DNA from: Ancylobacter tetraedralis
GTDB taxonomy: Bacteria > Pseudomonadota > Alphaproteobacteria > Rhizobiales > Xanthobacteraceae
Direction of reading: 5' to 3'
Assembly: GCF_014195655.1 (NCBI RefSeq)
Contig: NZ_JACICD010000002.1
Location: 62,001 to 126,000, forward strand
DNA: 64,000 nucleotides
Under the pieces are notes generated by a model. That model saw only the letters and a list, made by a program, of their open reading frames with translations, was not told where the DNA came from and did no database searches. This document shows, piece after piece, positions 1 to 64,000 of the stretch. A program made the translations under genes and the position numbers. Positions within the stretch are counted from its first letter, which is position 1. Every line of letters starts with the position of its first letter.

Positions 1-39
1 GGTCATGGTGGGCCCCATCGGTGGATCGAGGACACCCAT
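1..39 (-). CDS. Possible 5' end of a gene running off the left edge
   Basis: A minus-strand ATG at 37-39 is preceded by a strong G-rich ribosome binding site (AGGGGGCG, ending about 5 nt upstream). It opens 13 codons, reading MGVLDPPMGPTMT, before the window ends. The stretch is too short to identify. The motif AAACTGGCAGCAGGG lies directly upstream at 48-62 on the same strand, and a second copy sits in the promoter of the WYL regulator next door, so this could be the regulator's target gene. Later in-frame ATGs at 18 and 6 are alternative starts. Confidence 0.35.
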   Translation of the reverse strand, partial: MGVLDPPMGPTMT

Positions 40-47
40 CTATCGCC

Positions 48-62
48 CCCTGCTGCCAGTTT
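48..62 (-). promoter_or_regulatory. Candidate WYL-regulator operator, distal copy
   Basis: Read on the minus strand, this is AAACTGGCAGCAGGG. It is a perfect 15-bp match to the + strand at 793-807, just upstream of the WYL regulator. Here it overlaps the 5' leader of the putative gene starting at 39 and just misses the 3' end of the WYL gene. A regulator-linked motif found in front of both genes is best explained as a shared operator. That is inference. Confidence 0.45.
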
Positions 63-65
63 CCG

Positions 66-764
66 TCAGCAGCCAGCGCCGCCCGCCAGCTTTTGCTGCT
101 GGCGCCACGCGGTCATCAGCGCGGCGCGACGCTGCGGGTAGCGCTGCTCGGTGATGTCGGCGCGGATGATGCGATCGGTGCGGAAAGAGCGGAAATCGCC
201 GCGCAGTTCGCACCAGCCCAGCAGCAGCCGCACCTGGTCGAAGAAGGCGAGCGCGAAGGGCCAGACCGTGCGCGAGCTCGCCGCGCCCTGCGCATCGCGA
301 TAGGCGAGGACCAGCTTGCGCTCGGTGCGTATCGCCTTGCGCAGCAGCGCCGGGTCGACGATATCGACCGGGATCGGCGCGCCGGGCGCGACAATGAGCG
401 AGGACGCGTCCATTTCCGCGCGCAGCGTCGCCGTCAGCACCGCTCCGATGCGCGCCAGCGCCGAGCGCGCCGCTTCGGCGAGGTGCCCGTCGAGCCGCTC
501 GGCCACCCAGCGCGAGCCGAGCACCAGCGCCTCCAGCTCCTCGGGCGAAAACATCAGCGGCGGCAGCAGGAAGCCGGGCTTGAGCACATAGCCCACCCCC
601 GCCTCGCCCTCGATGGTCGCCCCCTGCGCCTGCAGCGTGGCGATGTCGCGATAGAGCGTGCGCAGGCTCACGCCCAGCTCGTGCGCCAACACCTTGCCGC
701 TCACCGGCCGTCGATGGCGGCGCAGCAGCTGCAGCAGATCGAGAAGCCGTTCGGAGCGCGACAT
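66..764 (-). CDS. HTH-WYL transcriptional regulator (YafY family)
   Basis: This 232-residue protein has an N-terminal DeoR/HTH_11-type helix-turn-helix (about residues 5-60, with SLRTLYRDIATL as the recognition segment) and a C-terminal WYL ligand-sensing domain. The WYL region includes TERKLVLAYRDAQG and ends with a DRI-containing block. YafY-type regulators are usually repressors or activators of a neighbouring gene, and the ligand here is unknown. I start it at MSRSERLLDLL. An upstream in-frame ATG at 794 would fall inside the inverted repeat at 782-806 and add ten residues unlike the family. The inverted repeat suggests autoregulation. Confidence 0.85.
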   Translation of the reverse strand: MSRSERLLDLLQLLRRHRRPVSGKVLAHELGVSLRTLYRDIATLQAQGATIEGEAGVGYVLKPGFLLPPLMFSPEELEALVLGSRWVAERLDGHLAEAARSALARIGAVLTATLRAEMDASSLIVAPGAPIPVDIVDPALLRKAIRTERKLVLAYRDAQGAASSRTVWPFALAFFDQVRLLLGWCELRGDFRSFRTDRIIRADITEQRYPQRRAALMTAWRQQQKLAGGAGC

Positions 765-781
765 GCGGGGATGATAGCAGG

Positions 782-807
782 CCTGCTGCCGCAAACTGGC
801 AGCAGGG
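782..807. promoter_or_regulatory. Inverted repeat, candidate WYL autoregulatory operator
   Basis: CCTGCTGCC (782-790) and GGCAGCAGG (798-806) form a perfect 9-bp inverted repeat with a 7-nt spacer. It lies 18 nt upstream of the chosen WYL start. Its right part belongs to the 15-bp motif repeated at 48-62. Its symmetry and position fit an operator for the dimeric WYL regulator. Confidence 0.5.
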
Positions 808-821
808 AATGTCCCTCAAAC

Positions 822-849
822 GAAAATGCCCGGCTCCTCGCCGGGCATT
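822..849 (-). terminator. Rho-independent terminator for mmsA
   Basis: AATGCCCGGC (825-834), a 5-nt loop and GCCGGGCATT (840-849) form a perfect 10-bp stem. On the minus strand the stem is followed by a short T run. It lies 37 nt beyond the mmsA stop codon and fits an intrinsic terminator for that transcript. Confidence 0.75.
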
Positions 850-886
850 CCATAGTGCTTGACCGCGTCCGAACCCTGGCCGGACC

Positions 887-2380
887 TCAGTTCCCGGTCG
901 TCGGCATGACGAACTGGGCGCCCTCGCGGATGCCGGTGGGCCAGCGGGCGGTGGTGGTCTTCATCTTGGTGTAGAAGCCCACGCCTTCCATGCCGTAGAC
1001 GTTGCGGTCGCCGAATACCGAGCGCTTCCAGCCGCCGAAGGAGTGGAACGCCACCGGCACCGGGATCGGCACGTTGATGCCGATCATGCCCGCCTTGGCG
1101 TCGCGGTCGAAGGTGCGGGCGCTGTCGCCGTCGCGGGTGAAGATGGCGGCGCCATTGCCGTATTCGTGGTCGTTCACCAGCTGGAGCGCCTCGGCGAAAC
1201 TATCCACCCGCACGACGGAGAGCACCGGGCCGAAGATCTCGTCCTTGTAGATCTTCATGTCGGGGGTGACGTCGTCGAACAGGCAGCCGCCGATGAAATA
1301 GCCGTCCTCATAGCCCTGCAGCTTCAGGCCGCGCCCGTCGACCACGAGCTTCGCGCCTTCCGCGACGCCGGCATCGACATAGCCGGAGACCTTGGCGAGG
1401 TGCTCCTTCGTGACCAGCGGGCCCATCTCGCTGTCGCGATCGAGGCCGGGGCCCACTTTCAGCGCGCGCACCTTCGGCACCAGCTTGTCGAGCAGCGCAT
1501 CGCCCACGCCGCCCACCGCCACGGCGACCGACACCGCCATGCAGCGCTCGCCGGCCGAGCCATAGCCCGCGCCCATCAGCGCATCGACCGTCTTGTCGAG
1601 GTCGGCGTCGGGCATGACGACGAGGTGGTTCTTGGCGCCGCACAGCGCCTGCGCGCGCTTACCGTGTGCGGCGGCGGTCTTGTAGACATACTCACCGATG
1701 GCCGTGGAGCCGACGAAGCTGACCGCGGCGACGTCGGGATGGGTCAGCAGCGCGTCGACCGCTTCCTTGTCGCCCTGCACCACGTTGAACACGCCGGCCG
1801 GCAGGCCGGCTTCCGCCAGCAGTTCGGCCAGCATCAGCGAGGGGGTCGGGTCCTTCTCGGAGGGCTTCAGCACGAAGCTGTTGCCGCAGGCGATCGCCAC
1901 CGGGAACATCCACATCGGCACCATGACGGGGAAGTTGAACGGGGTGATGCCGGCCACCACGCCGAGCGGGTGGCGGGCCGAGAACACGTCGACGCCGCGC
2001 GCCACCTGCTCGGTGAAATCGCCGCGCAGCAGATGCGGGATGCCGCAGGCGAACTCGACCACCTCGATGCCGCGGGTCACCTCGCCCTTGGCATCCTCGA
2101 AGGTCTTGCCGTGCTCGCGGGTGATGGCCTCGGCCAGCGCGTCGATGTCGCGCTCCAGCAGCGCCTTGAACTTGAACATCACGCGGGCGCGGGTCAGCGT
2201 GGGGGTATCGGCCCAGCCCGGGAAGGCCGCGGCCGCCGCGGCCACCGCCTCGCCCACCGTCGCGGTGGAGGCGAGCAGCGCCTCGCCGGTCTGCGCGCCG
2301 GTCGCGGGATCGAAGACCGGCGCCGTCCGTCCGGCAGTGGTGACGCTCTTGCCGCCGATGTAATGCCCGATGACCGCCAT
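887..2380 (-). CDS. mmsA: CoA-acylating methylmalonate-semialdehyde dehydrogenase
   Basis: MmsA is a cytosolic ALDH-superfamily enzyme. It converts methylmalonate or malonate semialdehyde to propionyl-CoA or acetyl-CoA with NAD+ and CoA, in valine, thymine and myo-inositol breakdown. The 497-residue length is typical. Visible features are the N-terminal IGGK segment, the Rossmann stretch [16 protein letters not shown] and the catalytic-cysteine motif [10 protein letters not shown], which is the MmsA version of the ALDH active site. The C-terminal [10 protein letters not shown] block also fits. A divergent LysR gene starts 136 bp away and is the likely regulator. No other valine or inositol genes adjoin it. 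Confidence 0.93.
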
Positions 2381-2516
2381 GACGATCTCCCCTGTTTGTG
2401 TGACCCTCGTTGTGCTTGCCGAAACAGCTCACTTCAACGACGATGTTCCCGCATCCGTTGTGCGTAAACGGGCTAACAAGAACAGACAATCAAGAATAAG
2501 CGCGACGGAGGCGACC

Positions 2517-3482
2517 ATGATGGACTGGGATCACCTGCGGATTTTCCTCGCCGTGGCGCGGGCCGGCCAGATGCTGGCGGCGGCGCGCCAGCTCGGGCTC
2601 GACCATGCCACGGTGGGCCGCCGGCTTGCGGCGCTGGAGGCCGGCCTGGGGTCCAAGCTCATCGAGCGCCGCACCACGGGCAGCGAACTCACTCCGGCGG
2701 GCGAGCGCCTGCTCGCCCATGCCGAGCGTATCGAGACCGAAATGCTGCAGGCGCAGGCCGCGCTCGGCAATGTCGATCTCGCGCTGGCCGGCACCGTGCG
2801 GATCGGCGCACCGGACGGCTTCGGCACCTATTTCCTGGCCCCCCGGCTCGGCCGGCTCGCGGATGAACATCCCAGCCTCACCATCCAGCTCGCGCCGCTG
2901 CCGCGCAGCTTCTCGCTGCCCAAGCGCGAGGTGGACATCGCGGTGACGCTGCAGCGCCCGGGCGAGGGGCGGCTCGTCGCCCGCAAGCTCACCGATTACA
3001 GCCTCGGCGTCTACGCCACGCGCGACTATCTGGAGCGCACCGGGCCGGTCGCGCGGCTCGCCGATCTCGCCGGACGCCTGCTGGTGACCTATGTGCCCGA
3101 TCTCGTCTATTCGCCGGCCCTCGACTATTTCGAGGCGTTTCGCGAAGTGGAGGCCCGGCGGCTCGAATGCGCCAGCGTGGTCGGGCAGATGGAGGCGGTG
3201 CGCGCCGGGGCGGGCATCGGCATCTTGCACGACTACGCCGCCCGCGCGCATGGCGAACTGGTGCGGCTATTGCCGGAACTGAGTTTCCGCCGTGCCTACT
3301 GGCTCGTCACCCATGCCGATATTCACGGGCTGCGGCGCATCCGCGAAGTCGAGGATTTCATCGCCGGCGCGGTGCGCGAGGCGCGCGGCAGCTTCATCGC
3401 GGCGGATCTGCCCCGGCCCGCCCTCGTGCCGGCGGACGGAGTGGGCAGCGCCGGGGGCGTCAGATCAGACCGAGCGCGCTGA
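2517..3482 (+). CDS. LysR-family transcriptional regulator
   Basis: This 321-residue LysR-type regulator has an N-terminal winged HTH at about residues 1-60 (MMDWDHLRIFLAVARAG, then LGLDHATVGRRLAALE) and a C-terminal periplasmic-binding-like co-inducer domain. I start it at the ATG pair at 2517/2520, behind a GGAGGCGACC ribosome binding site. Upstream in-frame codons lack family similarity. It is divergent from mmsA with a 136-bp shared promoter region, the classic layout for LysR control of the neighbour. I could not fix a clear T-N11-A site there. Its 3' end overlaps the convergent Bug gene by 23 bp. Confidence 0.88.
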   Translation: MMDWDHLRIFLAVARAGQMLAAARQLGLDHATVGRRLAALEAGLGSKLIERRTTGSELTPAGERLLAHAERIETEMLQAQAALGNVDLALAGTVRIGAPDGFGTYFLAPRLGRLADEHPSLTIQLAPLPRSFSLPKREVDIAVTLQRPGEGRLVARKLTDYSLGVYATRDYLERTGPVARLADLAGRLLVTYVPDLVYSPALDYFEAFREVEARRLECASVVGQMEAVRAGAGIGILHDYAARAHGELVRLLPELSFRRAYWLVTHADIHGLRRIREVEDFIAGAVREARGSFIAADLPRPALVPADGVGSAGGVRSDRAR

Positions 3483-4482
3483 TCTGGCTGCGCACGCGGT
3501 TGGTCTCCTCGCGCACGAAGCGTGCGAAATCCTCGCCCGTCCTCAGGCTGCTCTGCCAATTGTACTGGAACAGCCGCGCCCGCCATGCCTGGCCCGCGAC
3601 CATACGCTCCATCAGCCCGACCAGATCGGCCTGACTGTCGACGCCGATCCCCGGCGGGGCGAACACGCCGCGCCAGTTGGCCAGCCGGATATCGACGCCT
3701 TGTTCGGCAAAGGTCGGCACGGCCACGCCTGGCAGGCGCTGCGAGGACGAGATGGCCAGCGCCCGCAGCCGCCCGACATTCACCTCCGGCAGAATATCGC
3801 CGAGGCTGCAAACGACGCCGACCGCCGCCCCGCGCACCGCGGCATCCGCCGCGCCAACGCCGCCGACATAGGGATGATAGCCGACGAGACGCCCGGAAAT
3901 GCCGACATGGCGTGCCAGCATGCCGACCAGCAGATGATCCGTGCTGCCGAGCGAGGAACCCACGAAGGATACCGCGTCAGGCTGCTGCCGCATCGCCGAG
4001 AGCAGGTCGCCCAGCGACCGGAACGGCGAATCGACGCTGACCGCGAGGATGAGGTTCTCCGTGATGAGACAGGCAATCGGCGTCAGGTCGGACAGGCTGA
4101 CGGCGAGATGCTGCATGACGGCGACGCCCGCCATGCCGATACCGCACACCATCAGCAGATCGGTACGCCCGCGCTCGCGGTCGACGAACTGCACGAGACC
4201 ACCCGCCGCGGTGCCGGGATGATAGGCCGTTACGGGATCGGCGACGAGGCCGGTCTCGCGCAGGCTCATGTCGATCGCCTGGGCGAGGCGCTCCAGCCCC
4301 CCGCCCCCGCCCCCGCCGGCCGGCACGAACAAGGCGAGCGGCCCGGTTTCGCGCGCGGAGGGCTGCAACTGTGCTTGTGTCGATGGCTGGGCCTGCGCCC
4401 ACGCCACCGACCCGGCCGGGCCCGCGGCGGGCAGGGCGACAAGGACACCGGCTACACCGGTGATGAAGCGGCGTCGGTTCAT
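3460..4482 (-). CDS. Bug/TctC-family extracytoplasmic solute receptor, orphan
   Basis: This 340-residue protein resembles tripartite tricarboxylate transporter receptors. It starts at MNRRRFITGVAG, a Tat-like twin-arginine signal with a hydrophobic stretch ending near VAWAQA. Family landmarks include VSFVGSSLGSTDHLLVG, the GYHPYVGGVGAADAAVRG segment and LANWRGVFAPPGI. Bug proteins bind carboxylates, amino acids or similar small ligands in the periplasm. The TctA and TctB membrane partners are absent from this window, as is common for Bug paralogues. It lies downstream of and on the same strand as the GntR gene, so it might serve uptake or sensing of the same substrate, but nothing shows this directly. 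Confidence 0.82.
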   Translation of the reverse strand: MNRRRFITGVAGVLVALPAAGPAGSVAWAQAQPSTQAQLQPSARETGPLALFVPAGGGGGGGLERLAQAIDMSLRETGLVADPVTAYHPGTAAGGLVQFVDRERGRTDLLMVCGIGMAGVAVMQHLAVSLSDLTPIACLITENLILAVSVDSPFRSLGDLLSAMRQQPDAVSFVGSSLGSTDHLLVGMLARHVGISGRLVGYHPYVGGVGAADAAVRGAAVGVVCSLGDILPEVNVGRLRALAISSSQRLPGVAVPTFAEQGVDIRLANWRGVFAPPGIGVDSQADLVGLMERMVAGQAWRARLFQYNWQSSLRTGEDFARFVREETNRVRSQISALGLI

Positions 4483-4667
4483 GGGCGCGAGGGTCCCTGC
4501 CGGCTGCCTATGACGGCACCGTGAAGGTTCCCGCATAACGCTTCGTCACCCGGCTCGAAAGTCTTAAGTGGCAAGCTTCGATGCCCAGCCGGATGTTTTT
4601 TGAGGCGGGAACATGGCCGTTCATGCAAAGCGGTATATAAATACCCCGAACATTGTCGCCGCGTATC

Positions 4668-5357
4668 CTAGCCGGCGAGGACCGCTTTCTCACCGGCACG
4701 GCTGCGACTGAGAAAATCCACCAGCGAGCGGCCCGCCGCCAGAATATGCTCGCGGGTCAGCGCCGCCGCCTGGTCGGCATCGCGCGCCACCACGGCCGCC
4801 AGGATCTGCTCGTGCTCACGCTGCGCCCGCGCCATGCCGTCGGTCAGCACCAGCTGGGCGCGCGAGTAGCGGTCCACCCGGTCGAGCGCGGCGTTGATGG
4901 TGGAGAGGTAATAGGGCCGCGCCGAATCCTCATACAGCGCATAGTGGAAGCGCCGGTTGAGCTCTCCCCAGCGCGCGCTGTCCGGCTCGCTGGCGAAGGA
5001 CGCGGCGAAGTCGCCGGCCCGCGCGAGCGCCGCCTCCGACATGCGCGGAATCGCCAGCCGCAGCACCTCCGGCTCGATCAGCGCGCGAAACTCGAACACT
5101 TCCTCGATTTCCGCGATGGAGAGGCTGGAGACCACCGCGCCCCGATAGCGCTGTGTCGAGACCAGGCCCTGCTCCTCCAGCCGGGTCAGCGCCTCGCGCA
5201 CCGGGATGCGGCTGACATTGAACATGCGGGCGATGCGGTCCTGGCGCAGGGCCTCGCCCTCCTTCACCTCGCCCTGGGTGATGGCCTCGCGCAGCGCCTC
5301 GAAGATCACCTCGGAAGCCGAGGCCATCTGGCCGATATCGGTCGCCTTCACCTTCAT
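4668..5357 (-). CDS. GntR/FCD-family regulator of the hydroxyproline genes
   Basis: This 229-residue FadR-subfamily regulator has a winged HTH at about residues 10-75 (EALRQDRIARMFNVSRIPVR, then EALTRLEEQG) and a C-terminal all-helical FCD effector domain. FCD regulators generally repress divergent catabolic genes until a carboxylate or amino-acid ligand binds. Here the divergent gene is a HypD-like deaminase, the first of three hydroxyproline-catabolic genes. A TTGGATCCAA palindrome in the shared promoter is a good operator candidate. The ligand is probably hydroxyproline or a pathway intermediate, which is inference from context. Confidence 0.87.
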   Translation of the reverse strand: MKVKATDIGQMASASEVIFEALREAITQGEVKEGEALRQDRIARMFNVSRIPVREALTRLEEQGLVSTQRYRGAVVSSLSIAEIEEVFEFRALIEPEVLRLAIPRMSEAALARAGDFAASFASEPDSARWGELNRRFHYALYEDSARPYYLSTINAALDRVDRYSRAQLVLTDGMARAQREHEQILAAVVARDADQAAALTREHILAAGRSLVDFLSRSRAGEKAVLAG

Positions 5358-5396
5358 GTCGCATTCCCTCGACGAACGAAAAAAGGATATTGCAAA

Positions 5397-5406
5397 TTGG
5401 ATCCAA
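5397..5406. promoter_or_regulatory. GntR-type operator palindrome
   Basis: TTGGATCCAA is a perfect 10-bp palindrome in an A/T-rich stretch between the divergent GntR and hypD-like genes, 40 bp from the GntR start. FCD-subfamily GntR proteins commonly bind short palindromes with TTG and CAA ends, so this is the likely operator. Confidence 0.55.
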
Positions 5407-5469
5407 AAAATAGATGCTCCCGACGAATTCCTTGCAGCCCAATTCCGTCACGCATCAGGAGCGCGAGCC

Positions 5470-6366
5470 ATGTGGACAGGTGTCTTCCCCGCCGTTACCG
5501 CCAAGTTCACCGAGGCTGGCGCTCTTGACGCCCGCGAAATGGAGCGTTGCTTCGCCCTCCAGATCGATGCCGGCGTCGACGGCATCATCGTCAACGGCTC
5601 GCTCGGCGAAGGCCCCATGCTCTCGCATGACGAGCGCCTCGAGGTGCTCGCCATCGCCAAGTCGGTGGCCGGCCGCAAGCCGGTGCTGATGACCATTGCC
5701 GACGCGGCGACCCGCGATTGCGCCGCCCTCGCCTCCCGCGCCCACACGGCCGGCGCGGACGGGCTGATGGTGGTGCCGAGCCTCGTCTACCACACCAACC
5801 CGAAGGAAACGGTCGCGACCCTCAACGCGGTGGCGCAGGCCGGCGACCTGCCGGTGATGATCTATTCCAACCGCGTCGCCTACCGGGTCGACGTCACCAT
5901 CGAGATCATGGCCGAACTGGCCCGGGATTCCCGCTTCGTGGCGATCAAGGAATCCTCCGACGATATCCGCCGCAGCACCGAGATCATCAACGCGCTGGGC
6001 AGCCGCTTCGACGTCTTCACCGGCGTCGACAATCTCGCCTATGAGGCGCTCGCCGTCGGCGCGGTCGGCTGGGTGGCAGGCCTCGTGGTCGCCTTCCCGG
6101 AAGAGACGGTCGCCATCTATCGGCTGATGAAGGCCAAGCGCTATGACGAGGCGCTGGCGATCTATCGCTGGTTCCGTCCGCTGCTCGACCTCGACGTGTC
6201 GACCTATCTCGTGCAGAATCTGAAGCTGGTCGAGGCGCTGGTGACCGGCACCACCGAACATGTGCGCGCGCCCCGGCTGCCGCTGGAAGGCGCGCAGCGC
6301 GCCAAGGTCGAGACGATCGTCGCCGAAGCGCTGGCCACCCGCCCGACTCTCGCCAGGGCTGCCTGA
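5470..6366 (+). CDS. DapA-family protein, likely pyrroline-4-hydroxy-2-carboxylate deaminase
   Basis: This 298-residue (beta/alpha)8 aldolase-type protein belongs to the DapA/N-acetylneuraminate lyase superfamily. It has the Schiff-base lysine in VAIKESSDD, the conserved tyrosine in VMIYSNRVAYRVDV and the substrate-loop segment NGSLGEGPMLSHDER. Next to a D-amino-acid dehydrogenase and hydroxyproline epimerase, the best call is HypD. That enzyme converts delta1-pyrroline-4-hydroxy-2-carboxylate to alpha-ketoglutarate semialdehyde and ammonia. The start is the ATG at 5470 behind GGAGCGCG. It is divergent from the GntR gene. A lysine-biosynthetic DapA or another aldolase is less likely given the neighbours. 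Confidence 0.82.
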   Translation: MWTGVFPAVTAKFTEAGALDAREMERCFALQIDAGVDGIIVNGSLGEGPMLSHDERLEVLAIAKSVAGRKPVLMTIADAATRDCAALASRAHTAGADGLMVVPSLVYHTNPKETVATLNAVAQAGDLPVMIYSNRVAYRVDVTIEIMAELARDSRFVAIKESSDDIRRSTEIINALGSRFDVFTGVDNLAYEALAVGAVGWVAGLVVAFPEETVAIYRLMKAKRYDEALAIYRWFRPLLDLDVSTYLVQNLKLVEALVTGTTEHVRAPRLPLEGAQRAKVETIVAEALATRPTLARAA

Positions 6367-6605
6367 AGCCGGCCTGAAGCGGCGGGCCGGAAGGCCTCTC
6401 GGAGGGCCGCATGGGAGCATCTGCCGCGGGCGATGTCGGTCCTACCGCGGCCATGGCGGGCATCATGAGACCAAAGACCCCGCCGCCCGGGCTTGACCCG
6501 GGAGGTGGAAAGGCCGAGGTGCCCGGCCGGAGCGTCAGGACGGCGTCGATTCCCGGGGATCGGACCCGGCCGTGAAGGTCGCGACAGAGATCTCAGCAGG
6601 GCAGA
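6367..6605. other. Intergenic stretch with palindromic repeats inside the hyp cluster
   Basis: This 239-bp gap separates the hypD-like and hypO-like genes. It contains a CCGGCC/GGCCGG stem (6369-6374 with 6385-6390) and the element CCCGGG-CTTGA-CCCGGG (6486-6502). The latter resembles short dispersed GC-rich palindromes common in Rhizobiales. The gap could carry an attenuator or a second promoter, but I see no clear promoter. Confidence 0.4.
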
Positions 6606-7919
6606 ATGAACAGCCACTCGGTTGCCGCCAACGCCGTCCGCGCCGCTGCCGGTGACGGCCAGCCCCCGGCACACAACGACGCGGCCAGCGACATCATCGT
6701 CATCGGCGCCGGTATTGTCGGCCTCGCCGCCGCCTTCCACCTCATCGGCGAGGGCCGGCGGGTGCGCCTGCTGGAGCGCAACGGCGTGGCGGAAGGGGCG
6801 AGCTATGGCAATGCCGGCGCCTTCGCCTTCACCGACATCCTGCCTCTGGCCTCGCCCGGCATCCTGCGCAAGGCGCCGACCTGGCTGCTGGATCCGCTCG
6901 GGCCCCTGTCGGTTCCCCCGTCCTACCTGCCGCGCATCCTGCCGTGGCTGATCCGCTTCGGCCGCGCCGGCCTGCCCGATCGCTACCGCCATTCGCTGCT
7001 GGTGCAGGCGCGGCTCATGCGGCTCGCCGCCACCGCGATGGACGCCATGGTCGACGCCGCCGGGCTGCGCCCGCTGGTGCGGCGCGACGGCAATCTCCAG
7101 CTTTACGAGAGCGAGGCGGAATGGCAGGCCGCGCTGCCCGGCTGGGAAGCGCGCGCGAGCGAGGGTATCCGCTTCGAGCACGCGCGCGGCGAGCGCCTGG
7201 CGGAACTCCAGCCCGGCCTCTCGCCGCGCTTCACGGTCGGCACCTTCACCCCGCACTGGCAGACGGTGGCCGACCCCTACCGCTTCGCGATGACGCTGTT
7301 CGATACCGTGATCGCGCGCGGCGGCACCATCACCCATGGCGAGGCGGTGCGCCTCGAACCGGGGCCGGATGGCGTGCGTGTCCACCTCGCCGACGGCTCC
7401 CGGCTGCTCGCCGGCCAGGTCGTGCTGGCGGGCGGCGCCTGGTCGCGCCCGCTGGCGAAAGGGCTGGGCGATGCCGTTCCGCTGGAGACCGAGCGCGGCT
7501 ACAACACGACGCTGCCGGGAACCGCCTTCGACCTCCGGCGCCAGCTCACCTTCGGCGGCCACGGCTTCGTGGTTTCGCCGCTCGTCACCGGCATCCGCGT
7601 CGGCGGCGCGGTGGAACTGGGCGGGCTCACCGCACCTCCCAATTTCAGGCGCTCCGAAGCGATGCTGAAAAAGGCCGCCACCTTCCTGCCGGGCCTCAGG
7701 ACCGAAGGCGGGCGGCAATGGATGGGCTTTCGCCCCTCGATGCCCGATTCGCTCCCCGTCATCGGCCCCTCGACCGCCGACCCACGCGTGTTCTATGCCT
7801 TCGGCCACGGCCATCTCGGCCTGACACAGAGCGCGGCGACCGGCCGGCTCATCGCCGAGCTGGCCGGCGGGCGCCCGCCCTCGATCCCGATCGATTCCTT
7901 CCGTCCCGACCGCTTCTGA
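6606..7919 (+). CDS. FAD-dependent D-hydroxyproline dehydrogenase-like oxidoreductase
   Basis: This 437-residue DAO-fold flavoprotein has the FAD-binding Rossmann motif VIGAGIVGLAAAFHL near residues 32-46 and a C-terminal flavin-contact block (GFRPSMPDSLPVIGPS, followed by GHGHLGLTQS). It is DadA/HypO-like. The expected reaction is oxidation of cis-4-hydroxy-D-proline to delta1-pyrroline-4-hydroxy-2-carboxylate, with electrons passed to the respiratory chain. Context supports this, because the epimerase that makes the D-substrate follows 27 bp downstream and the deaminase that uses the product is upstream. A general D-amino-acid dehydrogenase is the alternative. Confidence 0.82.
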   Translation: MNSHSVAANAVRAAAGDGQPPAHNDAASDIIVIGAGIVGLAAAFHLIGEGRRVRLLERNGVAEGASYGNAGAFAFTDILPLASPGILRKAPTWLLDPLGPLSVPPSYLPRILPWLIRFGRAGLPDRYRHSLLVQARLMRLAATAMDAMVDAAGLRPLVRRDGNLQLYESEAEWQAALPGWEARASEGIRFEHARGERLAELQPGLSPRFTVGTFTPHWQTVADPYRFAMTLFDTVIARGGTITHGEAVRLEPGPDGVRVHLADGSRLLAGQVVLAGGAWSRPLAKGLGDAVPLETERGYNTTLPGTAFDLRRQLTFGGHGFVVSPLVTGIRVGGAVELGGLTAPPNFRRSEAMLKKAATFLPGLRTEGGRQWMGFRPSMPDSLPVIGPSTADPRVFYAFGHGHLGLTQSAATGRLIAELAGGRPPSIPIDSFRPDRF

Positions 7920-7946
7920 CGCCCCCATCTGCAACGAGTAGCCCCC

Positions 7947-8948
7947 ATGGCGCGACACAGCTTCTTCTGCATAGACGGCCACACCTGCGGCAATCCGGTG
8001 CGCCTGGTCGCCGGCGGCGGGCCGAACCTTCAGGGTTCGACCATGCTGGAAAAGCGCGCGCATTTCCTGCGCGAATTCGACTGGATCCGCACCGGGCTGA
8101 TGTTCGAGCCGCGCGGCCACGACATGATGTCGGGCTCCATCCTCTATCCCCCGACCCGGCCGGATTGCGACGTCGCCATCCTGTTCATCGAAACCTCGGG
8201 CTGCCTGCCCATGTGCGGGCACGGCACCATCGGCACGGTGACCATGGCCATCGAGCACGGGCTTATCACCCCGAAGACGCCGGGCGTCCTGATGCTCGAT
8301 ACTCCCGCCGGCGTGGTGAAGGCCGAGTACCGGCAGGAAGGGCAATATGTGGAGGAGGTGCGCATCACCAACGTGCCCGCCTTCCTCTATGAGCGCGGCC
8401 TCACCGCCGAGTGCCCCGGCCTCGGCGAGATCGCCGTCGACGTCGCCTATGGCGGGAATTTCTACGCCATCGTCTCGCCGCAGGAGAATTTCCGCGACAT
8501 GGCGGACTTCACCGCCGGCGAACTGATCGGCATGAGCGGCGCGCTGCGCCGCGCGCTGAACGAGAAATACGCGTTCGTGCACCCGGAAAAGCCGGAGATC
8601 CGCGGCCTCTCGCACATTCTCTGGACCGGCGCGCCGCAGCACCCGGAAGCACACGCGCGCAACGCCGTGTTCTATGGCGACAAGGCCATCGACCGCTCGC
8701 CCTGCGGCACCGGCACCTCCTCGCGCATGGCCCATCTCGCCGCGCTCGGCGAACTCAAGGTCGGCGACACGTTCATCCACGAGAGCATCATCGGCTCGCT
8801 GTTCAAGGGCCGGGTCGAGGCGCAGGTGAAGGTGGGGGACCGCGACGCCATCATTCCCTCCATCGGCGGCTGGGCCCGCATGACCGGCTACAACACCATC
8901 TTCATCGACGACCGCGACCCCTTCGCCCACGGCTTCGTGGTGGTGTGA
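7947..8948 (+). CDS. 4-hydroxyproline 2-epimerase
   Basis: This 333-residue proline-racemase-superfamily protein has both catalytic cysteines, C90 in CLPMCGHGT and C253 in SPCGTGTSS. The Cys/Cys pair marks racemases and epimerases; in the related trans-3-hydroxyproline dehydratases the second residue (253 here) is typically Thr. Its N-terminus, HSFFCIDGHTCGNPVRLV, is typical of HypE enzymes that interconvert trans-4-hydroxy-L-proline and cis-4-hydroxy-D-proline. It is the first step of the cluster and lies 27 bp after the dehydrogenase gene, so the two are probably co-transcribed. Confidence 0.9.
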   Translation: MARHSFFCIDGHTCGNPVRLVAGGGPNLQGSTMLEKRAHFLREFDWIRTGLMFEPRGHDMMSGSILYPPTRPDCDVAILFIETSGCLPMCGHGTIGTVTMAIEHGLITPKTPGVLMLDTPAGVVKAEYRQEGQYVEEVRITNVPAFLYERGLTAECPGLGEIAVDVAYGGNFYAIVSPQENFRDMADFTAGELIGMSGALRRALNEKYAFVHPEKPEIRGLSHILWTGAPQHPEAHARNAVFYGDKAIDRSPCGTGTSSRMAHLAALGELKVGDTFIHESIIGSLFKGRVEAQVKVGDRDAIIPSIGGWARMTGYNTIFIDDRDPFAHGFVVV

Positions 8949-9017
8949 GCGGACTGCGGCTGAATCCGCAGGACGCCGACGCCCATGACCGCGGTGCCGG
9001 CCCGGGAGCGAGCGGGT

Positions 9018-9485
9018 TCAGCGCCCGATCCCGCCCGGCTCGGCGGGGCCGTGATGGTGGCGGCACTCGCCGTGATCGGCGAGGATCTCGATCACCCGGC
9101 ATGCCGCGACATGGCCGTGCGAGCAGCCTTCCACCATGCGCTGCAGTTCCGCCTTCAGCGCGGTGAGGCTGGCGATGCGCCGCTCCACCTCGATCAGCCG
9201 GTCGCGGGCGATGGCATCCGCCGCCGCGCAGGGCTGCTCCGGCTGGTCCTGCAATTGCAGCAAGGTGCGGATCGCCTCGATCTCGAAGCCGAGCTCGCGC
9301 GCATGGCGGATGAAGGCGAGCCGGCGCATGTCGGCCGCGCCATAGGAGCGGCGTCCCCCTTCCGTGCGCGGCGGCGCCGGGAGAAGGCCGATTTCCTCGT
9401 AATAGCGAATGGTCGGCACCTTCACGCCGCTCGATCGCGCCGCCTCGCCGATGGTGAACGTTCCGGCCGGCTCAGTCCTGCTCAT
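9018..9485 (-). CDS. MerR-family Zn/Cd/Pb-responsive regulator
   Basis: This 155-residue MerR protein has the N-terminal winged HTH (FTIGEAARSSGVKVPTIRYY), the dimerisation helix (residues 82-118) and a metal-binding C-terminus. C86, C121 and C129 match the cysteine layout of ZntR/CadR/PbrR regulators. An added C141 and a three-His run at 143-145 may give a further ligand set. MerR proteins activate by untwisting an over-long promoter spacer. The divergent promoter at 9493-9523 has exactly that design and feeds the P1B-ATPase next door. Which metal it senses cannot be read from the sequence. Confidence 0.9.
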   Translation of the reverse strand: MSRTEPAGTFTIGEAARSSGVKVPTIRYYEEIGLLPAPPRTEGGRRSYGAADMRRLAFIRHARELGFEIEAIRTLLQLQDQPEQPCAAADAIARDRLIEVERRIASLTALKAELQRMVEGCSHGHVAACRVIEILADHGECRHHHGPAEPGGIGR

Positions 9486-9492
9486 TTCCCGC

Positions 9493-9523
9493 TTGCTCCT
9501 CTAGTCGCTAGAGGAGCTAGGGT
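9493..9523 (+). promoter_or_regulatory. MerR-type promoter/operator of the metal ATPase gene
   Basis: A -35 element TTGCTC (9493-9498) and a -10 element TAGGGT (9518-9523) are separated by 19 bp. Between and around them, GCTCCTCTAG (9495-9504), TCG and CTAGAGGAGC (9508-9517) form a perfect 10-bp inverted repeat. The 19-bp spacer with a dyad inside is the hallmark of MerR/ZntR/CadR/PbrR-controlled promoters. The downstream ATG is 30 bp away at 9554. Confidence 0.85.
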
Positions 9524-9553
9524 CGTGCCGGCCGTGAGACAAGAGGTGACACC

Positions 9554-11881
9554 ATGTCCGCCGTGAAAACCCGCTACCGTATCGCCGGGATGGATTGCGC
9601 CTCCTGCGCGACGAAGATCGACACCGCGGTGCGCCGGGTGGCGGGCGTCGCGGAGGTGTCGGTCTCGGTCACGGCCGGCACCCTGACCGTGGATCACGAG
9701 GGCGCCGACCTCGCGCTGGTGGAAAAGCGCGTCGCCGGCCTCGGCTATGGCATCGTGCCGCTTCCAGTCGCGAGCCACCCGGCCGCAGCGGCGCCGGCTG
9801 GCGATCACGGCCATGAGCACGACAGCCATGCCCATGGCGCGTGCTGCGGGCACGATCATGATCCCACCCATGATGATGGCCATGACCATGGCCATCACGA
9901 TCACGAAGCCCACGATCATCAAGGTCACGGCCATCAGGACCACCCGGGCCTGGTCGCCGCCGCGCCGGCGCCCCGCGCGGCGGCCGAGAGCCATGGGCAC
10001 GACCACACGCATATCGACGGCGACGGGCCGTGGTGGAAAAGCCGCAAGGCGCGGCTGACCCTCGTCTGCGGTGCGGCGCTGGCCGGCGCCTACGCGGTCG
10101 GCCATTTCCTGCCATGGCTCGATCCCTGGATCTTCATCGCGGCGCTGCTGATCGGCCTCGTGCCGATCGCCCGGCGCGCCGTCATGGCCGCGCTGTCGGG
10201 CACGCCCTTTTCCATCGAGATGCTGATGACCATCGCCGCCGTCGGCGCGGTGATCATCGGCGCGTCGGAGGAGGCGGCGGCCGTCGTATTCCTGTTTCTG
10301 GTCGGCGAATTGCTGGAAGGCGTCGCCGCCGGCCGGGCGCGCGACAGCATCCGCGCGCTGACCCGGCTGGTGCCCAAGACCGCGCGCCTCCTCGAGAACG
10401 GCACCACCCGCGAGGTGCCGGCCGAGAGCCTCACGGTCGGCGCCGTCATTCTGGTGCGGCCGGGCGAGCGCATCCCCGCCGATGGCGAGGTACTGGAGGG
10501 AAGCGGCGCGGTGAACGAGGCGCCGGTGACCGGCGAGAGCGTGCCGGTGGCCAAGCGGCCGGGCGATGGCGTCTATGCCGGCACGGTGAATTTCGACGCG
10601 GCACTCACCATTCGCGCCACCACCGCGCCCTCCGACAACACCATCGCCCGCGTCGTGCGGCTGGTGGAGGAGGCGCAGGAGAGCAAGGCCCCGACCGAGC
10701 GCTTCATCGACCGGTTCTCGCGCTGGTACACTCCCTTCGTCGTGGGACTGGCGGCGCTGGTCGCCGTGGTGCCGCCGCTCGTCTTTGGCGCCGCATGGGA
10801 TGCGTGGATCTACAAGGGCCTCGCCATCCTGCTCATCGGCTGCCCCTGTGCGCTGGTCATCTCGACCCCCGCGGCCATCGCGGCCGGGCTCGCCGCCGGC
10901 GCACGGCGCGGCCTGCTCATCAAGGGCGGCGCGGTGCTGGAAGTGCTGCGCAACATCGACACGGTGGCGCTCGACAAGACCGGCACGCTCACGGCAGGAA
11001 AGCCGAAAGTGACGGACGCGATCGCTTTCACCGGCGATGAGAACGCGCTGCTCGCCCGCGCCGCCGCGCTGGAGGCCGGCTCCACCCATCCGCTCGCCAG
11101 CGCCATTCTGGCGGAGGCCGCCATTCGCGACCTCGAGGTGCCCGGCGTCCAGAACGCCGGCGCGGCGAGCGGCGAGGGCGTCACCGGCACGGTGGAGGGC
11201 GTGACGCTGTTCCTCGGCTCGCCCCGGGCGGCGGGCGCGCGCGCGCCCCTCACCACTGAGCAGAGCGCGACCATCGACACGCTGAACGATGCCGGCAAGA
11301 CGGTCTCCGTGCTGCTGGCGGATGGGGCGGCCGAAGGGCTGATCGCCATGCGCGACGAACCGCGCCCCGATGCCGCCGCCGGCCTTGCCGCGCTGAAGGC
11401 GGCGGGCATCCGCACCCTCATGCTCACCGGCGACAATGAGCGCACCGCACGGGCGATCGGCGCCGATCTCGGCATCGAGGTGCGGGCCGGGCTGATGCCG
11501 GCCGACAAGCAGCGCATCATCGTCGAGTTGCAGCGCGAGGGGCGGAAGGTCGCCAAGGTCGGCGACGGCATCAACGACGCCCCCGCGCTTGCCAGCGCCA
11601 ATGTCGGCATCGCCATGGGCGGGGGTACCGATGTCGCGCTGGAGACGGCGGATGCCGCCGTGCTGCACGGGCGGGTGGGCGATGTCGCCGCCATGATCGA
11701 CCTGTCCAAGGCGACGATGGGCAATATCCACCAGAACATCACCCTCGCGCTCGGGCTCAAGGCGGTGTTCCTCGTCACCACCATTGCCGGCATTACCGGG
11801 CTGTGGCCGGCCATCCTCGCCGATACCGGGGCCACCGTGCTGGTGACGGCCAACGCGCTGCGACTGCTGCGCAGACGCTGA
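9554..11881 (+). CDS. P1B-type heavy-metal-exporting ATPase (ZntA/CadA-like)
   Basis: This 775-residue inner-membrane pump exports Zn2+, Cd2+ or Pb2+ using ATP. In order it has an HMA domain with GMDCASC (C15 and C18), a very His/Asp-rich linker at about residues 80-155, paired transmembrane helices and the actuator TGES motif. Further on are the membrane CPC metal site (C430 and C432), the phosphorylated aspartate in DKTGTLT (D474), the HP motif in STHPLASAIL and GDGINDAPAL. CPC with this regulator type points to the P1B-2 group. The His-rich linker is a likely metal-buffering or delivery region. It is divergent from its MerR gene. Confidence 0.93.
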   Translation: MSAVKTRYRIAGMDCASCATKIDTAVRRVAGVAEVSVSVTAGTLTVDHEGADLALVEKRVAGLGYGIVPLPVASHPAAAAPAGDHGHEHDSHAHGACCGHDHDPTHDDGHDHGHHDHEAHDHQGHGHQDHPGLVAAAPAPRAAAESHGHDHTHIDGDGPWWKSRKARLTLVCGAALAGAYAVGHFLPWLDPWIFIAALLIGLVPIARRAVMAALSGTPFSIEMLMTIAAVGAVIIGASEEAAAVVFLFLVGELLEGVAAGRARDSIRALTRLVPKTARLLENGTTREVPAESLTVGAVILVRPGERIPADGEVLEGSGAVNEAPVTGESVPVAKRPGDGVYAGTVNFDAALTIRATTAPSDNTIARVVRLVEEAQESKAPTERFIDRFSRWYTPFVVGLAALVAVVPPLVFGAAWDAWIYKGLAILLIGCPCALVISTPAAIAAGLAAGARRGLLIKGGAVLEVLRNIDTVALDKTGTLTAGKPKVTDAIAFTGDENALLARAAALEAGSTHPLASAILAEAAIRDLEVPGVQNAGAASGEGVTGTVEGVTLFLGSPRAAGARAPLTTEQSATIDTLNDAGKTVSVLLADGAAEGLIAMRDEPRPDAAAGLAALKAAGIRTLMLTGDNERTARAIGADLGIEVRAGLMPADKQRIIVELQREGRKVAKVGDGINDAPALASANVGIAMGGGTDVALETADAAVLHGRVGDVAAMIDLSKATMGNIHQNITLALGLKAVFLVTTIAGITGLWPAILADTGATVLVTANALRLLRRR

Positions 11882-11912
11882 GCCGGCAAATCACTTCGCC
11901 CGGATGGCGCGC

Positions 11913-13523
11913 CTATCGGTGTACGGCGCGCCCCAGCGCGGCTTGCGCCCGCGCCAGCAGTTCCTCCGGCGTGCCGGCGGCGCTGAGACGGATCCAGTCC
12001 AGCTTGCCGACCTCGCGCTCCGCCTGCTGCTTCAGCACCTCCACAGTGGCGTCGGAGGCATCGCCCCGCCGCGCCTCGACGCGGGCGGCCAGCGCATCCA
12101 CCGGCGCCTCCAGCCAGAGGCCGGAAAAGCCGAGGCCGGCCTGCTGCGCGACCGCCGCGAGGGCGTCGCGCTCCTCGGGCCGCTGGTGCACGGCATCGAC
12201 CACCACGCCATGGCCGCTCGCCAGCACGGCCGCGGCCCGCGCGCGCAGCGTCGCATAGACCTCTTCCGTCGCCTCCCTCGTATAGGCGGCCGGCGGCAGC
12301 CGGTCGAACTCGCCGACCCCGGCGAGGCGCTTCCGCTCGACATCGCTGCGCAGATGCACCGCGCCCGGCAGCGGGCCGATGGCGGGGGCGAGATGGGCGG
12401 CCAGCGTGCTCTTGCCGGTGCCGGACAGCCCGCCAATGGCAAGGAGGCGCGCCGGCACCGGCGTCAGTGCCACTTCGGCGAAGGCGAGATAGGACAGCGC
12501 TTCCGCCCGCCCCGCCTCCAGCGCCGCGCCGGTGCGATGGGCCAGCGCCGCCGCGCTCACCTGCGCCCTTATCCCCGCCCGCAAGGCGAGGAACAGCGGC
12601 AGCGCCGCGAGCCCGTCATAGGGCGGGGCGGCGCCGCGAGCCTTGAGATAGGCGTTGAGCAGGCGATTGGCGGCCAACGCCTCGCCGCGCGAGCCGAGAT
12701 CCATCAGCAGGAAAGCGAGGTCGTAGAGAAGGTCGATCGTGGCGAGGCCCTCGTCGAATTCCAGCGCGTCGAACAGCACCGGCGCGCCGGCGATCCGCGC
12801 GATGTTTCGCAGATGCAGGTCGCCATGGCAGCGCCGCACCTCCCCTTGGCCGGCCCGAGCCGCGAGAAGCGGCGCCAGCCGGCCGAGCGCGGACCCCAGC
12901 ATGGCCTCCAGCGCGGCGACGCGGGCCGGGGCGAACAGTTCCGGCCTCTCCCGCAGCCCATCCACGACCCCGGCGGCAACGCCGGCGAGCGCGCCCGGCA
13001 CGTCCCATTCCGGGTGCCGCGGGGCGCGCTCATGCGCGGCCGCCACCGCCTGCGCCAGCGCGTCGATCAGTTGATTATCGAGCCCACCCCGTGCGGCGAC
13101 ATGATCGAGCGTCGCCTCCTCATCGAAGCGGCGCATGTGCACCGCCCACTCGACGATATCGCCGGCCCCACCCAGATGAAGCCCGCCGGCCCGCGCCACG
13201 ATGGGCACCAGGCCGAGATAGTGGCCGGGCGCATTGTCGCGGTTCACCTCCAGCTCGCGCCGGCAGGCGGCGTGCCGACGCTCCAGCGTGGAGAGGTCCA
13301 TGAACGGGAAACGCACGGCGCGCTTCACCTTGTAGACGTCCTTTCCCGCCAGAAAGACCACCGCGCCATGCGTATCGATCCGCCGCACCGGCCCGCTCAT
13401 GCCATGCGTCGCCGGATCGGCGAGCCGCGCGAAGACCCGCTGCTGGTCGGCGACGACAGGATCGGCGGGCGAGATGGCTGGGGGCGAGATGGCTGGGGGC
13501 GAGATGGCTGGGGGCGTGTTCAT
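11913..13523 (-). CDS. Fused APH-like phosphotransferase and P-loop kinase
   Basis: This 536-residue two-domain protein has an N-terminal aminoglycoside-phosphotransferase-like fold at about residues 40-335. Landmarks are the lysine in GKDVYKVKRAVRFPF and the Brenner-type loop HGDLHLRNI, followed by DALEFDEGL. The C-terminal zeta-toxin/gluconokinase-like domain has the Walker A motif GGLSGTGKST near residue 355. This fusion is widespread in proteobacteria, and the natural substrate is unknown. The N-terminus holds three PPAIS-type repeats encoded by a perfect 15-bp tandem repeat. If the start is further downstream, the repeats would lie in the leader. It is convergent with the metal ATPase gene. 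Confidence 0.8.
   Translation of the reverse strand: MNTPPAISPPAISPPAISPADPVVADQQRVFARLADPATHGMSGPVRRIDTHGAVVFLAGKDVYKVKRAVRFPFMDLSTLERRHAACRRELEVNRDNAPGHYLGLVPIVARAGGLHLGGAGDIVEWAVHMRRFDEEATLDHVAARGGLDNQLIDALAQAVAAAHERAPRHPEWDVPGALAGVAAGVVDGLRERPELFAPARVAALEAMLGSALGRLAPLLAARAGQGEVRRCHGDLHLRNIARIAGAPVLFDALEFDEGLATIDLLYDLAFLLMDLGSRGEALAANRLLNAYLKARGAAPPYDGLAALPLFLALRAGIRAQVSAAALAHRTGAALEAGRAEALSYLAFAEVALTPVPARLLAIGGLSGTGKSTLAAHLAPAIGPLPGAVHLRSDVERKRLAGVGEFDRLPPAAYTREATEEVYATLRARAAAVLASGHGVVVDAVHQRPEERDALAAVAQQAGLGFSGLWLEAPVDALAARVEARRGDASDATVEVLKQQAEREVGKLDWIRLSAAGTPEELLARAQAALGRAVHR
13471..13515. repeat. Three perfect 15-bp tandem repeats
   Basis: The unit GAGATGGCTGGGGGC occurs three times without mismatch at 13471-13485, 13486-13500 and 13501-13515. 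Read on the minus strand it encodes a proline-rich pentapeptide repeat at the N-terminus of the APH/kinase fusion. Fifteen bases keep the frame, so copy number can vary without breaking the gene. Confidence 0.9.
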
Positions 13524-13653
13524 CGCCCCAGTCTAGAACGCCGCGCCCGCCCCGGCATCCGGCGTTATGCGAGCGGCGCGGACGGGCATCCCGGTTGCGC
13601 GGCGAACGGCTATAAGGGAGGTTCCGTGCGACCGACCTTTCAGGAATCCTCCC

Positions 13654-14712
13654 GTGACCGATGAGACCCGTTCCCTGCCGCGCCAGCCCGGCTTCGGCAG
13701 CGATAATGTGGCGGGCCTTTCGCCCGCCATCCTCCAGGCCCTCGCCGCCGCCAATGAGGGGCCGATGCCCTCCTATGGCGCCGACCCGATTTCGCGCCGC
13801 GTCGAGGAAAAGCTCTGCGCCCTGTTCGAGCGCGAGGTGGCCGTGCTGCTGGTTTCCACCGGCACGGCGGCCAATGCGCTGTCGCTCGCCCTGTTCAGCC
13901 CACCCTGGGGCGCGGTGCTGTGCCATGCCGGCAGCCATATCGAGAATGACGAGTGCGGCGCGCCGGAATTCTTCACTAGCGGCGCCAAGCTGGTGCATGT
14001 GGCGGGCACGGATGCGCGGATCGACCCGGAGGCGCTGCGCGCCGCCACCCGGCTGAACAAGGGCGACGTGCACGGCGTGCAGCCCGCGGTGGTCTCCATC
14101 ACCCAGGCGAGCGAACTCGGCACGCTCTATTCGCTGGAACACACCCGCGCCATCGGCGCCGTCTGCCGCGAGGCGGGGCTGCCGCTGCACATGGACGGCT
14201 CGCGCTTCGCCAATGCGGTCGCAGCGCTCGGGGCGAGCCCGGCGGAACTGACCTGGAAGGCGGGCGTCGACATCCTGTCCTTCGGCGCCACCAAGAACGG
14301 GGCGATGGGGGTCGAGGCGATCGTGCTGTTCGATCCCGCCCGCGCCGGCGAACTGGCCTTCCGCCGCAAGCGCGGCGGGCACCTCTCCTCCAAGATGCGC
14401 TTCCTCGCCGCGCAGATGGACGCCTATCTCGACGACGACCTGTGGCTCGCCAATGCCCGCCAGGCCAACGCGATGGCCGCGCGGCTCGATGCCGGCCTGC
14501 GCGTCATCCCGGGCGTCGACGTCAATGGCACGGTCGAGGCCAACATGCTGTTCGCGCGGCTGCCGCAGCCGATGATCGACGGGCTTCTGGCCCAGGGCTT
14601 CCGCTTCTACACCGACCGATGGGGCGCCGGCGTGGTGCGGCTCGTCACCTCCTTCGCCACCCGCGAGGACGATGTCGACGCCCTGCTGGCGGCCGCGCGC
14701 GTGCTCGCCTGA
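13654..14712 (+). CDS. ltaE: Low-specificity L-threonine aldolase
   Basis: This 352-residue PLP enzyme of fold type I cleaves L-threonine or allo-threonine to glycine and acetaldehyde. Signature segments are GADPISRRVEEKLCALFE, LHMDGSRFANA and the PLP lysine in SFGATKNGAMG. The start is a GTG at 13654 with AGGA about 8 nt upstream. Upstream in-frame codons add basic, unrelated sequence. It ends directly against the convergent MocR gene with no spacer. A related beta-hydroxy amino acid aldolase specificity is possible. Confidence 0.88.
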   Translation: MTDETRSLPRQPGFGSDNVAGLSPAILQALAAANEGPMPSYGADPISRRVEEKLCALFEREVAVLLVSTGTAANALSLALFSPPWGAVLCHAGSHIENDECGAPEFFTSGAKLVHVAGTDARIDPEALRAATRLNKGDVHGVQPAVVSITQASELGTLYSLEHTRAIGAVCREAGLPLHMDGSRFANAVAALGASPAELTWKAGVDILSFGATKNGAMGVEAIVLFDPARAGELAFRRKRGGHLSSKMRFLAAQMDAYLDDDLWLANARQANAMAARLDAGLRVIPGVDVNGTVEANMLFARLPQPMIDGLLAQGFRFYTDRWGAGVVRLVTSFATREDDVDALLAAARVLA

Positions 14713-16098
14713 TCACATCACCGAGGACACGGCCTCGGGCGACTGTTCCAGCGCATGGGCGATGTAGTCGAGCGCGGAGCGGATCTGCGCCCGGCTCGCC
14801 GGCCCGCCGAGGCACACGCGCACCGCCTCGCGCGCCGGCCCGCCGGCGGTGAAGGCATCGCTCGCCACCACGCCGATGCCGGTGCTGCGCATGTGGCCGA
14901 CAAAGGCCGAGCGGGTCCACGCCGCCGGCAACTCGATCCAGAGATTGAAGGCCAGCGGGTCGGCGCGGAACGAGCCCGCCGGCAGGATCTCGGCGGCCAG
15001 CGCCTGCCGCGCCTGCGTCTCCGCGCGGATGAAACGCAGCAGAGTGTCGGCCGTGCCGTCCTCGATCCAGCGCGTGGCCAGCGCGGCGGTGAGCGGGGAG
15101 GCCATCACGCTCGCCGTGCGCAGCGCCGCCGCGAAGGGATAGCCGGCGCGCGTATCGGGCACCACGACATAGGCCGTGCGCAGCCCCGCGCCGATGCATT
15201 TGGCCAGCCCCGCCACATGCCAGGTGAGATCGGGCGCGATGGCGGCGAGCGGCGGCGGCCCATGCGGCGGGATGAAGCCATAGGCGTCATCCTCGACGAT
15301 CGGCACGCCGAAGCGCCGCGCCACCTGGGCGATGGCCGCGCGCCGCGCCTCCGGAATGGTCAGCGTGGTCGGGTTCTGCAGCGTCGGGTTGAGATAGAGC
15401 GCCTTGGGCGCCAGCGTGCGACAGGCCTGCGCAAAGGCATCGGGGTCGATACCCTCAAGGTCCATCGGCAATCCGTGCAGCTTGAGCCCCAGTTGCGCGG
15501 CGATGGCGCGCGCGCCGGGATAGGTGATCGCCTCGCACAGCACACATTCGCCCGGCCGGGCGAGATGTCCGAGAATGCCGAGCAGGGCGGGATGCGCGCC
15601 CGGCGTGACGAAGATGCGCTCCTGCGAGGGCACCATGGCGCGCCGCCCCAGCCAGGCGGAAGCTGCGTCCTTGTCCGCCCGCGTGCCGCCGAAGCCCTGA
15701 TAGCGCAGCAGCGCCACCAGATCGCGCGCGACCTCGGCGAGCCCCTCCTGCATGCGCGCGATGAGGGCCGGATCGTCCGGCTCGGGCGGCAGGTTCATCG
15801 AGAGGTCGACGGCGGTGGACCGCGCGGGGGTGGCGGCGCGCGTCTTTGGGCGCGGCGCACCCACCACGAACGTGCCCTGACCCACCCGCGATTCGACGAG
15901 GCCTCGCTTCTGCGCCTCGACATAGCCGCGCGCCACGGTGGTGAAATCGATATCCAGCCGGCTCGCCAGCTTGCGCTGCGGCGGCAGCCGGTCGCCGATG
16001 GCGAGGCGGCCGCTGCGGATATCCTCGCCGATCAGGTCGGCGATGGCGAGATAGCGCGGCTTGTCGGAACGGGAGAGGTCGGGTGTCCAGTCGGCCAT
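14713..16098 (-). CDS. MocR-family GntR/aminotransferase-fusion regulator
   Basis: This 461-residue regulator joins an N-terminal GntR winged HTH (residues 10-75: YLAIADLIGEDIRSGRLAIG, ending RVGQGTFVVG) to a fold-type-I aminotransferase-like domain. The PLP lysine lies in VAGLAKCIGAGLRTAYVV. MocR proteins sense PLP or an amino compound and typically bind direct repeats. It starts at MADWTPDLSR, as upstream in-frame sequence has no family similarity. It is divergent from the nine-gene Nit1C operon across a 394-bp region with four copies of a TTGAxTGTA motif, one next to its own start. It is therefore the best local candidate for a regulator of that operon. Confidence 0.88.
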   Translation of the reverse strand: MADWTPDLSRSDKPRYLAIADLIGEDIRSGRLAIGDRLPPQRKLASRLDIDFTTVARGYVEAQKRGLVESRVGQGTFVVGAPRPKTRAATPARSTAVDLSMNLPPEPDDPALIARMQEGLAEVARDLVALLRYQGFGGTRADKDAASAWLGRRAMVPSQERIFVTPGAHPALLGILGHLARPGECVLCEAITYPGARAIAAQLGLKLHGLPMDLEGIDPDAFAQACRTLAPKALYLNPTLQNPTTLTIPEARRAAIAQVARRFGVPIVEDDAYGFIPPHGPPPLAAIAPDLTWHVAGLAKCIGAGLRTAYVVVPDTRAGYPFAAALRTASVMASPLTAALATRWIEDGTADTLLRFIRAETQARQALAAEILPAGSFRADPLAFNLWIELPAAWTRSAFVGHMRSTGIGVVASDAFTAGGPAREAVRVCLGGPASRAQIRSALDYIAHALEQSPEAVSSVM

Positions 16099-16185
16099 CT
16101 CAGTCGGTCTTCCTGTCTTGGTCGCGGCAACGGCGGCCGCGCTTCGGCGTGGCGTTCCGGTCCCGCGCAATCCATGCACGGCATA

Positions 16186-16199
16186 ATTGACTGTATAAT
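16186..16199. promoter_or_regulatory. mocR-proximal copy of the TTGAxTGTA repeat
   Basis: ATTGACTGTATAAT lies 87 bp upstream of the mocR start. It differs by one base from ATTGAATGTATAAT at 16358-16371 and sits 172 bp away in the same orientation. It probably binds the same regulator, perhaps for MocR autoregulation. Confidence 0.5.
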
Positions 16200-16357
16200 G
16201 TTGCAGAGGTGGCCTGTCACCCCTGGTCCAACAATTGCTGCGTCCGGAAGAGTACGAAGCTATTCCTGACAGCTGCCCGCAAACCAAGCAAAACCCTGCC
16301 TGTTCGCTGCGCGCACGCCCAGAGTTTCAACAGCCCGGAATCGGCGGCCGAGCCCAG

Positions 16358-16393
16358 ATTGAATGTATAATTGAATGTAATTTGACTGTTTTG
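16358..16393. promoter_or_regulatory. Three tandem 12-bp repeats upstream of the Nit1C promoter
   Basis: ATTGAATGTATA (16358-16369), ATTGAATGTAAT (16370-16381) and TTGACTGTTTTG (16382-16393, more diverged) lie head to tail. They end 25 bp upstream of the -24 element. Same-strand repeats spaced about one helical turn apart suit MocR-type regulators, which often bind direct repeats. They could instead bind an unlinked sigma-54 activator. Confidence 0.55.
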
Positions 16394-16418
16394 CTGATTC
16401 TTTTTGCATTCCATCAAT

Positions 16419-16434
16419 TGGCACATTGATTGCA
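16419..16434 (+). promoter_or_regulatory. Sigma-54 (RpoN) promoter of the Nit1C operon
   Basis: TGGCAC-N5-TTGCA matches the -24/-12 consensus, with GG at 16420-16421 and GC at 16432-16433 separated by exactly 10 bp. Transcription should begin near 16445, about 48 bp before the first gene. Sigma-54 control is usual for nitrogen-starvation genes, and these gene families are named for a nitrogen-starvation response. Confidence 0.82.
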
Positions 16435-16492
16435 ATTCCAGATGGCGTGGCCCGGCAGCGCTGCCGGCCCCGTTTCACTTGAGGAGAGCGAC

Positions 16493-16975
16493 ATGGCCAC
16501 CATCACCGTCCCCGCCCATCAGAAGGGCGACGTTCTGGTCGATTTCGAGGACAAGAAGTTCGAGGACGTCAAAGCCGCCCCCGGCGAGAAGGCGCTCATC
16601 ACCTTTCACACCGTCGCCTTCGAGGGCTCGATCGGCCTCGTCAACCTGCTGCAGGCCTCGCGCCTGATCCAGAAGGGGTTCGAGACCTCGGTTCTGCTCT
16701 ATGGCCCCGGTGTCACGCTCGGCGTGCAGCGCGGCTTCCCCAAGCTCGGCGACGAGGCCTTTCCCGGCCACCTGAACTTCAACAACCGCATCGAGAAGAT
16801 CCTCAATGACGGCGGCAAGGTCTATGCCTGCCGCTTCGCCCTGCAGGCGCTGTACGGGCATGGCGAGGGCGCGCTGATCCCCGGCATCATCCCGGTCAGC
16901 CCGCTCGACGTGCTCGACATCATCCTCCTGCACCGCCGCGACAACGCCTTCATCCTCGATACCTGGACGCTCTGA
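16493..16975 (+). CDS. MSMEG_0572/sll0783-family nitrogen-starvation protein
   Basis: This is a 160-residue soluble protein with no signal peptide or membrane segment. The sequence ([20 protein letters not shown], then [20 protein letters not shown]) resembles a DsrE-like fold. I recognise it as the small protein that opens Nit1C nitrilase clusters, called nitB in cyanide-assimilating Pseudomonas. Its biochemical role is unknown. The start is the ATG at 16493 behind GAGGAGAG. It is the first gene after the sigma-54 promoter and 35 bp ahead of the nitrilase gene. Confidence 0.85.
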
Positions 16976-17010
16976 GCGTCCGGGTCCCCACCGCATCCGA
17001 GGAGACTGCA

Positions 17011-18081
17011 ATGGCCGGAAAGAGAATCGCGGAAAAACGGGTCGTGCGCGTCGGCGCGGTGCAGATCGCGCCCGACCTCGATAGCCTGGAGGGCACGCTC
17101 ACCCGCGTGCTCGCCGCGCTGGACGAGGCGGCGGGCAAGGGCGCGGAGCTCGTGGTGTTTCCCGAGACCTTCGTGCCCTGGTACCCCTATTTCTCCTTTG
17201 TCCTGCCCCCGGTTCTCACCGGCGCGGAACATCTTCGGCTCTATGAGAATGCGGTGGTCGTGCCCGGCCCGGTGACCGAGGCGGTGGCGGCCAGCGCCCG
17301 CCGCCTCGGCGTCGTGGTGGTGCTGGGGGTGAACGAGCGCGACCATGGCTCGCTCTACAACACCCAGCTGGTGTTCGACGCCGACGGCACGCTGGCCCTC
17401 AAGCGCCGCAAGCTCACCCCGACCTTCCATGAGCGGATGATCTGGGGCCAGGGCGACGGCGCGGGGCTGAAGGTGGTCGACACCGCGGTCGGCCGGGTCG
17501 GCGCGCTGGCCTGCTGGGAGCACTACAATCCCCTCGCCCGCTACGCCCTGATGGCGCAGCACGAGGAAATCCACGTCGCGCAGTTTCCCGGCTCGCTGGT
17601 CGGGCCGATCTTCGCCGAGCAGATCGAGGTGACGATCCGCCACCACGCGCTGGAATCGGGCTGCTTCGTGGTGAATTCCACCGGCTGGCTCACCGACGAG
17701 CAGATCGCCCGCATCTCCCCCGACGAAAAGCTGCGCCGCGCCCTGACCGGCGGCTGCATGAGCGCGATCATCTCGCCCGAGGGCAGCCATGTGGTGCCCC
17801 CGCTGACCTCCGGCGAGGGCATCCTCCTCGCCGATCTCGACATGGCGCTGATCACCAAGCGCAAGCGGATGATGGATTCGGTCGGCCATTACGCCCGGCC
17901 GGAACTGCTCAGCCTCAATCTCGACAACCGGCCGGCTGTGCCCATGCAGCAGGCCGCTCCCTCCTTCACCAGCTACGGGAGTGCGACCGATGAAACCGAT
18001 GGATCCGGCGACCGATCTTCAGCCGATGCCGACCGAGCATCTGATCAACGAGTTGCAGTCCTACGGGGTGCGGCTCGTTGA
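17011..18081 (+). CDS. Nit1-type nitrilase
   Basis: This 356-residue enzyme of the carbon-nitrogen hydrolase superfamily hydrolyses nitriles to carboxylate and ammonia. The catalytic triad is visible: E52 in [14 protein letters not shown]134 in [15 protein letters not shown] and C168 in [15 protein letters not shown]. It belongs to the Nit1C group, whose Pseudomonas member (NitC) is required for growth on cyanide, probably acting on a cyanide-derived nitrile. The C-terminus runs about 30 residues past the expected family end. That tail is low-complexity ([20 protein letters not shown]), and its coding sequence overlaps the radical SAM gene by 92 bp. A lost stop codon or frameshift is possible. 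Confidence 0.9.
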
Positions 18082-19141
18082 TCCGGCGGCCGGCGCGCCC
18101 TCGCGACGCGGCGGTGCCGGCCCGTCGGACCACAAGGCGATCACCCTCGACGGCATGACCGTCATGGTGCCGGTGCACACCGCGCCGGCCTTCGAGAGCC
18201 CGTATCTGGTGGAAAAGCCGGATGCCTTCGGCCGCAGCCGCATCAGCCGCGACGGACTGGTGCTGGGCGAGGTATCGTTTCCGCTGCAGCCGAAATTCTA
18301 CGGGCTGAGCACCGCCGAGGGCATCCCCTATTCCAGGATCGCCGTGCTGCATGGCCGCGATGTGCTGGCGACCACGGTGCTGCAGACCTGCATCCGCTAC
18401 CAGAGCCGCACCAAGACCTGCCAGTTCTGCGCCATCGGCCAGTCGCTGGCGGCGGGCCGCACCATCGAACGCAAGACCCCGGCCCAGCTGGCGGAAGTGG
18501 CGAAAGCCGCCGTGGAGCTGGACGGCGTCAAGCACATGGTGATGACCACCGGCACGCCGCCGGGCAAGGACCGCGGCGCAGCCCTCCTCACCGAGAGCGC
18601 GGCGGCGGTGAAGGCGGCGGTGAACCTGCCCATCCAGGTGCAGTGCGAGCCCCCGGACGACGATGCGTGGTTCGCCCGCATGTTCGACGCCGGCGCCGAC
18701 GCGCTCGGCATGCATCTGGAAGCCTGCACCGAGGAGGTGCGCCATGCCATCATGCCAGGCAAGGCGCAGGTCTCGGTGGAGCGCTATTTCGAGGCTTTCG
18801 CGGCGGCCGTGCCGGTGTTCGGGCGGGGCCAGGTCTCCACCTACATCCTCGCCGGCCTCGGCGACACGCGCGAGGATATTCTCGGCGTGTGCGACCGGCT
18901 GACGCGGATGGGCGTCTACCCCTTCGTGGTGCCCTTCGTGCCGATCTCCGGCACGCCGCTGGAGAGCCACCCGACGCCCTCCCCCGCCTTCATGAATTCC
19001 ATCCTCGGTCCGCTCGCCGGCATGCTGCTGGCCACCGGGCTCAAATCCATCGATGCCAAGGCGGGCTGCGCCAAATGCGGCGCCTGCTCGGCACTCGCGA
19101 CCTATGAGCGGCGGGGAGTCGCGCCAGGGGCCTGTTCATGA
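17990..19141 (+). CDS. MSMEG_0568-family radical SAM protein
   Basis: This 383-residue protein of the Nit1C cluster (NitD-type) has an N-terminal domain of about 125 residues, then a radical SAM barrel. The putative cluster cysteines are C134, C144 and C147, a CX9CX2C pattern rather than the usual CX3CX2C. The C-terminus has C360, C363 and C366 (CAKCGAC), which may hold a second cluster. The reaction is unknown. I prefer the ATG at 17990, which has GGGAG at 17977-17981. A GTG at 17981 and an ATG at 17999 are alternatives. It overlaps the nitrilase 3' end by 92 bp and the acetyltransferase start by ATGA. Confidence 0.87.
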
Positions 19142-19713
19142 TGTTCGAACCCGTCCGTCCCTTCATCGCCGCCGACTTCCAGGTGAAATTCGCCACCGCG
19201 ACCTGGGAGCGGCGCTGCGCCGCGCAACTGCGCCGACAGGTGTTCTGCGCCGAGCAGGGCCTGTTCGGCGGCCGGGACGACCGCGACAGCCTCGATGACG
19301 TCGCCATCCCCATCGTCGCGCTGTCCATGCTCGGGGTGATGGCGGACGATGTGGTCGGCACGGTGCGCATCCATGAAGCCGAACCCGGCACCTGGTGGGG
19401 CTCGCGCCTCGCGGTGGCCGAGGACTATCGCAAGGTCGGAGCGTTGGGGGCGGCGCTCATCCGCCTCGCCGTCTCCTCCGCCCATGCGCGCGGCTGCACC
19501 CGCTTCCTCGCCCATGTGCAGAGCCAGAACAGCCTGCTGTTCCGACGGCTGCACTGGAACATCCTCGAGGAGACGGAGCTGCACGGCCGCGCGCATGTCC
19601 TCATGCAGGCGGACCTTGCCTTCTATCCCCCGATCGCCGACGCGGAGACCGGCTTCCACGCGCAGGCCCGCTCGGCGCTGGCCGGTTCGGCTTCGATGCG
19701 GAGGGCGGCCTGA
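19138..19713 (+). CDS. MSMEG_0567/sll0786-family GNAT N-acetyltransferase
   Basis: This 191-residue GNAT-fold acyltransferase is the NitE-type member of the cluster. The acetyl-CoA-binding region is near residues 90-115 (SRLAVAEDYRKVGALGAALI), and QNSLLFRRLHW fits the GNAT C-terminal motif. The amine substrate is unknown, and the cluster context suggests an intermediate of the operon's product. It starts at the ATG at 19138, overlapping the radical SAM stop as ATGA, which implies translational coupling. A second ATG follows at 19141. Confidence 0.86.
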   Translation: MMFEPVRPFIAADFQVKFATATWERRCAAQLRRQVFCAEQGLFGGRDDRDSLDDVAIPIVALSMLGVMADDVVGTVRIHEAEPGTWWGSRLAVAEDYRKVGALGAALIRLAVSSAHARGCTRFLAHVQSQNSLLFRRLHWNILEETELHGRAHVLMQADLAFYPPIADAETGFHAQARSALAGSASMRRAA

Positions 19714-19714
19714 C

Positions 19715-20719
19715 ATGAGCGGCTCGCCCTTTTCTGCCACCGCCTTCGAGGCCCTCGCCGCCGCGCTGCGCGGCTCGGCCGGCCTGATGGCCAAGGCCGA
19801 TATCGGCCTTGCCGCTGCCCGGCTTGGCCTTGGCGAGGGGTCCGCGATCCGGGTCGGCGACGATTGTGCGGCGATCCCCGACGGCGACGGCTTCCTGCTC
19901 CTCGCGATCGAGGGCTTCATGAACCGTTTCGTCGCCGGCGACCCGTGGTTTGCCGGCTGGTGCGGGATGATGGTCAACATTTCCGACATCGCCGCCATGG
20001 GCGGACGCCCGCTCGCCGTGGTCGACGCGGTGTGGGCGGATGGCGAGGAGGGGGCCGCACCGGTGCTGGACGGGCTGCGCGCCGCCTCCCAGCGCTTCGG
20101 CGTGCCGATTGTCGGCGGCCATACCAATCTCTCCACCGATCGCGGCCAGCTCTCGGTGGCCATTCTCGGCCGCGCGAAAAAGCTGCTCACCTCCTTCGAC
20201 GCCCGCCCGGGCGAGACGCTGATCGCCGCCATCGACCTGCGCGGGCGCTACCGCGAACCCTTCTCCAACTGGGAAGCCGCCACCGAGGCCCCCGCCGAGC
20301 GGCTGCGCGGCGATCTGGAACTGCTGCCCTTCATCGCGGAAAGCGGGCTCTCCCGCGCCGCCAAGGATATCAGCCAGGGCGGCGTGGTCGGCACGAGCGC
20401 CATGCTGGCGGAAGCCTCCGGCGTCGGCGTCGAGATCGAGCTTTCCCGCGTGCCCGCGCCGGAGGGGGTGGACCCGGCCCGCTGGCTGATGAGCTTCCCC
20501 AGCTACGGCTACCTCATCTGCGCCCAGCCGGCCCATGTGCCGGCCATCCTCGCCGCCTTCGAGGCGCGCGGTATCGCCAGCGCCGCCATCGGCACCCTCA
20601 CCGCCGATCGCCGCGTCACCGTGGTGAATGGCGGGGCGCGCGAGACCATCTGGGATTTCGCCACCCGCCCGCTCATCGGCTGCGGGCCGACCACCGCGCC
20701 GCGGGAGGATGCGGCATGA
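19715..20719 (+). CDS. sll0787-family AIR synthase-like protein
   Basis: This 334-residue PurM/SelD-like protein begins one base after the acetyltransferase stop. Landmarks of the ATP-binding PurM fold are VGDDCAAIPDGDGF, MVNISDIAAMGGRPLAVVDA and IVGGHTNLSTDRGQLSVA. KDISQGGVVGTSAMLAE is also present. Relatives (PurM, SelD, ThiL, HypE) use ATP to phosphorylate or activate a carbonyl, amide or carboxyl oxygen. The substrate in Nit1C clusters (NitF) is not known. It overlaps the glycosyltransferase start by ATGA. Confidence 0.87.
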   Translation: MSGSPFSATAFEALAAALRGSAGLMAKADIGLAAARLGLGEGSAIRVGDDCAAIPDGDGFLLLAIEGFMNRFVAGDPWFAGWCGMMVNISDIAAMGGRPLAVVDAVWADGEEGAAPVLDGLRAASQRFGVPIVGGHTNLSTDRGQLSVAILGRAKKLLTSFDARPGETLIAAIDLRGRYREPFSNWEAATEAPAERLRGDLELLPFIAESGLSRAAKDISQGGVVGTSAMLAEASGVGVEIELSRVPAPEGVDPARWLMSFPSYGYLICAQPAHVPAILAAFEARGIASAAIGTLTADRRVTVVNGGARETIWDFATRPLIGCGPTTAPREDAA

Positions 20720-21885
20720 GACGCGATCCCAGCCCGAATCTGCGCATCGCCATCCTCGCCCATTCCACCAATCCGCGCGGCGGCGTGGTGCACGCGCTGG
20801 AACTCGCCGACGCGCTGACCCGCCTCGGCCATGAAGCGGTTGTGCATGCACCGGACGCCAAGGGCGCCGGCTTCTTCCGCCCCACCCGGTGCGGCACGGT
20901 GAGCGTGCCGGCTTCGCCCGTCGGGACGGATATCGCCGAGATGGTGAGCATTCGAATAGCCGACTATGTAAATTACTTCGAAACTCCGGCCCACCGCCGC
21001 TTCGACGTGTTTCACGCGCAGGACGGCATTTCCGGCAACGCGCTGGCTGTACTGAAGGCGCGCGGGCGGATCTCCGGCTTCGCGCGCACCGTGCACCATG
21101 TCGATACCTTCGCCGATCCCGCTTTGATGGCCCTGCAGCGGCAGGCGATCATCGCCGCCGACCGGCACTTCGTGGTCAGCCGGCTCTGGCAGGATCTGCT
21201 GTTCGAGACGTTCGAGGCGCGCCCGACGCTGGTCGGCAATGGCGTGGACCGGCAGCGTTTCTCCCCCCTGCCGGATGGAAGGGAAACCGCGCTCGCCGCC
21301 GGGCTCGGCGTCGGGACCGGGCCGATCGTGCTCAGCGTCGGCGGTGTGGAGGCGCGCAAGAACACGCTGCGTATCCTTGAGGCCTTCGTCGCGCTGCGGG
21401 CGCTGCACCCGAGCGCGCAGCTGGTCATCGCCGGCGGCGCCTCGGTGCTCGACCACCAATCCTATCAGCAGCTTTTCGCCGCCGCACTGCAGACGAGCGG
21501 GCTGCCCGACGGGGCGGTGGTCATCACCGGGCCGCTGCCGCAGGCCGACATGCCCGCGCTGTATCGGCTCGCCCATGCGCTCGCCTTCCCCTCGGTGACG
21601 GAAGGCTTCGGCCTCGTCGCGCTGGAGGCGATGGCCTGCGGGGTGCCGGTGGTGGTCTCGCACATCCTGCCCTTCACCGAGCATATCGGCGCGGACGAGG
21701 CGGTGTGGTGTGATCCGACGAATTCCGGCTCGATCGCCAACGCGCTTGCCGCCGCGCTCGATCCCTCCCTCGCGGCGCGCCTTGCCGCGCAGGGCCCGGT
21801 GGTCGCCGCCCGTCATGACTGGACGGCCACCGCCCGCGCCCATCTCGCCGTCTATGAAAGCCTCGCGGAGCCCCTCCATGCCTGA
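20716..21885 (+). CDS. MSMEG_0565-family GT4 glycosyltransferase
   Basis: This 389-residue GT-B-fold glycosyltransferase has an acceptor-side N-terminal domain starting LRIAILAHSTNPRGGVVHAL. The donor-side C-terminal domain carries VLSVGGVEARKNTLRILEAF and the family EX7E motif in TEGFGLVALEAMACGVPVVV. It has no signal or membrane helix. A glycosyltransferase in a nitrilase operon is hard to explain by nitrile hydrolysis alone and points to synthesis or modification of a small molecule. It overlaps the next gene by 8 bp. Confidence 0.87.
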   Translation: MRRDPSPNLRIAILAHSTNPRGGVVHALELADALTRLGHEAVVHAPDAKGAGFFRPTRCGTVSVPASPVGTDIAEMVSIRIADYVNYFETPAHRRFDVFHAQDGISGNALAVLKARGRISGFARTVHHVDTFADPALMALQRQAIIAADRHFVVSRLWQDLLFETFEARPTLVGNGVDRQRFSPLPDGRETALAAGLGVGTGPIVLSVGGVEARKNTLRILEAFVALRALHPSAQLVIAGGASVLDHQSYQQLFAAALQTSGLPDGAVVITGPLPQADMPALYRLAHALAFPSVTEGFGLVALEAMACGVPVVVSHILPFTEHIGADEAVWCDPTNSGSIANALAAALDPSLAARLAAQGPVVAARHDWTATARAHLAVYESLAEPLHA

Positions 21886-22165
21886 AATGACCTTCACCAT
21901 TCGCTGGCCGGACGGAACGCGGGAGCACTGCTATTCGCCCTCGCTGGTCATCAAGGACTATCTCTCCCCCGGCGCCAGCTACTCCTTAGCCGACTTCCTT
22001 GGTCGCAGCCGCGAAGCCTTGACCATCGCCAGTGATCGGGTCGCGGCGCGCTATGGCTTTGCCTGCTCGCGCGCGCTCGGCCAGCTCGCCCGGCTGGAAG
22101 CGGCCGGCGGCACCTTTTCCACCCATCCCGATGCGCGCGTCGTCGTCGAATCCTTCGACGCGTGA
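21878..22165 (+). CDS. MSMEG_0570-family nitrogen-starvation protein
   Basis: This 95-residue soluble protein begins MPEMTFTIRWPDG. It has no cofactor motif; the segment SPSLVIKDYLSPGASYSLAD and two nearby cysteines near the middle are the main visible features. It matches the small conserved protein found between the glycosyltransferase and oxidoreductase of Nit1C clusters (NitG-type). Its function is unknown. It overlaps the upstream glycosyltransferase by 8 bp and precedes the oxidoreductase by 30 bp. Confidence 0.82.
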   Translation: MPEMTFTIRWPDGTREHCYSPSLVIKDYLSPGASYSLADFLGRSREALTIASDRVAARYGFACSRALGQLARLEAAGGTFSTHPDARVVVESFDA

Positions 22166-22195
22166 TCGCGCGCGCCCGACACCGGAGCGCAAGTC

Positions 22196-23461
22196 ATGAA
22201 CGAGAACCAGATCCAGCATTACCCGGTCGTGATCGTCGGCGGCGGTCAGGCCGGCCTGTCGACCAGCCATTTCCTGCAGCAGCAGGGCATCGATCACCTC
22301 GTCTTCGAGAAGCACACGGCCATGCATGCCTGGAGCACGCAGCGCTGGGACAATTTCTGCCTGGTCACGCCGAACTGGCAATGCGCCCTGCCCGGCCATT
22401 CCTATGCCGGCAACGATCCGCACGGCTTCATGAAGAAGGACGAGATCCTCGACTACCTCAAAGGCTTCCGCGCCAAGGTCGAGCCACCCATCCGCGAGGG
22501 CGTCGCGGTGCGCCGCGTCAGCCCACGCGCCGCGGGCGGCTTCCTCGTCTCCACCACGGCGGGCGAGGTGAGCGCCGATAATGTGGTGGTCGCCTCGGGC
22601 GGCTATCACGAACCGATCGTGCCGCGCATGGCCGAGCGGCTGCCGGCCTCGATCACGCAGATCCATTCCGCGCAGTACCGCCATGCCGGCCAGCTGCCCG
22701 AGGGCGCGGTGCTGGTGGTGGGGTCCGGCCAGTCTGGCGCGCAGATCGCCGAGGACCTGCATCTGGAAGGGCGCAAGGTGTTCCTCGCGGTGGGCAACGC
22801 GCCGCGCTGCGCCCGCTTCTATCGCGGCCGCGACGTCGTCACCTGGCTGGCCGACATGGGCTATTACGACATGGCGGTCGAACAGCACCCGCTGCGCGAG
22901 GGCGTTCGCGACAACACCAACCACTACGTCACCGGCCGCGACGGCGGGCGCGACATCGACCTGCGCAAATTCGCCCGCGAGGGCATGGAACTGTTCGGCG
23001 TGCTGCGCGACTATGACGGCGCCGGGCTGATCTTCGACACCAACCTCGCCCAGACGCTCGACGACGCCGACCGGACCTATAACGGCATCAACGCGGCGAT
23101 CGACAAATACATTGCCGAGAACGCCATCGACGCGCCGCCACCCTCGGTCTACGAGCCCGTCTGGCAGCCGGCCGGCGAGCGCGGCACGCTCGATCTTGCT
23201 GCCTCCGGCATTACCTCCATCGTCTGGTGCATCGGCTTCAAGCCGGATTTCCGCTGGCTCGACGCGCCGGTGTTCAACGGCGCCGGCCATCCCCAGCACC
23301 GGCGCGGCATCACCCAGCGCGAGGGCGTCTATTTCATTGGGCTGCCCTGGCTGCACACCTGGGGCTCCGGCCGCTTCGGCAGCGTCGGGCGCGACGCGGA
23401 ATTCATCGTCGACCACATCGCCACGCGGGCGGCGCGCGGGCGCGAGGACAGCGCGGCATGA
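22196..23461 (+). CDS. MSMEG_0569-family flavin-dependent oxidoreductase
   Basis: This 421-residue flavoprotein of the Nit1C cluster (NitH-type) is related to class B flavin monooxygenases. It has the FAD-binding [17 protein letters not shown] (residues 11-27) and the NAD(P)H-binding [16 protein letters not shown] near residue 178. A C-terminal [20 protein letters not shown] block follows. It may hydroxylate or oxidise an N- or C-centre of the operon's product, which is inference. Its stop overlaps the next ATG (ATGA). Confidence 0.88.
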
Positions 23462-24381
23462 ACGCGATTATCCCCCCGCCCCTCACCATGCCGTTCCCCC
23501 TTCCGCACACACGCGGCGTGCCTCACGGCGAGCCGCGTCTGCTGGAGGAGACCGTGCGGCTCGGCATGCCGCAGCTGGCACTCGGCGGCCTGTCGGAGGG
23601 CTGGCTGCTGAAGGATCTCGGGCACCGCCACTGGATGATGCTGGCGGCGATGGCCGGGCGGACGGTTCCCGATTTTCGCGACATCGACGGCGCGCCGGTC
23701 TATGCCGCCTTCTCGGCGCTGGCGATCCGCGATGCGCGCTTCGCGGAGCTTGGCGAGAATGACGTGCTCGCCATCCGCTCGTCCATCGCCCGGATCTCGC
23801 GGACGCAATGCGCCAGCCGCCATGTCCTGAGCCGCGCCGGCGAGGCGATGGGCACGGTGGAGCTGGTCTCCGCCTTCGTGCGGCGCGGCGCGGGCGGGGG
23901 CAACCACCAGGTGGCTCGGGTGGCGCTGGAGGGCTTCCCGCCCCCCGCCGCCGCATCCTCCGCCCCATCCACCGCGACGCCCGCCAACAGCCTCGCGGAT
24001 CGGGCGGCCGCCCTGCGCGCGCGTCGGCTCGAGCACTATTTCGGCTTCGACCTCGCGGCCGCGGCGGGTGAGGCCGACCCGTTCATCGAGATAGACCCCT
24101 GCCCGGCGCAGGATTTCAACGGCGCCGGCTTTCTTTACTTTGCCAGCTTCGTTTCCTTCATCGATCGCGCCGAATGGCACTTTGACGGAAGGCAGGCACC
24201 GCGCGCGGCAACACTGCGGCGGGACGTGTTCTTTCATGCCAATGCCGATCCGGGCGAGCGGGTGCGGGTGCGCTGGCTCGGACAGCGGCGCGGCGACGGG
24301 CGGCTCGCCCATCATTGCCGGCTGGAGCGGATGAGCGACGGCACCCGCCTCGCCGAGGCCTTCACCCTGCGCGCGGTGTAA
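23458..24381 (+). CDS. Pnap_2097/LnmK-like double-hotdog biosynthetic protein
   Basis: This 307-residue protein consists of two hotdog-like halves joined by an Ala/Pro-rich linker (about residues 160-178). Recognisable segments are LGMPQLALGGLSEGWLLKDL in the first half and FIEIDPCPAQDFNGAGFLYF in the second. The second half resembles the LnmK family of acyltransferase/decarboxylases, which act on acyl-CoA and carrier-protein-bound acyl groups. In this setting it may release or transfer an acyl group on a cluster intermediate. Its ATGA overlap with the oxidoreductase ties it to the operon as the ninth gene. Confidence 0.75.
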   Translation: MNAIIPPPLTMPFPLPHTRGVPHGEPRLLEETVRLGMPQLALGGLSEGWLLKDLGHRHWMMLAAMAGRTVPDFRDIDGAPVYAAFSALAIRDARFAELGENDVLAIRSSIARISRTQCASRHVLSRAGEAMGTVELVSAFVRRGAGGGNHQVARVALEGFPPPAAASSAPSTATPANSLADRAAALRARRLEHYFGFDLAAAAGEADPFIEIDPCPAQDFNGAGFLYFASFVSFIDRAEWHFDGRQAPRAATLRRDVFFHANADPGERVRVRWLGQRRGDGRLAHHCRLERMSDGTRLAEAFTLRAV

Positions 24382-24387
24382 GCCACC

Positions 24388-25959
24388 TCACGCCAGCCGG
24401 CGGGTGAAGGCGACCGCCACCACGGCGAGCAGCAGCAGCGCGCCGAGCACGGCGAACGTGTCGGAAAAGCCCATGATCCGCGATTGCTGCGCCACCATCT
24501 GGCCCAGCAGGATCTCAGCCTGGTGATAGGCCCGCGTGGCATCGGAGCCATGCTGCATGAAGTAGTGCTGCATGCGGTCGAGGAATTCGCGCACGTTCTC
24601 GCCATAGGGCGTGACCGACTGCCCGATGATGTTGGAATGGAACTGCTCGCGCTTGGTGATCAGCGTCGCCAGCGCCGCCGTGCCGATGGCGCCGCCAAGG
24701 CTGCGCATCATGTTGAACAGGCCCGACGCCTGGCCCGACAGCACCGGCGGCATGCCGATCATGGTGATGCTGGCCAGTGGGGAGAGCACGATCGCCTGCC
24801 CGAGCGCCCGCACGATATTGGTCAGCATCAGCTGGTCGCCGCCGACATGATAGCTCAGATGCGTGTTCATGAAGCAGCTCGCCGCGAAGATGGCGAGGCC
24901 GATGCCCACCAGCACGCGCGGGTCGATCCGCTTCATCAGCATCGGCACGAACGGGATGACGATGAGCTGCGGCAGCCCGACCCAGGCCAGCACCATGCCG
25001 ATCTGCTGCGCGTCATAGCCCTGCACCTCGTCGAGATAGGTCGGCAGCACATAGACCGAGCCGAACAGCGCGAAGCCGACAATGACGTTGGCGAGGGTGC
25101 CGAGCGCGAAATTGCGCCGCGTGAACAGCCGCAGGTTCACCGCCGGCTTCTCGACCTTCAGCTCGATGGCGACGAAGATGGCAAGGCAGATCGCCGCGAG
25201 GATGGACAGCCGCACGATGAACGGCGAGCCGAACCAGTCATCCTTGTTGCCCTCGTCGAGCACCGTCTGCAGGCAGGCGAGGCCAATCGCTATGAAGCCG
25301 ATGCCCCACCAGTCGCCCTCCCTCAACAGGCGAAGGTTCAGCGGGCTCTTTTCCAGCGTCGGAACCAGCATGCCCAGCATGACGGCGCCGGGAATGAGAT
25401 TGATGAAGAAAATATAGGGCCAGCCGAACTGATCGGTGAGCCAGCCGCCAATGGTCGGGCCGATCGCCGGGCCGAAGGTCGCGGTCATGGCGAAGATGGC
25501 GATGCCGATCGGCTGCTGGCGGCGCGGCAGCTTGGTCAGCACCACGGTGAAAGCGAGCGGGATCAGGCAGCCGCCGAAGAAGCCCTGCAGCCCGCGCATC
25601 GCGATCATCTGCGAAAGATTGGTGGCGAAGGCGCAGCCCATCGAGAAAACGAGGAACAGCACCAGCGCCGAGAGGAGGAAGCGCCGGAAGCCGAATACCC
25701 GGCTCAGGTAATCGGTCAGCGGGATCATGATGATCTCGCCGATCAGGTAGGAAGTGGAAATCCACGTCCCGTTATCCGAGCCGGTGCCGATGCCGCCCTC
25801 GATATAGGGCAGCGAGGCATTGGTGATCTGGATGTCGAGCACGGCGATCAGCGCGCCGAGCATGCAGCCGATCACGGCGATCCAGGTGACGAGGCTGGCG
25901 CCGGGCTCCACCGCCGGCATCCCGGCCGGCGGCGCGAAGGTAGACGTGGCGGCGGCCAT
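24388..25959 (-). CDS. EmrB/QacA-type MFS efflux transporter (DHA2)
   Basis: This 523-residue inner-membrane protein has about 14 hydrophobic helices. It shows LGALIAVLDIQITNASLPYI in helix 1, the MFS motif A region DYLSRVFGFRRFL and the antiporter segment GPAIGPTIGGWLTDQFGW. EmrB-type pumps export drugs or toxic organics by proton antiport together with a periplasmic adaptor. The adaptor gene lies 7 bp upstream, so the two form an operon. The substrate is unknown. It is convergent with the Nit1C operon and separated from it by only 6 bp. Confidence 0.9.
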   Translation of the reverse strand: MAAATSTFAPPAGMPAVEPGASLVTWIAVIGCMLGALIAVLDIQITNASLPYIEGGIGTGSDNGTWISTSYLIGEIIMIPLTDYLSRVFGFRRFLLSALVLFLVFSMGCAFATNLSQMIAMRGLQGFFGGCLIPLAFTVVLTKLPRRQQPIGIAIFAMTATFGPAIGPTIGGWLTDQFGWPYIFFINLIPGAVMLGMLVPTLEKSPLNLRLLREGDWWGIGFIAIGLACLQTVLDEGNKDDWFGSPFIVRLSILAAICLAIFVAIELKVEKPAVNLRLFTRRNFALGTLANVIVGFALFGSVYVLPTYLDEVQGYDAQQIGMVLAWVGLPQLIVIPFVPMLMKRIDPRVLVGIGLAIFAASCFMNTHLSYHVGGDQLMLTNIVRALGQAIVLSPLASITMIGMPPVLSGQASGLFNMMRSLGGAIGTAALATLITKREQFHSNIIGQSVTPYGENVREFLDRMQHYFMQHGSDATRAYHQAEILLGQMVAQQSRIMGFSDTFAVLGALLLLAVVAVAFTRRLA

Positions 25960-25966
25960 GACACCC

Positions 25967-27145
25967 TCACTCGCTGGGCGGGATATAGGCGTTGCGCCTC
26001 ACGTCGGCCGGGATCGTCGCATCGGTTCGGATGGTCGTTTCCACCGACATGCCGGGCCGCAGCTGCCGGGCCAGCGGATCGGTGCGGTCGATGTCGATGC
26101 GCACGGGAATGCGCTGGACGATCTTGGTGAAGTTGCCGGTGGCGTTGTCGGGCGGCAGCAGGGCGAATTCCTGCCCGCTGGCCGGGGCGAGGCTGGAGAC
26201 GAAGCCCCGCACATGAAGATCGGGATAGGTATCGACCGAGATCGTCACCTTCTGGTCGGGCTTCACGTCGGTGAGCTGGGTTTCCTTGTAGTTGGCGACC
26301 ACATAGGTCGCCTGCAGCGGCACCACCGCCAGCAGCGCGGTGCCGGGCTCGACATACTGGCCGACGCGCAAGGTTCGCGCGCCCACGACGCCGTCCACCG
26401 GCGCGACCAGCCTCGTATAGCCGAGATTCAGCGTCGCCGTGTCGAGCGCCGCCTGGTTGTGGGCAAGGTTCGCCCGCGCCTCGGCAAGCTGGGCGGTCAG
26501 GGTGGCGACCTGCTTCTGCGCCGCGTCGAGCGCCGCCCGGTCGCGGGTCACCTGCGCCTGCGTCTGGCCGATCTGCGAGGTGGTCTGCTCGGCAGTCTCG
26601 ACCGGGCCGAAACCGTCCTGGGCGAGCTTGGTGAAGCGCCGGTTGTTCTGCTCGGCGAAGGTCTCGGCGGCCGCATCCGCGGCGATCTGCGCCTTGGCCT
26701 CCTCGATCAGCGCCTGCTGCTCGTTGAGCTGCGCCGCGTGATCGTCGATCGATGCCCGTGCCGCGTCGACATCGGCCACGGCCTGATCGACCGCCGCCTG
26801 ATACGGGCGCGGGTCGATGATGGCGAGCACCTCGCCCTGCTTCACCGGCTGGTTGTCGGTCACGTTGACCGTCACGAGATAGCCGGCGACCTGCGGGGCG
26901 ATGGTGACGATGTCGGCCTGCACATAGGCATCGTCCGTGCTGGTCTCGAAGCGCCACTGCGTCCAGTATTCGGTGCCCGCATAGGCAAGGGCGCCGACCA
27001 GAAGCAATACCCCCGCCACTCCCAGCCCACGCTTCAGGCCGCCATGGGAGGACGGCGCGTCCGGGAGAACGGACGGCGTCGGGGCGACAGACGCATCGAC
27101 GATCGGCGTGGCCTTCAGCGAGGCCGGATTGGTGGCCATGTTCAT
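25967..27145 (-). CDS. HlyD/EmrA-type membrane-fusion adaptor
   Basis: This 392-residue periplasmic adaptor has a cytoplasmic N-terminus and one transmembrane helix at about residues 40-58 (VAGVLLLVGALAYAG). The biotinyl-lipoyl-like VNVTDNQPVKQGEVLAIIDP, a long coiled-coil hairpin (about residues 105-215) and a beta-barrel domain follow. It would link the EmrB-type pump to an outer-membrane channel, which is not encoded here. The start is the ATG at 27145 or the in-frame ATG at 27139. No dedicated regulator adjoins the pair. Confidence 0.9.
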   Translation of the reverse strand: MNMATNPASLKATPIVDASVAPTPSVLPDAPSSHGGLKRGLGVAGVLLLVGALAYAGTEYWTQWRFETSTDDAYVQADIVTIAPQVAGYLVTVNVTDNQPVKQGEVLAIIDPRPYQAAVDQAVADVDAARASIDDHAAQLNEQQALIEEAKAQIAADAAAETFAEQNNRRFTKLAQDGFGPVETAEQTTSQIGQTQAQVTRDRAALDAAQKQVATLTAQLAEARANLAHNQAALDTATLNLGYTRLVAPVDGVVGARTLRVGQYVEPGTALLAVVPLQATYVVANYKETQLTDVKPDQKVTISVDTYPDLHVRGFVSSLAPASGQEFALLPPDNATGNFTKIVQRIPVRIDIDRTDPLARQLRPGMSVETTIRTDATIPADVRRNAYIPPSE

Positions 27146-27355
27146 CGCGGCCTCCGTGAGAGGGGGATCAATGGATCATGGGCACCACCCTGCTCCTTCC
27201 CGGTCGGGCGATATTCCCTATATCCACGCGGCTTGCGGGATCGCATCCGCGTGCACGCCCGGCGGACGAGGCCCGCCCCACATCGCCCGGCTGCGTCACG
27301 CATTCGTCATCGCACCCGCTTAAACGCTCGCCGCAACACCCTTTTTCGAGCTTTC

Positions 27356-28444
27356 ATGATGAACCGACTGACCGCGCTGTCCGGTGCCGGCATCAAGGGG
27401 CCGGCCTGCTTCCTGCTGGAAACCGCTGGCCGGCGCCTCATTCTCGATCTCGGCGAAGGCCCGGATGCCGGCCGGCGGCCGGACCTCGCCGGGGTCGGCC
27501 GCGTCGACGCCATCCTGCTGTCGCACGGTCATCACGACCATGTCGGCGCGCTTGATCTCGCCGGGCAGCTCGGCGACCCGCCCCTCTACGCCACCGCCGC
27601 GGTGCGGGCCCTGGCCGGCGAGACGCGCCTGCGCAACGCGCACGACCTTCCTTTTGAGGGAACAGCCGGGATTCTCGGCCTGGAAATCGCGACCGGCCCG
27701 GCGGGCCATGCGCCCGGCGCCGTGTGGATGCGCATCGGTGGCGAGGCCGGGCTGCTCTATACCGGCGACTATTCCGCCGAGAGCCGACTGTACCGCTCCA
27801 CCATGCCTCTGCGCGCGGCCGCTCTCGTCGTCGATGCCAGCTATGGCGAGGGGGATCAGACGCTCGCCTTTCAGGCCGACGCTCTGATCGCCCGCGCCCG
27901 CCACCGCCCGCTTCTCCTGCCGGCCCCGGCGGCCGGGCGGGCGCTGGAAATGGCGCTCACCTTCCTCGAAGCCGGCCTCGCGGTGAGCCTCTGCCCAGTG
28001 ACGCGGGGCGTCGTGGAGGTGCTGGCGCGCCATCCCGAGGTGCTCGCAGTGGGCGAGGCGGATGCCCCGGCCCGGCTTCTCGCCAGAGGGCTCCTCACGG
28101 CCGACAGCCCGGCACGCGGCGTCATGATCGTCGCCGGGCCACAGGCCGATCACGGCCTTTCCGCTGCGCTGACGGACCGGTTCGCGCGGAGCGGCGAGGC
28201 CGATATCGTCTTCACCGGCCATGTCGCCGAAGGCTCGAATGCCAGCCGGCGGATCGCGGCCGCGCAGGCCCACCATGCGCGCTGGAACGTGCACCCGAGC
28301 TTCAGCGCCCTGCAGGCTCTCGTGACGGCCGTGGCGCCGCGCGTGCTGCTGCCCGCCTTCCTGCCGCGTGCACGAATGGCCGGACTGGCGGCGCGCCTGC
28401 CCGGCGTAGGCGTGGTGGCGGAAGGCGCCAGCTTCTGCTGGTAG
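27356..28444 (+). CDS. MBL-fold metallo-hydrolase, beta-CASP-like
   Basis: This 362-residue protein has the metallo-beta-lactamase metal motif LSHGHHDHVGALDLAG (HxHxDH), a second metal-ligand region around LLYTGDYSAESRLY and a C-terminal insertion. The segment FTGHVAEGSNAS, followed by HPSFSALQALV, resembles Ysh1/CPSF-like nucleases (COG1236). It could be an RNA or DNA nuclease or an unrelated hydrolase. Start codons at 27356 and 27359 are equivalent. It is divergent from the EmrAB-type operon across 210 bp in which I see no clear promoter. Confidence 0.8.
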   Translation: MMNRLTALSGAGIKGPACFLLETAGRRLILDLGEGPDAGRRPDLAGVGRVDAILLSHGHHDHVGALDLAGQLGDPPLYATAAVRALAGETRLRNAHDLPFEGTAGILGLEIATGPAGHAPGAVWMRIGGEAGLLYTGDYSAESRLYRSTMPLRAAALVVDASYGEGDQTLAFQADALIARARHRPLLLPAPAAGRALEMALTFLEAGLAVSLCPVTRGVVEVLARHPEVLAVGEADAPARLLARGLLTADSPARGVMIVAGPQADHGLSAALTDRFARSGEADIVFTGHVAEGSNASRRIAAAQAHHARWNVHPSFSALQALVTAVAPRVLLPAFLPRARMAGLAARLPGVGVVAEGASFCW

Positions 28445-28451
28445 CCCGGCC

Positions 28452-28485
28452 GTCCGGTTGATCCGGCGATTCTCGCGAACCGGAC
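28452..28485. terminator. Candidate hairpin between convergent genes
   Basis: GTCCGGTT (28452-28459) and AACCGGAC (28478-28485) can form an 8-bp stem with an 18-nt loop between the ends of the MBL and yghU genes. There is no U tract, so this may only be a transcript-end hairpin. Confidence 0.35.
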
Positions 28486-28506
28486 TTCGCGTCGCCGGCA
28501 AACGCT

Positions 28507-29382
28507 CTAATCGGCGCTCGCCAGCTTGTCCTGCGTGCGTGTGTCGAAGTCGCTGGCATCGTGGCGCTCGCGCAGCTGTTCGGAAGGCTCGCCGGACATG
28601 CGGTTGACCATGCGTCCGCGCGCCACCGCCGGCCGCGCCAGAACCGCGTCGGCCCAGCGCTGCACATGCGTGTAGTCGGCAACCGAGAGAAATTCGGCCG
28701 CGCCGTACAGCCAGCCCTTCGCCAGCCCGCCATACCAGGGGAAGATGGCGATGTCGGCGATGGTGTAGTCGGGGCCCGCCACATAGGCGCTCTCGGCGAG
28801 CCGCCGGTCGAGCACATCGAGCTGGCGCTTCACCTCCATGGCGAAACGGTCGATGGCATATTCGATCTTGGTCGGCGCGTAGGCATAGAAATGCCCGAAG
28901 CCACCGCCGAGATAGGGTGCCGACCCCATCTGCCAGAACAGCCAGGACAGGCATTCCACCCGCGCGCCGGCTTCCACCGGCAGGAAGGCGCCAAACTTCT
29001 CGGCGAGATAGACAAGGATGGCGCCGGATTCGAATACCCGGATCGGCGTCTGCCCCGATCGGTCGAGCAAGGCGGGGATCTTCGAATTGGGATTCACCTC
29101 GACGAAGCCCGAGCCGAACTGGTCGCCCTGGCTGATGTCGATGAGCCAGGCATCATATTCCGCATCCGCATGCCCCAGCGCCAGCAGTTCCTCCAAGAGG
29201 ATGGTGACCTTCTGCCCGTTGGGCGTGCCCAGCGAATAGAGCTGCAGCGGATGTTCGCCGACCGGCAGCGCCTTCTCATGGGTCGCCCCGGCCACTGGCC
29301 GGTTGATGTTGGCAAAGCGCCCGCCGCTGGCCTTGTTCCAGACCCAGACGCTGGGCGGCGTGTAATCGGAGGAGGTGGTCAT
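28507..29382 (-). CDS. yghU: YghU-type glutathione S-transferase
   Basis: This 291-residue Nu-class GST closely follows E. coli YghU. The N-terminal SDYTPPSVWVWNKASGG, a thioredoxin-like domain (residues 40-130, with LGTPNGQKVTILLEELLALG and NPNSKIPALLD) and the all-helical domain ending EPSEQLRERHDASDFD all fit. YghU binds two glutathiones or reduced GSH and has disulfide-reductase and peroxide activity. It starts at MTTSSDYTPP, as upstream in-frame sequence has no family match. Confidence 0.9.
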   Translation of the reverse strand: MTTSSDYTPPSVWVWNKASGGRFANINRPVAGATHEKALPVGEHPLQLYSLGTPNGQKVTILLEELLALGHADAEYDAWLIDISQGDQFGSGFVEVNPNSKIPALLDRSGQTPIRVFESGAILVYLAEKFGAFLPVEAGARVECLSWLFWQMGSAPYLGGGFGHFYAYAPTKIEYAIDRFAMEVKRQLDVLDRRLAESAYVAGPDYTIADIAIFPWYGGLAKGWLYGAAEFLSVADYTHVQRWADAVLARPAVARGRMVNRMSGEPSEQLRERHDASDFDTRTQDKLASAD

Positions 29383-29449
29383 GCGATGCTCTCGAGCCAG
29401 ATGAAAACCGTGTCGCCTTGCATAGGGGCGGCGGAGGCCGGTCGTCACA

Positions 29450-30709
29450 TCAAATCGCCGCTGCCGACCCGCTGTTCCGTTCTCGCGCCCCCCGCACGTC
29501 CTCGGGGCGAAAGCCGAGCCCGACCAGCCGGCCGGCCAGATGCGCGAGCAGCGGCCAACGGGCGATGCTGCGCAGGAAGCCGGGAGGACCGCCTGCCCTT
29601 TCCTCCCCGCTCGCCTCACGCTGGCGCCGGCCACGCCGCATCATCAGCTGCAGCTTCTGCGTCGCCCAGGTGGGAAAGCGCCGGCGCGCCTCCACCGCCG
29701 CCAGATCGCGTGCCGCGAGGCGGCCTTCCTTCAGCGGGCGGGTGAGGATGTTCGCCGCCGCCACGGCATCCTGGATGGCGAGGTTCACCCCGAATCCGCC
29801 GATCGGCGACATGGCATGCGCGGCATCGCCGATGCAGATCAGCCCCGGCCGCCACCAGCGCTTGAGCCGGTCGATCCGCACGCTGAGAAGCTGCACGTCG
29901 TCCCAGCTGGCAATCTCCTCCATGCGCGATGCCGGTAGCGGCGAGACCGCCGCCACCTGCGCGCGGAACGCCTCCAGCCCGGCGGCTTTCACGTCCGCGA
30001 AGGAGCCCTTGCGCACGACATAGCCGCATTGCCAGTAGTCGCCGCGATCGACCATGACGAAGCCCTGGCGCGGCCCGCCATGGCCCATCACATAGGGCGG
30101 ATCGCCCGGCTGGTGGGACAGCTTCATCCACAGCACGTCGCTCGGGCTGCCGAAGCTCTCCACTTCCAGCCCCGCCTTCTGCCGCACCACCGAGTTGCGC
30201 CCGTCGGCGCCCACGACCAGCGCCGCGCGCAGCGTGAGCGCTCCCCGCGGGGTCGTCGCCCGCAGGCCGGCGATCCGTCCCTCCGCCTCGATCAGCCCGT
30301 CGACCTGTGCCGGCATCACGAGGTGAAAGTTCGGCCGGCGCGCGGCCTCGCGGGCGAGAAAGTCGAGAAAGTCCCATTGCGGCATGAAGGCGATGAAGCG
30401 GCAGCGCGTCGGCAGGCGCGAGAAATCGGCCAAGGTGACGTCGCGGCCGCCGATCTCGGCGTGAAGGCGCGACGCCTGCGTGTGCGGCAGCTTCAGCAGC
30501 TCGTCGAGCAGGCCAAGCTCGTGCATCACGTCCAGTGTCGAGGGATGGATGGTGTCGCCGCGGAAATCGCGCAGGAAGTCGCCATGCTTCTCCATCACGG
30601 TGACGTCGAGCCCGGCGCGCGCCAGCAGCAGGCCGAGCATCAGCCCGGCCGGGCCAGCGCCGACAATGGCGCAATCGGTGGTGATGTCGGGGAGATCGGG
30701 CTGGGTCAT
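29450..30709 (-). CDS. FAD-dependent aromatic hydroxylase-like monooxygenase
   Basis: This 419-residue class A flavoprotein monooxygenase has CAIVGAGPAGLMLGLLLARA (GxGxxG, residues 14-33) and the DG motif VVGADGRNSVVRQKAGL. The GD motif is CIGDAAHAMSPIGGFGVNLA. Its PHBH/UbiH-like fold hydroxylates aromatic or quinone-like substrates using NAD(P)H and O2. The substrate cannot be named from sequence, and neighbours give no hint. It lies 67 bp upstream of yghU on the same strand. Confidence 0.85.
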   Translation of the reverse strand: MTQPDLPDITTDCAIVGAGPAGLMLGLLLARAGLDVTVMEKHGDFLRDFRGDTIHPSTLDVMHELGLLDELLKLPHTQASRLHAEIGGRDVTLADFSRLPTRCRFIAFMPQWDFLDFLAREAARRPNFHLVMPAQVDGLIEAEGRIAGLRATTPRGALTLRAALVVGADGRNSVVRQKAGLEVESFGSPSDVLWMKLSHQPGDPPYVMGHGGPRQGFVMVDRGDYWQCGYVVRKGSFADVKAAGLEAFRAQVAAVSPLPASRMEEIASWDDVQLLSVRIDRLKRWWRPGLICIGDAAHAMSPIGGFGVNLAIQDAVAAANILTRPLKEGRLAARDLAAVEARRRFPTWATQKLQLMMRRGRRQREASGEERAGGPPGFLRSIARWPLLAHLAGRLVGLGFRPEDVRGARERNSGSAAAI

Positions 30710-30817
30710 GCGCCGAGCCTAGCGCATCGGGCCGGACGCTTCGAGCGGGCGCTTCGAGCCGAACGACCGCACGGATGTCATTTCGCTACCGAAATAGCGC
30801 GCGGATCACGCGCCGCC

Positions 30818-31252
30818 TCAATCCTCGCCACCGCCACCGCCCGGCCGGTCGCGGCGGATGGCCTTGACGCCCGAGCGCCGGGCCTTGCCCTCCAGCCGGC
30901 GGATCTTCGAGCCGAGCGTCGGGCGGGTGGGACGGCGGATGATCGGCGCCACCGTTGCCTCGCGCACCATCTCAACGAGGCGGGCAACGGCATCCTCGCG
31001 GTTGCGCTCCTGGGTGCGGAAGCGCTGCGCCACCAGCACGATCACGCCGTCATTGGTGAGCCGGCGGCCGGCAATGCGCTCCAGCCGCGCCTTGACCGCC
31101 TCGGGCAGTGTCGCGGAGTGGCGCACGTCGAAGCGCAGCTGCACGGCGGTGGAGACCTTGTTGACGTTCTGCCCACCGGGGCCCGAGGCGCGCACGAAGG
31201 TTTCCTCGATCTCCCGCTCGTCGAGCCAGACCCGCGGGGTAACGGGGATCAT
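30818..31252 (-). CDS. arfB: Alternative ribosome-rescue factor ArfB
   Basis: This 144-residue protein has the class I release-factor catalytic motif GGQ in RASGPGGQNVNKVST. The basic C-terminal tail (KIRRLEGKARRSG, then VKAIRR) enters the empty mRNA channel in ArfB. ArfB hydrolyses peptidyl-tRNA on stalled non-stop ribosomes. The short length and single domain exclude RF1 and RF2. It lies 11 bp downstream of the cyclic-nucleotide-binding gene and is probably co-transcribed with it. Confidence 0.92.
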   Translation of the reverse strand: MIPVTPRVWLDEREIEETFVRASGPGGQNVNKVSTAVQLRFDVRHSATLPEAVKARLERIAGRRLTNDGVIVLVAQRFRTQERNREDAVARLVEMVREATVAPIIRRPTRPTLGSKIRRLEGKARRSGVKAIRRDRPGGGGGED

Positions 31253-31263
31253 GAGAGCAGCTC

Positions 31264-31752
31264 TCAGCTCAGACGCCGCGGCGGCTCGATCGCTTCAAGC
31301 CTCGCGCGCACCGCCTCGAGCCCGCTTACGGTCTCCTGCAATTCCTCGCTCAGCGCCTGCATCAGCGCCAGCGCTGCCTGCGGATAGCTCTCGATGGTCC
31401 GCATGAAGATCACCCGCGGGATGCGCAGCACCACCGAGGGCGTGATCGCGGTGGCCGTGGCCGGCCGCTTGCCGTCGGTGATCAGCGCCAGCTCGCCCAG
31501 CAGCGCCCCGCGCCCGACCTCGATGCGCTGCCCCGGTCGCCGCGCCAGCGCGGCATTCTCCCGCGAGATCGCCAGCGTCCCCTCGACCACCACATAGGCG
31601 GCCTCGGCGAACTGGCCCTCGCGGTACAGAACCTGCCCACGGTTGAGCGAGCGGCTGTCGGCGCTGATGGCGACGACGCGCAATGCGTCGGGCCCGAGCA
31701 GCCGCAGCATCGGGACGCTTTCCAGCAAGGCGATGTCCTCCTCGATCGGCAT
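31264..31752 (-). CDS. Cyclic nucleotide-binding domain protein
   Basis: This 162-residue protein is essentially one CAP-like beta-barrel (residues 15-125), with GQVLYREGQFAEAAYVVVEG and the phosphate-binding-cassette-like GRGALLGELALITDGKRPAT. The C-terminal helix lacks any HTH, so it is not a CRP-type transcription factor. The arginine in the cassette suggests nucleotide binding, but the ligand and partner are unknown. It is followed by arfB and preceded, 60 bp upstream, by an OmpR-type response regulator, all on the minus strand. Confidence 0.83.
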   Translation of the reverse strand: MPIEEDIALLESVPMLRLLGPDALRVVAISADSRSLNRGQVLYREGQFAEAAYVVVEGTLAISRENAALARRPGQRIEVGRGALLGELALITDGKRPATATAITPSVVLRIPRVIFMRTIESYPQAALALMQALSEELQETVSGLEAVRARLEAIEPPRRLS

Positions 31753-31812
31753 GCGGCGGGCCGGTTCTCCTGCCAGGGCTGGCCCCGTCGGGACGAATCG
31801 CTTCGCCCCGTG

Positions 31813-32499
31813 TCAGGGTAGCAGTTTGTAGCCGCCCGCCTCCGTGGCGAGCAGATTGGGATGCGACGGGTCTTTCTCGATCTTCTGGCGCAGGCGGTAG
31901 ATATGGGTTTCCAGCGTATGGGTGGTCACGCCGGAATTGTAGCCCCACACTTCCTGCAGCAGGATCTCGCGCGCCACCGGCTTCTTGCCGGCGCGGTAGA
32001 GGTAGCGCAGGATCGCCGTTTCCTTCTCGGTCAGGCGGATCTTGGAATTGCGCTCCGTCACCAGCAGCTTGGCGCCGGGGCGGAACGTGTAGGGCCCGAT
32101 GGTGAACACCGCGTCCTCGCTCGCCTCATGCGAGCGCATCTGCGCCCGGATGCGCGCCAGCAGCACGGCGAAGCGGAACGGCTTGGCGACATAGTCGTTG
32201 GCGCCGGCCTCCAGCCCCATGATGGTGTCGCTGTCGGTGTCGTGGCCGGTCAGCATGATGACGGGCGCCTTGAAGCCGTTCTCGCGCATCCGCCGTACCG
32301 CCTCGCGCCCGTCGAGATCCGGCAGGCCGACATCCATCAGAACCAGGTCCACCCGGCCGGTCTCGACCTGGCCGATCGCGGCCTGGGCGGATTCCACGGC
32401 GACCACCTCGAACTCGTCATAAAGCGCGAGCTGTTCGACCAGCGCGTCGCGCAGATCCTTGTCGTCTTCGACCACCAGGATTCGTTGAGCATTCGCCAT
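31813..32499 (-). CDS. Orphan OmpR/PhoB-family response regulator
   Basis: This 228-residue regulator has an N-terminal receiver (acidic pair in VVEDDKDL, phospho-acceptor Asp in LVLMDVGLPDLDG, conserved Lys in YVAKPF). Its C-terminal winged-helix DNA-binding domain contains LTEKETAILRYLYRAG and GVTTHTLETHIYRLRQKIE. No histidine kinase gene lies nearby, so the partner is unlinked. It is divergent from an L,D-transpeptidase-like gene 252 bp away, which could be a target. That is only positional evidence. Confidence 0.9.
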   Translation of the reverse strand: MANAQRILVVEDDKDLRDALVEQLALYDEFEVVAVESAQAAIGQVETGRVDLVLMDVGLPDLDGREAVRRMRENGFKAPVIMLTGHDTDSDTIMGLEAGANDYVAKPFRFAVLLARIRAQMRSHEASEDAVFTIGPYTFRPGAKLLVTERNSKIRLTEKETAILRYLYRAGKKPVAREILLQEVWGYNSGVTTHTLETHIYRLRQKIEKDPSHPNLLATEAGGYKLLP

Positions 32500-32751
32500 A
32501 ACCGATCCCCCGAAGTCCGCTTCCCCGAACCTCTTGTCCGCGCCGCGCCACGCGGTAAAGCTCGCGCGCTCGGCAGGATTGCCGTTGAGTCCCGAGTAGG
32601 CAGGCCTGACGCATTCGGCAAGAGTCGGCGAACCCGCACTACCGGTTGCTGTCGGGTACGTGACGTGATCGTGAACGGAAAACGCGTGAATAAGAAGGCC
32701 CCCCGCACCGAAACCCTCAGGAAATCCACGTCAAAACGCAAAATGACGTGC

Positions 32752-33264
32752 ATGGAGCTTCGCGTCGTCGCCCGGCCGGGCCTGCCGACCCGCGGATGGC
32801 TGTTCGCCGGCGGCCCGCCAATGCCGGTCGCTCTCGGGCGCACGGGCATCCGCCGGGACAAGCGCGAGGGCGACGGCGCCACGCCGGCCGGGATCTGGCA
32901 CCCGCGCGAACTGCGCTACCGCGCCGATCACGGCCAGCGCCCCCTCACCCGAATACCGGCGCGGCCGACCCGGCGCGAGGACGGCTGGTGCGACGACCCC
33001 ACGGACGGGCGCTACAACCGGCCGGTGCGCCTGCCCTTCGCACCCTCGCATGAGGACATGTGGCGCGCCGACGCGCTCTATGACCTCGTCATCGTGCTCG
33101 ACCACAATGAGCGCCCGCGCGCCCGGCGGCGCGGCTCGGCGGTGTTCCTGCATCTGGCGCGCGAGGGATTCGAGCCGACCGCCGGCTGCATCGCCTTCCG
33201 CCGGGCGGATCTCACCCGGCTTCTGGCGCGCCTCTCGCCCCGCACGGCGATCCGCGTGGGGTGA
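32752..33264 (+). CDS. L,D-transpeptidase (YkuD-like) family protein
   Basis: This 170-residue YkuD-related protein begins MELRVVARPGLPTRGWLFAG. GIRRDKREGDGATPAGIWHP is typical of a small Rhizobiales subfamily. The catalytic region VFLHLAREGFEPTAGCIAF supplies the His and Cys of the family. No signal peptide is visible, which is odd for a peptidoglycan cross-linking enzyme and suggests another role or non-classical export. In-frame codons extend upstream (ATG at 32743), but family similarity starts at 32752. It is convergent with the YggS-type gene. Confidence 0.8.
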   Translation: MELRVVARPGLPTRGWLFAGGPPMPVALGRTGIRRDKREGDGATPAGIWHPRELRYRADHGQRPLTRIPARPTRREDGWCDDPTDGRYNRPVRLPFAPSHEDMWRADALYDLVIVLDHNERPRARRRGSAVFLHLAREGFEPTAGCIAFRRADLTRLLARLSPRTAIRVG

Positions 33265-33271
33265 TGCCCCT

Positions 33272-33958
33272 CTAACGCCCGCCGAAAATGGCGCTGCCGA
33301 CCCGCACATGGGTCGCGCCCAGCAGGATCGCCGTCTCGAAATCCCCGCTCATGCCCATGGAGAGGGTCTTGAGCCCGTTGCGCGCGGCGATCCGGCCCAG
33401 CAGCGCGAAATGCGCGGCGGCGGGTTCGTCCGCCGGGGGAATGCACATCAGCCCCTCAATGGTCAGCCCGTGCTCCTCGCGGCAGGCATCGAGGAAGGCA
33501 TCCGCCGCGCCCGGAGCGATGCCGGCCTTCTGCGGCTCCTCGCCGGTATTCACCTGCACCAGCAGGCGCGGCGCCGGCCGCCCTTCCAGCCGCGCGATCT
33601 CCCTGGACAGCGCCTCCGCCAGCGAGGGCCGGTCGAGCGTGTGGATCACGTCGAACAGCGCGAGCGCCTCGCGCACCTTGTTGCTCTGCAGCGGACCGAT
33701 GAGATGCAGTTCGACATCGGGATGGCGCTCCTTGAGGGAAGGCCATTTCCCCTTGGCCTCCTGCACCCGGTTCTCGCCGAACAGCCGCTGGCCTGCCGCC
33801 AGAACCGGCAGGATATGCTCGGCGTCGAAGGTCTTGGAAACGGCGATCAGCTGCACCGTCGCCTCGGCCCGGCCGGCATCGCGACAGGCCTGGGCGATCC
33901 GCCCGCGCACCTGCGCAAGGCGCTCGCTCACGCCGTTCTCACCCGTCACGTCCATCAC
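33272..33958 (-). CDS. YggS/PLPBP-family PLP homeostasis protein
   Basis: This 228-residue single-domain TIM-barrel PLP protein carries the PLP lysine in LIAVSKTFDAEHI. Further landmarks are RLFGENRVQEAKGKW, LHLIGPLQSNKV and the C-terminal phosphate-binding LSMGMSGDFETAI. YggS-family proteins buffer pyridoxal phosphate and affect amino-acid balance but have no known catalysis. Start codons at 33958 and 33955 are equivalent. Confidence 0.92.
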   Translation of the reverse strand: MMDVTGENGVSERLAQVRGRIAQACRDAGRAEATVQLIAVSKTFDAEHILPVLAAGQRLFGENRVQEAKGKWPSLKERHPDVELHLIGPLQSNKVREALALFDVIHTLDRPSLAEALSREIARLEGRPAPRLLVQVNTGEEPQKAGIAPGAADAFLDACREEHGLTIEGLMCIPPADEPAAAHFALLGRIAARNGLKTLSMGMSGDFETAILLGATHVRVGSAIFGGR

Positions 33959-34124
33959 CCGGATCCCCGCTGCCTGGCGCAGGCATGCGAAGCCCCCGCC
34001 ACCTTGTCAAGCAGGCTGTCCATTCGCGTGCGGGCCGGCAAACTTGGCGCCCGACGGCAGGACTTATCCTTGCGGCACTCCGGGGAGGCCCGTAAGTCTA
34101 TGCCAGGCTGGGGCGGTCGGGATC

Positions 34125-35891
34125 GTGAGCGTGGCGAACGAAGTCCGGAAGGTTCAACGCGATCGGCGATCCACAACCCGTCCGAGCGGCCCGCGCCCGC
34201 GCACGGTGCGTCTGCGCCTGCGGCTGTTCCTCTTCGCCGCCGTCGCCATGACGCTCGTCATCGCCGAACGAACCATCAGCCTCATCCACCTCCACGCCGA
34301 CAATCTCGCGGCGGCCGAGAGCCATGTGATGGATCTGGCGGAGCGCAGCGTCGGCCATTACCGGCAGACCATCGCCGTCGCCCAGGCGGTGCTGCTGACC
34401 CTCGCGTCCGACAGGCATGTGATCGCCGGCGCCGAAACCGGCCTCCCGCCGATCGCGGCCGATGAGCCGTCCGGCGCGCCCAGTTCCAGCGCGTGCGCGG
34501 CACTCACGCCGGTGAGCGATGCCTTCGCCGAGATCGATTCGCTTTCCCTCGTCACGCGCGACGGCATCATACGCTGTTCGACGGTACCGAGCGCCGTCGG
34601 CCTCGATATCTCGAGCCGCAGCTACACACGGATCGCCCTGCGCGGCATTGCCAATATCGAATCGGTCCGGCGCAGCCTCGTCATCGATCGGCCGGCGATC
34701 TATGCGGCGCAACCGATTGCGGCCGGGAACGACACCGGCGTGCTCGCCGTGATCCTCGCCCGCGTCAGCATGGCGGAGCTGTTTCCGGGCGGCACGTTCG
34801 CCGAACTCGGGCCGGGCGGGCAGGCCATGGTCGTGGGCCCGGATGGAACGCTGCTCACCGCCTATCCCGAAGGCACCTATGGCATGGGGCTCGACCTCAG
34901 CCACACGGCGCCGGTGGCGAAGGCGATGATGTACACGAGGGGCACGGTTCTCGCGGCCGGGCCCGACGGGGCGCAGCGCATTTATGCCTATGCCCGGCTA
35001 CCCGGCACCAACATGCATCTGCTGGTGGGGGTCGACCAGAACTCGGCGCTCGGCCCTGCCGAGCGCGCCGCCTGGCACGCGGGACTGACCATGCTGGCCA
35101 TCGGGCTCGCGGTGCTCATTGGGCTGGCGATGATCGGCGAGCGGCTGATCGTGGTGCCGATCCGATCCCTGGCCGCCCGCCTGGTCCGCTTCGGCCATGG
35201 CGATGCCAACGCGTTGCAGGTCCGGGAGCGGGTCGCCGAACTGCAGCCGCTCGCGGTCGCGTTCGAGACGATGGCAAACGAACTCTCCGCGCGCGAGACG
35301 GCCCTGCGCAATGCGAACCGCCACCTCAACTCGCTTGCCAGCCTCGATGCGCTTACCGGCATCCCCAACCGGCGCAGCTTCGACGCCGTGCTGCCGCTGC
35401 AATGGAACAAAGCCCCGCAGCTCGCGCTGCTGATGATCGATATCGACAACTTCAAGCTGTACAATGATCATTACGGCCACAAGGAGGGCGATCGCTGCAT
35501 TCGCTCGGTGGCGCAGGCGCTGGCGACGACGGTGCGTGGAAGCGATGTGATTGCCCGCATCGGCGGCGAGGAATTCGCGGTGCTGATGCCCGATGCCGAT
35601 ATCGGCACGGCCGCCGATGTCGCGGACCGGCTGCGCCGCGCCGTCGAAGCTCTCGCCATTCCGCACGCGAACGCGGCCGGGGTCGTGACGGTCAGCGTGG
35701 GCGCGGCCGCCTGCCAGCCGGCACCCAGCCTGTCGCCCTCGGAACTCTTCGTCGCCGCCGATCAAGCACTCTATGCCGCCAAGCGCGCGGGGCGTAACGG
35801 GGTGCGGCGGGCGGACGCCCCGGCGCTGCACGGCGTCGCGTCCAGCCCCGAGGAGGGCCGACCGGGCGGCGGCACGGATGCTGGCGGTTGA
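34125..35891 (+). CDS. Membrane diguanylate cyclase with periplasmic sensor
   Basis: This 588-residue protein has a basic cytoplasmic N-terminus, a transmembrane helix (about residues 30-48, LFLFAAVAMTLVI) and a CACHE-like periplasmic sensor to about residue 315. A second helix, a HAMP-like segment (VVPIRSLAARLVRFGHGDAN) and a GGDEF domain follow. The active-site motif is RIGGEEFAV and would make cyclic di-GMP. An RxxD inhibitory site (RGSD) sits five residues before it, so product inhibition is likely. I use the GTG at 34125. A GTG at 34131 and an ATG at 34248 are alternatives. The sensed signal is unknown. Confidence 0.85.
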   Translation: MSVANEVRKVQRDRRSTTRPSGPRPRTVRLRLRLFLFAAVAMTLVIAERTISLIHLHADNLAAAESHVMDLAERSVGHYRQTIAVAQAVLLTLASDRHVIAGAETGLPPIAADEPSGAPSSSACAALTPVSDAFAEIDSLSLVTRDGIIRCSTVPSAVGLDISSRSYTRIALRGIANIESVRRSLVIDRPAIYAAQPIAAGNDTGVLAVILARVSMAELFPGGTFAELGPGGQAMVVGPDGTLLTAYPEGTYGMGLDLSHTAPVAKAMMYTRGTVLAAGPDGAQRIYAYARLPGTNMHLLVGVDQNSALGPAERAAWHAGLTMLAIGLAVLIGLAMIGERLIVVPIRSLAARLVRFGHGDANALQVRERVAELQPLAVAFETMANELSARETALRNANRHLNSLASLDALTGIPNRRSFDAVLPLQWNKAPQLALLMIDIDNFKLYNDHYGHKEGDRCIRSVAQALATTVRGSDVIARIGGEEFAVLMPDADIGTAADVADRLRRAVEALAIPHANAAGVVTVSVGAAACQPAPSLSPSELFVAADQALYAAKRAGRNGVRRADAPALHGVASSPEEGRPGGGTDAGG

Positions 35892-35992
35892 CCCGACGCA
35901 TCAAACCGTGCCTAGTCGCGCGCCGTCGGTGCTTTTCGCCACCTTGCGCCTGACGACATCCACCGAAGACCAAGCCTGCCCGAGACCCGAGC

Positions 35993-38614
35993 ATGAACAC
36001 CGAGCGCTACAACGCCCGCGAGGCTGAACCCCGCTGGCAGAAGATCTGGGACGAACGCGGAATCTACCGCACCCGCAATGACGACCCGCGTCCCAAATAC
36101 TACGTGCTCGAGATGTTCCCCTACCCGTCCGGGCGCATCCATATCGGCCATGGGCGCAATTATGTCATGGGCGACGTGGTGGCGCGCTTCAAGCGGATGA
36201 AGGGCTTCAATGTCCTGCATCCCATGGGCTGGGACGCCTTCGGCCTGCCGGCCGAGAATGCGGCTATCGAGCGCAACACCCATCCCGGCATCTGGACCTA
36301 CGAGAACATCGCCACCATGCGCGAGCAGCTCAAGCTGCTCGGCCTGTCACTGGACTGGTCCCGCGAGATCGCCACCTGCGATCCCTCCTATTATGGCGAG
36401 CAGCAGCGCATCTTCCTTGAGTTTCTCCAGGGCGGGTTCGTCTATCGCCGCGAGAGCGAAGTGAACTGGGACCCGGTCGACAATACCGTGCTCGCCAACG
36501 AGCAGGTGATCGACGGACGTGGCTGGCGCTCGGGCGCCCTTGTCGAGCGGCGCAAGCTCGCCCAGTGGTTCTTCCGCATCTCCGACGCCTCCGAGGAACT
36601 GCTGGCGGGCCTCGATACGCTGGAGCGCTGGCCCGACAAGGTGCGCCTGATGCAGCGCAACTGGATCGGCCGTTCCGAAGGGCTGCATGTCCGCTTCGCG
36701 CTGGAGAACGCGCCTGCCGGTCTGCCGCAGGAGATCAAGGTCTACACCACCCGGCCGGACACGCTGTTCGGCGCCTCCTTCCTCGCCCTCTCGCCCGGCC
36801 ACCCGCTGACCGAGGCACTGGCAGCGGCGGATCCCTCGCTCAAGGTGTTTGTCGAGGAATGCCGTCGCGGCGGCACCTCCACCGCCGAGATCGAGACGCA
36901 GGAGAAGATGGGCTACGATACCGGCCTCACCGTGCGCCACCCGCTGGGCGGCGCGGCGGTGCCGGTCTACGTCGCCAATTTCGTGCTGATGGAATATGGC
37001 ACCGGCGCCATTTTCGGCTGCCCGGCCCATGACCAGCGCGACCATGACTTCGCCCGCAAATACGGCCTGCCCATCACCCCCGTGGTGCTGCCGCCCGATG
37101 TCGACCCCGCCACTTTCTCGGTCGCGGATGCGCCGTATGATGGCGACGGCACGCTGTTCAACTCGCGTTTCCTCGACGGCCTCGCCGTGCCGGCCGCGAA
37201 GGAAGCGATAGCGCTCCGGCTGGAAAACGAGATCCTCGGCAATGCGCCGGTCGGCGAGCGCGCGGTGAATTACCGCCTGCGCGACTGGGGCATCTCGCGC
37301 CAGCGCTACTGGGGCTGCCCGATCCCCATCATCCATTGCGACAGCTGCGGCCCGGTGCCGGTGCCGCAGGACCAGCTGCCGGTGCGGCTGCCGGAGGATG
37401 TCACCTTCGACCAGCCGGGCAACCCGCTCGACCGCCACCCGACCTGGAAGCATGTCGACTGCCCGCACTGCGGCGCCCCGGCACGGCGCGAAACCGACAC
37501 CATGGACACGTTCGTCGATTCGTCCTGGTATTTCGCCCGCTTCGCCGCCGAACCCGGCACCGCGCCGCTGCAGAAGGCGGCGGCCGACCACTGGCTGCCG
37601 GTGGACCAGTATATTGGCGGCATCGAGCACGCGATCCTGCACCTGCTCTATTCGCGCTTCTTCACCCGCACCCTGGCGAAGATCGGCCGGGTCTCGGTGA
37701 AGGAGCCCTTTGCCGGCCTGTTCACGCAAGGCATGATCGTTCACGAGACCTACAAGGACACGGCCGGCAAGTGGCTGTTCCCCGAGGAGGTCGAGAAACG
37801 CGCCGACGGCAGCGCCGTGCGCGTGGGCACCGACGAGCCTGTGACGGTCGGTCCGCCGGAGAAAATGTCGAAGTCCAAGCGCAACGTGGTGCCGCCGGAA
37901 GTGGTGGCCGACACGTATGGCGTCGACTGCGCCCGCTGGTTCATGCTCTCCGATACGCCTCCCGAGCGCGACAGCGAATGGACCAGCGCCGGCATCGAGG
38001 GCGCGTGGCGCTTTGCCCAGCGCATCTGGCGGATGGTCGGCGACGCCGCCGAACTCACGGCGCCCGACCTCGTCGCTCCCGAAAGTTTCGGGTCCGAATC
38101 GACTTCGCTGCGCCAAGCCTCTCATCGTCTGGCCGCGCTGGTCGAGGAGGATGTCGAGCGCCTGCGCTTCAATGTCGCGGTCGCACGCGTGCACAGCTTT
38201 ACCAACCAGTTCGGCGACGCCATCGCGGCCGCGCGCAAGGGCGCGGCGGGAGAGCCAGTTCCGGCCGATCTCGCCTTCGCGCTGCGCGAGGCGGCGCAGT
38301 TCCTCGTTGCGGTGGTCGCCCCGATGGTGCCCCATCTTGCGGAGGAATGCTGGATCGTGCTCGGGTTGGACGGACTGGCCGCCACTGCGTCATGGCCGGT
38401 GGTCAATCCGGCGCTGCTGGTGGACAATACCGTTACGCTGCCGATTCAGATAAATGGCAAGCGCCGCGGCGAGATCGCCGTCTCGACCGACGCGAGCCCC
38501 GCCGAGGTCGAGAAAGCGGTGCTGGCGCTCGATCTTGTAAGGCAGGCTCTCGACGGACGGCCGCCGAAGCGTATCATCGTGGTGCCGCAGAGGATCGTGA
38601 ATGTCGTCGCTTGA
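35993..38614 (+). CDS. leuS: Leucyl-tRNA synthetase
   Basis: This 873-residue class Ia aminoacyl-tRNA synthetase has the signature motifs HIGHGRNY near residue 51 and KMSKSKRN near residue 624. A connective-peptide editing domain ([20 protein letters not shown]) and a zinc-like CDSCGPVPV module are also present. It charges tRNA-Leu in the cytosol. The length is normal. It overlaps lptE by 14 bp, and leuS-lptE-holA is a conserved alphaproteobacterial operon. Confidence 0.97.
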
Positions 38615-39209
38615 CCAGATGAAACGCACGCCGTCCCGTCGCCTGTTCGGCCTTGCCGCTGCCGGCCTGCTGGCCTTCGCCGTGGCGGGCTGCTTCAAGC
38701 CCATGTACGCGCAGGATACCGCCGACGGTGGCAATCTCACCGAGCGGCTGGGCGACATCCAGGTGGTGTTCGCCTCCGGTCGCATCGGCAATGAGGTGCG
38801 CAACGACTTGATCTTCGCCCTCACCGGCGGCGCGGGAAACCCGGCAAATGCTCCCTACCGGCTCGAACTGGCGGTGACGGACAGTTCGACTTCGACCGCG
38901 GTGGATTCACTCTCCGGCCTGCCCGAGGTCGAGATGGTGTCGGTGGACGTCAAGTGGCTGCTGTTCGACACCACTCGTACACCAGGTCCCGATGGCAAGC
39001 CTGTGCCGCCCGTGGCGCATGGCAACGCCTTCGGCAAGGCCTCGCTCTATAGCGGCTACCAGCGCTTCGCTCGCGCCCGCGCCATTCGCGACGCGCAGAA
39101 CCGCGCCGCCGGTGTCGCTTCGGAAACCATCAAGGGGCAACTCGCCGCCTATTTCATCGCGCCGCCCCCGGCTGCGCCCGCCACGACCGCTTCCACCCCC
39201 AAGAGCTGA
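38601..39209 (+). CDS. lptE: LPS-assembly lipoprotein LptE
   Basis: This 202-residue lipoprotein has signal sequence [14 protein letters not shown] and lipobox VAGC (C31 from this start). LptE sits inside the LptD barrel in the outer membrane and helps deliver LPS to the surface. The [17 protein letters not shown] region and the alternating hydrophobic body fit the family. The start is the ATG at 38601, with AGAGG about 8 nt upstream. The in-frame ATG at 38619 would give a shorter signal peptide and is also plausible. It lies between leuS and holA, as in other bacteria. Confidence 0.9.
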
Positions 39210-39214
39210 ACCGC

Positions 39215-40240
39215 ATGGTTGCGGTGCGTCCGGCCGAGGTGGAAGCGACGCTCACGCGCATCGATCCGCTCCGGCCGATCCTGCTGCTGTTCGGTCCGGA
39301 TAGCGGGTTGGTGCGCGAGCGTGCCCGTGCCTATCTCGCGCGCGCCGCCGCCAATTCGACCGATCCCTTTGGCATCACGCGCCTCGACGGCGACGAGATT
39401 TCCGGTGATCCCGGGCGGCTGGTCGACGAGGCCGGCACGGTGGCGCTGTTCGGCGGGCGCCGGGTCGTCTCGCTGCGCGTGGGCTCGCGCAATGTCGTAC
39501 CGGCGGTGGAGGCGCTCCTCGCCGTCCCGCCGAGCGACGCCATCGTCGTGATCGAGGCCGGCGACCTCAAGCGCGGCACCGGGCTGCGCGCGCTGTGCGA
39601 GGCCTCCCCGCACGCCCTTGCCATCGCCTGCTATGCCGACACCGACCGCGACCTGTCGCGCCTCATCGATACGATGACAGCCGAGGCGGGCATCGCGATC
39701 GACCGCGACGCCCGCGCCGAATTGATGGGCCTGTTGGGGAGCGACCGGCTCGCCTCGCGCGGCGAGATCGGCAAGCTGCTGCTCTATGCCGCCGGCGAGC
39801 CGCGCATCACTGCCGAGCATGTACGAGCCATCGTCGGCGACGCCTCCAGCCTCGCGCTCGACGAGATCGTCGATTCCGCCTTTGCCGGCATGAGCGCGGA
39901 AATGTCGTCGGCCTTCGTCAAGGCGACGCAGGAGGGCATGCGGGCCGACATCGTGCTCGGCGCCGTCTGCCGGGGCGCGCAGTCACTGCACCAGCTGCGG
40001 CTCGCGGTGGAGGGCGGCGCCAGTGTCGAGCGGGCGATGGATGGGGCCCGGCCGGCGCTTCACTTCCGGCGCAAGCCGCTGATCGAGAAGGCCCTGCGCA
40101 GCTGGAGCGCAGCCCGGCTACAGGCCGCGCTGCTCACGCTGGACGATGCGCTTCTGGCCGCGCGGCGCAGCGCCGCTCTCGGCCCGGCCTTGGCCGAGCG
40201 CGCGCTGTTCCAGCTCGCCGCGGCGGCGCGGCGGGGCTGA
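39215..40240 (+). CDS. holA: DNA polymerase III delta subunit
   Basis: This 341-residue clamp-loader subunit opens the beta sliding clamp. It shows the delta-type AAA+ organisation without a Walker A motif. The N-terminus contains ILLLFGPDSGLVRERARAYL, which contacts the clamp, and RGTGLRALCE and LGSDRLASRGEIGKLLLYA lie further in. It begins 6 bp after lptE, so leuS-lptE-holA is one operon. Confidence 0.92.
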   Translation: MVAVRPAEVEATLTRIDPLRPILLLFGPDSGLVRERARAYLARAAANSTDPFGITRLDGDEISGDPGRLVDEAGTVALFGGRRVVSLRVGSRNVVPAVEALLAVPPSDAIVVIEAGDLKRGTGLRALCEASPHALAIACYADTDRDLSRLIDTMTAEAGIAIDRDARAELMGLLGSDRLASRGEIGKLLLYAAGEPRITAEHVRAIVGDASSLALDEIVDSAFAGMSAEMSSAFVKATQEGMRADIVLGAVCRGAQSLHQLRLAVEGGASVERAMDGARPALHFRRKPLIEKALRSWSAARLQAALLTLDDALLAARRSAALGPALAERALFQLAAAARRG

Positions 40241-40243
40241 GGC

Positions 40244-41158
<915 letters not shown>

Positions 41159-41167
41159 GGCGTTCTC

Positions 41168-42037
41168 CTACGCTGCCGCTGTCGCGCGCAGGGCGCGCTC
41201 CCTCTGGATTATTTCGGATGCGAGACGAAGATAGGCCTGCGATCCCACGCATTTCAGATCGTAGAGCAGCACCGGCTTGCCGTAGGACGGTGCCTCGGAC
41301 ACCCGCACATTGCGCGGAATGATCGTCTCATAGACCTTGTCGCCCATGAACTGACGCACATCCTGAACCACCTGGGCGGAGAGGTTGTTGCGCGAATCGA
41401 ACATGGTCAGCACGATGCCATGGATGGTGAGCTGCGGGTTGAGCGTGGTGCGCACCTGCTCCACCGTCTTCAGCAGCTGCGACAGCCCTTCCAGCGCGAA
41501 GAACTCGCATTGCAGCGGCACCAGGATGGCATTGGCCGCCGCCATCGCATTGACCGTGATCAGGTTCAGCGAGGGCGGGCAGTCGATCAGCACGTAGCTG
41601 TAGGGCGTTTCGTTTCGGCTGTCTAACGATCCGCTGTCCCGCCCGCCATTGAGGCCACGGATGGCATCGCGCAGGCGATAGGCACGGTCACGCTGGCTGG
41701 CCAGTTCGAGTTCGAGGCCTGAGAGATCCATGGTCGACGGCGCGATATGCAGCCGGGGCACCGCCGTCTCCAGCACCGCCTCGCGCAGGCTGACATCGCC
41801 GGTCAGCACGTCATAGGTGGAGACACGGCGGCTGCGCCGGTCGATACCGAGCCCGGTGGACGCATTGCCCTGCGGATCGAGATCGACGATCAGCACGCTC
41901 TCGCCGATCGCCGCCAGCGCCGTGCCGAGATTGATCGCCGTCGTCGTCTTGCCCACCCCGCCCTTCTGGTTGGCGAGGGCGAGAACCCGTGGCAGCCCAT
42001 AGGGCGCAGCAGGCACGAGCGGAAACTCGTCGGTCAT
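41168..42037 (-). CDS. parA: Chromosome-partitioning ATPase ParA
   Basis: This 289-residue deviant-Walker ATPase has KGGVGKTTTAIN near residue 29, the Walker A' motif DLDPQGNASTGLGID and VLIDCPPSLNLITVN. It binds the nucleoid and, with ParB-parS, separates new origins. Its length is that of a chromosomal rather than plasmid ParA, since it lacks the plasmid N-terminal HTH. It is downstream of rsmG, in the standard rsmG-parA-parB order. Confidence 0.97.
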   Translation of the reverse strand: MTDEFPLVPAAPYGLPRVLALANQKGGVGKTTTAINLGTALAAIGESVLIVDLDPQGNASTGLGIDRRSRRVSTYDVLTGDVSLREAVLETAVPRLHIAPSTMDLSGLELELASQRDRAYRLRDAIRGLNGGRDSGSLDSRNETPYSYVLIDCPPSLNLITVNAMAAANAILVPLQCEFFALEGLSQLLKTVEQVRTTLNPQLTIHGIVLTMFDSRNNLSAQVVQDVRQFMGDKVYETIIPRNVRVSEAPSYGKPVLLYDLKCVGSQAYLRLASEIIQRERALRATAAA

Positions 42038-42076
42038 GTCAGCGATCCCGATGCGAATGCGGCCTTGGACAAGCCA

Positions 42077-42775
42077 TCACGGTGCCGATTTCAGCGGCGT
42101 CGCGGCGTCGACAATCAGGATACGCCCGCCGCGATCGGTCAGACTCTCCTGAATTCTGCTGTTGATTCTCCAAGATTTAGCTGACTCGGTCAATTCGTTA
42201 TCAACATCTTGACCTTTCAGAAACAGACCCACCGCTCCTTGCGCAAGGAAAGGATGCGCAAGCTCCAGCAGGCGCGGCAATGGTGCAAGCGCGCGGGCCG
42301 AGACAATCTCGACGCCGGCAGCGATCCGGGCCGCCACCTGCTCGATGCGGGCCGGCAGCACCGTCACCGGCAGTTCGGCGATCCGCGCCGCCTCGCGCAG
42401 GAAGGCCGCCTTGCGTGTGTCGCTCTCCACCAGCGTCACATCCGCGCCCGCCCGCTCCGCCAGCACGGCGGCGACGACCAGGCCGGGAAACCCGCCGCCG
42501 GAGCCGAGATCGACCCAGCGCCGCGCCTCCCCCGCGAGCGGCACGAGCTGCAGCGAGTCGGCGACATGGCGGGTCCACACCCGCGGTAGGCTCGCCGGCG
42601 CGACCAGGTTGATAGTGCGCTGCCACTTCTCCAGCAGCGCGACGATGGCGGCGAGCCGGTCCTCTGTTTCACGTGAAACAGGGGTCAGTCGCAGCGCCTG
42701 GGCGCGGTCGGAGAGAGCGGCGTCGGTGGAGGAAGGGCCGGACGGGTCAGGCGCTTTCGAATCATTCGCGTTCAT
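42077..42775 (-). CDS. rsmG: 16S rRNA (guanine-527-N7)-methyltransferase RsmG
   Basis: This 232-residue SAM-dependent methyltransferase has the Rossmann motif [15 protein letters not shown] and [36 protein letters not shown] is also typical. RsmG methylates 16S rRNA G527, and its loss gives low-level streptomycin resistance in other bacteria. The N-terminus carries about 25 extra Ala/Ser/Pro residues. A parS site lies within the gene at 42665-42680, encoding part of LTPVSRETE. Confidence 0.95.
42665..42680. other. parS: parS centromere site inside rsmG
   Basis: TGTTTCACGTGAAACA is a perfect 16-bp match to the universal parS consensus. It lies in the 5' part of rsmG. ParB encoded at 40244-41158 should bind it. 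Confidence 0.95.
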
Positions 42776-42799
42776 GGGGCAACTATAGCGCGCCCGGCC

Positions 42800-44659
42800 C
42801 TATCGCGCCCGCCGCGCATGCGCCGCCAGCAGCGCCAGCGCCGCCGGCGTCATCCCGTCGATCCGGCCCGCCTGACCAATGGTACGGGGCCGAATCGAAT
42901 CCAGCTTGGCCTTGATCTCATTGGAGAGACCCGCGACGGAGCGATAATCGAGTTCCGGCAAGGCTGCGGCCTCGTCACGCCGGAAGGTCGCGATATCCGC
43001 CTCCTGGCGGTGGAGATAGACCGCATATTTGGCATCGATCTCCAGCTGCTCGCCGATGCGCGGATCCTCGCCCGCAGCCTCGGGCCAGATGCGGCAGATG
43101 TCGGCCCACGCCACATGCGGGTAGGACAGCAGGTCGAAGGCGCTGCGCCGCTGACCGTCGCGGTTGAGGGCCAGTCCGTGCCGGTCGCCCTCCCCCGGCG
43201 TCAGCGAGACCGAGCCGCTCCATTCCCGCACCCGCGCGAGCGCGCCGCTCTTGATCGCGAAGTGGGTCCGCCGCGCGACACCGACCAGCCCGAGCGTCTC
43301 GCCGCGCCCGGTCAGGCGCTGGTCGGCATTATCGGCGCGTAGCGACAGGCGATATTCCGCTCGCGAGGTGAACATGCGATAGGGTTCGCTCACACCCCGC
43401 GTCACCAGATCATCGATCATCACGCCGATATAGGCCTCGGCGCGGTCGAAGGTGACACCATCCGCGCCATCGGCGCGACGGGCGGCGTTCAGCCCCGCCA
43501 CCAGCCCCTGGGCGGCCGCCTCCTCATAGCCCGTCGTGCCGTTGATCTGGCCAGCGAGGAACAGTCCCCGCGCCTTGCGGGCCTCCAGCGTCGGCTCCAG
43601 CTCGCGCGGATCGACATGATCATATTCGATGGCATAGCCGGGCCGCAGCATGCGCACCCGCTCGAGCCCCGGAATCGTTGCGAGCAAGGCGAGCTGCGCG
43701 TCCTCCGGCAACGAGGTGGAAATGCCGTTGGGATAGACGGTCGGGTCGTCCAGACCCTCCGGCTCCAGGAAGATCTGGTGCCCGTCACGCTCGCCGAAGC
43801 GGACGATCTTGTCCTCGATCGAGGGGCAATAGCGCGGGCCAACGCTCTGGATGTTCCCCGAATACATCGCCGACCGCGCGATGTTGGCGCGGATGACCTC
43901 ATGCGTCGCCGGCGTGGTGCGGGTGATGCCGCACTGAATCTGCGGGTTGGTGATGGCCGCCGTGAGCGTCGAGAACGGTTCGGGCGGCGTATCGCCGTCC
44001 TGCATGTCCAGCCCCGCCCAATCAATGGTGCGGCCATCGAGGCGCGGCGGCGTGCCGGTCTTCAGTCGGCCGAGCGCCAGGCCCAGACGCGCGAGCGAGC
44101 CCGAGAGACCGCGCGCCGGGGCCTCGCCCATGCGCCCCGCCGGCATCTGCCGGTCGCCGATATGGATGAGCCCGTTGAGGAAGGTGCCGGTCGTCACCAC
44201 CACGGCGCCGGCCGACATCGTCCGACCGTCGAGCAGCCGGAGGCCGGCAACGCGGCCTTCGCGCAGCAGGAGTTCATTCGCCTCCCCTTCCACAACAGAT
44301 AGGTTCGGCTGCGAATCGATCTCGCGCTGCATCGCCTGCGCGTAAAGCTTGCGGTCGGCCTGGGCCCGCGGGCCGCGCACGGCCGGGCCCTTGCGCCGGT
44401 TCAGCACCCGAAACTGAATGCCGCCCTGGTCGGCCACGCGGCCCATCAGCCCGTCCAGCGCATCGATTTCGCGCACCAGATGGCCCTTGCCGAGCCCACC
44501 AATCGCCGGGTTGCACGACATCGTGCCGATCGTGGCGCGCGAATGCGTGACCAGCGCCGTGCGCGCCCCCAGCCTCGCGGCGGCGGCGGCGGCTTCCGTA
44601 CCAGCGTGACCGCCGCCGATGACGACGACGTCGAAGGAAAGATCAGCCTGATGCGTCAT
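42800..44659 (-). CDS. mnmG: tRNA uridine-34 carboxymethylaminomethyl-modifying enzyme MnmG
   Basis: This 619-residue FAD protein has [20 protein letters not shown] at the N-terminus, the signature motifs [20 protein letters not shown] and [13 protein letters not shown], and a C-terminal tRNA-interaction domain. With MnmE it makes the 5-carboxymethylaminomethyl group at wobble U34. I start it at [13 protein letters not shown]; in-frame codons upstream are not conserved. It is followed 24 bp later by rsmG. Confidence 0.96.
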
Positions 44660-44797
44660 GGGTCCGGCGATGTCTGGCAATGTCTGGGATGACGGGCGGC
44701 GGCTCCTGGCGAGCTGCGGCGATGGCGGCACAAAGCCCTGTCCCCGCCCCCGCGTCAAGCGCCACGGGGTTGAGGTTCGGTCACGGGCTCGGAACGC

Positions 44798-44813
44798 GGT
44801 TTCACGTGAAACA
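44798..44813. other. parS: parS centromere site
   Basis: GGTTTCACGTGAAACA matches the 16-bp parS consensus at 15 of 16 positions, with an intact 14-bp palindromic core GTTTCACGTGAAAC at 44799-44812. It lies between mnmE and mnmG. Confidence 0.9.
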
Positions 44814-44847
44814 TTCCGTCGGCGAATCGAGTGGGATGAAGGGCCTC

Positions 44848-44863
44848 TGTTTCACGTGAAACG
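44848..44863. other. parS: parS centromere site
   Basis: TGTTTCACGTGAAACG matches parS at 15 of 16 positions, with the 14-bp core intact. It is 50 bp from the neighbouring site, close to five helical turns centre to centre. Confidence 0.9.
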
Positions 44864-44913
44864 CGGCGCGATCCCATCCGGGTCTGCGGGCGCGCCCGGC
44901 CACCGGCCTCGCA

Positions 44914-46287
44914 TCACTTGCCGATGCAGAATTCCCGGAACACGACGTCGAGCACATCCTCAACTCCGATGACACCAGTCATCCGCCCGAGCGCGCGGGC
45001 GGCCAGCCGCAACTCTTCCGCCAGCAGTTCATCGCTCAAGGCATCCCAGCCGCTCATGGCGGCCCGCACATGTGAAGCCGCCTCCGCCGCGTCCTGCCGG
45101 TGCCGCTCGCGGATCAGCGCGGGATGATCGGCGCCTGCGGCGTGCGTTCCGACGAAACCGGCCAGCGCATCGACCAGCCCGTCAACACCCGCGCCGGTCG
45201 CGGCCGACAGCGCCAGCCGGCGTTCGGCCCAGCCCGGCACCGTATCGTCGCCCCCAGCCGTCGCGTCGATCTTGTTGGCGACCAGCCACAGCGCCCCTGC
45301 GGCGGCCGCGTCGATATCCGGTCGGTCGAACGGAGGCCGGCCGGCGGCGGCGTCATGCACCCACAGCACGAGATCGGCCTGCGCGATGCGATGGCGGGCG
45401 CGACGGATGCCCTCTGCCTCCACCTTGCCTTCGGCCTCGCGCAAGCCCGCCGTGTCGAGCAGCGTGACCTTGTGGCCGCCGAGGTCGAGCGACACCTCCA
45501 GCACATCGCGCGTGGTGCCCGGCTCATCGGAGACGATGGCGACCTCGCGCGCCGCCAGCGCGTTGATGAGCGAGGACTTGCCGGCATTGGGCAGGCCGGC
45601 GATCGCCACCACGGCACCCTCGCGCAGCATCGCGCCGCGCCGATCGGCCAGGGCGGCCTCCAATTCGCCGAGCAGCGCCACCAACTCGGGCCGGGCCAGC
45701 GCCCGCGCCTCGGCCGGAACATCGTCCTCGTCCGCGAAGTCGATGCCCGCCTCGATCAACGCCATGGCGCGAATGAGACGTAAACGCCACGCCTCCACCC
45801 GCTGGCCGAGATGGCCGAACGCATGGGCGAAGGCGAGGCGGCGTTGCCCCTCGGTCTCCGCCGAAATGAGGTCGGCCAGTCCCTCGGCCTCGGTGAGGTC
45901 CATCCGGCCGTTGAGAAAGGCGCGGCGCGAGAACTCCCCGCGCTCGGCTGGGCGGAGGCCCTCCTGAGTGAACAGCGCATTGAGGACCGCCGCCACCACG
46001 GCCGGCCCGCCATGGACCTGCAGTTCGGCCAGATCCTCGCCGGTCGCGCTGCGCGGGCCGGGAAACCACAGCACCAGTCCCTTATCGAGCGCCGTGCCAT
46101 CACCGGGGTGGCGCAGCGTGGCCAACCGGGCCCGGCGCGGCTCCGGCAACCCGCCGGCCAGCGCCCGCAACGCGGGCCCCGCCTGCGGCCCGGAAATCCG
46201 GAGCACCGCGACCGCCGACGCCCCCGTGCCGGAGGACACCGCCGCGATGGTCTCGGCCCGATTTGCGCTTTCCTGCTGCACACTCAC
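44914..46287 (-). CDS. mnmE: tRNA-modification GTPase MnmE
   Basis: This 457-residue GTPase has an N-terminal tetrahydrofolate-binding domain ([12 protein letters not shown]), a helical domain and an inserted Ras-like G domain ([35 protein letters not shown]). It ends in the conserved FCIGK tail. It partners MnmG in U34 modification. The start appears to be GTG at 46287; a second in-frame GTG follows at 46281. It is first in the mnmE-mnmG-rsmG-parA-parB run. Confidence 0.95.
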
Positions 46288-46367
46288 CCGCTACGCCCTA
46301 TCTCTGTGAACGGAACCGCCTGCGCGATCCGCTGCCCCACACCCTTCCCCGATGCCGGAGAGACGCC

Positions 46368-48386
46368 TTGCCGAACCGTCTTGAGCATGCCGCGAGCCCC
46401 TATCTCCTGCAGCACAAGGACAATCCTGTCGACTGGTGGCAATGGCAGCCCGAGGCCTTTGCGGAGGCCCGGCGCAGCGGCCGGCCCGTGCTGCTCTCCA
46501 TCGGCTATGCGGCTTGCCACTGGTGCCATGTCATGGCGCATGAAAGCTTCGAGGATGCGGCCACCGCCAGCGTGATGAACGAGCTGTTCGTGAACATCAA
46601 GGTGGATCGCGAGGAACGCCCGGAGGTCGACCAGATCTACATGTCGGCCCTGCAACAGCTGGGCGTGCAAGGCGGCTGGCCGATGACCATGTTCCTCGAT
46701 GCCGAAGGCGCCCCCTTCTGGGGCGGCACCTATTTCCCCCGGGAGGCAAAATACGGACAGCCGGCCTTTGTCGAGGTGCTCCGGACCATGGCGGGCGCCT
46801 ATGCCTCGGGAGACCCGCGCATTGCGTCCAACCGTGAGGCGCTGCTCGGGCGGCTGCGGCAGAAGGCGCGGCCGGCGGGCCAGGTGGTGATCGGCGTCAA
46901 TGAGCTCGATGACGTCGCCGGGCAGATCCTCGGCATCATGGATCCCGAGCATGGCGGCCTGCAGGGTTCACCGAAATTTCCCAACACGCCGTTCATCGAG
47001 CTGCTCTGGCGCGCCTATGAGCGCACCGGGCGCGAGCGGCTGCGCAATGCCGCGCTGCACGCGCTGGACGGCATGAGCGAGGGCGGCATCTACGATCATA
47101 TCGGCGGCGGCTATGCCCGCTACAGCGTCGACGAGCGCTGGCTGGTGCCGCATTTCGAGAAGATGCTCTACGACAATGCGCAGATCCTCGAACTGCTCGC
47201 CCTCGCCTATTCCGAGACGCTGGCCGACCTGTTCCGCGCCCGCGCGGAAGAGACGGTGGGCTGGCTTCAGCGCGAGATGCTGACGCAAGACGGTGCCTTC
47301 GCCGCCAGCCTGGATGCGGATTCGGAAGGCCATGAGGGGCGCTATTATGTGTGGACCCTTCGCCAAGTGCTGGATGCGCTGGGCGCCGAGGATGCCGAGT
47401 TCTTCGCCCGGCACTACGACATTGTGCCCTTCGGCAACTGGGAAGGCGTTTCGATCCCGAACCGGCTGAAGGAGGTGGAGCGCTCGGGCAGCGATGATCT
47501 GCGCCTCGCCCTGCTGCGCGACAAGCTGCTGAAGCTGCGCGAAACCCGCGTCCCGCCCGGCCGCGACGACAAGGTGCTGGCCGACTGGAACGGGCTGATG
47601 ATCGCCGCGCTGGCCGATGCCGCCCATCGCCTCGGCCGGCCGGAATGGATCGATCTGGCGGCGACGGCCTTTCGTTTCATCGCCGAATCGATGACGCGCG
47701 GCGAGCGGCTTGGCCATAGCTGGCGGCAGGGCCAGCTGGTGTTCCCCGGCCTCTCCTCCGACTATGCGGCCATGGTGCGGGCCGCGCTGGCGCTGCATCA
47801 GGCCACCGGCGAGCCCGGTTATCGCGCGCAAGCCATCGCCTGGCAGGCGGCGCTGGAGGCGCATCACGGCGCGGAGGATGGCGGCTATTACCTCACCGCC
47901 GACGATGCCGAGGGCCTGCTGCTGCGCCCCGAGGCGACGGCCGATGACGCCGTCACCAACCCCAACGCGCTGATCGCCCGCAATCTCCTCCGCCTCGCCG
48001 CCCTCACCGGGGATGAGGCCTATCGCGCCCGCGCCGACCGCCTGTTCGAGGGATTGCTGCCGCGCGCCGCGCCGTCGCTCTATAGCCATGCCGGCCTGCT
48101 CAACGCGCTCGACACCCGGCTGCGGGGGCCGGAAATCGTCATCGTCGGCAGCGGGGAGCGCGCCGATGCGCTGGCGCAGGCAGCGTTCCGGCTGCCGCGT
48201 GTCGACATCGTGATCCAGCGCGTGAGCGATGCTACCGCCCTGCCCGCCGATCATCCCGCCCGCGCCAAGGCCGAGGCTGGCTCGCCCGCCGCGTTCTACT
48301 GCGCCGGAGCGAGCTGCTCGCTACCGGTGACGGAGACGTCTCAACTGGTGGATCTGGTGATGAGAGAACGGGTGGCGGAGGCCTGA
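46368..48386 (+). CDS. Thioredoxin-domain DUF255 protein (YyaL/SPATA20 family)
   Basis: This is a 672-residue protein. It has an N-terminal thioredoxin-like DUF255 domain with the redox-like motif [20 protein letters not shown] and [21 protein letters not shown] long six-hairpin-type alpha/alpha barrel follows. The biochemical role is unknown, though family members are widespread. I use a TTG start at 46368, which has GGAGAG 5 nt upstream and gives the family N-terminus [13 protein letters not shown]. An upstream in-frame ATG at 46263 would overlap divergent mnmE and add unrelated sequence. Confidence 0.87.
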
Positions 48387-48773
48387 AGAGGTCTCGGCCG
48401 TCCTCCGGCAAAAGCGGATGGTGGCGCGCGGCGTCTGAACAGTGGGGATGCGACGGGTGGATCGCCCGATGGTCCGGGCGAAAGCTTCGAGACTCTCAGA
48501 AATTCCGCGACGGACTCCGCAGATACCGGAGCGCCCGTCATCTGCCCCGCCTGTGGGGAGGTCTGTGGATAAGATGGGGAGAAAAACACCCCCACCCCGC
48601 CAGATCGCCAGAAATGACCGCTGGCGGCGACGAGCCTTCTCACGATGAATGGATCGGAGCGGAGCCGAAACGGCCGTCCTGAGTCATCTGCGCGAGGCAT
48701 CGTTTCGGCAGCGATTTAAAATCCTGGATCGTATCCAGAGCATCCAACACGTTTCACGTGTGGGATGGCAGGT
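48387..48773. other. Intergenic region with a DnaA box and a decayed parS-like site
   Basis: This 387-bp gap has no convincing gene. TGTGGATAA at 48564-48572 is a perfect DnaA box in reverse orientation. CTGGAT-CGT-ATCCAG (48724-48738) is a short inverted repeat. GTTTCACGTG at 48751-48760 equals one side plus centre of parS but is followed by TGGG instead of AAAC. The gap sits between convergent genes about 4 kb from the putative oriC. Confidence 0.55.
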
Positions 48774-49136
48774 TCACTCCCGGCGGGTGAACCACATATT
48801 GGCGACCATCAGCGGCAGCACGAGAACCAGCGCCCCGGCGAGGTCGAGCTGCAGGATGTAGCCGAGCCCCAGTTCCTCCCGCAGCGCCGGCCCGATCACC
48901 GGGTCGGCGACATCGGCGATGAGGCTGGAGATGAACAGCGCGGCCGGTACCCAGATCGCCAGTGGTAGCCACCAGCGGCGGCAAGCCATCACCCAACTCA
49001 GCGCCGCAATGCCGATGACGAGCAGCCACAATACGGCGGAAGGCGGCTCTCGCTCGGCGACGCCGGCCAGAGCGACCGAACCGCCCGGCAGCGCCAGCAG
49101 AGGGAGAGCGGCGAGAGTCTCGATGAGACGCTTCAT
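48774..49136 (-). CDS. Small membrane protein of unknown function
   Basis: This 120-residue hydrophobic protein starts at MKRLIETLAALPLLALPGGS behind a GGGAGGGCGGCAGG ribosome binding site. An N-terminal signal-like or membrane helix is followed by hydrophobic segments around VLWLLVIGIAALSWVMACRR, LPLAIWVPAALFISSLIADV and LQLDLAGALVLVLPLMVANM. I do not recognise the family. It lies 38 bp downstream of rho on the same strand and may be co-transcribed with it. Confidence 0.7.
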   Translation of the reverse strand: MKRLIETLAALPLLALPGGSVALAGVAEREPPSAVLWLLVIGIAALSWVMACRRWWLPLAIWVPAALFISSLIADVADPVIGPALREELGLGYILQLDLAGALVLVLPLMVANMWFTRRE

Positions 49137-49174
49137 CCTGCCGCCCTCCCCGCTCACGCGCTGTTCGATGTGCC

Positions 49175-50440
49175 TCAGGTATTCATGGAGTCGAAGAAGT
49201 CGGCATTGGTCTTGGTCTGGCGCAGCTTGTCGAGCAGGAACTCGATGGCGTCGACCGTGCCCATCGGGTTGAGAATGCGCCGGAGAACATACATCTTCTT
49301 CAGCACGTCGCTCGGCACGAGCAGTTCTTCCTTGCGGGTGCCCGAGCGGGTGATGTCGAGCGCCGGGAAGACGCGCTTGTCCGACACCTTGCGGTCGAGG
49401 ATGACCTCGGAATTGCCGGTGCCCTTGAACTCTTCGAAGATCACCTCGTCCATGCGCGACCCGGTCTCGATCAGCGCCGTGGCGATGATGGTCAGCGAGC
49501 CGCCCTCCTCGATGTTGCGCGCCGCGCCGAAGAAGCGCTTGGGGCGCTGCAGGGCATTGGCGTCGACACCGCCGGTCAGCACCTTGCCCGAGGACGGCAC
49601 GACGGTGTTGTAGGCGCGCCCGAGGCGGGTGATCGAATCGAGCAGGATGACGACGTCGCGCTTGTGCTCGACAAGGCGCTTGGCCTTCTCGATCACCATC
49701 TCGGCGACCTGTACATGACGCTGCGCCGGCTCGTCGAAGGTGGAGGACACTACCTCGCCGCGCACGGAGCGCTGCATGTCGGTGACTTCCTCCGGCCGCT
49801 CGTCGATGAGCAGCACGATGAGGTAGCACTCGGGATGGTTGGTGGTGATCGACTGCGCGATGTTCTGCAGCAGCACGGTCTTGCCGGTGCGCGGCGGTGC
49901 CACGATGAGCGCGCGCTGGCCCTTGCCGATGGGGGCCACCACATCGATGATGCGGGCCGAGAAATCCTTGCGGGTCGGATCCTCGATCTCGAGCTTGAAG
50001 CGCTCGTCCGGGTAGAGCGGCGTCAGATTGTCGAAATTGATCTTGTGCCGGATCTTCTCGGGGTCTTCGAAATTGATCGTGTTGACCTTGAGAAGCGCGA
50101 AATAGCGCTCGCCATCCTTCGGCGAACGAATCTGCCCCTCCACCGTATCGCCGGTGCGCAGGCCAAAACGACGGATCTGGCTGGGCGAGACATAGATATC
50201 GTCCGGCCCGGGCAGGTAGTTGGCATCCGGCGAGCGCAGGAAGCCGAAGCCGTCGGAGAGAATCTCGACGACGCCTTCGCCGATGATATCGGTGTCCTTG
50301 GCGGCCAGCTGCTTGAGAATGGCGAACATCAGCTCCTGCTTGCGCAGCGTGCTGGCATTCTCGACCTCCAGCTCTTCCGCGAAGACGAGCAGTTCGGCCG
50401 GATTTTTGGACTTGAGGTCCTGGAGCTTCATTTCCCCCAT
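49175..50440 (-). CDS. rho: Transcription termination factor Rho
   Basis: This 421-residue hexameric RNA-dependent helicase has an N-terminal Rho domain and an RNA-binding cold-shock-like domain ([20 protein letters not shown]). The ATPase core has Walker [13 protein letters not shown], Walker [12 protein letters not shown] and the Q/R-loop regions. The length is standard for alphaproteobacteria and without large insertions. It is downstream of hemJ after 241 bp. Confidence 0.97.
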
Positions 50441-50681
50441 GGGAAAAGGCCTCGGAAGTTGGAATTATCCCGTCCGAGCCTGAACAAGCCGACGGGACGA
50501 AAAGGATGAGAAGCGCTGGTCTGAGGACACGGCCGGCATCAGATCCGGCCTCCTGTCCGACACACCATCGACACCGGGGAGGTGCCGAGCAAAGCGGAGC
50601 GTCAGCCAGCTTCGTGGAAGTGAAGGCAACATAGGCAAAGCCACGATTCGGCGCAAGCCTGCCTGTGCTGCTTCAAGCCGA
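50441..50681. promoter_or_regulatory. rho leader region with a possible stem-loop
   Basis: This 241-bp region upstream of rho contains TCCCGTC (50468-50474) and GACGGGA (50491-50497), a 7-bp stem with a 16-nt loop ending about 28 nt before the rho start codon. rho leaders are often attenuated by Rho itself. I see no reading frame here. Confidence 0.35.
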
Positions 50682-51107
50682 TCAAAATGGCTTTACGATG
50701 ACCAGAATGACGATGGCGATCATCAGCAGCGTCGGAATCTCGTTGGCGATCCGGTAGAACCGTGCCGACCTCACATTGGCATCGCTGGCAAACTCCCGCA
50801 CCCGCGCCGACAGGAACCCGTGAAAGGCGCTCATCGCGAGCACGGCCGCAAATTTCGCGTGGAACCAGCCGACGCGATACCAGCCGCCCTCCCAGGCGAG
50901 ATAGAGGCCGGCGAGCCAGGCGACGATCATGGCCGGGTTCATGATCGCCTTGAGCAGGCGCCGCTCCATGACCTTGAAGGTTTCCGACTGGGCCGAACCC
51001 GCCGGCGCGGCGCAGTGATAGACCATGAGCCGCGGCAGATAGAGCAGGCCCGCCATCCAGGAAATGATGGCGATGACGTGCAGCGCCTTGATCCAGTCGT
51101 AGAGCAT
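50682..51107 (-). CDS. hemJ: Protoporphyrinogen IX oxidase HemJ
   Basis: This 141-residue inner-membrane protein has four hydrophobic helices. Haem-pathway landmarks are the N-terminal WIKALHVIAIISWMAGLLYL (conserved His10) and the WFHAKFAAV segment with its conserved Lys. HemJ carries out the penultimate step of haem synthesis in bacteria lacking HemG or HemY. It lies 59 bp downstream of hemE, another haem gene, on the same strand, so they are likely co-transcribed. Confidence 0.93.
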   Translation of the reverse strand: MLYDWIKALHVIAIISWMAGLLYLPRLMVYHCAAPAGSAQSETFKVMERRLLKAIMNPAMIVAWLAGLYLAWEGGWYRVGWFHAKFAAVLAMSAFHGFLSARVREFASDANVRSARFYRIANEIPTLLMIAIVILVIVKPF

Positions 51108-51166
51108 CGCCCTGTCCCTTGCGACCCGTCTCTGGCGGCCCGTCGCCTGCCCGCCCTTCGCCGGCC

Positions 51167-52219
51167 TCAGCCGCGCAGCCGGGCGATCATCCGTTCCACA
51201 TGGGCGATCGGCGTCTCCGGGCGGATGCCATGCCCGAGATTGAAGATATGCGCCGCGCCGTGGAAATCCTCCACCAGCGCGTCGACGGCCGCATCGAGCG
51301 CCGTCCCGCCGGCGATCAGCACCAGCGGGTCGAGATTGCCCTGCAACGCCACGCGACCGCCCACCGCCAGGCGGGTTTGCCGCCGTTCCACCGTCCAGTC
51401 CAGCCCCACGGCATTGACGCCGGTGGCAAGCACCAGTTCGGTGAGCCCGGCCAGCGTCGCCCCCTTGGGGAAGGCGATGATGCGCGCATCCGGCACTTGC
51501 GCGCGAACCAGCGCCACGATGCGGCGGATCGGCTCGATGCTCCAGCGGCGGAAGGATTCCGGGTCAAGCACCCCCGCCCAGCTGTCGAAGATCTGCACCG
51601 CGTCCGCCCCGGCCTTGAGCTGGCCGATGAGATAGCGCGCGGAGGTCTCGACCAGCCGGTCGATCAGCGCCTCGAAGAATGCCGGGTCGGTGAGAGACGC
51701 CAGCCGGGCCGGCCCCTGGTCCGGCGTTCCTCGCCCGGCCACCATATAGGTCGCCACGGTCCAGGGAGCCCCGCAGAAGCCGAGCAGCGTGGTTTCGCGG
51801 GGCAGTTCCTCCCGGATGCGCCCCACGGCCTCCAGCACGCGTTCTATGCGGCTGGGATCGAGATCGTCCCGCAGCGCGTTGAGTTCCGTGTGATTGGTGG
51901 TCCGGCTGAGCCTTGGCCCCTCGCCCGCCTCGAAGCTGAGATCGACGCCGAGCGCATGTGGCACGACTAGGATGTCGGAAAACAGGATCGCGGCGTCGAA
52001 GCCGAAGCGGCGGATCGGCTGCAGGGTGACCTCGACCGCGTGGTTGGGTGTGTAGCAGAGGGTGAGAAAATCGCCGGCCTTCTCGCGCACCGCCCGGTAT
52101 TCCGGCAGGTAGCGTCCCGCCTGGCGCATCATCCAGATCGGAGTGCGAGCCGCGACATGCCCGTCGAGCACTCGCTTCACGACCCGTTCACCCGCTTCGC
52201 TTTTCCCCTGCCCATTCAT
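51167..52219 (-). CDS. hemE: Uroporphyrinogen decarboxylase
   Basis: This 350-residue TIM-barrel enzyme decarboxylates uroporphyrinogen III to coproporphyrinogen III. Signatures are [20 protein letters not shown], the catalytic-Asp region [28 protein letters not shown] and [12 protein letters not shown]. It is transcribed away from the putative origin and heads the hemE-hemJ pair. The start is the ATG at 52217-52219. Confidence 0.97.
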
Positions 52220-52520
52220 ACTTAATTAATCTCTTTGACTAAGAGTTGTCTGTGTTTAGGTGAGGGCATTAGACAGGTTCCTGCCGCACCACAAGCCGTC
52301 CCCAGGCCGACCCGCTCGCGCCGCGCCGCGCCGCCGGGCGAATCCTACCATTGTCAGTGGCTTGCGCGGAGCCTGCGATTTATCCACGCAGTTCGCCGGA
52401 CGGTGCGTAAAGATTCGCACAGCGGCCGGCCCTGTGGAGAGAACGCGCCTCTGTCCCCAGGCCGCACTTGCTAACCGCTCTGCCACGTGGCTTGTTCCCA
52501 TTCCATACACAGGCCTGTGG
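52220..52520. other. oriC: Putative chromosomal replication origin (oriC)
   Basis: This 301-bp gap lies between hemE and ppsR (the DUF299 gene), the location of oriC in Caulobacter, Rickettsia and Sinorhizobium. It has a local A/T-rich tract (52220-52260, including TTAATTAA). DnaA-box-like sites are TTATCCACG (52380-52388) and TGTGGATGA (52516-52524), each 8 of 9 to consensus, with a weaker TGTGGAGAG near 52432-52440. The 12-mer GTCCCCAGGCCG occurs at 52298-52309 and 52453-52464. I saw no TTAA-N7-TTAA CtrA site. Confidence 0.65.
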
Positions 52521-53390
52521 ATGACCGGCGTGACTGACGCGACCCGCGAGTCGGAAAGCTATTACCACTTGCACCTCGTCTCGGATTCCACCGGCGAGAC
52601 GCTGATCAGCGTCGGCCGGGCGGCGGCGGCGCAATACAGCTCGGTCCGGCCGATCGAACACATCTATCCGCTGGTGCGAACCCACAAGCAGCTCGACAAG
52701 GCCATTCAGGCGATCGAGGAATGTCCGGGCATCGTGCTCTACACGCTGACCGATCCGGAATTGCGCAACCGGCTGAAGACCTATTGCCAGACCAACAGCG
52801 TGCCGGTGCTCTCGGTTCTGGCGCCGGTGGTGCGGCTGTTCCAGGCCTATATTGGTGGCGCGCCGGAGCCGCGCGTGGGCGGCCAGCACCAGCTGGACGG
52901 CGAATATTTCCGCCGCATCGACGCGATGAACTACACCGTCATGCATGATGACGGGCAGCATACGGACGGGCTGGAGGGGGCGGACGTGGTGCTGCTCGGC
53001 ATTTCCCGCTCCTCCAAGACGCCAACCAGCATCTATCTCGCCAATCGCGGCATCAAGACCGCCAATATCCCGCTGGTGCCCAACATCCCCGTGCCTCCTG
53101 GTCTGTCGGACCTGAAGCGCCCGCTCGTGGTGGGGCTGGTGGCCAGTGCCGAGCGGGTGATCGAGATCCGCCGCAACCGGCTGCTCGGGCTGAATGCCAA
53201 CCAGCCCAACGACGCCTATATCGATCGCGAATCGGTGGCGGAGGAAATCAGCTTCTCGCGCCGGCTCTGCGCCAGGCATGGCTGGCCGGTGATCGATGTC
53301 ACGCGCCGCTCGATCGAGGAAACCGCCGCCGCCATTATCGGCCTGCTGCAGGAGCATCGGCGCCGTATCTCCGAGAGCACCGGTGGCTGA
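52521..53390 (+). CDS. ppsR: PEP synthase/PPDK-type regulatory kinase-phosphorylase (DUF299)
   Basis: This 289-residue protein begins with FHLHLVSDSTGETLI-type sequence (here YYHLHLVSDSTGETLI). The family P-loop region VVLLGISRSSKTPTSIYLAN follows, and later GLNANQPNDAYIDR. DUF299 proteins switch phosphoenolpyruvate synthase or pyruvate phosphate dikinase by ADP-dependent phosphorylation and Pi-dependent dephosphorylation. I use the ATG at 52521, which lies inside a DnaA-box-like sequence. It is the first of an overlapping run through dnaQ. Confidence 0.9.
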   Translation: MTGVTDATRESESYYHLHLVSDSTGETLISVGRAAAAQYSSVRPIEHIYPLVRTHKQLDKAIQAIEECPGIVLYTLTDPELRNRLKTYCQTNSVPVLSVLAPVVRLFQAYIGGAPEPRVGGQHQLDGEYFRRIDAMNYTVMHDDGQHTDGLEGADVVLLGISRSSKTPTSIYLANRGIKTANIPLVPNIPVPPGLSDLKRPLVVGLVASAERVIEIRRNRLLGLNANQPNDAYIDRESVAEEISFSRRLCARHGWPVIDVTRRSIEETAAAIIGLLQEHRRRISESTGG

Positions 53391-54054
53391 GCGCGTGTGT
53401 GAAATCCAGGTGCCGGAATCGCCGCCGGAGCCCCACGCGCCCAATCCGCTCTGGCGCGGTGGCGCCCCGCTGGTGCTGGCCTCCAAGAGCCCGGCACGGC
53501 GCGCCCTGCTGGACGCCGCCCGGCTACCGCACGAGGCGTTCGGCGTGGATGTGGACGAGCGGGGGCTGGAAGCCGATGCTGTTGGCTCGGGGGCTGGCCC
53601 GGCCGAGGTCGCCAGCGTGCTGGCGCGGGCCAAGGCGCTGGCCGGCAGCCGGATGCGCCCCGGCCGGCTGGTGATCGGCGCCGACCAGACGCTGGCGCTG
53701 GGCGTCGAGGCCTTTCACAAGCCGGCGGACCGTGCCGGCGCGAAGGCGCAGATCCGCCGGCTGGCCGGCCACACCCATGCGCTTCATGCGGCGATCGCCG
53801 TCGCGCGGGATGGGAACATCCTGTTCGGATGCATGGAAACCGCCTTTCTCAGCATGCGGGAGCTCGATGACGCCGCGATCGAGGCCTATCTGACGGCGGC
53901 CGGGGAGGCGGTGTCCACCAGTGTCGGCGGCTATCAGCTGGAAGGGCTCGGCATCCACCTGTTCGAGCGGATCGAGGGCGACCATTCCGTGATTCTCGGC
54001 CTGCCGCTGCTGCCGCTCCTGGCCTTTCTGCGGCGTCAGGGAGACCTGCTGTGA
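53383..54054 (+). CDS. maf: Maf-family nucleotide pyrophosphatase
   Basis: This 223-residue protein has the Maf signature LVLASKSPARRALLDAARLP and the catalytic-acid region VIGADQTLALG. SVGGYQLEGLGIHLFERIEG is also typical. Maf proteins hydrolyse non-canonical nucleoside triphosphates in the cytosol and can block septation when overproduced. The start is a GTG at 53383 that overlaps ppsR by 8 bp, with GAGAG upstream; a GTG at 53395 is an alternative. The stop overlaps aroE as GTGA. Confidence 0.88.
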   Translation: MAERVCEIQVPESPPEPHAPNPLWRGGAPLVLASKSPARRALLDAARLPHEAFGVDVDERGLEADAVGSGAGPAEVASVLARAKALAGSRMRPGRLVIGADQTLALGVEAFHKPADRAGAKAQIRRLAGHTHALHAAIAVARDGNILFGCMETAFLSMRELDDAAIEAYLTAAGEAVSTSVGGYQLEGLGIHLFERIEGDHSVILGLPLLPLLAFLRRQGDLL

Positions 54055-54896
54055 CCCGCCGCGCCGCCGTTATCGGCCACCCCATCGCCCATTCGCGCTC
54101 GCCGCTCATCCATGGCTACTGGCTGGAAAAGCACGGCATTGACGGCAGCTATGGCCTGCGCGACGTGCCGCCCGCCGCGATCTCCGGCTTTCTCGCGGAT
54201 TTCGCCGCCAGCGGGCTGGTCGGCGGCAATGTGACGGTGCCGCACAAGGAAGCAGCCTTCCGCGCGGCGCGGGAACTCGATCCGGTCGCGGCGGCGCTGG
54301 GGGCGGTGAATACGCTGTGGCTGGCGGAGGGCGTTCTGCACGGCGCCAATACCGATGTGCACGGTTTTCTCGCCAATCTCGATGCCGGCGAGCCGCAATG
54401 GGCGCGGGCGCTGGGCGAGGCGGTGGTGCTGGGTGCCGGCGGCGCGGCGCGGGCCGTCGTTCACGGTCTCGTCACGCGGGGCATCGACCGGGTGGTGGTT
54501 GCCAACCGGACGCTGGCAAGGGCCGAGGCACTGCGCGCGCAATTCGGCCCGCGCGTGCACGCCATCGACTGGCGCGACCTTGCCGGCCGGCTGAATGGCT
54601 GCCGCCTTTTGGTCAACACCACCTCGCTCGGCATGAAGGGCCAGCCGCCGCTCGATATCGACCTGTCCGCCCTCTCCCCCGACGCCTTGGTGACGGACAT
54701 CGTCTATGTGCCGCTGGAGACGCCGCTCTTGACGGCGGCCAAGGCGCGCGGGCTCAAGACCGTCGACGGGCTCGGCATGCTGCTGCACCAGGCCGTGCCC
54801 GGCTTCGAGCGCTGGTTCGGCGTGCGCCCGCAGGTGACGGGCGAACTGCGCGCCCGCCTTGTTGCCGATCTGGCGGCCAAGGGCCAGCTGACGTGA
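54051..54896 (+). CDS. aroE: Shikimate dehydrogenase
   Basis: This 281-residue NADP-dependent enzyme reduces 3-dehydroshikimate in the aromatic amino-acid pathway. Landmarks are [20 protein letters not shown], the substrate/catalytic [11 protein letters not shown] (conserved Lys) and the NADP-binding [19 protein letters not shown]. It begins with GTG at 54051 and overlaps maf by 4 bp and coaE by 4 bp. Confidence 0.95.
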
Positions 54897-55516
54897 GCGA
54901 CGAGCGCCCGGCGGGGCGCCCCTTCCGCCTCGGCCTCACCGGCTCGATCGGCATGGGCAAGTCGACCACCGCTGCGTTTTTCCGCGACTTCGGCGTGCCG
55001 GTCCATGATGCCGATGCGGCCGTGCATGCCATATACGGCGCGGAAGGGGTGGCGCCGGTGGAGGCCGCCTTTCCCGGTGTGGTGAGCGGCGGGCAGGTCG
55101 ATCGCACCCGGCTGGGCGCCCATGTGCTGGGCGATCCGGCGGCGATGAAGCGGCTGGAGGCCATCGTCCATCCTTTGGTGCGAGCGCGCGAGCGCGCTTT
55201 TCTCGACGCGGCGGCCGCGGCGGGTGAGGCGATCGCCGTGCTCGACATCCCGCTGCTGCTGGAAACGGGGACGCAGGAGCGGGTCGACGCCGTTCTCGTG
55301 GTCACCGCGCCGGAATCGGTGCAGCGCGCCCGGGTTCTGGCGCGTCCGGGCATGACGGATGAGAAATTCGCGGCGATCCTGTCGCGGCAGATGCCCGACG
55401 CGGAAAAACGCCGCCGGGCCGACTACATCATCGATACCGGCCATGGGCTGGAGCCCGCCCGGACGGCGGTCGCCGAACTCATCGCCCGCCTGCGCAGGAA
55501 GAAGACAGATGCGTGA
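54893..55516 (+). CDS. coaE: Dephospho-CoA kinase
   Basis: This 207-residue P-loop kinase carries out the last step of CoA synthesis. The Walker A is [12 protein letters not shown], and [21 protein letters not shown] and the lid segment follow. The start is a GTG at 54893 overlapping the aroE stop. The aroE-coaE-dnaQ order is conserved in alphaproteobacteria. It overlaps dnaQ by 8 bp. Confidence 0.95.
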
Positions 55517-56207
55517 GATCGTCCTCGATACCGAGACCACCGGCCTTAACCCGCTGACCGGCGACCGGCTGGTGGAAATCGGCTGCGTCGAGATCCTCAA
55601 CCGCATCCCGACCGGCCAAGTCTACCATGTCTACCTGAACCCCGAGCGCGACATGCCGGTGGAGGCGTTCAACGTTCACGGCCTGTCGCGCGAGTTCCTG
55701 TCGGACAAGCCGCTCTTCGCCCAGGTCGTGGATGACTTCCTCGCCTTCATCCAGGGCGACCCGCTGGTGATCCACAACGCGGCCTTCGACATCGGCTTCA
55801 TCAATGCGGAACTGGCCCGGCTCGGCCGGCCGGCCCTCACCTTCGACCGGGTGGTGGATACGCTGAGCCTCGCCCGCCGCCGCCATGCGGGCGCCTCGAA
55901 CCGGCTCGACGATCTGATGGCCCGCTACGGCATCGATAGCTCGCGCCGCACCAAGCATGGCGCGCTGCTGGATTCCGAATTGCTGGCGGAGGTCTATGCC
56001 GAACTGTGCGGCGGCAAGCAGACCGCGCTCAGCCTCACCGTGGTGGAAAGCGGGGCGGTTCTGGCCGAGCGCCGGGAGGCCGGCCCGCGCCAGCGTCCGC
56101 GCCCCTTGGCGCCGCGCCTGAGCCCGGAGGAAATCGCCGCGCACCAGGCCTTTGTCGCCGGGCTGGGCGAAAACGCGATCTGGAAGGAATACGCGGCCGA
56201 GACGTGA
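55509..56207 (+). CDS. dnaQ: DNA polymerase III epsilon subunit
   Basis: This 232-residue DEDDh 3'-5' exonuclease has ExoI motif [11 protein letters not shown], Exo[14 protein letters not shown] and ExoIII near [18 protein letters not shown]. The Lys/Arg/Pro-rich tail would contact the alpha subunit. It proofreads the replicative polymerase. It is the last gene of the ppsR-maf-aroE-coaE-dnaQ run. Confidence 0.95.
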
Positions 56208-56233
56208 CGGCCCGGCCGCGCGAGAAGGGCAGG

Positions 56234-56260
56234 GCGCCTCAATGGGCGCCGTCGAGGCGC
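56234..56260. terminator. Candidate hairpin between dnaQ and secB
   Basis: GCGCCTC (56234-56240) and GAGGCGC (56254-56260) form a 7-bp stem with a 13-nt loop between convergent dnaQ and secB. No U tract follows, so the assignment is tentative. Confidence 0.3.
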
Positions 56261-56264
56261 GCCT

Positions 56265-56726
56265 TCAGGAGGCGAGGACGCCGCTCGGCGGCACCTGCGC
56301 CATGCGCTGGCGGTAGAGCGTGACGAAATCCACCGGATCGATCATCAGCGGCGGGAAGCCGCCATTGCGCACCGTGTCGGCGACGATCTGCCGCGCGAAC
56401 GGGAACAGCATGCGCGGGCATTCGATCATGATGAAGGGGTGGATGGTCTCCTGCGCCACGTTCTGCGCGCGGAAGATGCCGCCATAGGCGAGTTCGAGCG
56501 CGAACAGCGTCTTGCCGTTCAGCTCGGCCTTGGCGTCGATCTTGAGGACCACCTCATATTCGCTGCCGATCGGACGGGCATTCACGTTGATCTGGATGCC
56601 GATCTGCGGCTGGCCGCCGATGGCGAGGGTTTCCGGCGCGCCGGGATTCTCGAAGGAGAGATCCTTCGTGTACTGCGTCAGCACCTGCAGGGTGGGCAGC
56701 GGTGCGGCGTTCTCGTTCTCGGCCAT
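56265..56726 (-). CDS. secB: Protein-export chaperone SecB
   Basis: This 153-residue tetrameric chaperone delivers unfolded precursors to SecA. The body [32 protein letters not shown] and [20 protein letters not shown] are characteristic. It starts at the ATG at 56724-56726, with a TTG immediately upstream. It is divergent from the Tim44-domain gene. Confidence 0.96.
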
Positions 56727-57127
56727 CAAGGTCTCCGTGTCCGCCGGTGCCCTTCAGGCCCCGCCGGCATGGGCGCCGCGCGCTGGATCCTGCCTGAGGT
56801 CGGCGGTCTTCAAGATAGGGCGGGTGTCGCTAACACGGTTGCCTCCCGCTCACAAGGCAGCCACTGGCGCGGGGCCTGCGGATGGGGTTGGCCTCGGTGG
56901 CACGCTTCCGTTAGTCTCGGTCGGGAAAGCCGGCGAAAGCCGCGCTTTCCGCATGAAGTGATGACCTTGCGGCATCCGCAGGCTGGTGAAATCGGCCGGA
57001 CGTCGTAAATAGACCGGAGCGTGCCGGATGATCGGGTCCATTGGAATCGGTCGCGGTGCGCACCACATTGTCCCAAGGGCCCTACCGGAAGCGGTTTCGG
57101 TGGCGGGTAAAAACGGCGGCGTGAAAC
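56727..57127. other. Intergenic region between secB and the Tim44 gene
   Basis: This 401-bp divergent region holds the promoters of both flanking genes but no reading frame I can support. TGCGG-CAT-CCGCA (56968-56980) is a short inverted repeat of unknown role. Some relatives carry an fxsA gene here, but I see none. Confidence 0.5.
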
Positions 57128-57853
57128 GTGTTCGACATCTATACGATCATCTTCCTGGCCCTCGCCGTATTCATCTTCATACGGCTGCGCAGCGTGCTGG
57201 GACAGAGGACCGGGCGCGAACGGCCGCCCTATGATCCCTATTCGCGCCGCGATGCGGCCAAGGCGCCGGCGGGCGCCACCGACAAGGTGGTGAATTTCCC
57301 CGGTACGGCCGAGCCGGCCAACCTGCCCGAGCCGGTCGAGCCGGCCGATCCCGAGGCGCCGCTGCCGGCGCGCTGGGCCGGGGTGGCGGAGGTCGGCTCC
57401 GCGGTGGCGAACGGGCTCGACGCCATCGCCGCCCAGGAGCGCGGCTTTGATGTGCAGCATTTTCTCAGCGGTGCCCGCTCGGCCTATGAGATGATTGTCG
57501 TCGCCTTCGCCAATGGTGACCGCGCGACGCTCAAGGAACTGCTTGCCCGCGAGGTGTTCGACGGCTTCAACGCCGCCATAGCCGAGCGCGAGCAGCGCGG
57601 CGAGAAGATGGAAACGCAGTTCGTCGGCATCAACCGCGCGGACATTCTCGACGCCGGCGTCAAGGGTCGCACCGCCCAGATCACCCTGCGCTTCCTGTCG
57701 CAGCTGATCTCGGCCACGCGCAGCCGCGACGGGCAGGTGATCGACGGCGATGCCGACCAGGTGGTCGACGTGACCGATGTGTGGACCTTCTCGCGCGACC
57801 TCGGGGCGCGCGACCCGAACTGGAAGCTGGTCGCCACCGAAGCGGCTTCGTGA
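57128..57853 (+). CDS. Tim44/TimA-domain membrane-associated protein
   Basis: This 241-residue protein has an N-terminal membrane helix (IYTIIFLALAVFIFIRLRSV), a Pro/Ala-rich linker (about residues 40-80) and a C-terminal Tim44-like domain. The latter shows ANGDRATLKELLAREVFDGF and VTDVWTFSRDL. Bacterial Tim44 homologues (TimA) are inner-membrane associated, and their partners are unclear. The start is GTG at 57128. It is followed by mltA 12 bp later, as in other Rhizobiales. Confidence 0.88.
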   Translation: MFDIYTIIFLALAVFIFIRLRSVLGQRTGRERPPYDPYSRRDAAKAPAGATDKVVNFPGTAEPANLPEPVEPADPEAPLPARWAGVAEVGSAVANGLDAIAAQERGFDVQHFLSGARSAYEMIVVAFANGDRATLKELLAREVFDGFNAAIAEREQRGEKMETQFVGINRADILDAGVKGRTAQITLRFLSQLISATRSRDGQVIDGDADQVVDVTDVWTFSRDLGARDPNWKLVATEAAS

Positions 57854-57865
57854 GAAGATGACGGG

Positions 57866-59248
57866 GTGCGCGCGCCTCTTCTCATCACCTTCGCATCCTG
57901 TGTCCTGACGGGATTGCTGCTTTTGCCCGGATTGCCGTTTCTGACGGCGGCCGGGCAGGGCGGTTCTGCGCAGGCAGCGCCCACCGGCCGCCATAGCCCG
58001 CCGCCGCCGCCGCTCTTTCCCGAAGCCGGGCTTGAGCCCTTGAGCTATCGGGATTTGCCGGGCTGGCAGACCCACGGCGTGGGCGAGGCGCTCGCCGCCT
58101 TTCGCCGCAGCTGCACGGTGATCAAAGCCAAAGACGATTTGGTAACGCCGCCCCGCCCGATGTTCACCGCCTTGCGCGGCATCTGCCGGCGGGCGGCGCA
58201 TCTGCCCTCCCATGTGTCGGAACACCGGGCGCGGGCCTTTTTCGAGATGGAATTCCGGCCCTTCCGCATCACCCCGCTCGATCAGAAGCAGGGTTTCCTC
58301 ACCGGCTATTACGAGCCGGAGATCGAGGGCTCGCGGGTGCGCACGGACGACTATGCGACCCCGCTTTACCGCCGCCCGCCGGATCTCATCCTCGAGGCGC
58401 CACCTTCGGGCGGGCAGCCGGCCAATCGCGGCAAGGCCTTTCGCCGCCAGGCGGGCGATGGCTCGAGCGATGCGTCGGGCGATGCCTCCGGCCAGCTGGT
58501 GCCCTATTACGACCGCGCCGCCATCGAGGACGGCGCGCTCGCCGACAAAGGGCTCGAACTGGTGTGGATCAAGGAGCCGGCCGATGCCTTCTTCGCGCAG
58601 ATCCAGGGTTCGGTGCGCGTGCGTCTCGCCGATGGCGAGGTGCTGCGGCTGAACTATGACGGGCACAACGGCCAGCCCTACACGCCGGTCGGGCGGATCC
58701 TCATCGAGCAGGGGCTGGTGACGCGCGAGAAGATGTCGATGGACGTGATCCGCGCCTATATCACCGAGCATCCCGAGGCGGGGCGGGCGCTGATGCGGCA
58801 GAACCGCTCCTATGTCTTCTTCCGCGTGGCCCGCGAGCTGAAGGCCGGCGACGGCGCGGTGGGCGCGCAGGGATTGCCGCTTGCCGCCGGGCGAGCCATC
58901 GCGGTGGACAAGCGCATCCATGTCTATGGCACGCCCTTCTTCATCACCGCCGAACTGCCGACCGGGGAGGGCGGCGCGCTGGAGAGTTTCAGCCGGCTGA
59001 TGATCGCCCAGGATACCGGCTCGGCCATTGTCGGCCCGGCGCGGGCCGACATCTTCTTCGGCGCCGGCGGGCAGGCCGGCTCGGTGGCCGGCCGCATCCA
59101 GCATCCCGGCGAGTTCGTCGTGCTGCTGCCGCGCACGCTCGACCCCACGCGCCGCCATGTGCCGCTGCCCAAACCGCGCCCGGCAATCCCTCCGCCCGCG
59201 ATGCCTCGCCCCGTCACCCCGGCTGCGAACGTTTCGGGCGCGCAATGA
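57866..59248 (+). CDS. mltA: Murein transglycosylase A (MltA)
   Basis: This 460-residue lytic transglycosylase has a signal-like N-terminus (residues 1-35), an MltA domain with GFLTGYYEPEIEGSRV and a 3D domain with MIAQDTGSAIVGPARADIFF (catalytic Asp). It cleaves peptidoglycan glycan strands in the periplasm. No lipobox is evident, so it is probably soluble or membrane-anchored by the signal. The start is GTG at 57866. Its stop overlaps the Smr gene as ATGA. Confidence 0.9.
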   Translation: MRAPLLITFASCVLTGLLLLPGLPFLTAAGQGGSAQAAPTGRHSPPPPPLFPEAGLEPLSYRDLPGWQTHGVGEALAAFRRSCTVIKAKDDLVTPPRPMFTALRGICRRAAHLPSHVSEHRARAFFEMEFRPFRITPLDQKQGFLTGYYEPEIEGSRVRTDDYATPLYRRPPDLILEAPPSGGQPANRGKAFRRQAGDGSSDASGDASGQLVPYYDRAAIEDGALADKGLELVWIKEPADAFFAQIQGSVRVRLADGEVLRLNYDGHNGQPYTPVGRILIEQGLVTREKMSMDVIRAYITEHPEAGRALMRQNRSYVFFRVARELKAGDGAVGAQGLPLAAGRAIAVDKRIHVYGTPFFITAELPTGEGGALESFSRLMIAQDTGSAIVGPARADIFFGAGGQAGSVAGRIQHPGEFVVLLPRTLDPTRRHVPLPKPRPAIPPPAMPRPVTPAANVSGAQ

Positions 59249-59928
59249 ACGGCGGGGAGGGGAAAGGCCGGCCGGGTACGAAACCCGGCTCGAAGAAAAG
59301 TGGGAAGAACGGCGCCAAGAGTGGCGTGCGGGCGGAGCCGAAACCCGTGGTGCGAATCGCACGCCGGCGCACGCTGGCGCCGGAGGAGACGGCGCTGTGG
59401 GAGCATGTCACCCGCGCCGTGAGCCGGCTGCGCCCGCTCCCGGTCAAGCCAGTGGAGCCGATTGCCGTCGCGCCCGAACCGGCTCCGGAGAGTCCGCCTC
59501 CGCCGCTCAAGGCGCCGGCCCATCCGCCGGCGCGCATGCCGCCGCTGCCCGCCCGTCCACCCATCACCCCGCTCGCCCCGCTGGAGCCGAAGATGCGCCG
59601 GCGGCTTACGCGCGGGGCGGAGGTCGATGCCCGGCTGGACCTGCACGGCCTGACGCAGGCCGCCGCGCATGGCCGGCTGATTTCCTTCCTGCGCGGCGCG
59701 CAGGGCGCGGGCCACTCGCTCGTTCTGGTCATCACCGGGAAAGGCGATGCCTCGGCCTATCTTCACGGCGAAGGCGGGCGCGGCGTGCTGCGGCGGCTGG
59801 TGCCGCAATGGCTCGCGGCCCCGGAGCTGCGCACCGTGGTGATCGGCTTCGAGACCGCCGGGCGGGGCCATGGCGGGGAAGGCGCGCTCTATGTGCGGGT
59901 GCGCCGGACACGGGAGGGCGGGCGATGA
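59245..59928 (+). CDS. Smr-domain (MutS2 C-terminal-like) endonuclease-type protein
   Basis: This 227-residue protein has a basic, Gly/Lys-rich N-terminus, a proline-rich linker (residues 70-115) and a C-terminal Smr domain. The Smr motifs are LDLHGLTQAAAHGRLISFL, LVITGKGDAS and GRGHGGEGALYVRVRR. Smr domains nick DNA or RNA branches, but the cellular role here is unknown. It overlaps mltA and the XRE gene (ATGA), so the three are translationally coupled. Confidence 0.87.
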   Translation: MNGGEGKGRPGTKPGSKKSGKNGAKSGVRAEPKPVVRIARRRTLAPEETALWEHVTRAVSRLRPLPVKPVEPIAVAPEPAPESPPPPLKAPAHPPARMPPLPARPPITPLAPLEPKMRRRLTRGAEVDARLDLHGLTQAAAHGRLISFLRGAQGAGHSLVLVITGKGDASAYLHGEGGRGVLRRLVPQWLAAPELRTVVIGFETAGRGHGGEGALYVRVRRTREGGR

Positions 59929-60290
59929 CCCCGTTCGGTCGCCGCATGCGCGAATTGCGCGCCGAGCGCGGCGTGACGCTGTCGCAGATGGCGCAGGCGA
60001 TCGGCGTCTCGGCGGCCTATCTCTCGGCGCTGGAGCACGGCAAGCGCGGCCAGCCGACCTTCATGATGCTCCAGCGCATCATGGCCTATTTCAACGTCAT
60101 CTGGGACGAGGCCGAGGCGCTGCGGCTGCTGGCGGAAATCTCCGATCCGCGCGTGGTGGTGGATACGGCGGGCCTGTCGCCGGAGGCGACCGAGCTCGCC
60201 AACCTGCTTGCCCGCGAGATCGCCACCCTGCCGCCCGACGCTGTGGCCGAGCTGCTGGGCCGGCTGAAGATCCTCAGCCGGCCGGGCTGA
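59925..60290 (+). CDS. XRE-family HTH regulator
   Basis: This 121-residue protein is an N-terminal lambda-Cro-like HTH (residues 4-60: MRELRAERGVTLSQMAQAIG, then VSAAYLSALEHGKRGQPT) and an acidic helical tail with no recognised effector domain. It starts at the ATG behind GGGAGGGCGGGCG and overlaps the Smr gene. The mltA-smr-XRE coupling is widespread in this order. Its targets are unknown. Confidence 0.85.
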   Translation: MTPFGRRMRELRAERGVTLSQMAQAIGVSAAYLSALEHGKRGQPTFMMLQRIMAYFNVIWDEAEALRLLAEISDPRVVVDTAGLSPEATELANLLAREIATLPPDAVAELLGRLKILSRPG

Positions 60291-60311
60291 CGCGACCGCC
60301 CTCCTCGCGAC

Positions 60312-60335
60312 GGGTGGTTTCACGTGAAACCACCC
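60312..60335. other. parS: parS site in an extended 24-bp palindrome
   Basis: The parS core GTTTCACGTGAAAC (60317-60330) lies inside a perfect 24-bp palindrome, with arms GGGTGGTTTCAC and GTGAAACCACCC. It lies between convergent XRE and hslU, so it could act as a ParB site or as a hairpin at the transcript ends, or both. It is about 15 kb from the sites near mnmG, across the putative oriC. Confidence 0.75.
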
Positions 60336-60377
60336 CGCAGGTCGCGGAGGGTGCGACAGGATCATTCCGGAACCGAT

Positions 60378-61688
60378 TCAGAGGATGTAGCGGCTGAGAT
60401 CCGTGTTGCCGGCGAGGTCCGCCACGCGCTCGCGCACATAGGCGCCGTCGATCACGATGACCTCCCCGGCGCGATCCGGCGCGGTGAAGGACAGGTCGTC
60501 CAGCACCCGCTCGATCACCGTCTGCAGCCGTCGCGCGCCGATATTCTCGACGCTGGCATTCACCTGCACCGCGATGTCGGCGATCGCCTCCACCGCGTCG
60601 GCGGTGATGGAGAGCTCCACCCCTTCCGTGCCCATCAGCGCCACCGACTGCTTGACGAGGCTGGCCTCGGTCTCGGTGAGGATGCGGGTGAAATCCTCGC
60701 GGGTCAGTGCCTCCAGCTCGACGCGGATCGGCAGGCGACCCTGAAGTTCCGGCAGCAGGTCCGAGGGCTTCGACACATGGAAGGCGCCGGAGGCGATGAA
60801 CAGGATGTGGTCGGTCTTCACCGGCCCGTGCTTGGTGGAGACCGTGGTGCCCTCGATCAGCGGCAACAGGTCGCGCTGCACGCCTTCGCGCGAAACGTCC
60901 GCACCGCCGCGCCGCTCCGAGCCGGCGATCTTGTCGATCTCGTCGAGGAAGACGATGCCGTTCTCCTCCACCGAGCGGATCGCTTCCTGGACGATGGCGT
61001 CCTGGTCGATCAATTTGTCGGCTTCCTCCGACAGCAGCAGCGGGTGCGCGTCCTTCACGGTGACGCGGCGCGGCTTGGAGCGCCCGCCAAACGCCTTGCC
61101 GAGCATGTCGCCCAGCGAGACGGCGCCCATCTGCGCGCCCGGCATGCCGGGAATTTCGAACATGGGCATGCCCTGCCCGCCGCCGGAGGTGATCTCGATC
61201 TCGATTTCCTTGTCGTCCATCAGCCCGTCGCGCAGCTTCTTCCGGAAGCTCTCGCGCGTGCCGGGCGAGGCGGTGGCGCCGACCAGCGCGTCGAGCACGC
61301 GCTCCTCCGCCGCCAGATGCGCCTTGGCTTCCACGCCCTTGCGGCGGGCATCGCGGATGAGGCCGATGCCGACTTCCACGAGGTCGCGCACGATCTGCTC
61401 GACATCGCGCCCGACATAGCCGACCTCGGTGAACTTGGTGGCCTCCACCTTGAGGAAGGGCGCGCCGGCCAGCTTGGCGAGGCGGCGGGAAATCTCGGTC
61501 TTGCCGACCCCGGTCGGCCCGATCATCAGGATGTTCTTGGGCAGAACCTCCTCGCGCAGCTGGCCCTCCAGCTGCTGCCGCCGCCAGCGGTTGCGCAGCG
61601 CGATGGCCACCGCCCGCTTGGCCTTGTGCTGGCCGACAATGTAGCGATCGAGTTCGGAGACGATTTCACGCGGTGAGAAATTGGTCAT
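60378..61688 (-). CDS. hslU: ATP-dependent protease ATPase subunit HslU
   Basis: This 436-residue AAA+ unfoldase starts [20 protein letters not shown]. It has Walker [10 protein letters not shown], Walker [11 protein letters not shown], an inserted I-domain and the C-terminal tail that docks into HslV ([14 protein letters not shown]). It forms the HslUV protease. hslV lies 137 bp upstream on the same strand. An upstream in-frame ATG at 61784 would add unrelated residues. Confidence 0.97.
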
Positions 61689-61825
61689 GAATCCGGTCTT
61701 CTGATGGGAGCCGTCATCCCGGCCAAAGCCGCGGGGCACTGGACCGGGATCGTAAGCCGAGGCGGGCGGAAGCTCAAAATGCACCCGGCCAGGTGCGGCG
61801 GCCCGTGCGGGACGCCGGGCGCGGG
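61689..61825. other. hslV-hslU intergenic stretch with an inverted repeat
   Basis: This 137-bp gap contains ATCCCGG (61716-61722) and CCGGGAT (61744-61750). It resembles a short GC-rich palindromic repeat of the kind scattered in Rhizobiales genomes. It separates two genes usually in one operon, so it may affect their transcript level. Confidence 0.35.
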
Positions 61826-62371
61826 CTAGCCGATGGTTTCCACCACCACATTATGGTTGGTGTAGATGCAGATATCGGCGGCGATCGACAGGCTCTTGCG
61901 CACGATGGCCTGCGCATCCTGCCCGCTATCGGCCAGCGCACGCGCCGCCGCCAGCGCGAAACCGCCGCCCGAACCGATGGCCGCGATGCCGTTTTCCGGC
62001 TCCAGCACATCGCCGGTTCCGGTGAGCACCAGCGTCACATTGGCGTCGGCGACGATCATCATCGCCTCCAGCCGGCGCAGGTAGCGGTCGGTGCGCCAGT
62101 CCTTGGCGAGTTCCACCGCGGCGCGCTGCAGCTGGCCGGGATACTGCTCCAGCTTGGCTTCCAGCCGCTCGAACAGGGTGAAGGCATCGGCCGTGGCGCC
62201 GGCGAAGCCGCCGATCACGTCGCCCTTGCCGAGCCGGCGCACCTTGCGCGCATTCGACTTCATCACCGTGTTGCCGAGCGTCACCTGCCCGTCGCCGCCA
62301 ATGGCGACGCGCCCGCCGGAGCGGACCGAGACGATGGTGGTGCCGTAGATCGTGTCGGGGGAATGGCTCAT
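61826..62371 (-). CDS. hslV: ATP-dependent protease proteolytic subunit HslV
   Basis: This 181-residue proteasome-like threonine protease has processed N-terminal [20 protein letters not shown] (catalytic Thr exposed after removal of [10 protein letters not shown]). [18 protein letters not shown] and [19 protein letters not shown] are also present. It is the peptidase of HslUV. The hisB gene is divergent, with 178 bp between. Confidence 0.97.
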
Positions 62372-62549
62372 GAAAGGCTCTGCTGTCGAGGGCTCCGGTC
62401 GAAACCCTTACTTAAGCCGTCAAAGCGCCAGCGCAACTCGCCGGGCCGGCCGGCATGTCCGCCGCGTGCATGGCGGCCGAGCGGGCGCATATGGCATCCC
62501 AGGAACTTAGCTGCTAAGACGCCGGCTCTTCCGGGAGCTCGATCCGCCC

Positions 62550-63143
62550 ATGCGTACGGCCAGCATTACCCGCGCCACCAAGGAAACGCAGATCCGCCTC
62601 GCCATCGATCTCGATGGCACGGGAAAGGCGACGATCGCGACCGGGGTCGGCTTCTTCGATCATATGCTGGACCTGCTCGCCCGCCATTCGCGCATCGACA
62701 TGGACATCCAGGCGACTGGCGACCTGCATATCGATTTCCATCACACGGTGGAGGATGTCGGCATCGCGCTCGGTCAGGCGCTGCGCCAGGCGCTGGGCGA
62801 CATGCGCGGCATCACCCGCTATGCGAGCCTCCATCTGCCGATGGACGAGACGCTGACCCGCGTCGCGCTCGACATTTCCGGCCGGCCCTTCCTCGTCTTC
62901 CGCACGGAATTCCCGGCGGCCAAGATCGGCGAATTCGATACCGAGCTGGTGCGCGAGTTCTTTCAGGCCTTCGCCATCCATGCCGGCCTGACCCTGCATG
63001 TGGAGACGCTGTACGGGCTGAACGCCCACCACATCGCCGAGAGCTGCTTCAAGGGCCTCGCCCGCGCGCTCCGGGCGGCGGTGGCGATCGATCCGGCGAG
63101 CGCGGGCGAGATTCCCTCCACCAAGGGCAGCCTCGGGGGCTGA
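62550..63143 (+). CDS. hisB: Imidazoleglycerol-phosphate dehydratase
   Basis: This 197-residue monofunctional HisB has the histidine metal-ligand motifs [30 protein letters not shown] and [18 protein letters not shown], plus [15 protein letters not shown]. It dehydrates imidazoleglycerol phosphate in histidine synthesis. It lacks the phosphatase half found in enteric bifunctional enzymes, as expected in alphaproteobacteria. It opens a cluster with a DUF2628 gene and hisH. Confidence 0.97.
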
Positions 63144-63169
63144 GGCGCGGCTGATTTCGGAGGCTGAAC

Positions 63170-63667
63170 ATGACGGTGTGGACGGTTTTCGAGCCGGACG
63201 GCGCGGATGAGACGGCGAACACGCTCGATTGGGCGGACGGCGTCGTCCTCGTGCCGGAGAAATTGTCGTGGACCGCGATTGTCCTCGCGCCGCTGGTGCT
63301 TCTCGTCCATCGACTGTGGCTCGCCCTGATCGGCTACGTGCTGCTGCAGGGGCTGATCGGTTTCGCGGCGAGCCAGCTGGAGCTCGAGCGCGGCGTGCCG
63401 CTGCTGGCGCTCATGGTCAATATCGCGGTCGCCATCGCGCTGCCGTCGCTGCGCCGCTCGAGCCTGGCATGGCGCGGCTTCGAGGAGGCCGGGGCTGTGG
63501 CGGCGCCGACGCTGGAAGCGGCCGAGCAGCGCTATTTCGAGGCCCGGCTCGGCGGGGCGGGCCTGCGCCCGCTCGCCCGCAGCCCGGGCTCCCCTCTTGC
63601 TGTCACGCCGGTTCCGCGCCCCACGGCGGGCCCGGTGCTCGGCCTGTTTCCGGAGGCTGGCCGATGA
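63170..63667 (+). CDS. DUF2628-type membrane protein
   Basis: This 165-residue protein has hydrophobic segments around [20 protein letters not shown] and [20 protein letters not shown], followed by a Pro/Ala-rich cytoplasmic tail. A short soluble N-terminus ([20 protein letters not shown]) precedes the helices. It matches the DUF2628 gene commonly inserted between hisB and hisH in Rhizobiales, and its function is unknown. It starts at ATG 63170 behind GGAGG and overlaps hisH by ATGA. Confidence 0.85.
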
Positions 63668-64000
63668 TGCCGCCCGCACCCGTCGCCCTGATCGATTATG
63701 GCTCGGGCAATCTTCATTCCGCCGGCAAGGCACTGGAGCGCGCCGCCCGCGAGAGCGCCGGCAACCGCACCGTGCTGGTGACGGCCGACCCGGAAGTGGT
63801 GCTCCGCGCCGATCGCATCGTGCTGCCGGGGGTCGGTGCCTATGCCGACTGCCGTCGCGGGCTGGACGCCGTGCCGGGCATGGTGGAGGCGCTCACCGAG
63901 GCGGTGCTCGGCCGGGGGGCGCCGTTTCTGGGCATCTGCGTGGGCCTTCAGCTGATGGCGACGCGCGGGCTTGAGCATGGCGAAACGCAAGGCCTCGGGT
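63664..64000 (+). CDS. hisH: Imidazole glycerol phosphate synthase subunit HisH (partial)
   Basis: The reading frame starts at ATG 63664 (a second ATG follows at 63667) and is cut by the right edge after about 112 codons. It shows the glutaminase N-terminus [20 protein letters not shown] and the nucleophile motif [15 protein letters not shown] with its catalytic Cys. HisH supplies ammonia to HisF in histidine synthesis. It overlaps the DUF2628 gene by 4 bp. Confidence 0.93.

Follow-up and report, generated by a model that had tools for sequence, protein, structure and literature searches.

The locus analyzed in the present study is an ordinary, intact member of the known Nit1C gene cluster. 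Its nine genes lie on one strand (16493-24381) of the window, the whole 64-kb stretch of DNA that was analyzed, and we count the divergent gene for a MocR-type regulator at 14713-16098 on the minus strand as the tenth member of the unit (MocR + B-C-D-E-F-T-G-H-K). We consider the chances about even that this unit serves the use of nitrile or cyanide nitrogen under nitrogen shortage, with control by sigma-54 and MocR and with partner enzymes that make or modify the substrate of the nitrilase. The features of the locus are as follows.

14713-16098, minus strand: MocR-type regulator, a GntR DNA-binding domain and an aminotransferase-like (PLP) domain (Pfam GntR, Aminotran_1_2)
16187-16204, unstranded: MocR-proximal operator-like site TTGACTGTATAATGTTGC, with variants upstream of MocR orthologues away from Nit1C
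16359-16389, unstranded: three direct repeats TTGA(A/C)TG (starts 16359, 16371, and 16382; 12 and 11 bases apart)
16418-16434, plus strand: sigma-54 type -24/-12 promoter motif TTGGCACATTGATTGCA (sequence motif)
16493-16975, plus strand: gene B, MSMEG_0572/Sll0783 family, DsrE-like fold, one invariant Cys
17011-18081, plus strand: gene C, Nit6803-type nitrilase
18026-19141, plus strand: gene D, MSMEG_0568 radical SAM protein (start 18026 or 17999)
19138-19713, plus strand: gene E, MSMEG_0567/Sll0786 GNAT acetyltransferase
19715-20719, plus strand: gene F, sll0787 AIR-synthase-like protein
20716-21885, plus strand: gene T, MSMEG_0565 GT4 glycosyltransferase
21878-22165, plus strand: gene G, MSMEG_0570 small protein, two near-invariant Cys
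22196-23461, plus strand: gene H, MSMEG_0569 flavin-dependent oxidoreductase
23458-24381, plus strand: gene K, Pnap_2097 family, LnmK-like

A profile search of each protein against the MSMEG_0565-0572 and Pnap_2097 family models placed all nine above the curated NCBIfam cut-offs. The scores in bits (cut-off in brackets) were 270 for B (MSMEG_0572, 110), 567.4 for C (nitrilase, 502.6), 595 for D (radical SAM, 304), 233 for E (GNAT, 68), 454 for F (AIR-synthase-like, 321), 493 for T (GT4, 260), 129 for G (MSMEG_0570, 80), 685 for H (flavin oxidoreductase, 498), and 328 for K (Pnap_2097, 125). Gene K also belongs to the LnmK family by the domain model TIGR04098 (287.4 bits; cut-off 100), and the six partner families stand in the published Nit1C order on one strand. 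The claim in the earlier note of a nine-gene Nit1C cluster with GT4 and LnmK-like additions was thus supported. The span it gave, 16186-24381, included the right nine genes, but omitted the divergent regulator. The "several" ATGA overlaps it mentioned are exactly three (D/E at 19138-19141, F/T at 20716-20719, and H/K at 23458-23461), and translational coupling is plausible given these overlaps. T and G overlap by 8 bases, C and D by 56 or 83 bases depending on which start of D is used, and neither E/F nor G/H overlaps. The surrounding genome comprises 5.03 Mb in 29 contigs (completeness 99.88%). In a scan of named genomes, the closest relatives at the locus among the matches listed were Xanthobacteraceae, including Ancylobacter.

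The predicted model of B is structurally similar to the DsrE/DsrF fold, to which we assign it on this basis. The nearest sequence to C with a solved structure is 3wuy, and the nitrilase residues E52, K134, and C168 do not vary among the 12 sequences aligned (the window and 11 others). D carries CX9CX2C in 90/90 sequences and a C-terminal CX2CX2C in 88/88, while H has Cys55 in 81/82 and Cys63 in 82/82. The predicted model of G was confident, yet had no clear match among solved structures. Tyr84 of K aligns with a Tyr of LnmK and is present in 44 of 45 relatives; we take it to be the counterpart of the catalytic Tyr of LnmK. No acyl carrier protein was evident among the 13 neighbor families found in at least six loci, among which short and diverse proteins can escape detection. 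An LnmK-like relative outside Nit1C (L054) adjoins an open reading frame that resembles a carrier protein. The conserved cysteines and the DsrE-like fold hint at sulfur chemistry in the pathway.

Conservation was assessed in 90 related loci, namely, the best 80 of at least 555 confirmed in named genomes, mostly Alphaproteobacteria, and 12 from a genome sample, after the removal of two presumed duplicates (L091 and L121, of L044 and L043). Three loci picked up via the LnmK-like gene (L054-L056), in which the Nit1C nitrilase was not found, were also left out before counting. With K counted at 80 bits or more, the nine-gene order of the window was present in 39/90 loci, the eight genes without K in 27, and seven genes with neither T nor K in 10. 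The order B-C-D-E-F-G-H-K was found in three loci, and H had moved in one. The nine-gene arrangement is not rare, and gene order is conserved well beyond chance. The seven core genes were present in 80 of the 90 loci; among the ten others, eight end at a contig end, one (L071) is split in two places, and one (L135) lacks G.

The cluster had previously been described as having a "full biosynthetic complement", which is an overstatement: of the 80 loci with the seven core genes, 13 have no glycosyltransferase and 35 no LnmK-like gene (37 when K is counted only at 80 bits or more), and three have K but not T. Because they are missing from so many loci with the core, both genes are accessories. 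If T and K contribute a sugar and a further acyl step, these steps would be decorations of the pathway or diversions from it and not what defines it. In Hansschlegelia (L071), B-C-D-H-K are grouped and E-F-T-G are grouped elsewhere in the genome, with all genes kept, which suggests two working halves of the cluster. B-C-D-H-K as a minimal functional subset was ruled out because E-F-T-G were found elsewhere in that genome.

Among 299 sampled genomes of the phylum, 13 had a Nit1C nitrilase above the cut-off, and a member of the Nit1C radical SAM family above its own cut-off was found in these same 13 and no others. The two enzymes are retained together, as members of a single pathway would be, and the proposal that the enzyme set forms a single small-molecule pathway was supported in kind by this co-occurrence. 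The Pnap_2097 family exceeded its cut-off in six of the 299 genomes; four matches were inside a Nit1C locus, and two (131.9 and 130.7 bits, barely above 125) were in genomes without the Nit1C nitrilase.

The upstream region of the operon is also conserved. The consensus of sigma-54 promoters is TGGCAC-N5-TTGCW, and the window matches it exactly. We scanned the 450 bases upstream of B in 90 loci, the window included, and obtained expected numbers by first-order resampling (20 rounds for the sigma-54 motif and the repeats, 10 for NtrC-like sites). The motif occurred with at most one mismatch in 79/90 loci against 1.5 expected, although these counts are not independent because they come from related loci (the best 80 of at least 555, and 12 sampled). 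Zero, one, two, three, and four mismatches were found in 42, 37, 9, 1, and 1 loci, respectively, versus 0.1, 1.4, 11.8, 48.7, and 27.9 after resampling. In 75 of the 79 loci with at most one mismatch, the motif lies 50-115 bases before B. At least two copies of TTGA(C/A)TG were present in 51/90 loci, the window included, against 0.95 expected, and the longer box TTGA(C/A)TGTA in 43/90 against 0.35. The commonest spacings, for which a slightly looser motif was used, were 12, 44, 21, 23, and 11 bases. The repeats are independent of a local MocR; at least one was present in six of the nine loci without a local MocR.

The MocR-proximal site TTGACTGTATATTGTTGC and its variants precede MocR orthologues also where Nit1C is not adjacent, and we therefore consider it likely, from this distribution, to be a MocR site. 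For seven orthologues away from Nit1C, it was present with at most two mismatches in 18 positions in six and with four in the seventh; an exact-pattern test found it before two of the seven. In two less related MocRs, there were six and nine mismatches of 18. The site was present with at most two mismatches of 18 in four of five Rhizobium genomes in which MocR is encoded elsewhere.

The regulator itself joins a GntR domain to an aminotransferase domain with K300 present and belongs to the MocR family. It did not reach the NCBIfam cut-off of the EhuR (ectoine) subfamily (455.3 vs 480 bits). In 78/78 relatives linked to B, N242, D271, Y273, K300, R307, and R427 are identical; we presume that these are the PLP-holding residues of the fold, with K300 as the PLP lysine. 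Neighbor clustering placed a MocR-type family in 81/91 loci, the window included, and MocR was within 1 kb of B in 78/90 relatives. In the remainder, it lies at the opposite end of the cluster (L111) or 4 kb away (L101), the upstream DNA is too short to show it (L098, L123, and L124), or it is not within 1 kb of B with no such cause seen (L108). Five Rhizobium loci (L080, L088, L099, L107, and L128) have no local MocR, and an orthologue (67-70% identity) is encoded elsewhere in all five genomes. In a locus from another class of the same phylum (L053), a protein with PAS and sigma-54-activator domains occupies the divergent place of MocR. Two further families of open reading frames (83 and 37 loci) were taken for shadows of MocR; their representatives overlap it on the opposite strand. 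One genome (G304) carried a second MocR copy (66%).

Two of the seven MocR orthologues away from Nit1C are from sampled genomes without a Nit1C nitrilase over the cut-off (G253 and G043), so that MocR has or had another role and can outlast or predate the operon. A MocR tree was built from the window, 44 random members of the 78 linked relatives, and 18 others. On this tree, the label "linked" must change four times rather than once, and three of these changes are due to orthologues labeled "other", namely, L111 and L101, which are Nit1C loci with MocR farther from B, and L153 and L154, where Nit1C is absent. One fork, with weak support (87/75), unites all 45 linked rows with these four; the tree has some long outgroup branches.

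Sigma-54 promoters need an AAA+ activator. No sigma-54 activator domain was found within the 64-kb window; the genome has nine matches, six of them strong, and the nearest lies on the contig of the operon, approximately 52 kb upstream of its start. NtrC was weakly supported as the activator since NtrC-like sites were weakly enriched (at most one mismatch in 14/90 loci vs 3.2 expected; two other patterns in 3/90 vs 0.5 with two mismatches and in 4/90 vs 1.9 with one). The combination of a sigma-54 motif with a PLP-type regulator suggests two putative inputs, with an activator in trans conveying the nitrogen state of the cell and MocR responding to a ligand. In the literature searched, which was mainly open access, we found no description of the regulatory layout of this Nit1C, nor, Pseudomonas aside, any report that Nit1C is controlled by MocR or sigma-54. 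The available portion of one paper on sigma-54 (PMC3169532) does not treat Nit1C. In that of PMC13021748, MocR appears as a cited title.

The reading that we favor comprises four steps. The operon would be read from the observed sigma-54 motif and would, as such, need an activator encoded at another site in the genome, possibly one responding to nitrogen status. MocR, with its PLP fold, may bind the phased TTGA(A/C)TG repeats beside this promoter and the conserved site beside its own, acting as a ligand-responsive repressor or modulator. Cyanide can add to PLP and would itself be a candidate ligand, alongside a nitrile or an amino-nitrile. This chemistry, together with NitA and the cio-nit4 MocR of Pseudomonas described below, makes nitriles and cyanide the first candidates. 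B, D, E, F, G, and H, assisted by the accessories T and K, would then build or modify the nitrile-carrying acceptor, a small organic molecule; their families are those listed above, and the formation of the acceptor probably involves sulfur chemistry. The nitrilase, which retains its catalytic residues, would finally hydrolyze the nitrile of a putative substrate to an acid and ammonia. The link of Nit1C to cyanide, which the earlier note had also drawn, is experimental in Pseudomonas (PMC11049912, PMC8567248).

What cyanide use mainly leaves unexplained is the redox phenotypes reported for Mycobacterium and Synechocystis (PMC6039565, PMC3901256), and any model of the product also has to account for these. 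From them comes a rival explanation, which we consider possible, if on the unlikely side: the unit makes a redox-active small metabolite by which cells starved of nitrogen are protected, such as a sulfur compound bearing sugar and acyl groups; the nitrilase would catalyze a single step of its biosynthesis or salvage, and the use of cyanide would be a by-product. Deletion of gpr (MSMEG_0565-0572) made M. smegmatis sensitive to peroxide, and gpr expression raised NADPH/NADP (PMC6039565); NADPH and PHB were disturbed in the Synechocystis sll0783 mutant (PMC3901256). The DsrE-like fold and invariant Cys of B, the two three-Cys motifs of D, and the two conserved Cys of both G and H are consistent with such a product. 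The weaker family matches of D include lipoyl synthases and those of T mycothiol and bacillithiol glycosyltransferases, although weak cross-family matches are common in these superfamilies. However, there was no obvious thiol-building gene among the 13 neighbor families in at least six loci, as judged from their letters, and Pseudomonas requires nit1C for growth on cyanide (PMC11049912).

It is doubtful that the nitrilase alone performs the nitrogen work, on chemically formed cyanohydrins, with the partner genes as a helper module of secondary importance. In the Pseudomonas model, a 2-hydroxynitrile arises without an enzyme and is then hydrolyzed by NitC; the available text assigns no role to the partner genes (PMC11049912). 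However, the sharing of the radical SAM enzyme and the nitrilase by the same 13/299 genomes and the retention of seven genes in 80/90 loci are not expected of dispensable helpers.

A bolder proposal, which we regard as improbable, makes MocR a direct sensor of cyanide or amino-nitrile: cyanide would add to the PLP imine and free the sigma-54 operon, and the operon would build a sulfur-containing carrier, the nitrile adduct of which is hydrolyzed by the nitrilase. The carrier may be assembled by a DsrE-type sulfur donor, a radical SAM enzyme with a second iron-sulfur cluster, and AIR-synthase-like activation, with optional sugar and acyl groups. If true, this would be a PLP-based cyanide sensor with a dedicated cyanide-carrying cofactor. 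The earlier note's full reading, a glycosylated, acylated cyanide scavenger with an adduct opened by the nitrilase, is very unlikely. GT4, GNAT, and an LnmK-like enzyme that retains the conserved Tyr are indeed present; however, loci with the core but without T or K show that neither group is essential to the shared function. Viridisamide was considered as the Nit1C compound and found no support; the literature on it, as far as available, concerns cyanobacteria and cyanobactins.

It has been recognized since 2005 that Nit1C is unusually conserved. Its function can be approached through the PLP-type regulator, the repeats defined upstream, and the conserved sigma-54 motif, which together make an old question testable. 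The inducer should resemble the substrate or product of the pathway, and a reporter could find it. The split in Hansschlegelia and the accessory status of the glycosyltransferase and the LnmK-like gene may guide which enzymes to delete first.

Among known systems, LnmK of leinamycin biosynthesis (PDB 4hzo and relatives) resembles K in that K passes the family model and keeps the aligned Tyr; however, pairwise similarity is low (31 bits). The gpr operon MSMEG_0565-0572 is the namesake of these families and is induced by nitrogen starvation; unlike the present cluster, it is controlled by GlnR, and its reported phenotype is peroxide resistance (PMC6039565). Podar et al. described Nit1C and its glycosyltransferase variant in 2005 (PMC1199592). 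The present locus shares with their Nit1C the seven families in the published order, with the flavoprotein last and on the same strand as in proteobacteria, and, as in Burkholderia and Rubrivivax, the glycosyltransferase lies between the AIR-synthase-like gene and the small gene. In contrast to the clusters described in the available text of that paper, its ninth gene is LnmK-like, and a sigma-54 motif and a divergent MocR are present; Podar et al. stated that conserved upstream binding sites could not be identified (PMC1199592).

In Pseudomonas pseudoalcaligenes CECT5344, another MocR represses the cyanide-responsive cio-nit4 cluster, according to unpublished proteomics cited in PMC8567248. 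Likened by description, it is similarly divergent from a cyanide-linked nitrilase cluster, but the cluster and the nitrilase are different (PMC8567248). The nit1C cluster of CECT5344 has the NitB-NitH families and a divergent gene, nitA, for a putative regulator, as does our locus (PMC11049912). However, NitA belongs to the sigma-54-dependent Fis family, and no glycosyltransferase is listed in the available text, whereas the regulator here is a PLP-type MocR (PMC11049912). Since NitA is sigma-54-dependent, the promoter type may be shared by the two clusters, with the local regulator differing.

Nit1C loci varied between genes T (GT4 glycosyltransferase), G (MSMEG_0570 small protein), H (flavin-dependent oxidoreductase), and K (LnmK-like). 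In the relative L135, T and H were separated by only approximately 70 bases, and gene G was not detected in this gap (L135:11240-11312). Another relative carried an additional ORF:

L122:16630-17706, additional ORF in the H-K interval

The product of this ORF is perhaps secreted, and the clustering of neighbours placed a similar family in 8 loci.

An LnmK-like gene was also found outside Nit1C:

L054:4024-5127, LnmK-like gene adjoining an 87-aa ORF

The 87-aa ORF appears to encode a putative acyl carrier protein. The operator-like site (the MocR-proximal 18-base site) was present with MocR orthologues in L178 (G253) and L179 (G043), with no Nit1C adjoining. These two loci are possibly sites of Nit1C loss.

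Upstream in the window, the segment 4668-8948 resembles a gene cluster for hydroxyproline degradation, as judged from its ORFs, which we take to encode a GntR regulator, a DHDPS-family enzyme, an FAD-dependent oxidase, and a proline racemase-like protein. The ORF listing also contained a presumed heavy-metal P-type ATPase-like protein:

9554-11881 (+), ORF whose N-terminal region is extremely rich in His

On the other side, gene K faces two convergent genes:

24388-27145 (-), MFS transporter and HlyD-type gene

This pair was absent from the families present in at least 6 loci in the clustering of Nit1C-locus neighbours; it is an EmrAB-like export pair.
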